A stretch of 20,071 bases of DNA from a virus. This document shows, one piece after another, positions 1-20,071 of the stretch (position 1 is its first letter; each line of letters opens with the position of its first letter). The translations under genes were made by a program, and so were the position numbers. Below the pieces are notes generated by a model that saw only the letters and a list, made by a program, of their open reading frames with translations, was not told the DNA's origin and searched no databases. Where the stretch lies: the IMG/VR virus record IMGVR_UViG_3300043446_001848, positions 1 through 20,071 of that record, one strand, 5' to 3'.

Positions 1-1293
1 GATGATTACTGATTCTGTTGGAATTTCTGATGCCCACTTACTGTTGCGCCAAAAGCGATAAAGGGGTACGCGCTCTTTGAGCGCCTGTGTTGCACCAAGT
101 CCTGCAACTTCGCCGAGTTGAGTGATAGTGGTTCCTCTGAGGTTCGCTGCCGAAGCGAGAGTTGCTTTGACTTTTAGAGGGTCGTCTGCGTTAGCGAAAC
201 GAAGCGCGGTCTCTAAGTCGATAGACCCCTCTGGAAAATCTTGAAGGATTTTTGCTGCGGCTTTAGCACGTTCGCGTTGTGCTGCTAAACCAGTGAGTCC
301 TTTATCTGCGATTGCGCGTGTGGATTCTGCCGCATACTCAGAGATGCGCTTTGCCATACGCGTTGCTTTGCTATTTGAATCGAACCAGGTAGAAAACTTT
401 GACGAGTTGAATGTCGCCATTTCCGCTGATGTCAACCCTGCGTCATTACGTGCAATCTTCCCTGCAATGTCTGCAACTTCGTTGGTGACTTTTTCAATTT
501 TGTCTGTGTCTACCAGACCGCGTTCGGTAAGAACATTGGCAATCTTTTGAGAGATTCCTTTTGTTCCAATGAGTCCTTTGACTTCTTCGCCTGTCTTGGC
601 AGCCTTGTATGCCTGACCCATGTACATGGTTGGGTCTGCATAGATTTGAACTGCGGCATCCAGGAAGCCTGAGAGCAGAGAGTATTCACGAGACCCTGGA
701 GTGAAGACGAGGTCTGCCGCTCCGCGTCCAATCGTCCATGCGTGTCCGTTGATGGTGCCACGAAACTGGCGTGCTTTTTCAGCCTGGTCGTCTGCTGCTT
801 CTCCGCCCAAGAAAAATCCGCGTCCTGCATCTTTGCCTGATGCCATTGCGCCGAGTTGGGTTGATGCAAACCAGCCGTCTACACCAGCGGGGTCAGTGCC
901 AGAAAACACTTGTGACGCTGCGTTTTGTGCGATGTCTGGTGCGAACTGAAGTGCAGCAAATGTCCAGCGTGATGCAGCCTTAGCCTTGCCGTAAACGTTG
1001 CGAGCAAACCATGACTCTTTTGGTTGCGGATTTGGCTGATTGTTCTGCACATATTTCTGTGCGGATACCTGCGAAACTGCGTCGATTGCCTGTTGTGATG
1101 CGCCTGCTTTCGCCAAGTCAAGGATGACACGTGCGGGGATGTATGGGCTGTTTCGATAGATTTGTGCGGCTGCTTGTGCCTGTTGTGGTGTAACTGTTTG
1201 TTCGAACTTCTTTTGTTCGTCGATGTTGTATTTGGCGTCCCTGTTGTTTTGGTTGCTGTTTACAGGGTCAAATGCGCTGAGTCCACCGACCAT
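1..1293 (-). CDS. Large virion-associated protein (N-terminal part, cut by window edge)
   Basis: The frame is open from an ATG at 1293 to base 1 without a stop, giving 431 residues of a longer protein. It begins MVGGLSAFDPVNSNQ and is rich in Gln, Ala and Asn, with long predicted helices. I recognise no catalytic motif. The start overlaps the stop of the upstream gene by one base (TGATG), so the two are translationally coupled. Its place just after portal, together with its size and helical character, suggests an internal virion/ejection protein or another large structural protein; a tape-measure protein is possible but the region is very near portal for that. Coding is certain; function is inferred from position only. 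Confidence 0.8.
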   Translation of the reverse strand, partial: MVGGLSAFDPVNSNQNNRDAKYNIDEQKKFEQTVTPQQAQAAAQIYRNSPYIPARVILDLAKAGASQQAIDAVSQVSAQKYVQNNQPNPQPKESWFARNVYGKAKAASRWTFAALQFAPDIAQNAASQVFSGTDPAGVDGWFASTQLGAMASGKDAGRGFFLGGEAADDQAEKARQFRGTINGHAWTIGRGAADLVFTPGSREYSLLSGFLDAAVQIYADPTMYMGQAYKAAKTGEEVKGLIGTKGISQKIANVLTERGLVDTDKIEKVTNEVADIAGKIARNDAGLTSAEMATFNSSKFSTWFDSNSKATRMAKRISEYAAESTRAIADKGLTGLAAQRERAKAAAKILQDFPEGSIDLETALRFANADDPLKVKATLASAANLRGTTITQLGEVAGLGATQALKERVPLYRFWRNSKWASEIPTESVII

Positions 1294-1694
1294 CAGTATC
1301 CTTCTCGAATGTAAGAGTCGAGCATGTCAGCCAGGTCTTCTGATGGGAACTGTGCGTAGAGTGCGCGAAGTTCGTTGAGAACTGGGTCGTTGTTCCGCGG
1401 CGCAATAAAGCCTGGTGCGGTTGGGGTGCGTCCTGGACCGAATGGTGCGCCTGCGGTGAGTGGTTCCTGGGGTCGTTCTGTTGGTCGGTCGAGTGGACCG
1501 AACTGTCCTGGTGTTAGGCGTGGTGCGGTTGGTGTGGTGTCTACTGCTGCGGTTGGAGATGGTGCCATTGGGACTGCTTGCTGTGCGCGTTGTAGTGCGG
1601 CAGCCTCACCGTACTGGCTTGATGGTGCTGTTTGTACAGCGATTTTTTGTGCAGGGTTCCGTAAGTCGGAACGGTTGGGATAGTTTTTTGCCAT
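1293..1694 (-). CDS. Small proline/alanine-rich structural-region protein
   Basis: This 133-aa protein starts MAKNYPNRSDLRNP. Residues about 20-105 are a low-complexity stretch rich in Pro, Ala, Thr and Gln, and a short helical C-terminus (about 105-133, with LNELRALYAQFPSEDLADML) looks folded. Its ATG follows the portal stop directly (TAA then ATG) and its stop overlaps the next start, so it is co-translated with both. A disordered protein with a helical tail between portal and a large virion protein could be a scaffold-like or portal-associated factor. I do not recognise a family and assign no function. Confidence 0.75.
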   Translation of the reverse strand: MAKNYPNRSDLRNPAQKIAVQTAPSSQYGEAAALQRAQQAVPMAPSPTAAVDTTPTAPRLTPGQFGPLDRPTERPQEPLTAGAPFGPGRTPTAPGFIAPRNNDPVLNELRALYAQFPSEDLADMLDSYIREGY

Positions 1695-3518
1695 TTATCC
1701 GAGCCTTGATGCGAGTGAAAGTACGCTTCCTGGTGTTCCTGGTGCTTGTGCTGCTCCTGCTTGTGGTCCGCCGAGGCGGGACAGGAGACCTTCGATGCCT
1801 GCTGGTGGGGCTTGTGCTGGTGCTTCTGCACCCATTCCTGGCATGGCGAGACCTGGCATTGCTTCTGGCGAACCTGGGGCGACAGGGGTTGCCTGTCGCT
1901 TTTGGGCGCGCTCGTTGGTGCGACGCACTGCTTCGTGTAGCGGGACGTTTTCTTCGATGGTGAGTTTGGTGAGGAACGCAAGGTCGTCTGGTTGGTATGG
2001 ACCGTTCGGGTCTGCTGCCTGCGCTTGGATGGAGGACAGTAGCGCGGCTTCGACGGACTCTGCGGTGATGCGGTCCTTTTCGAGTTCTGGGTCGGTGATA
2101 AGCGGGTCTGCTTCACGCGCGGATTCTTTGGACATGAGTCCTGTGCCGAGGCGCTGACCGAGACCGACAATGAGACCATTGACGTCTGCTCCCGATGATG
2201 GGTAGTTGACATAGTGGAAATCGGTTTCCCAAATCTTGTTTGGAACGTAGTCAATCTTTCCGACAGACTGGCGTCCTGGCATGAAGAAAGACTTGGATGC
2301 TGAACCCCAATATGCTTTTTCGATTGCAATAGCAATCTTGTCTTCTTCAAGAAGTGACTGAGCAAAAATTGACTGTGCTTCTTGTACGCGGAAGTCGACG
2401 GTTGCAGACAGGATGGATTCTCCGCGGCGACCCGTGCGGATATTGGTGCCTGATTCGCCACCGAACTCTGCTGGGATTGCACCCTCCAGACGTTCCTGGC
2501 GCTCAAGTCGGTCAAGTGCAACATCTGTCTTGTAGCCAGGGTTGGACTGCAACTGCTGAATGTCGCCACCCTTGACAACACCCAACTGTCCAGTCTTGCC
2601 GTCGGCAATCTGGATGATTTCTGGGTTCTCGCCAGGGCGTGCGACAAGGTATTCGTCTGGGAAGATGCCGCGTTCAATAGCAATTTCGGTTAGTGCTTGC
2701 AGGCGTGCACGGGTGTAGTACATGCCCATGATTCCGTCGAACTGTCCGCGTGGGAGGTCGAGGGAAATGCGTTGTGGGACGACTGCGAGTGGCATGTTGG
2801 CGCGGTTTGGCATGCGCTCTAGTTCAACTACTTCGAGTCCTGCTCGTTCTTCTGGTGAGAGGCTCTCAGTGTTTTCTGGTCCCATGACACAGCACACGAT
2901 TTCGTTTTCGTCGACGTATTCGAGGATGACGTACTGGGTGTCGTAACGGACTTTGCCCATGCGGAGACGCCCAACGACCTGTTCTCCGTAGTATTGGATG
3001 AGCCATGATGCTGGCTTCATGTAGGTGAAGATGCAGTCGTCTGGCACCATGTTGTCTGGGTCGTCGGATGGTGCGGCGTAGGTGTCAAGCGGGTTGCGGG
3101 TCGCCCACTGTGGGGTCAGTGTCTTGAAGTTTGGGCGCAACATGACTGGTGCGCTGGAGTATGCGAGGAGATGGCGTGCGCGTCGACGGAGTTTCAAGTC
3201 CATCTTGTTGCTATCCCAGATGGACAGCATTGCTTTGCGTCGAGTGCGAGCAAGTTCCTTGGAACGTTCGTTTCCTTCTTTGACTGGTGGGAAGTATGGG
3301 AGCGGCATGGTTGATGCGACTCGCATGGAGGTCTGGTCGAGACCTTGAACTAGGAGGTTGGCTACAGAGGATTTTGCGTTGCGGTCAAGTTCGTTGAGTG
3401 GGACGATGATGTCGCCGTTGGCGAGGTCGCGGACGCGGCGCATTTGCGCGAGGACTGGTCCTTGTGCTTCGCGTCGTGATTTGTACAGCGCTACAATTTC
3501 TTCAACGGTTTTCGCCAC
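1695..3518 (-). CDS. Portal protein
   Basis: This 607-aa protein has the length and character of a phage portal: a helical N-terminus (MAKTVEEIVALYKSRR), a mixed core with a segment on permissive coat/portal folding (about 100-330), and a long helical wing and crown. The last 70 residues are rich in Pro, Gly, Ala and Met and contain two similar short blocks (LLSRLGG and LASRLG). Portals form the dodecameric ring at one capsid vertex through which DNA is packed. It lies 49 bp after TerL, as is usual. The start is GTG at 3518, with AGGA seven bases upstream. The call rests on position, length and overall pattern rather than on one diagnostic motif. Confidence 0.82.
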   Translation of the reverse strand: MAKTVEEIVALYKSRREAQGPVLAQMRRVRDLANGDIIVPLNELDRNAKSSVANLLVQGLDQTSMRVASTMPLPYFPPVKEGNERSKELARTRRKAMLSIWDSNKMDLKLRRRARHLLAYSSAPVMLRPNFKTLTPQWATRNPLDTYAAPSDDPDNMVPDDCIFTYMKPASWLIQYYGEQVVGRLRMGKVRYDTQYVILEYVDENEIVCCVMGPENTESLSPEERAGLEVVELERMPNRANMPLAVVPQRISLDLPRGQFDGIMGMYYTRARLQALTEIAIERGIFPDEYLVARPGENPEIIQIADGKTGQLGVVKGGDIQQLQSNPGYKTDVALDRLERQERLEGAIPAEFGGESGTNIRTGRRGESILSATVDFRVQEAQSIFAQSLLEEDKIAIAIEKAYWGSASKSFFMPGRQSVGKIDYVPNKIWETDFHYVNYPSSGADVNGLIVGLGQRLGTGLMSKESAREADPLITDPELEKDRITAESVEAALLSSIQAQAADPNGPYQPDDLAFLTKLTIEENVPLHEAVRRTNERAQKRQATPVAPGSPEAMPGLAMPGMGAEAPAQAPPAGIEGLLSRLGGPQAGAAQAPGTPGSVLSLASRLG

Positions 3519-3567
3519 TCGTCATCCTCAAAAATTTTGGTTGTGGCTTATAGCATACACAGTTGCG

Positions 3568-5607
3568 TTATATCCATGAAGGTCGCCATTGACGTGGCGG
3601 GCGTTTCACGGTGACGAGGTTTGGTGCGTGGAGGCAGGCGAACCAGAGTGCCATGGCTAGGTCAGTTCCGTTCTTTTTGTCGCGGGTCCATTTGCAGAGT
3701 TCGTCGACGAGGGCGAGTGTTTTCCAGTTGCCTCTCATGGATGGGAGTCGGAGTGCAGAGGAGCGTACGAGTGGTGGGAGGATGGCTTCGATTCCTAGGT
3801 TTTGGTCGAGTTTGTTGCGGCTGGTGGTGTGGGGGAGGATGTTGAGGGACCACATTGTTTCCCATTTGCGGACGAAGTCGTGTTGGAGGAGGAAGCGTTG
3901 GGCGGCGTTGATTTCGACGATGATGTGGGTGACGGGGTGGTTGAGGTCGTATGCGCGGTTGCACCATTCTTCGAGGATTCCTGTGTATTCCTGGGTGGTG
4001 GTGTTGTAGCCGAGGAGGTTTTCGGCGGTGAGTTTGGTGCGCTGAACATCTATAACGTGATACAGATTATGTTCTGGCTGGTACAGCATCCAGATAAGTC
4101 CCCAGAATTGGGTGGGGGAGGGGTCGATTGCGATGATGGAGATGACTGGGGGCTGAAGGTTTGGGGGTATGTATTCGGGTTGGCGTTCCTGGTCGATGCA
4201 CCCGTGATACAAGACACCGTCTTTTCCTATTCCGCCTGTTATCCAGGTGCGGTCTATGAGGTATGACTCGTCGGCGAGGTCTTCTTGTTGGTAGATGACG
4301 CGGAAGCGTTCATTGTTTGAATGTCGAAGGTACGACAAATCTTTCCACGAAAGCCTTTTGGGGTCAAGTAGTGGACCATTTGGGTAAGGAGGTGCATCAT
4401 GTCTCCGACTTTTAGGACCAGTATCCAACTCCTCGTAGTACGCCCGATAAACAATATGCTTATATTTTTGTTTCTTGGGGGGTTCAGGCTTGTCCTGCAT
4501 CGTGGTAGCCGTGACATCTTCGCCATCGTAGTCGTCTTCGTCGAACTCGTAGGTGACTTTTGATAGAACATGGGCGTAGAGGTCGCCTGCTCCTAGTCTT
4601 TGTCCTACGACTGCAAGTACGCCGCCTGGGTCGACGCGGGCTTCTGCCATTGAGTCCCATCTTTCGAGCAGTTTGTCACGGGCTGTGGATTCTCGTGCGT
4701 TTTCGGTGGAGGCAACGTCGTCAAACAAGCATAAATCGGCGCGATGTCCGATGAATTCGGCGTCAATACCGTACGCACGGACGGTTGGTTCCTTGTTGTC
4801 TAGCCCATTTCCGTCTAATTGTTCAACGATGAACTCCTCTGCACGCCACAAAGCACCTTTGTCGGAAGGTTTGAAGCGCCCGTAGTCAATGGAGAGGCAT
4901 CCCATTGCGTCTTTTGCGAGTCCTTTGCGGGCGAGTTCGGGGTCTGCGAGCATCGGGTTCGGGCGTTCTAGGGTTTCGCGGATTCGGCGGCTGTACATTT
5001 TGGCGAGGTTCTGGTTGGCGGAACCGATGAGTACGCGGATGGCGCGGTTGCGTACGATTGCCCAGACAGCAACATCATGGAATAGGGTAGATTTTCCTGC
5101 TCCTGGTGGGACGTTGAGGCAGACGAATTCTTTTTCTTCGGATTCCAACAGTTTTACAATTTCGAGGGCGGCTTCTACCTGCCACGGGGATTCCACACGC
5201 CCCAGGTAATACTCTCTAAAAAATTGGAAGTCTTCGAGTCCGCGTTTGGCTTCTTCGGTGAGACGGTCTAACGGGATGGCTGGGGGGAGGTCGCCTGCTT
5301 CTTGTAAATCCATGGCGGCTTCCCACTGACGCCCACCTTTTCTGCGTTCGAATTTGTCGAGTTCGTCTTGGGCTAGGTCTGCTTGGGCTTTGATGGCTTT
5401 CGAACGTTTGACCCAGTTATAGCCTGTGTTTTGGTGGACTCCTGCGATGCGGCAGGCGTCTTTGACGGTGTGCCCAGCGTGGATGGCTTGCCAGAATTTG
5501 GCTTTGTCGTTTGCTGGTATTTTGCGAATCCCTTGCATGAGCGAAAATAAGCGTACACGAATGGTTGCATCATGTTGTGTGTGCTGTATGCTGTCGGTCA
5601 ACTTCAT
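3568..5607 (-). CDS. terL: Terminase large subunit with N-terminal helix-turn-helix
   Basis: This 679-aa protein is the ATP-driven packaging motor and headful/cos nuclease. Walker A is VPPGAGKST at residues 166-174 and Walker B with the catalytic acidic pair is LCLFDD at 292-297. The C-terminal RNase H-like nuclease shows its acidic residues at D494 (AIDPSP), E565 (IVEIN) and D649 (TDLAMALWFA). Residues about 30-75 form a helix-turn-helix (ACRIAGVHQNTGYNWVKRSK) like those of small terminases and IS transposases, so DNA recognition may be fused to the motor. The ATG at 5607 lies eight bases after the stop of the 61-aa gene. A second in-frame ATG at residue 24 has no Shine-Dalgarno sequence. 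I see no separate TerS gene in this window. Confidence 0.95.
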   Translation of the reverse strand: MKLTDSIQHTQHDATIRVRLFSLMQGIRKIPANDKAKFWQAIHAGHTVKDACRIAGVHQNTGYNWVKRSKAIKAQADLAQDELDKFERRKGGRQWEAAMDLQEAGDLPPAIPLDRLTEEAKRGLEDFQFFREYYLGRVESPWQVEAALEIVKLLESEEKEFVCLNVPPGAGKSTLFHDVAVWAIVRNRAIRVLIGSANQNLAKMYSRRIRETLERPNPMLADPELARKGLAKDAMGCLSIDYGRFKPSDKGALWRAEEFIVEQLDGNGLDNKEPTVRAYGIDAEFIGHRADLCLFDDVASTENARESTARDKLLERWDSMAEARVDPGGVLAVVGQRLGAGDLYAHVLSKVTYEFDEDDYDGEDVTATTMQDKPEPPKKQKYKHIVYRAYYEELDTGPKSRRHDAPPYPNGPLLDPKRLSWKDLSYLRHSNNERFRVIYQQEDLADESYLIDRTWITGGIGKDGVLYHGCIDQERQPEYIPPNLQPPVISIIAIDPSPTQFWGLIWMLYQPEHNLYHVIDVQRTKLTAENLLGYNTTTQEYTGILEEWCNRAYDLNHPVTHIIVEINAAQRFLLQHDFVRKWETMWSLNILPHTTSRNKLDQNLGIEAILPPLVRSSALRLPSMRGNWKTLALVDELCKWTRDKKNGTDLAMALWFACLHAPNLVTVKRPPRQWRPSWI

Positions 5608-5614
5608 TCAAGTC

Positions 5615-5800
5615 TCATGTGCGTACCACGGTTGCAGGTGGCGGGCAGTAAACAGGGGAACCTGGGTAGACCCCCATGCGTTGATGTGGGGGAGCAGCGT
5701 CAGAAACGTAATCTGGAACAAAGGTGTCGGCTGAAATAGCCACGGCGACCTTCCGCGTGGGCGGGAACTGTGGGGGAGGCGCAATTCGGATGTTCCGCAT
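5615..5800 (-). CDS. Hypothetical protein, 61 aa, upstream of terL
   Basis: A 61-codon frame starts at ATG 5800 with GGGAG about eight bases upstream and ends seven bases before terL. The product starts MRNIRIAPPPQF, is Pro/Val/Ala-rich and has no recognised domain. Its stop lies inside what would be the terL ribosome-binding region, fitting translational coupling. The short length and biased composition leave open that it is a chance frame in the terL leader. Confidence 0.45.
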   Translation of the reverse strand: MRNIRIAPPPQFPPTRKVAVAISADTFVPDYVSDAAPPHQRMGVYPGSPVYCPPPATVVRT

Positions 5801-5894
5801 TGCGACGCTCCCGCCCTCACATTCGTTCGGTTGGGCTGCCGCGCAAACTTCGTTTGCTTGCCCGCAAAGAAGAAAGAGTTAGGAGCGCGAACGG

Positions 5895-5920
5895 GTCCAA
5901 GTCGCTGCGACCTATTGGAC
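5895..5920. other. Stem-loop in divergent region
   Basis: GTCCAA (5895-5900) pairs with TTGGAC (5915-5920), and inside it GTCG (5901-5904) pairs with CGAC (5908-5911) around a CTG loop, leaving a CTA bulge. This gives ten base pairs in all. There is no T-run on either side, so it is not a classic terminator. It could sit in the leader of the leftward packaging transcript. Confidence 0.35.
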
Positions 5921-6122
5921 ACCACCCACCCAAAACGTATAACAAACCAGACCCCGTGCCACCTCCCTGCATGGTTCAACCCAACCAACCACAAAGCCAT
6001 CAACACCAGCGATAACAAATGTGCATCCATCTCAAAACGCTATATAGGTATCCCCGTCAAGCCCGCCTCGGCAGACTCCCAGTTGAGAAAACTAACCAAC
6101 CAGTCAATTAGAAAACCCACAC

Positions 6123-6157
6123 CGCTAACAACAGCACCCAAAACGCTAACAACAGCA
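6123..6157. repeat. Two direct repeats CGCTAACAACAGCA, 21 bp apart
   Basis: The 14-mer CGCTAACAACAGCA occurs at 6123-6136 and again at 6144-6157. The 21-bp period equals two helical turns, so both copies face the same side of DNA, as operator or iteron pairs do. On the minus strand the same period is seven codons of a short hydrophobic frame (start GTG about 6167, stop 6040-6042), so a coding origin is an alternative explanation. Confidence 0.5.
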
Positions 6158-6170
6158 AGCAGTCTCACGG

Positions 6171-6188
6171 TGTTAGGGTCGCCTAACA
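6171..6188. repeat. Inverted repeat TGTTAGG-N4-CCTAACA
   Basis: Two perfect 7-bp arms are separated by GTCG and followed on the plus strand by an A-run. The T-run would precede the hairpin on the minus strand, so it does not make a standard terminator in either direction. A protein-binding dyad is the simpler reading. Confidence 0.4.
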
Positions 6189-6244
6189 AAAAAAGATATG
6201 GGGCGGGCGAACAGGTGTTTGGGGTGGGGGCGAACGGGTGTTTG

Positions 6245-6260
6245 TGTGAAAAGTGTAACA
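6245..6260. promoter_or_regulatory. CRP/GlxR-like site upstream of promoter P1
   Basis: The sequence TGTGA-N6-TAACA differs by one base from the CRP-family consensus TGTGA-N6-TCACA. Its centre is 51.5 bp upstream of the first base of the P1 -10 hexamer, placing it near -63 from the likely start. A better-matched site sits upstream of P3, which supports this weaker one. Confidence 0.4.
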
Positions 6261-6280
6261 AGATTGTAATACGGTTTGAC

Positions 6281-6309
6281 TTGCATTCTGTCGTGAGACC
6301 TGATACGCT
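6281..6309 (+). promoter_or_regulatory. Rightward early promoter P1
   Basis: The -35 is TTGCAT (6281-6286), then a 17-bp spacer, then an extended -10 TGA+TACGCT (TACGCT at 6304-6309), which fits the actinobacterial TAnnnT pattern. An overlapping TTGACT at 6276-6281 is also present. P3 repeats the same TTGACT-N19-TGATACGCTT arrangement. Transcription would start near 6316, about 43 bp before the protease start. Confidence 0.6.
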
Positions 6310-6327
6310 TGTAATTGTAAGGGAAAA

Positions 6328-6341
6328 GGGGCGAAAGCCCC
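6328..6341 (+). other. GNRA-capped hairpin in the leader of the protease gene
   Basis: GGGGC and GCCCC pair around a GAAA tetraloop, about 12 bases after the expected P1 start and 18 bases before the start codon. The Shine-Dalgarno region GAAAGGGG lies between hairpin and ATG. It may stabilise the 5' end of the mRNA or tune initiation, because the C-run after the stem could pair instead with the downstream GGGG. Confidence 0.45.
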
Positions 6342-6358
6342 CCAACGAAAGGGGACAC

Positions 6359-7144
6359 ATGACCAAGACCATCCACATGGGAGACCTCAGCGAGGTCACC
6401 CTTGCACCAGTGACGGAGGCACTGCACGCAGTCTACGCCGACCTAGCCGACCATGTCGCCAAGGTCTCGCACGGCTCCGTGACGCTCCCGCCCGTGGTGT
6501 TCGTGATTCAACGCGACTCGCGCGCGTGGGGTCACATCACCACCCGCCCAACATGGGCAACACCGTATGAGGCTCCCGATGAGGACTACGCTTACGCGCC
6601 GTTCGCGGTCTCAATCGGCGTCGGCACGGTCACCAAGTACCACGGGTTTTACGAAATCATGGTCTCGGCGGAGAATCTCGCCCGCGGTGGGCGTGATGTT
6701 TTCGGGACAGTCGCCCATGAGGTCGCCCACGCCGTCAACATCGTCCGAAATGTGGCAGATGTCGATGTAAACGGGCGACACAATAAGAAATTCAAGCAGA
6801 CCGCCGAATATTTCTTCGGTCTTACGATAGAAGAATACGCCCCCAACCATTGGGCAGGATGGACGAAAACCACCGTCGGCACTGACTGCGCCAAGAAATG
6901 GCGTGAGCAGATTCAACGGATAGACGACGCCATCGCGGTCGCCTCAGGCTACGACCAAAAGCCCGCGGGCGGTCTCACAGGCGGAGGTCTGTTCGTCGGA
7001 GGAGGCGAGACACCCAAGGGACGCGACAAGAACGCCCTCAAAGCGGTCTGCGGATGTGGGTCAATCATCAGGACATCACGACGCGCCCTCGACAAGGGCA
7101 TCACATGCGGAGGGTGTGACCAGCCTTTCATCTTCGTCGGGTGA
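6359..7144 (+). CDS. SprT-like zinc metalloprotease
   Basis: This 261-aa protein carries HEVAH at residues 120-124, the HExxH zinc-protease motif, and a likely third ligand H141 in GRHNKKF. The C-terminus has a zinc ribbon with C231-x-C233 and C250-x2-C253. This order, HExxH domain then zinc ribbon, is that of SprT/Spartan-like proteins, some of which cleave DNA-protein crosslinks. The ATG at 6359 is chosen because GAAAGGGG lies just upstream and P1 and its hairpin come just before; the frame is open further upstream but that part does not look coding. As first gene of the rightward block it is probably expressed early. Family call is firm; the target in the host is unknown. Confidence 0.85.
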   Translation: MTKTIHMGDLSEVTLAPVTEALHAVYADLADHVAKVSHGSVTLPPVVFVIQRDSRAWGHITTRPTWATPYEAPDEDYAYAPFAVSIGVGTVTKYHGFYEIMVSAENLARGGRDVFGTVAHEVAHAVNIVRNVADVDVNGRHNKKFKQTAEYFFGLTIEEYAPNHWAGWTKTTVGTDCAKKWREQIQRIDDAIAVASGYDQKPAGGLTGGGLFVGGGETPKGRDKNALKAVCGCGSIIRTSRRALDKGITCGGCDQPFIFVG

Positions 7145-7201
7145 CCCCCTCACCCGCCCCCCATCGCCTAGGGCGTGGTCTTCAATGACAGATGGGGACA
7201 A

Positions 7202-7213
7202 TGTCGTAAGACA
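7202..7213 (+). promoter_or_regulatory. TGTCNTAAGACA motif copy
   Basis: A full match (TGTCGTAAGACA) to the 12-bp near-palindrome that recurs through this block. It lies 37 bp before the start codon at 7251. The bases around it (7199-7232) resemble those around the copy at 8649-8660. Confidence 0.55.
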
Positions 7214-7250
7214 GAAACACAAACCAACCAACAAGAAAAGGGGCAAGAAA

Positions 7251-7445
7251 ATGGACAGATGGCAGAAGAAGTGCATCACCGATGAGGTGGCGCGACTGGC
7301 ACACGCAGTCAAGTATGAGCAGTGGGACAGAATCGAACGCCACTTACAGGTGCTCGGCTCCTATGTCGCACGCAATCGCAAAGCAAACAACGACCGAATC
7401 ATCGCCGAATTGCAGGAGATGATGAAAGCCAAGCGAGGAGCCTGA
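7251..7445 (+). CDS. Hypothetical protein, 64 aa, helical
   Basis: The ATG at 7251 follows AAAAGGGG at a good distance. The product starts MDRWQKKCITDEVARLAH and is strongly charged and almost wholly helical, with a possible amphipathic pair of helices (about 3-30 and 33-60). I recognise no family. It stands alone between two gaps of about 100 bp, each carrying control-like sequence, so it may be separately regulated. Confidence 0.7.
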   Translation: MDRWQKKCITDEVARLAHAVKYEQWDRIERHLQVLGSYVARNRKANNDRIIAELQEMMKAKRGA

Positions 7446-7457
7446 CCTAAGACAGGA

Positions 7458-7505
7458 GCCCCAGCCCATCGAAGGATGGCACAAGCGTCAGGGCTTGACT
7501 GGGGC
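7458..7505 (+). terminator. Nested stem-loop after the 64-aa gene
   Basis: GCCCCAG (7458-7464) can pair with CTGGGGC (7499-7505), and a smaller hairpin CCATC-GAAG-GATGG (7466-7479) lies inside. There is no T-run after it, so intrinsic termination is doubtful. It sits between a stop codon and promoter P2, where attenuation would make sense. Confidence 0.35.
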
Positions 7506-7520
7506 ACTAGCAGTCACTAG

Positions 7521-7533
7521 ACTGTGATACAGT
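7521..7533 (+). promoter_or_regulatory. Promoter P2 extended -10 with overlapping dyad
   Basis: TGA+TACAGT gives the same extended -10 as P1 and P3 (TACAGT at 7528-7533). No good -35 lies 17 bp upstream; TTGACT at 7495-7500 is too far. The -10 lies inside a perfect dyad ACTGT-GAT-ACAGT, preceded by CACTAG twice (7505-7510 and 7515-7520). A protein bound to this dyad would block the -10. A TAAGACA copy (7533-7539) follows at once. Confidence 0.45.
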
Positions 7534-7567
7534 AAGACACACCAACAACAACAACGGAGGGCAAGAA

Positions 7568-7861
7568 GTGGAACGGATTACAAGCAGGCAACTAGACCAA
7601 CTGGTCAAGATGATTGCCGAGGAATTCAAATGGGCAGGGCTCATGCCCGACGAAACCAAGGTCATCCTCGACGAGGGAAGCAAGACATACGGGCGAGCGT
7701 ATCGCCTCTACACCACGGGCTACGAAGGCAAGGGCGGAGCGTGGAGCGACAAGCCGTTACACCTTGGCGACGGATTCCTAGGACTCACCAAACGCGAGGC
7801 ATGGCTCTCACTACGCGCCATCCTCCGCACACTCGAAGCAGTCAGGAGCGTGAAGGCATGA
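7568..7861 (+). CDS. Hypothetical phage protein, 97 aa
   Basis: The start is GTG at 7568, set by a strong GGAGG seven bases upstream. The product is MERITSRQLDQLVKMI onward: an N-terminal helix, a central part rich in Gly and Tyr (about 38-65) and a C-terminal helix containing TKREAWLSLRAILRTLE. This layout, with a TKREA-type helix at the end, is common among small actinophage proteins of unknown role, which is an impression rather than a family match. Its stop overlaps the next start as ATGA. Confidence 0.75.
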   Translation: MERITSRQLDQLVKMIAEEFKWAGLMPDETKVILDEGSKTYGRAYRLYTTGYEGKGGAWSDKPLHLGDGFLGLTKREAWLSLRAILRTLEAVRSVKA

Positions 7862-8097
7862 GATACGCAGTACGCGCCGACCTAGTCGCACAAGACCTCG
7901 GAATCCCTGACGCAAGACATGACGAGCACTACACCGACGACTACGTCCGCGGTCTCACGTTCATCGCATGGGTGGATGACAGCACCTATGAAGATGACGA
8001 GGACGGGACGGTCGCCAAGTTCCACAACGCCGAAGGCGACGAGGTTTATTTGTACAGCATTGACCTTGACTACATCAACGAAGGAGAACAGCAATGA
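7858..8097 (+). CDS. Hypothetical acidic protein, 79 aa
   Basis: The ATG at 7858 overlaps the previous stop (ATGA), and its own stop overlaps the next start in the same way. The product begins MRYAVRADLVAQDLG and is very acidic in its second half (DDSTYEDDEDGT and similar), with predicted strands at both ends. I recognise no family. The upstream extension of this frame is a shadow of the previous gene. Acidic small early proteins often act as inhibitors or DNA mimics, but nothing here shows that. Confidence 0.75.
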   Translation: MRYAVRADLVAQDLGIPDARHDEHYTDDYVRGLTFIAWVDDSTYEDDEDGTVAKFHNAEGDEVYLYSIDLDYINEGEQQ

Positions 8098-8357
8098 CAA
8101 CCACAGCACAAGAACTGTCAGCCAACATCGGCAAGACAGCAACACTCAAGGTCGCAGGAACCAACCTCACTTTCTCTGTCGTAATACTCGATGCGAGAAA
8201 ACGGTACGGGAACCTCGACTACAAAGTCAAGCCTGTCGCAGGTGAGGGCGAGGCGTGGCATCAGTCCACCGCACTTGTCTTAGGACAGGACACAAGCGAA
8301 CATATGTTCGACGAACAGACGTTCGGTTCCAATACAGGTACGGATGGAAGGGTGTGA
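8094..8357 (+). CDS. Hypothetical beta-rich protein, 87 aa
   Basis: The ATG at 8094 overlaps the previous stop, with AAGGAGA nine bases upstream. The product starts MTTTAQELSANIGKTATLKVAG and alternates short strands, suggesting a small barrel of the SH3/KOW type (a TATLKVAGTNLTFSVVILDARKRYG segment spread over residues 15-40). No catalytic residues stand out. The last codons overlap the CRP-like operator of promoter P3. Confidence 0.72.
   Translation: MTTTAQELSANIGKTATLKVAGTNLTFSVVILDARKRYGNLDYKVKPVAGEGEAWHQSTALVLGQDTSEHMFDEQTFGSNTGTDGRV
8276..8287 (-). promoter_or_regulatory. TGTCNTAAGACA motif copy inside a gene
   Basis: Read on the minus strand this is TGTCCTAAGACA, a full consensus match. 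It lies within the 3' part of the 87-aa gene, about 90 bp upstream of the P3 -35. Confidence 0.45.
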
Positions 8358-8368
8358 CGCATGTCACA
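8353..8368. promoter_or_regulatory. CRP/GlxR-like operator upstream of promoter P3
   Basis: TGTGA-N6-TCACA is an exact match to the CRP-family consensus; the arms extend to TGTGAC/GTCACA. The centre lies 41.5 bp before the P3 -10, exactly 10 bp closer than the P1 site is to its own -10. Actinobacterial GlxR/Crp proteins bind TGTGA-type palindromes. The site overlaps the stop codon of the upstream gene. Confidence 0.5.
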
Positions 8369-8378
8369 TCGGATTGAC

Positions 8379-8407
8379 TTGACAAGAACAACTATGTGTG
8401 ATACGCT
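8379..8407 (+). promoter_or_regulatory. Rightward promoter P3
   Basis: TTGACA (8379-8384), a 17-bp spacer, then TACGCT (8402-8407) with TGA before it: the best promoter in the window. The start should lie near 8414, leaving a 33-bp leader with GAGAGGAGGT before the ATG at 8447. The stretch TTGACT-N19-TGATACGCTT is shared with P1. Confidence 0.7.
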
Positions 8408-8446
8408 TACGGGTGAAGGTACGAGAAGGGGAGAGGAGGTGGACAG

Positions 8447-8596
8447 ATGGGCAAGTCATTCGCACAAGCAATGTTCGAAGCGCAGGCACAGACTCTTGGA
8501 ATGAGCAGGCGTGAGGCAGAGCGAGTGGTCACGACCTACATGGAAGAACAGCACAACATGAAGGTCGAACGCGAGCAAGAAGAAGACAGCGAGTAA
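8447..8596 (+). CDS. Small helical protein, 49 aa
   Basis: The ATG at 8447 has the strong Shine-Dalgarno GAGGAGGT close upstream and lies directly downstream of P3. The product is MGKSFAQAMFEAQAQTLGM... ending in a glutamate-rich tail (EREQEEDSE). It is Ala/Glu/Gln-rich and fully helical. A MSRREAERVVTTYMEEQ helix could bind a partner, but I recognise no family. Being first behind the strongest promoter suggests abundant expression. Confidence 0.7.
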   Translation: MGKSFAQAMFEAQAQTLGMSRREAERVVTTYMEEQHNMKVEREQEEDSE

Positions 8597-8598
8597 CA

Positions 8599-8646
8599 CT
8601 GGCAGGGTGACTGGCAGACATCGAGGTTCAAGTCCTCGACACCCAC
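8599..8646 (+). other. tRNA 3'-half-like sequence
   Basis: CGAGG-TTCAAGT-CCTCG (8622-8638) is a perfect tRNA T-arm, with a 5-bp stem and a canonical 7-base TTCAAGT loop. It is followed by ACACCCA as an acceptor strand would be. Upstream, TGGCA-GGGTGAC-TGGCA (8600-8616) folds as an anticodon-arm-like hairpin with one G-G mismatch, at the right distance (a 5-base variable loop). U33 is missing, and I find no D-arm, 5' acceptor strand or CCA end. It could be a tRNA relic, a phage attachment site matching a host tRNA 3' half, or a structured element after the 49-aa gene. Confidence 0.4.
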
Positions 8647-8648
8647 AA

Positions 8649-8660
8649 TGTCATAAGACA
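8649..8660 (+). promoter_or_regulatory. TGTCNTAAGACA motif copy
   Basis: A full match (TGTCATAAGACA), 31 bp before the start codon at 8692. It continues as GAAGCACAA, closely matching the GAAACACAA after the copy at 7202-7213. Confidence 0.55.
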
Positions 8661-8691
8661 GAAGCACAACCAGCAACAAGGAGGGACAGCA

Positions 8692-8862
8692 ATGAAAGCA
8701 GGAGACAAGGTGGTCATCACCAACAAGTTCCACGCTTACGCAGGAGCAGACGGTGTTGTATCAGCAGTCACAGAAGACGAGTATGGCGTGATGGTGTTCG
8801 TCGTCGTCGGCAACAAGCAGGAAGTCATGGTCGAACCATCGGATGTGAGGGTGGCACGATGA
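8692..8862 (+). CDS. Small KOW/SH3-like protein, 56 aa (paralogue of the gene at 9900)
   Basis: ATG at 8692 follows AAGGAGGGACAGCA. The product starts MKAGDKVVITNKFHAYAGA and ends VEPSDVRVAR. The pattern of a charged start, KVVITN, FHAYAGADGVV, a YGV turn and a final strand is that of a small SH3/KOW-like barrel, as in ribosomal L24/NusG KOW motifs. The 61-aa protein at 9900-10085 shows the same pattern (VTITSPFHMYYGRTGTV). Its stop overlaps the next start as ATGA. RNA or protein binding is a guess from the fold. Confidence 0.72.
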   Translation: MKAGDKVVITNKFHAYAGADGVVSAVTEDEYGVMVFVVVGNKQEVMVEPSDVRVAR

Positions 8863-9050
8863 AGCGACTATCAACTAAGCGACTACTCGCAGTCATCGAC
8901 GCCTGCTCACGGGGTATCTACGAGTTGGAGAACGAACTAGACGACAACATGGAAGGCATCACGCAAGAGCAAATCGACTCAGCAAACGAGGGACTCCAGT
9001 GCCTCTATGCCATGGTCAACAAGCGACTCATCAAGGAGGGAAAGCAATGA
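8859..9050 (+). CDS. Hypothetical helical protein, 63 aa
   Basis: The ATG at 8859 overlaps the previous stop. The product begins MKRLSTKRLLAVIDACSRG and appears to be two or three helices: a basic first helix, an acidic middle (ELENELDDNMEGIT) and a basic end (VNKRLIKEGKQ). It carries AAGGAGGG near its 3' end, which serves as Shine-Dalgarno for the next gene. No recognised family. Confidence 0.72.
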   Translation: MKRLSTKRLLAVIDACSRGIYELENELDDNMEGITQEQIDSANEGLQCLYAMVNKRLIKEGKQ

Positions 9051-9298
9051 GAGTGGAAACAATAATCAAGTGTCTACAAGAACGGTACGCACCCGACGAT
9101 GAACTTGTCATCGGATGGTGGGACATCGACTCAGGCAACTCACTCATCGGAGCCAACGACGACGAAGACATCCAACCAATGACCGCCGACGAATGGGCAC
9201 TCACCTGCCATGCACTCGACGACCTGACCGACCGAGCGAACGAGGATGTGTGCGACGCAATCAGATGGTCAATCGAATGCCAAAGGTCAGGGTCATAA
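9047..9298 (+). CDS. Hypothetical acidic protein, 83 aa
   Basis: The ATG at 9047 overlaps the upstream stop (ATGA), with AAGGAGGG in front. The product starts MRVETIIKCLQERYAPDDEL and contains VIGWWDIDSGNSLIG, many Asp residues (GANDDEDIQP) and a C-terminal helix with Trp and Cys. The layout, a helix then an acidic WWD segment, resembles several actinophage early proteins of unknown role. Its stop codon TAA lies inside a TAAGACA motif copy. Confidence 0.72.
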   Translation: MRVETIIKCLQERYAPDDELVIGWWDIDSGNSLIGANDDEDIQPMTADEWALTCHALDDLTDRANEDVCDAIRWSIECQRSGS

Positions 9299-9302
9299 GA
9301 CA
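9291..9302 (+). promoter_or_regulatory. TGTCNTAAGACA motif copy at a gene junction
   Basis: GGTCATAAGACA differs from the consensus at one base. It spans the stop codon of the upstream gene and touches the start codon of the next (ATG at 9302), a place where a bound protein could block transcription or where the sequence may serve as a junction. Confidence 0.4.
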
Positions 9303-9598
9303 TGAATATCCAACACACGATGCGATGCCTTGGCATCACCGAGAACAAAGCACAATCGCTCACGTCATGGGCAAAGCGCAAGGCAATGACCATGTCTATC
9401 CAGTCACGCACCACTAAAACTTTCTATGCCGAGCACGACGAATGGGATAGCAAGTTTGGGGTGGACATCAACTACTACATTGACGAGGATGGCGTACTAA
9501 AAATCATCGCCTATCCAATCGACAAGATGGGTCAGACCGACACCCATACCAGCCGTGAGGTCGTGCTTGCCCGTACGAAAGTGAAGGTGGCAGGATGA
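9302..9598 (+). CDS. Hypothetical protein, 98 aa
   Basis: The ATG at 9302 starts three bases after the previous stop but has no good Shine-Dalgarno sequence; re-initiation by the terminating ribosome is likely. The product starts MNIQHTMRCLGITENKAQ; the N-terminal 35 residues are basic and helical, followed by a beta-rich part (GVDINYYIDEDGVLKIIAYP). An internal ATG near residue 30 would keep only the second part. No recognised family. The stop overlaps the next start. Confidence 0.68.
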   Translation: MNIQHTMRCLGITENKAQSLTSWAKRKAMTMSIQSRTTKTFYAEHDEWDSKFGVDINYYIDEDGVLKIIAYPIDKMGQTDTHTSREVVLARTKVKVAG

Positions 9599-9903
9599 AC
9601 TACGAAGAGTGGGAGCAACAGTACCGACCAGTCACAAACCACCTCGACCCCGAAGCCTCATTCAACGACGGCAATGGGGGCTTGATGTTCGAGACATACG
9701 GGCAGGACTACGACCACATCACCAGCCTTCTAAATGATGGGCAAGTAAACCGCATTTGGACATGGGTCGATAGCGACATGGGAACACAGATAGTCAACGG
9801 CTTTCATCTTGTCAACCGCATCGGCTACTTCGTCACTGATGTCTTATGGCAGGAGAATGTCACGGTCAACGTCGACACCTACCTTGAGGCGGTAGCAGGA
9901 TGA
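9595..9903 (+). CDS. Hypothetical protein, 102 aa
   Basis: The ATG at 9595 overlaps the upstream stop, with GGTGGCAGG before it. The product starts MNYEEWEQQYRPVTNHLD and is rich in Trp, Tyr, Asp and Asn, with segments FETYGQDYDHI, IWTWVDSDMG and NGFHLVNRIGYFVT. The pattern suggests a small alpha/beta fold similar to other actinophage orphan proteins that share a WVDSDMG-type turn; I do not know its role. Its stop overlaps the next start. Confidence 0.75.
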   Translation: MNYEEWEQQYRPVTNHLDPEASFNDGNGGLMFETYGQDYDHITSLLNDGQVNRIWTWVDSDMGTQIVNGFHLVNRIGYFVTDVLWQENVTVNVDTYLEAVAG

Positions 9904-10085
9904 AGGTTGGAGAACAGGTGACAATCACCAGCCCATTCCACATGTATTACGGCAGGACAGGAACCGTTCAAGGCGTAGTGCCTGACAAGTACGGTCTCGC
10001 CGTCACAGTTCTACTCAACAACGGTATCGCCGTGTTGATAGATGAAAGCAACATCACACCAAACAAGAAAGGGAAAAGCAAGTGA
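9900..10085 (+). CDS. Small KOW/SH3-like protein, 61 aa (paralogue of the gene at 8692)
   Basis: ATG at 9900 overlaps the previous stop (ATGA). The product starts MKVGEQVTITSPFHMYYGR, with GTVQGVV and YGLAVTVLLNNG following, then a basic tail NKKGKSK. Aligned by eye with the 56-aa protein at 8692 it shares the MK-G--V-IT--FH-Y-G--G-V framework and a D-YG turn. A small SH3/KOW-like barrel fits. The two copies lie about 1.2 kb apart in one operon, probably from duplication. Confidence 0.74.
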   Translation: MKVGEQVTITSPFHMYYGRTGTVQGVVPDKYGLAVTVLLNNGIAVLIDESNITPNKKGKSK

Positions 10086-10261
10086 CCACAGAAACCATGC
10101 AAGTAGCCATCATCAGGCAGTTTGAAGACCTGCGAATGATGGTGTCGACAGCAATCCGCGACAACATCATCTCAGGATTCCAAGGAGTCCGCATGTTGGA
10201 GCAACTCAACGCAACCCAGTACGCCTTCGAGCAGGCAATGATTCAGGACGTAAGACAGTGA
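10082..10261 (+). CDS. Hypothetical helical protein, 59 aa
   Basis: The start is GTG at 10082, overlapping the previous stop as GTGA, with AAAGGGAAAAG just upstream. The product starts MTTETMQVAIIRQFEDLRM and is wholly helical, with many Met and Gln and a hydrophobic face that would suit a coiled coil or oligomer. The end of the gene holds a TAAGACA copy (10251-10257). No recognised family. Its stop overlaps the next GTG. Confidence 0.7.
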   Translation: MTTETMQVAIIRQFEDLRMMVSTAIRDNIISGFQGVRMLEQLNATQYAFEQAMIQDVRQ

Positions 10262-10422
10262 GCGAAAACATCCGAGTCACCATCGTCTTCATCTGTATCG
10301 TTGTCACCTTTATCGGTGGGATGACGTTCGGACGAGACCTCGAACGGCACGCAGAACGGATGCGTCGCAAAGAAATGTACCGCCACCCAGCAGGAAAGGC
10401 ACGCCATGCAAACCATGGATGA
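10258..10422 (+). CDS. Small single-pass membrane protein, 54 aa
   Basis: GTG at 10258 overlaps the upstream stop (GTGA). The product has one membrane segment at about residues 7-24 (VTIVFICIVVTFIGGMTF) followed by a strongly basic tail (GRDLERHAERMRRKEMYRH). N-out or N-in cannot be told for sure, but the positive-inside rule puts the tail in the cytoplasm. Such small early membrane proteins in phages can block superinfection or alter the host envelope; that is only a possibility here. It overlaps the next gene by 17 bases. Confidence 0.7.
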   Translation: MSENIRVTIVFICIVVTFIGGMTFGRDLERHAERMRRKEMYRHPAGKARHANHG

Positions 10423-10591
10423 AGTGCTCACCGAATGGGTCAACGAACACATCCCCACGGAGGGCATCGCACGAGACGTCATTGACATCTTGGCGAAGCG
10501 ATGGGGGTGGACGGTTCTCCTTGGCAACGAGGCAGAACGATACGCCGAACAAGGCGATGTTCAGGCGTCGACCGAAACCACCGACCTGTAA
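10406..10591 (+). CDS. Hypothetical protein, 61 aa
   Basis: ATG at 10406 has AAAGG seven bases upstream and overlaps the end of the membrane-protein gene. The product starts MQTMDEVLTEWVNEHIPTEG, followed by ARDVIDILAKRWGW and a polar tail ending TETTDL. It is acidic and helical. I recognise no family. It is the last clearly supported gene of the rightward block; a strong stem-loop follows seven bases after the stop. Confidence 0.72.
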   Translation: MQTMDEVLTEWVNEHIPTEGIARDVIDILAKRWGWTVLLGNEAERYAEQGDVQASTETTDL

Positions 10592-10597
10592 CTGGAT

Positions 10598-10638
10598 AGT
10601 AGAGGTTGGCACATCTTCCCCCCGTGTCAACCTCTACT
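10598..10638 (+). terminator. Long stem-loop after the last early gene
   Basis: Fifteen base pairs (left arm 10598-10612, right arm 10624-10638, one G-T wobble) close an 11-base loop ending in CCCCCC. It starts seven bases after a stop codon. The lack of a T-run argues against simple intrinsic termination, though actinobacterial terminators often lack one. RNA processing or 3'-end protection are alternatives. Confidence 0.5.
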
Positions 10639-10727
10639 GGACAGGTCGCACCAGAAACACAGCACGAACCACCGACACATGTTGGACGCTCCATCTGCAC
10701 AAAGCACAGCGATTCCAAACGCGTGCG

Positions 10728-10811
10728 ATGGCAGAATGGTCAGCCCTCAACTGTCCCGCATGTGACGGTAGACAACTCCGATACAGGCAGATAGATACGC
10801 TAGTATCGTAG
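10728..10811 (+). CDS. Possible 27-aa zinc-knuckle microprotein
   Basis: A short frame starts MAEWSALNCPACDGRQ and ends just before the bidirectional terminator. The NCPACDGRQ knuckle is the only reason to list it. There is no Shine-Dalgarno sequence, and it lies after the stem-loop at 10598-10638. The rest of 10639-10814 shows no other credible gene. Confidence 0.22.
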   Translation: MAEWSALNCPACDGRQLRYRQIDTLVS

Positions 10812-10814
10812 GAG

Positions 10815-10866
10815 AGTAGCCCTGCTCCCGAAGTCCCCCCTTCGCTTCGGTCGTAGCGGGGCTATT
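10815..10866. terminator. Bidirectional terminator between converging operons
   Basis: A 12-bp stem (10815-10826 with 10855-10866, two wobble pairs) encloses a second perfect hairpin CCGAAG/CTTCGG (10828-10833 with 10845-10850). The right arm overlaps the whiB stop codon. It lies exactly where the rightward early block and the leftward DNA-metabolism operon meet, so it can stop transcripts from both sides. Confidence 0.7.
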
Positions 10867-11167
10867 CGCTTTCTATACCCTTGTTGCGGAGCCTTTGGAT
10901 GGCGAGACGTTCGCGGGGTGTGCGTCCGCCGAACACACCGAACCGCACAATCTCGTGCACCTCTGCATCCATTGCCAGTTCGAAACATTCGTTGCGAGAC
11001 TTGCAGAAAGCGCAGATTCGTTTGGCTTCTTTGTATGGGTCTGTGTCTTGGTAGCCACGAGCAATCTCAGGGAAGAATATCTTTCCGTCCATCCCTTTGC
11101 AGGGGGCGGTGTCCCACCAGCCGAGTTTGCTCATCTCTAAATCTTTCACGATGGCATGTGCGCCCAT
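10862..11167 (-). CDS. whiB: WhiB-family iron-sulfur transcriptional regulator
   Basis: This 101-aa protein has the four cluster-binding cysteines C23, C52, C55 and C61 in the WhiB order (C-x2-C-x5-C for the last three), then the turn GVFGG (77-81), where cellular proteins usually have GVWGG, and a basic C-terminal segment (TPRERLAIQRLRNKG) for DNA binding. WhiB proteins hold a 4Fe-4S cluster and act with the main sigma factor; phage copies can repress host whiB genes, as in mycobacteriophage TM4. ATG at 11167 has AAGGAAGGGA upstream. It is the last gene of the leftward operon. This is the best single piece of evidence for an actinobacterial host. Confidence 0.93.
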   Translation of the reverse strand: MGAHAIVKDLEMSKLGWWDTAPCKGMDGKIFFPEIARGYQDTDPYKEAKRICAFCKSRNECFELAMDAEVHEIVRFGVFGGRTPRERLAIQRLRNKGIESE

Positions 11168-11182
11168 CAACTATTCCCTTCC

Positions 11183-11482
11183 TTACTTATTCCAGAGTGC
11201 TTCTTTGACCATAGACAAACAGCCGAGGTATCCGCAAGCGTCCACGAGGCTGTCATGCGACCATGAGCCTGCATCCATTGCTGTCCTAAGACGGGAAAGT
11301 TTGACAGCCACCATGAATAGGATGGCTTGTTCGACTGTGAGGTGGATTCCTGTGACCGCTTCGAAGATGTCGCGGGTCTGTGTGTAGTCCTCTAATGGGT
11401 GAGCGTACGCTTTGTGTCGGTCACCTGTGATGAGGTCGTGTGCTTCGAGGAGGATTTCTGCTCCATCAGTTTCGAGGTTCAT
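11183..11482 (-). CDS. DUF6378 family phage protein, 99 aa
   Basis: The start MNLETDGAEILLEAHDLIT is placed at ATG 11482, with GGAGAAA upstream. The core shows the family pattern: GDRHKAYAHPLEDY, then LTVEQAILFMVAVKLSRL, then SLVDACGYLGCL. The His, Asp and Arg residues are conserved in this family of phage and bacterial proteins, but its function is unknown. The longer upstream frame is a shadow of the neighbouring gene. It overlaps that gene by 17 bases. Confidence 0.8.
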   Translation of the reverse strand: MNLETDGAEILLEAHDLITGDRHKAYAHPLEDYTQTRDIFEAVTGIHLTVEQAILFMVAVKLSRLRTAMDAGSWSHDSLVDACGYLGCLSMVKEALWNK

Positions 11483-11717
11483 GGTAAGGGTTTCTCCATA
11501 CGGTTGCGGGACAGTTTGCTTCGATGGCTTGACGGTGCTCGTCGTTCTCGTAGATACGCATGAGGAAGACGCATGGGTCTGAGCCGTCAATCATCTCTGC
11601 ATCTTCGGTGATGGTGGTTGGGTAGCCGTCGTGGTTCATGCAGACGGGTGGACTGACGTAGCCAGCCCTCAACCCAATCTCCAACCACTGCTCCAGTGAA
11701 AGTTTCATTACATCCAT
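11466..11717 (-). CDS. Conserved hypothetical phage protein, 83 aa
   Basis: ATG at 11717 overlaps the ssb stop (TAATG). The product begins MDVMKLSLEQWLEIGLRAGY and contains VSPPVCMNHDGYPTT, then DGSDPCVFLMRIYENDEH, and ends ATVWRNPYHEPRN. I have an impression of similar small proteins in other actinophages with the same VSPPVC and DPC segments, without a known role. Two Cys and several His could bind metal. A second ATG three codons later is possible. Confidence 0.72.
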   Translation of the reverse strand: MDVMKLSLEQWLEIGLRAGYVSPPVCMNHDGYPTTITEDAEMIDGSDPCVFLMRIYENDEHRQAIEANCPATVWRNPYHEPRN

Positions 11718-12121
11718 TAGAACGGTTCTTCTGTGAGGAACTTTGGTGTGCCGAACGCCTGTGCAATCTGACCGACTACCTGCTCGGTCTTGTCTGCGAT
11801 GACGGGGCGGAACCTGCACGACAGACCAACCTCGTCAGCGAGAATCTTTGTTGTCCACTTCTTCTCGCCCGTCTTCTTGTCCTCGTATGAGGAGATGTCC
11901 AACTTTCCGACAACCATGACATGCGAACCCTTCTCGATGGATGAGGCGACATGTTCTGCCAACTGTCCGAAGACAGTGACGTTGTGCCACACGGTCTGCT
12001 TCTTTTCATCTTTGCCTGACGTGGTGGCGAGGGTGAATGTCCCCATAGCCAGCCCGCCCGCTGTGTACTTCAGTTCCACAGGTTTGCCTGCGTTACCGAT
12101 GACAGTGATGGTATTCATCAT
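11717..12121 (-). CDS. ssb: Single-stranded DNA-binding protein
   Basis: This 134-aa protein starts MMNTITVIGNAGKPVELKY and has the OB-fold pattern of bacterial SSB: TVIGN, then TFTLATTS, VWHNVTVFGQLAEHV, and GSHVMVVGKLDISSYEDK. The short C-terminus ends TEEPF, like the acidic DDIPF tip that recruits partner proteins. It is shorter than cellular SSB because the disordered linker is small. The first ATG overlaps the upstream stop (ATGA); the second ATG, one codon on, has the better distance from AAGGA and may be the real start. It coats single strands in replication and recombination with the exonuclease and annealing protein upstream. Confidence 0.93.
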   Translation of the reverse strand: MMNTITVIGNAGKPVELKYTAGGLAMGTFTLATTSGKDEKKQTVWHNVTVFGQLAEHVASSIEKGSHVMVVGKLDISSYEDKKTGEKKWTTKILADEVGLSCRFRPVIADKTEQVVGQIAQAFGTPKFLTEEPF

Positions 12122-12276
12122 TTCCTTCTTTCTTGTAGTGGCACACGATTGTTCGTGTTGCTGTTCTTATCACGCCCAGTGCAGTAATGCGCGGGGGGTT
12201 CTAAGAGTTTGACGTGAGTGGTCAGGCGCATAGCGCAACGGTCACACTCCCATTCGATTCTTGTACGTCCCTTCAT
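12118..12276 (-). CDS. Zinc-finger microprotein, 52 aa
   Basis: The start is ATG at 12276, giving MKGRTRIEWECDRCAMRLTT onward. C-x2-C in WECDRC and H-x-C in AHYC form a likely four-ligand zinc knuckle, followed by a basic, Asn-rich tail. The frame is open a further 16 codons upstream but only with a TTG start inside the preceding gene. Its stop overlaps the ssb start (ATGA), which supports the gene. Nucleic-acid or protein binding is a guess from the knuckle. Confidence 0.6.
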   Translation of the reverse strand: MKGRTRIEWECDRCAMRLTTHVKLLEPPAHYCTGRDKNSNTNNRVPLQERRK

Positions 12277-12290
12277 AAGACAAGGATACC

Positions 12291-12764
12291 TTACGGGTAT
12301 ATCGCCCAAGGTGACCAGCCCCAACCGTAACGGTCAACGCCGTACTGGTGGATGGCTAGCCCTGCGGTGAGACAAATTTTCGGGTCGTACAGTTCTGACG
12401 CCTTTTTGATAACTCCGCTGTGCCGTAGGTATTTCACCCAGAACAGGTTGATTTGGAGGAGGCACACACTTCCACCATTCGGGTCGTCGGGGTTGAACGC
12501 GTCGGGTTGTCCCTTCGATTCGCGCCAGATGACACGGTCAAGGATGGGTAGGTCTTTCTCTGCCCAGCCAACTTCTCTTGCCAACGTCCACCATTGCGGA
12601 ACCTTGGCTGTCGCTGGGATTGGTAGTGGTTCTTCTCGTACTGCTCGAACATTCATGCGACTTGATGGCGTCCCTTCTGTTTCTGCGGTCGGCATTGCCA
12701 GTGCCATCGCGCCCCCCAAAATTACTGCGGTTACTGCTGTGGTACTTGCGATTCGTTTTATCAT
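12291..12764 (-). CDS. Secreted lytic transglycosylase (SLT/lysozyme-like)
   Basis: This 157-aa protein has a signal peptide (residues 1-24: basic MIKR, hydrophobic core, ALAMPTA) and a lysozyme-like fold: catalytic E82 in IWRESKGQPDAFN, then SVCLLQIN (99-106) in the place of the usual GLLQI, and a C-terminal GLAIHQYGVDRYGWGWSPW. Such enzymes cleave the glycan strands of peptidoglycan. It lies inside the DNA-metabolism operon rather than next to the lysis cassette, seven bases after the nuclease stop, with AGAGGA at the ATG. Early secretion, or a role in wall remodelling rather than lysis, is possible. Confidence in the fold is high, in the role lower. Confidence 0.85.
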   Translation of the reverse strand: MIKRIASTTAVTAVILGGAMALAMPTAETEGTPSSRMNVRAVREEPLPIPATAKVPQWWTLAREVGWAEKDLPILDRVIWRESKGQPDAFNPDDPNGGSVCLLQINLFWVKYLRHSGVIKKASELYDPKICLTAGLAIHQYGVDRYGWGWSPWAIYP

Positions 12765-12771
12765 TCGTCCT

Positions 12772-13212
12772 CTAGTCGTAGGTGGATGAAGTCATCAGGT
12801 CTTGTACCTGATTGGGGTATAGCAAAAATCCTTTCGCTGGGTTGTCGGAATCTGGTGCGGCTACCAACTGCCTAAGGTTGGCGAGATTATGTTTGAGGTA
12901 GCGTTTCAGTCTGGGTACTTCTATTATAACGAACCCTGTTGGAGCGAACAAATACACCAACCATCGGGCTTTCGTCACAGCAATACCCGACGGTTTCCAT
13001 CCACTATTGCGTGGGTTCTGCTCGAACTCCACGAAGATACGACCATTACGAAAGCGGTCATACTTCACCTCGAATGAACCCTGACTTAGGTCAGCAAGAA
13101 ACTCTGTGACAAGTTCTTCGCCTTGATGACCGAACGCTAAGTCTTTAGTGAAGTCGAATTGTTTGATGTCGTGTGTTGGTTCGTATCCGTGTGTACGGAT
13201 GTCACCATCCAC
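12772..13212 (-). CDS. PD-(D/E)XK nuclease-like protein, 146 aa
   Basis: The start is GTG at 13212, set by a perfect AGGAGG six to seven bases upstream; an earlier GTG at 13242 lacks this. The core reads GHQGEELVTEFLADL (E32), then FEVKYDRF (E48, K50, D52) and FVEFEQ (E62, E64), the order of a restriction-endonuclease-like active site with a helical E, a strand with ExK and another acidic strand. The C-terminus is basic. It follows a Holliday-junction-resolvase-like gene, so a DNA-end or branched-DNA nuclease role fits. The call is by motif only. Confidence 0.65.
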   Translation of the reverse strand: MDGDIRTHGYEPTHDIKQFDFTKDLAFGHQGEELVTEFLADLSQGSFEVKYDRFRNGRIFVEFEQNPRNSGWKPSGIAVTKARWLVYLFAPTGFVIIEVPRLKRYLKHNLANLRQLVAAPDSDNPAKGFLLYPNQVQDLMTSSTYD

Positions 13213-13363
13213 GACACTCCTCCTCGTAGTGTTGCTTCGCACCGTTGCAGTCGCCTTCTTGGATGAACTCGTGCATGATGCCTGCGATGTTCTTCCACTT
13301 GCGTAGTTCTGCTTCGAGGCGGTGGATGTGCTGGGTCATGGTGAGTAGCGGGTCTTGCATCAT
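13202..13363 (-). CDS. Small helical protein, 53 aa
   Basis: ATG at 13363 overlaps the stop of the resolvase-like gene (ATGA), and its own stop lies 11 bases inside the next gene. The product starts MMQDPLLTMTQHIHRLEAEL; a heptad-like helix (HIHRLEAELRKWKNI) is followed by an acidic Cys-containing tail (YEEECRGW). Overlaps on both sides support it strongly. It also carries the AGGAGG for the next gene. Function unknown. Confidence 0.65.
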   Translation of the reverse strand: MMQDPLLTMTQHIHRLEAELRKWKNIAGIMHEFIQEGDCNGAKQHYEEECRGW

Positions 13364-13710
13364 GCGACGTCCCCGTATCCTGCCTTATGTAAGAGGCGCA
13401 CCATATCTTCGAGACGCATGATGGCGTACTGTTCTTCGCCAGTGTTGTGCCCGTTGCGTTTGACGACAAGGATGCCGTAGTCTGCGCCAGCGTTGCGTGT
13501 TTCAGCGACGGTCTCCTCAATCCATGAAGACAGTTCGTGACGTTTAGCCGCTTTGCATTCGAACACCAATGCACCGCACCCGCCGATGTCGCCCTTATCG
13601 AGTGCACCCTGGAGTGCACGACGTTCGGCGTACGGGAATCCTGCTGTTTGCAGGTAGCGGGCGATGAGTGTTTCGAATCGTGTGCCGATGATTTTGCTTC
13701 GGTTAGCCAC
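13360..13710 (-). CDS. Holliday-junction-resolvase-like nuclease, 116 aa
   Basis: The GTG at 13710 is chosen because the true fold starts MANRSKIIGTRFETLIARYL; AGAAGG lies ten bases upstream. Active-site residues are E13 in the first helix, D41 in KGDIGG, and E51-x-K53 in VFECKA, the order of archaeal Hjc-type and phage PD-(D/E)XK resolvases. The C-terminal AGADYGILVVKRNG helix-strand also fits. It would cut branched recombination intermediates before packaging. It overlaps the ribbon-helix-helix gene by eight bases. Confidence 0.8.
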   Translation of the reverse strand: MANRSKIIGTRFETLIARYLQTAGFPYAERRALQGALDKGDIGGCGALVFECKAAKRHELSSWIEETVAETRNAGADYGILVVKRNGHNTGEEQYAIMRLEDMVRLLHKAGYGDVA

Positions 13711-13876
13711 GAGTGATTGCCTTCTGTAGCAAAAACCTGATGTATGCGGACCTGCCCACACCGTGCTCCCGTGCCAGCCGTTCGAGGGCTTCGGCTTGGG
13801 TCGTGGTAATGCGGAAGGCAATCATCTTGGTCGAGCGGTCTTTGCCTGCTGGGTCAACAGTTCTTTTAGCAGCCAT
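13703..13876 (-). CDS. Ribbon-helix-helix DNA-binding protein, 57 aa
   Basis: ATG at 13876 overlaps the stop of the annealing-protein gene by one base (TGATG). The product has a basic start MAAKRTVDPAGKDRSTK, a strand MIAFRITTTQ, then helices AEALERLAREHG and RSAYIRFLLQKAITRG, the MetJ/Arc/CopG layout. These dimers bind operators, often of their own operon. The palindromes at 15942-15960 and the TGTCNTAAGACA family are candidate targets. Too short for many gene finders, but its overlaps make it credible. Confidence 0.78.
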   Translation of the reverse strand: MAAKRTVDPAGKDRSTKMIAFRITTTQAEALERLAREHGVGRSAYIRFLLQKAITRG

Positions 13877-14502
13877 CACTTACCATCCTTGAATGCCTTG
13901 AGGTCATTGAATGACGCACGAAGTTTCGGCAGGTCGTTGACTGTTGCCTTGTCGAGGTCGATGCCTGCGTTGGTTGCGACAGTCTTGGGGTTGAGTCCTG
14001 ACTTGGCGCAAGCCCCACAGAACTGGTCAATTTGTTCTGCGCTCAATGGTTCGTCGGCACTTGGTGCGGGTGCTGTCTTAGGTACGGAAGTCTTGGTCGG
14101 GGTGTCTTGGGTTTCCCATTCCTGTTTTGTCCACAGGGACAGGCAGATACCAAACCGCATCGCGGCGTTGCGGAGGAAGTCTCCGACAAGTTCTTTGTCG
14201 AGGTCAGCCTTGTCGTGCTTGACTGTGCCGACTCCGAGCATCTGCTTGTTGTGAACGTAGAGGTGCCCCCACATGACTGCCATACCGTTGACGACGTGGA
14301 TTGCTGGGCGTCCGTTGTCCCAGCCTGCTGGTTCCCACCACCACATTGGGTCTACCTCGATGAGGATTTTGGTGATGTCTGCGTGTCCGACGAAGTCGAG
14401 TTGGATTCCTCCGCGTGGGAGTTTGCCGACGATGGACCTATCTGGTACACCGTACTTGTCGAGGATGGTGCGTAGGGCTATTGCGTTTTCTTTTTCTTCC
14501 AT
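13876..14502 (-). CDS. Single-strand annealing protein (Rad52/Erf-like)
   Basis: The 208-aa protein starts MEEKENAIALRTILDKYGV at ATG 14502, which overlaps the exonuclease stop (TAATG), with GGGGAGAAG upstream. It contains LDFVGHADITKILIEVDPMW (about 35-54), GWDNGRPAIHVV and, near 105-125, VGDFLRNAAMRFGICLSLW, the pattern of Rad52/Erf-type annealing proteins. A linker rich in Pro, Thr and Ala (132-150) leads to a helical C-terminal domain. Such proteins anneal complementary strands exposed by the exonuclease; here it sits just after a YqaJ exonuclease as in lambda-Red-like pairs. Which annealing family it belongs to is uncertain. Confidence 0.8.
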   Translation of the reverse strand: MEEKENAIALRTILDKYGVPDRSIVGKLPRGGIQLDFVGHADITKILIEVDPMWWWEPAGWDNGRPAIHVVNGMAVMWGHLYVHNKQMLGVGTVKHDKADLDKELVGDFLRNAAMRFGICLSLWTKQEWETQDTPTKTSVPKTAPAPSADEPLSAEQIDQFCGACAKSGLNPKTVATNAGIDLDKATVNDLPKLRASFNDLKAFKDGK

Positions 14503-15455
14503 TACTTCTCCCCTTTCAGGAGCAACGTGCGTGTGGTGGTTGGCTTGCTGTACTTGGCGACGATGGCTGGCTCCATCGCCTTGATTGCTTTGATGTCGAG
14601 GGACTGCCATGTTCGTCCCTTCCATGTTGCGATGATTGTCCCGTTGACGCTGGCGTATTCGTTTGCGCCGATGAGTTCGCAGAGTTCTGCTTTCAAGCGG
14701 TCTTCCAGTTCGGACAGTCCTTTGAGTTCCCGCTTCACATGCTTGAGTTGGTCAACGATGTCCTCCGCAGTTTCAGGAAGTTCAACCGTGGTGGGTTCGG
14801 GTGCGGAGTAGCGGGTGCTGATGGTTTCGTATGACCACTTGACTCCTGGTGGGGTCATGCCGAGGTCGATTGCGGTTAGCCACTTGGACACAGCCTCGAC
14901 GTGTTCTGCTTTTTCGTCAGCGGTGATGTCTTGTCTTACGACATGGAACGCCATGGTTGAGTCGAAGATGCCCCATGTGATGTGGTCTACGTCGGCGCAG
15001 ATGGCTTGCTGGATTCCTTGGATTCGCCAGTAGTCGAACAGTTCCCCGTCGAATGGCTGGGACAGCGTCTTGATTTCTAGGACATAACGAGTCCCGTTAT
15101 CCTCGTAGAACCCGTCGAGTGTGGCAATCATGCGGGCGGAACCATCATCGGATTCTGCTACGAACATTTCCTCTGGGGTTTCGTAGTTGATTCCTGTGCG
15201 GTCGATAGCCCACTTGATGCACAGTGGTTCGAGGTCGTTGCCTCGTGTCATTGCCCATGTTGGGGCGATTGGTGCGGGGGGTATGTCACCTAACAGTTCT
15301 GCGGCGTATTGGTCGGTGGGTACGAATCGGTGTAGCCCGTAGATTGCGGCGACTGCGGAGGCAGAGACGCGCTTGCGTTTCTGTTCGTCCCAGAATCGGA
15401 CGGCTAACCAATCTGATTCGCCATGGGTTGGTTTGGATATGCGGTAACGCTTCAT
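14502..15455 (-). CDS. YqaJ-like viral exonuclease
   Basis: This 317-aa protein has the YqaJ/lambda-exonuclease order: RVSASAVAAIYG near residues 29-40, E76 in RGNDLEP, D114 in TLDGFY, E127-x-K129 in LEIKT, and Q147/Q150 in RIQGIQQA. These are PD-(D/E)XK active-site residues of enzymes that chew one DNA strand 5'-3' for recombination. The C-terminal third (about 225-317) adds a coiled coil (LKHVKRELKGLSELEDRL) typical of phage YqaJ proteins. ATG at 15455 has GAAGGGAGAA upstream. It works with the annealing protein next door. Confidence 0.9.
   Translation of the reverse strand: MKRYRISKPTHGESDWLAVRFWDEQKRKRVSASAVAAIYGLHRFVPTDQYAAELLGDIPPAPIAPTWAMTRGNDLEPLCIKWAIDRTGINYETPEEMFVAESDDGSARMIATLDGFYEDNGTRYVLEIKTLSQPFDGELFDYWRIQGIQQAICADVDHITWGIFDSTMAFHVVRQDITADEKAEHVEAVSKWLTAIDLGMTPPGVKWSYETISTRYSAPEPTTVELPETAEDIVDQLKHVKRELKGLSELEDRLKAELCELIGANEYASVNGTIIATWKGRTWQSLDIKAIKAMEPAIVAKYSKPTTTRTLLLKGEK
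14932..14943 (-). promoter_or_regulatory. TGTCNTAAGACA motif copy within the exonuclease gene
   Basis: On the minus strand this is TGTCGTAAGACA, identical to the copy at 7202-7213. It lies within coding sequence, outside the early block, so it may be chance or a roadblock-type site. Confidence 0.3.
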
Positions 15456-15511
15456 GCGTTCTCCCTTCGTTGTCCTTCACCACACACCTTATCGGCAGGT
15501 TATACCGTATG

Positions 15512-15781
15512 TCAAGAGACGTCGAAAAGAATCTTTAGGTCGCGCACCATGCCGACAGGGATGTGGATTGCGTGGATGCCTTCGCCTTTGCAGAGTGTTT
15601 GCCACAGTGTGACGTGCTTATCTTTTGAACCTGGTTCACCGACTGGGATGTGGAAACCGACGGAGGTGACGATGCACTCGCCGTCGTCGTCGTAGTCTTT
15701 GAGTTCGAGCCATCCGCCATCAGACATATGCGTGTCTGCCCAAGTCACCATGACGATGGGGTAGCGGGTCCCTTGCTCCAT
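15512..15781 (-). CDS. Hypothetical protein, 89 aa
   Basis: ATG at 15781 follows the upstream stop closely, with GCCTGAACCA before it rather than a good Shine-Dalgarno sequence. The product starts MEQGTRYPIVMVTWADTHM and is beta-rich: VMVTWADTH, GWLELKDYDDDGECIVTSVG, HVTLWQTLC and IHIPVGMVRDLKIL. The pattern suggests a small beta-barrel of about 85 residues of the kind common in phage early operons. I know no function. A stop at 15512 leaves a 56-bp leader before the exonuclease gene. Confidence 0.75.
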   Translation of the reverse strand: MEQGTRYPIVMVTWADTHMSDGGWLELKDYDDDGECIVTSVGFHIPVGEPGSKDKHVTLWQTLCKGEGIHAIHIPVGMVRDLKILFDVS

Positions 15782-15785
15782 TGGT

Positions 15786-15938
15786 TCAGGCTACCAGTTG
15801 GGTGTTGCGGAGTTTCTGTTCGATGATTGCGCGGTCCAATGCCTGCAAGGTCTGGAAGAATTCTTCTTCTTCGGTGTGCCCCTGCACTCGTGCTCGAACC
15901 AGATACTTACGGATTGTGTATAGCGTTTCGGTCGTCAT
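15786..15938 (-). CDS. Small helical protein, 50 aa, first gene of the leftward operon
   Basis: ATG at 15938 gives MTTETLYTIRKYLVRARVQG onward, with EEEEFFQTLQALDRAIIEQKL as a second helix. The stop ends four bases before the next gene's ATG. There is no Shine-Dalgarno sequence; the start lies about 12 bases after the expected transcription start, so a near-leaderless mRNA is likely. Its opening (MTTET, then a helix) resembles by eye that of the gene at 10082. Function unknown. Confidence 0.62.
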   Translation of the reverse strand: MTTETLYTIRKYLVRARVQGHTEEEEFFQTLQALDRAIIEQKLRNTQLVA

Positions 15939-15941
15939 AGG

Positions 15942-15985
15942 GACTGCGACGATAGCAGTCTAGGAAAACGCTTTACGATTCGTCA
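15942..15985 (-). promoter_or_regulatory. Leftward promoter with overlapping inverted repeat
   Basis: On the minus strand TAGACT (15957-15962) fits a -10 (TAnnnT), with a weak -35, TGACGA at 17 bp (15980-15985) or CTGACG at 18 bp. The perfect inverted repeat GACTGC-N7-GCAGTC (15942-15960) overlaps the -10 and start site, as an operator would. It lies just ahead of the first gene of the DNA-metabolism operon. Confidence 0.45.
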
Positions 15986-16198
15986 GCGATGACTTTCGAT
16001 ATGTCTATCCAACTTGGAATCGACACGGTCAATCTTGTCTTCGACGTTGCCCTGCTTCTTGTACACCATCTTCAACATGCCCATCACGACCTCATGGTCT
16101 GACGCATTATCCTTCTTGAATTTTTGGATGACGGTGACTAGGACAGAAAAAGCACCAGCGACAACAGCACTAAGAAAGACAGCCCAGCCCGAATCCAC
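15983..16198 (-). CDS. Small membrane protein, holin-like, 71 aa
   Basis: The start is GTG at 16198, six bases after GGGAG. The product has one membrane segment (about 5-25, WAVFLSAVVAGAFSVLVTVI) followed by a charged, helical tail (VIQKFKKDNASDHEVVMGML then a coiled-coil-like DKIDRVDSKLDRHI). One-span proteins with a charged helical tail next to endolysins can be holins, antiholins or spanin-like partners. It follows the endolysin with a 3-base overlap region (TGATGTG). A competing ATG in another frame overlaps the same site. Confidence 0.65.
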   Translation of the reverse strand: MDSGWAVFLSAVVAGAFSVLVTVIQKFKKDNASDHEVVMGMLKMVYKKQGNVEDKIDRVDSKLDRHIESHR

Positions 16199-16199
16199 A

Positions 16200-16760
16200 T
16201 CAGGCTCCCTTCGATTCCTTCCACGCCTTCACACGCTCAGGCACATCATCGCCTGCAACGTAACGTAGATGCCACGGTTCTGACGGGAGAACTTCCCACG
16301 AGAACCCAAACGAGACAGCGTTCTTAGCAAGCCATTCGAGTCGTGCACCCGATGCGTCGGCAATATCTACAGCCACCCCGTAATTATGCTGACTAGAACC
16401 AGGCACCGCCATTGGCGCTTGACCTTTCTTCAAGTACCAAGCCTTCCCCTTGTAGATGCGTGGCTTCTGCTTCATCAAGGCTGGCTTCGGGTTGTCGGTA
16501 TATCGCTGGAAGAATCCGTACTCCTGAACCGCAAGTGAGCGATATGTATCCGATGGGCTAGTCGGAGAGAGGTCAATTCCTTCTGCGTTAGCGGCGGCGT
16601 CCATCGCCTCATAAGCGTCAGCCGCGCAATGATGCAACTGACCCTTGCCTTCAATCTTGCGAAGAAGACTTGGGTCGAGTTCACCAGGCTCCACGTCCTT
16701 GAGGTGGGAGCACAACTTCACCTTGATGATGGGAAGTTTGGCGATGTCCACCTTCGCCAT
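16200..16760 (-). CDS. Endolysin, M15 family peptidase (VanY/D-Ala-D-Ala carboxypeptidase-like)
   Basis: This 186-aa protein carries the M15 zinc ligands H125 and D132 in GSSQHNYGVAVDIAD, and H164 with catalytic E161 in SEPWHLRYV; TYRSLAVQ (72-79) matches the usual substrate-binding RS segment. Such enzymes cut peptide bonds in peptidoglycan stems or cross-links. There is no signal peptide, so it needs a holin to reach the wall. Residues 1-45 are basic and may be a small binding region. Its ATG overlaps the holin stop (TAATG). It sits among three small membrane proteins. Confidence 0.9.
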   Translation of the reverse strand: MAKVDIAKLPIIKVKLCSHLKDVEPGELDPSLLRKIEGKGQLHHCAADAYEAMDAAANAEGIDLSPTSPSDTYRSLAVQEYGFFQRYTDNPKPALMKQKPRIYKGKAWYLKKGQAPMAVPGSSQHNYGVAVDIADASGARLEWLAKNAVSFGFSWEVLPSEPWHLRYVAGDDVPERVKAWKESKGA

Positions 16761-17014
16761 TATGCGGTCGCCTCATCCTTCTTCTTTGGCGCGCCAGCAC
16801 CAGAGAACGCTGCTTCGATTTCTTCCTTGGTGAGGGAGCCGTCGACGCTGAAGCGGAGCAACTTCTCGATGACCTGGGCGCATGCCATGACGCCTGCGAG
16901 GGCGGCTGACTTCCAGAGTTCGACTCCGATGATGGCACCTCCTGCGACTGCGGCGAGAGCCGACGAGCCGAACAGGGCGAAGATGCGGAAGATGATGTTC
17001 TTCAACTTTTCCAT
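16760..17014 (-). CDS. Holin, 84 aa
   Basis: The product starts MEKLKNIIFRIFALFGSSAL and has two hydrophobic segments (about 8-31 and 34-52, separated by a short VELWKS turn), then a charged tail rich in Lys, Ala and Glu (LTKEEIEAAFSGAGAPKKKDE). This two-span layout resembles r1t-type actinophage holins. It forms lesions in the membrane that release the endolysin encoded next. ATG at 17014 overlaps the previous stop (TAATG). Confidence 0.8.
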   Translation of the reverse strand: MEKLKNIIFRIFALFGSSALAAVAGGAIIGVELWKSAALAGVMACAQVIEKLLRFSVDGSLTKEEIEAAFSGAGAPKKKDEATA

Positions 17015-17181
17015 TAGTCAGAATCTTTCTGTGCAAGAGTGATGATTGAATGTACCAGAATAGTGCATCCTGTAATCAGGGTTGCCTGTCTTAGGGTAGG
17101 ACCCGACAGGGTGATGAGGACCATGCCTGTACCTGCCCAGGTCCATGCGTTATCGACGAGGTAGGTAAGTACTTTCTTCAT
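17014..17181 (-). CDS. Small two-span membrane protein, 55 aa
   Basis: ATG at 17181 overlaps the previous stop (TGATG), and its stop overlaps the holin start. The product starts MKKVLTYLVDNAWTWAGTGM, with hydrophobic runs at about 14-26 and 33-49 (TLITGCTILVHSIITLA) and a short charged end QKDSD. It may be a second holin, an antiholin or a holin partner. The two overlaps make the gene credible despite its size. Confidence 0.7.
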   Translation of the reverse strand: MKKVLTYLVDNAWTWAGTGMVLITLSGPTLRQATLITGCTILVHSIITLAQKDSD

Positions 17182-18536
17182 CAGCGTCGTATTCTAGTTG
17201 GTGGGGGAAGCATGGTGAGGACCGCCCCGATAGCCACCAGAGTGCGACGGGTGCCGACTGGGACATTGGAGCCGACAGGAACATAGGTGTCTAGCCCCGT
17301 CTTGAAGATGTCTACGTTCTTTTCGAATGCGGCACGGACTTCGGTGGGTGCGCTCTGGACGGCTTCAATCAGGGCGGCGACTTGAGTGTCGTCAAGTTCG
17401 GTGACGTCGAGTGCTTGGAAGATTTCCTCCGCTTGAGCGGTGCTAACTACAGCAAGCACTTGTGCGTTTGTGGCTAGGTAGGCGGCTTGGTCGGGGCTAG
17501 GTGGGGTCTGGAGAATGGCGTCGACCGCTTTAGCCACCTGTTCAGGGGACGCGACAGGAGCCTCTAGGACGTTTTGTGGGGTGGTTGGTACGGTTTCGGG
17601 GGGTACGCTTGCGAGAGGGGCTGTGGACGCGACTGGTGCCATTGTGGTGGCAGGCGCTAGGGTGGTGGCAGGAGGCTTAGATGTTTGGGTTGTTGGAGTT
17701 TCTGGCACTGTTGTTGGCAGTGGTTGTAATACCGTTGTGGATACTTCTGGCACCGTCGTGGGCGGTTCAGTCGTGGTTGATGTTGGTGGAGGTACCCATG
17801 CTTGTGTGGTTGACGTGGCAGGTAGCGTCGTATCAACGCTAGTTGTGGTGGAAGGAGGAACCGATGAAGTGGTTGACGTTGATATTTCTGTTGTCGATGT
17901 ACTGGGCGCTTCGGTCGTCGAGGTTGTAGTTTCCTGAACTGTCGTAGAAGTGGTGGTCATGGCAGGGACAGTCGTTTCGAGGACAGTAGTAGTAGTGGTC
18001 GTCGTCGGTGGAGTGGATGTTGTTGTATATGCCCATTCGGGGACTATCTCCCAACCGATGTCGTCGATGTTCCATGCGAGCATATAGCACGTTCCGCCCC
18101 ACCATTCAAAGAACCAGCCATCAAGAGCATTGGGTCCTGGCTCCAAATCAAGGGTGACTTGTCTACTCCATGAACAGCCTTTGAGATTCCATGTCCCAAA
18201 CTCTTGACCAGCAATGTTGACGGTTCCGCCATCATCTGCGGCAACCATGAACTTGATGGTGTCGTGTTCAGGGATGTTGATGAACCCTGTGTAGTGAACC
18301 ATGAAGTAATCCCAGCCACAGTCTTGGAATGGTTCGCCGTTGAAGTTGCGGTTGATGTTGTTTTCGATTTCACTGCCGCAAGACAGGTATATATCATCGG
18401 ACCTTGTAGGTGGTAGGTCGTCGATGTAGTAGCCGACTGCGTTCAGTCCTGGCTGTGGTTCAGCGTTCGCCTGTTGTGGCAGTAATGCGATGAAGGCGAC
18501 GGGAAGGAAAACTAGCCAGCGGCTACTTCGACCCAC
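17181..18536 (-). CDS. Secreted PA14-like protein with Thr/Ser/Pro mucin-like region
   Basis: A 451-aa protein starts at GTG 18536 (AGGA nine bases upstream), overlapping the upstream gene by 25 bases. It has a signal peptide (residues 1-25, cleavage after ANA), a PA14-like beta domain (about 30-165, with VGYYIDDLPP, FINIPEHDTIKFMVAADDGG and LDGWFFEWWGG) and a long Thr/Ser/Pro tract (170-315). A helical domain follows (about 320-415), then a short hydrophobic stretch and a basic end (RIRR). PA14 domains often bind sugars. It may be a surface adhesin, a tail-tip glycan binder, or a protein displayed on the infected cell. The tract gives many repeated TTT/ACA-type codons. Function is inferred. 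Confidence 0.8.
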   Translation of the reverse strand: MGRSSRWLVFLPVAFIALLPQQANAEPQPGLNAVGYYIDDLPPTRSDDIYLSCGSEIENNINRNFNGEPFQDCGWDYFMVHYTGFINIPEHDTIKFMVAADDGGTVNIAGQEFGTWNLKGCSWSRQVTLDLEPGPNALDGWFFEWWGGTCYMLAWNIDDIGWEIVPEWAYTTTSTPPTTTTTTTVLETTVPAMTTTSTTVQETTTSTTEAPSTSTTEISTSTTSSVPPSTTTSVDTTLPATSTTQAWVPPPTSTTTEPPTTVPEVSTTVLQPLPTTVPETPTTQTSKPPATTLAPATTMAPVASTAPLASVPPETVPTTPQNVLEAPVASPEQVAKAVDAILQTPPSPDQAAYLATNAQVLAVVSTAQAEEIFQALDVTELDDTQVAALIEAVQSAPTEVRAAFEKNVDIFKTGLDTYVPVGSNVPVGTRRTLVAIGAVLTMLPPPTRIRR

Positions 18537-18856
18537 GCCAGAGTTTCCTCATCCCAAACATAGGACCCCTCTGGTTTCGGTGTCGGTGCTTGCCAATCAT
18601 GGTTCGCATCCAATGTCCATGATGGGAATGGCTTTGGTGCAACGAACACATCAGCAGCAGGGTCGTATGAGTATCCAATGCCAGCGTACTGTTTGCGAAT
18701 GTTGTTGTTGTACGAGGTGCGAACACACTTCTGTCCGTATACTTCCGCGTAGTGGGCTTCCCAATCGGAGATGCCGTCCACTACTTCGTCTTCGTTACGT
18801 CCCACAATCACCTGGGTGACGACGTTGTTGCTGTCAAGGAAAGCGTAGTGAGCCAT
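18512..18856 (-). CDS. Conserved tail-associated protein, 114 aa
   Basis: The product starts MAHYAFLDSNNVVTQVIVGRNE and contains QKCVRTSYNNNIRKQYAGIG and AADVFVAPKPFPSWTLDAN, then EGSYVWDEETLAWVEV. This pattern (MAH-AFLD start, GIGYSYD, PKPFPSW, WDEET-AWVE) is common in small proteins near tail fibres of many aquatic phages, of unknown role. It follows the glycine-rich fibre gene by two bases. A tail-fibre accessory or chaperone role is an inference from position. Confidence 0.8.
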   Translation of the reverse strand: MAHYAFLDSNNVVTQVIVGRNEDEVVDGISDWEAHYAEVYGQKCVRTSYNNNIRKQYAGIGYSYDPAADVFVAPKPFPSWTLDANHDWQAPTPKPEGSYVWDEETLAWVEVAAG

Positions 18857-18858
18857 AG

Positions 18859-19701
18859 TTAGACGGTAATCGTACCAGTTCCAGCAGTAAACGAGTAAAT
18901 CTTGTATCCGCCCGTAACGTTCTTGGTATAGGTGAGTCCAGCACCGATAGTGGTGAGGTCTTCCTGGCTGTCTGGGTAGCGAAGAATAACGATGCCCGAA
19001 CCACCCGAACCACCAGTATTGCCAGAAGAAGCGCCACCACCGCCGCCACCCGTGTTTGCTGTTCCAGCGGTTCCACTTGTTCCGTTACCACCTGCGCCAC
19101 CGCCACCGTTACCGCCGCTACCAGATGTGGTGCGACTTCCACCACCACCACCAGCACGATATGTAGCAGAACCAGTAATCGAAGAACTAACACCGACACC
19201 ACCATTTGGTTGACCGCCAGTGCCGCCCGCACCACCACCTCCGCCAGTGCCTTCGCCAGCGCTACCCCACGCATTAGCACCCGCGTAACCCTGATTCGCT
19301 GTTCCAGCCGCACCACTTCTAAACACCCCGTCACCACGACCTAAAGCACCACCACCCGAACCACCAACACCCGACGTTCCTGAACCGTTGTCACCAGGAC
19401 CGCCACCAGTTGATGTGATTGACGACAAAACACTGTCCGAACCCTTAGTGCTCGCACCACCACCCGCTCCAACAGTGACCGTGTAAGAAGACCCGACAGT
19501 GACACTCAGTTTTGATTCAGCGGACGCTCCACCACCAGATGATTCGCTAACTACAGATGAACGGTATCCACCAGCGCCCCCGCCACCACCATCATTCGCT
19601 CCAGCAGCGCCAGAGTATCCTCCGCCACCTCCAGCGACTACAACATATTCAAACTGTGTTGGGAAGTTGAGTGTCGCACCAACCGTAGCGAGAACCTGCA
19701 T
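18859..19701 (-). CDS. Glycine-rich tail fibre protein
   Basis: The 280-aa protein starts MQVLATVGATLNFPTQFEYV at ATG 19701, two bases after the upstream stop. Residues about 23-225 are more than one-third Gly, in blocks such as AGGGGGYSGAAGANDGGGGG and GGGGGASSG, and the end has GSGIVILRYP and YKIYSFTAGTGTITV, the usual closing strands of phage glycine-rich fibre domains. These form trimeric or polyglycine-II type fibre tips for receptor binding. The long opposite-strand frame full of Pro is a shadow. Confidence 0.88.
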   Translation of the reverse strand: MQVLATVGATLNFPTQFEYVVVAGGGGGYSGAAGANDGGGGGAGGYRSSVVSESSGGGASAESKLSVTVGSSYTVTVGAGGGASTKGSDSVLSSITSTGGGPGDNGSGTSGVGGSGGGALGRGDGVFRSGAAGTANQGYAGANAWGSAGEGTGGGGGAGGTGGQPNGGVGVSSSITGSATYRAGGGGGSRTTSGSGGNGGGGAGGNGTSGTAGTANTGGGGGGASSGNTGGSGGSGIVILRYPDSQEDLTTIGAGLTYTKNVTGGYKIYSFTAGTGTITV

Positions 19702-19703
19702 GG

Positions 19704-20071
19704 CTACGCCGCCAAATTGCCAACAGCCACCCAAGTGTCGGTGTCAATCTTCACCAACGTAGCCACCGCATACTGAGCGTTCGTCTTCAACTTCGACCCA
19801 GCAGAACGAATCGTCACACCAGAACCAGCCGTAATCGTGACCTGTCCCGCACCCAACTGCATAAGGTTCACTTGGTCGCCCGTTTCAAACGCGACAGACG
19901 AGTTCGGTGGAACCGTCAACGTGATAGCAGACGCGTTAGAGAGGGTGATGAACTTGTTTGCGTCAGTCAACACGAGCGTGTAGGTGGTTCCTGTCTGGGC
20001 GTTGAGGGTGAGGTTGTCAAGTTCCGCGGAACCGACAGCGCGGTCAGCGATTTTTGCCTGAGTTACAGAAT
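19704..20071 (-). CDS. Tail fibre/structural protein (C-terminal part, cut by window edge)
   Basis: The frame stays open to the right edge without a start in the window; 121 residues are visible. The part SVTQAKIADRAVGSAELDNL is a typical heptad-like linker of phage tail fibres, and the end is a beta-rich domain (KFITLSNASAITLTVPPNS, QVTITAGSGVTIRSAG) that closes with DTDTWVAVGNLAA. Such ends occur in trimeric fibre tips. It is the first of the leftward tail genes seen here, and its stop is two bases from the next start. Confidence 0.8.
   Translation of the reverse strand, partial: SVTQAKIADRAVGSAELDNLTLNAQTGTTYTLVLTDANKFITLSNASAITLTVPPNSSVAFETGDQVNLMQLGAGQVTITAGSGVTIRSAGSKLKTNAQYAVATLVKIDTDTWVAVGNLAA

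Follow-up and report, generated by a model that had tools for sequence, protein, structure and literature searches.

A putative surface-display protein with exchangeable heads and its small membrane partner, next to the lysis genes of probable aquatic actinophages

Related systems and the locus

The T5 protein Llp and streptococcal Ltp are small, phage-made lipoproteins of the envelope to which a role in adsorption or entry is attributed. The gene described here, which we call SURF, also appears to specify a phage-made, envelope-directed protein; it differs from both as a predicted wall-crossing lectin with a transmembrane anchor and a partner protein. It lies in a 20,071-base virus record, the whole of which is the window and which may be only a genome fragment.

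In fold and in the DcisD pair, the head of SURF resembles the PA14 adhesin lectins (MpPA14 of Marinomonas primoryensis, and the yeast Flo and Epa proteins), and it would likewise sit at the tip of a long stalk. However, SURF is carried by a phage, is putatively membrane-anchored at its C-terminus and is paired with a two-TM protein, and the ligand loop L11 of the MpPA14-type lectins differs from that of the SURF head. By both profile and structure, the head is closest to the PA14 sensor RsgI3 of Clostridium thermocellum; RsgI has a cytoplasmic anti-sigma part, whereas SURF has none.

The nearest precedent in concept is Cryophage, which encodes variable exported cargo, one with a PA14 domain, on a T9SS sorting domain, and superinfection exclusion has been suggested for this cargo (PMC7468147). 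As with SURF, these are phage-encoded, exported proteins with variable heads on a constant C-terminal part. However, Cryophage uses the Bacteroidetes T9SS sorting domain, whereas SURF has an unrelated C-terminal module (the C-module) and its own phage-encoded membrane partner (TM55), in probable actinophages. This was the only case found when we searched the literature for PA14 proteins that phages use for display or exclusion, and no paper describing the SURF-TM55 pair was found. The hypothetical protein WJZ48438.1 of phage DSL-LC01 (PMC10611076; OQ999401) has the same C-module (39% identity), Thr-rich stalks as in SURF, and TM55 fused at its end. It differs in length (944 aa), in its head domains, in the fused partner and in belonging to a 129-kb phage.

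The genes of the window that bear on SURF are the following.

18859..20069, minus strand: Gly-rich fibre-like protein, upstream of SURF; Pfam Gly_rich_2, 9.8e-13; cut by the contig end
18512..18856, minus strand: phrog_7759 protein, upstream neighbour of SURF, beside the tail fibre gene; PHROG match
17181..18536, minus strand: SURF, predicted exported surface protein, 451 aa, GTG start; 18 close relatives, C-module in at least 161 loci
17014..17181, minus strand: TM55, 55-aa partner with two TM segments; phrog_29041; starts on the SURF stop codon
16760..17014, minus strand: H84, 84-aa holin-like membrane protein; phrog_26427
16200..16760, minus strand: VanY/M15 endolysin; Pfam VanY, 3e-15
15983..16198, minus strand: H71, one-TM protein and second holin candidate; Pfam Phage_holin_3_7, 0.012 (below cut-off), and synteny
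10901..11119, minus strand: WhiB-type regulator, which points to an actinobacterial host; E 1.5e-15, above the curated threshold

A preliminary description had placed the gene between tail and lysis genes, and this position holds: the fibre-like and phrog_7759 genes lie upstream, and the holin/VanY-endolysin set (15983-17014) lies downstream of SURF and TM55. The start of SURF overlaps the end of the phrog_7759 gene by 25 nt, and the order SURF-TM55-H84-endolysin was retained in nearly all loci. We observed a dN/dS of about 0.1 for the SURF frame, which indicates purifying selection and hence a frame that did not arise by chance. The label 'nuclease' on phrog_26427, the family matched by H84 (window 16760-17014), looks like a misannotation.

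Architecture of the predicted protein

SURF could be divided into the following parts.

18462..18536, minus strand: predicted signal peptide, residues 1-25; RSSRW, hydrophobic core and ANA/EP cleavage (hydropathy, AxA motif)
18021..18461, minus strand: PA14 lectin-type head, residues 26-172 (profile, AlphaFold model, alignment), with a conserved Cys set
18231..18236, minus strand: Asp-Asp pair, residues 101-102, aligned with the Ca/sugar-binding DcisD pair of MpPA14
17532..18026, minus strand: Thr/Pro/Ser-rich stalk (composition)
17184..17489, minus strand: conserved C-module, made up of a helical bundle, a motif, a hydrophobic segment and an Arg tail (family alignment, structure model)
17208..17243, minus strand: putative C-terminal membrane segment TLVAIGAVLTML, then PPPTRIRR (hydropathy, charge; terminal helix in the model)

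The signal peptide has the hydrophobic core LVFLPVAFIALL, followed by ANA/EP. Of 122 distinct relatives, 105 passed the hydropathy/AxA test for a signal of this type, and almost all that failed were on 5'-truncated contigs; all complete proteins examined began with such a signal. We also considered a lipoprotein of the Llp/Ltp type, but the cleavage region (PQQANA/EP) has no Cys and hence no lipobox.

The head of SURF scored 19.6 bits against Pfam PA14 (PF07691), for which the curated cut-off is 24 bits; relatives that align with it exceeded the cut-off (L088, 28.9 bits; L082, 25.2; L101, 25.7; L167, 40). The family profile matched the PA14 domain of RsgI3 at 1.1e-17, and MhLap and MpPA14 weakly. 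An AlphaFold model of the head (pLDDT 88.8, pTM 0.86) matched RsgI3, MpPA14, Flo5, Epa1 and anthrax PA in the PDB, with Foldseek E values of 1.4e-8 to 6qe7 and 1.2e-6 to MpPA14. Phage proteins annotated as PA14 in a viral structure library were also matched. As judged from the model, the head has the PA14 beta-sandwich fold.

The Asp-Asp pair was kept in 24 of 24 PA14 heads, where it aligns in sequence with the DcisD pair, the Ca/sugar-binding motif defined in MpPA14 (PMC8092209). Four Cys were retained together in 23 of the 24. The L11 ligand loop of MpPA14 is partly kept in SURF (only the glycines and one acid); Gln156 and Asp159 of this loop are not kept in the alignment. Going by gene position and analogy, the head may bind sugar.

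The stalk spans about residues 169-330, with 59 T, 27 P and 18 S among 162 residues, and ranges from 136 to 342 aa across the family. Beyond it, the C-module is modelled as six helices and a terminal hydrophobic helix, and a search of the PDB with this fold gave no match better than E 0.5. Its motif is YVPxGSxxxVxxRR (in the window, YVPVGS at 17268-17285), with the core Y-[VIT]-P-x-[GD]-S-x3-V-x2-R-R across the family. Following the RR motif, 114 of 122 SURF proteins have a tail of 19-22 aa that is hydrophobic and then positively charged; the net charge of the tail is +2 to +4 in 119 of the 122, and its end is Arg-rich in nearly all. The hydrophobic segment is short (about 12-15 residues). This layout is probably that of a C-terminal membrane anchor. 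An adhesin anchored by sortase was rejected, as the LPxTG motif is absent from SURF.

The signal peptide, the PA14-like domain, the Thr/Ser/Pro region and the helical C-terminal domain had all been named in the preliminary description, and each was recovered here by the evidence given above. The likeness to a bacterial surface adhesin noted there is supported by the export signal, the conserved Cys set and the anchor-like C-terminus. That description did not include the anchor-like tail, the TM55 gene, its fusion to SURF or the exchange of heads. We consider the anatomy of a surface-display protein highly likely for SURF.

A further head type (beginning FSDPFDDLSQWTVVRNGGNGVIANGALRFSYGW), with no Pfam match, was present in L094, L095, L097 and L131. 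The C-module of these four is shortened, with most of the helical bundle missing.

Membrane partner, head exchange and host

The last base of the SURF stop codon, TGA, is the first base of the TM55 start codon, ATG (TGATG). When the search was started from SURF, TM55 followed in 141 of 142 loci. The TM55 family, catalogued as phrog_29041 with no function given, has members in at least 582 viral loci. Among those kept with enough upstream sequence, SURF was present upstream in 76 of 76; it ended at the TM55 start in 75, and in one an HNH gene was inserted between the two. SURF-TM55 is thus a widespread two-gene system of probable actinophages of common aquatic hosts, so far without a name or a function, since every TM55 locus checked had SURF. 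Free-standing genes for HNH homing-type endonucleases lay exactly between SURF and TM55 at L060:5317-5757, from L076:2269 on, and at L131:5562-6011 (the last with Pfam HNH_3, 4.8e-7).

In L088, L089, L091 and DSL-LC01, the last a freshwater phage, SURF and TM55 form a single protein that has TM55 at its end. In the fused protein the head would lie outside, and the TM55 part would enter the membrane from the inside by the positive-inside rule, in which case the C-module segment must cross the membrane. Contact between the C-module and TM55 is probable in the sense of a sequence-based prediction, as are export and anchoring. The SURF proteins of L088, L089 and L091 (on contigs of up to 210 kb) are longer, about 800 aa, and contain, besides PA14 and the fused TM55, helical repeats and a part resembling FN3.

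We also compared the divergence of neighbouring genes. Among five relatives of the window (L006, L011, L012, L014 and L015) the C-module and TM55 had changed together (57-69% identity), while H84 and VanY stayed 89-96% identical. In PA14-headed loci the distance correlation of C-module and TM55 was 0.86, the highest of the neighbouring pairs (0.65 for TM55/H84). However, over all 101 loci it was 0.71, no higher than the 0.73 of TM55/H84. Co-evolution of the C-module and TM55 is therefore suggestive but not proven, and we rejected it as a general feature, as it was tighter than TM55/H84 in PA14-headed loci only. A stricter H84 finder used on fewer loci gave a stronger general signal and was set aside.

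The close relatives and the wider C-module family came from a search of viral contigs. The head of SURF is swappable on a constant signal and anchor: heads of PA14, PPC-like and FN3-containing types occur on this signal and C-module, with at least three more without assignment. In L019 and L074 the heads are unrelated despite a similar signal, C-module and flanks (77% nucleotide identity over the upstream 300 nt, 85% over the C-module and 83% over the downstream kilobase). Between the window and L003, dS was 0.05 in the signal peptide and 0.88 in the head, as would be expected for exchange at the signal/head junction. With a dN/dS of about 0.1 the heads show purifying selection, and positive selection on them was rejected. 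The sequences themselves show the modular make-up, the pairing with TM55, the fusions, the exchange of heads and the host group. The window also has overlapping genes for a single-strand annealing protein (phrog_3290; 13876-14625) and a RecE/YqaJ-like exonuclease (14502-15455), a recombination pair that could drive head swapping.

WhiB genes occur only in actinobacteria and in phages of these hosts (PMC6802176, PMC10611076). We found one in the window, and 16 of 20 SURF carriers also have one. None of the 20 carriers (records that may be incomplete) had a tyrosine integrase, and a serine recombinase was found in DSL-LC01 only. The presence of WhiB and the scarcity of integrases indicate that the carriers are actinophages, most of them probably lytic.

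The proposal that SURF is a host gene picked up by transfer did not fare well. Two scans of 84,980 cellular genomes with strict patterns gave 108 and 98 pattern matches, all without a true relative, and the C-module is apparently phage-specific. Capture from a host was rejected on this basis; a host origin is not supported, in what was a weak test.

Proposed surface display and the alternatives

The export signal, the wall-length stalk, the anchor with its partner, the lectin head and the late-gene position all fit display on the surface of the infected cell before lysis. SURF would be exported by the Sec route late in infection, and the C-module with its short membrane segment would keep it in the cytoplasmic membrane, probably helped by contact with the two-helix TM55. 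The Thr/Pro/Ser stalk (136-342 residues, tens of nm if extended) would take the head through the cell wall, so that the interchangeable head, a PA14 lectin in the window, would be shown on the infected cell shortly before lysis. Its most likely ligands there would be glycans of the host envelope, whether of the infected cell or of neighbouring cells. Glycan receptors bound in this way would be masked and superinfecting phages excluded, and the masking would perhaps also spare progeny from loss on debris at lysis.

Display on the infected cell had been one of the earlier suggestions, and the export signal, the anchor-like end, the obligate membrane partner and a divergence like that of the lysis genes now speak for it. 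We tentatively favour SURF and TM55 as a phage-encoded surface-display system that masks receptors on the infected cell, with receptor masking and exclusion as a possible function; the timing and the masking are suggested by gene position and by analogy. Several findings count against it. Early expression would be more in keeping with exclusion than the late position beside the lysis genes, and the head dN/dS of about 0.1 carries no codon-level signature of an arms race. In addition, the C-terminal hydrophobic segment is short, Gln156 and Asp159 of the L11 loop are missing, and the tighter covariation of C-module and TM55 is confined to PA14-headed loci. If such surface remodelling were true, this would be a modular system of superinfection exclusion or receptor masking for Gram-positive hosts, with heads swapped onto a conserved anchor.

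Alternatively, the lectin may act as glue between infected cells, or the debris of lysis, and other cells or particles, and so improve the spread of progeny. MpPA14, Flo5 and Epa1, its PA14 relatives, are adhesion lectins, the stalk is mucin-like as in surface adhesins, and the heads are varied. However, host-binding debris could capture progeny as well; we regard this role as unlikely.

SURF might also sense an outside ligand (a superinfecting phage, a glycan or debris) and relay a signal to the neighbouring holin by way of its TM segment and TM55, which would delay or trigger lysis, much as in T4 RI lysis inhibition or with an RsgI-type PA14 sensor. The layout is receptor-like and has almost no cytoplasmic part, the TM partner is obligate, the conserved gene order leads on to H84 and the endolysin, and the nearest PA14 by profile is that of the sensor RsgI3. 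However, the likeness to RsgI3 is limited to the domain, and swappable heads of unlike folds would need to feed a single signalling path. With such tiny cytoplasmic portions of SURF and TM55, any output would have to act within the membrane. A lysis-timing sensor is, in our estimate, improbable, and the specific form of a transmembrane receptor with exchangeable heads for glycans, rival virions and debris, which sets the lysis time via the neighbouring holin, is slightly more so.

An accessory role in lysis seems similarly improbable. Here TM55 would be a holin or antiholin, and SURF would tie it to the wall and aid the endolysin or the breakup of the envelope. The operon position and the one-base overlap of TM55 and SURF agree with this, as does the tracking of VanY by the divergence of the head. 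However, SURF has no catalytic domain, a wall-crossing stalk with exchangeable lectin heads would be unnecessary, and H84 and H71 already supply holin candidates.

SURF adjoins tail fibre genes, and phage tail proteins also contain PA14 and FN3 domains, which could make it a virion component, such as a fibre tip acquired after export. We found that the divergence of the head tracked that of the endolysin (r 0.74-0.81) but not that of the gene beside the fibre (r 0.35), a pattern that counts against a fibre-linked role in the virion. The predicted cleavable export signal of all complete relatives, the anchor-like C-terminus and the membrane partner also argue against it. The window protein had no match in PHROG, and so none to tail or fibre families; with the export signal present, the reading as a tail protein was rejected, and a place in the virion is very unlikely. 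A recently captured host surface gene without a phage role is the least credible reading, as the bacterial-type architecture read from the sequence stands against a C-module known from at least 161 viral loci but from no cellular genome (in the two strict pattern scans), a fixed operon position and purifying selection.

Elsewhere in the window (3568-5607), the 679-aa large terminase has an N-terminal HTH stretch like that of small terminase subunits (phrog_4102, 1.6e-8), and it is possibly a TerS-TerL fusion.
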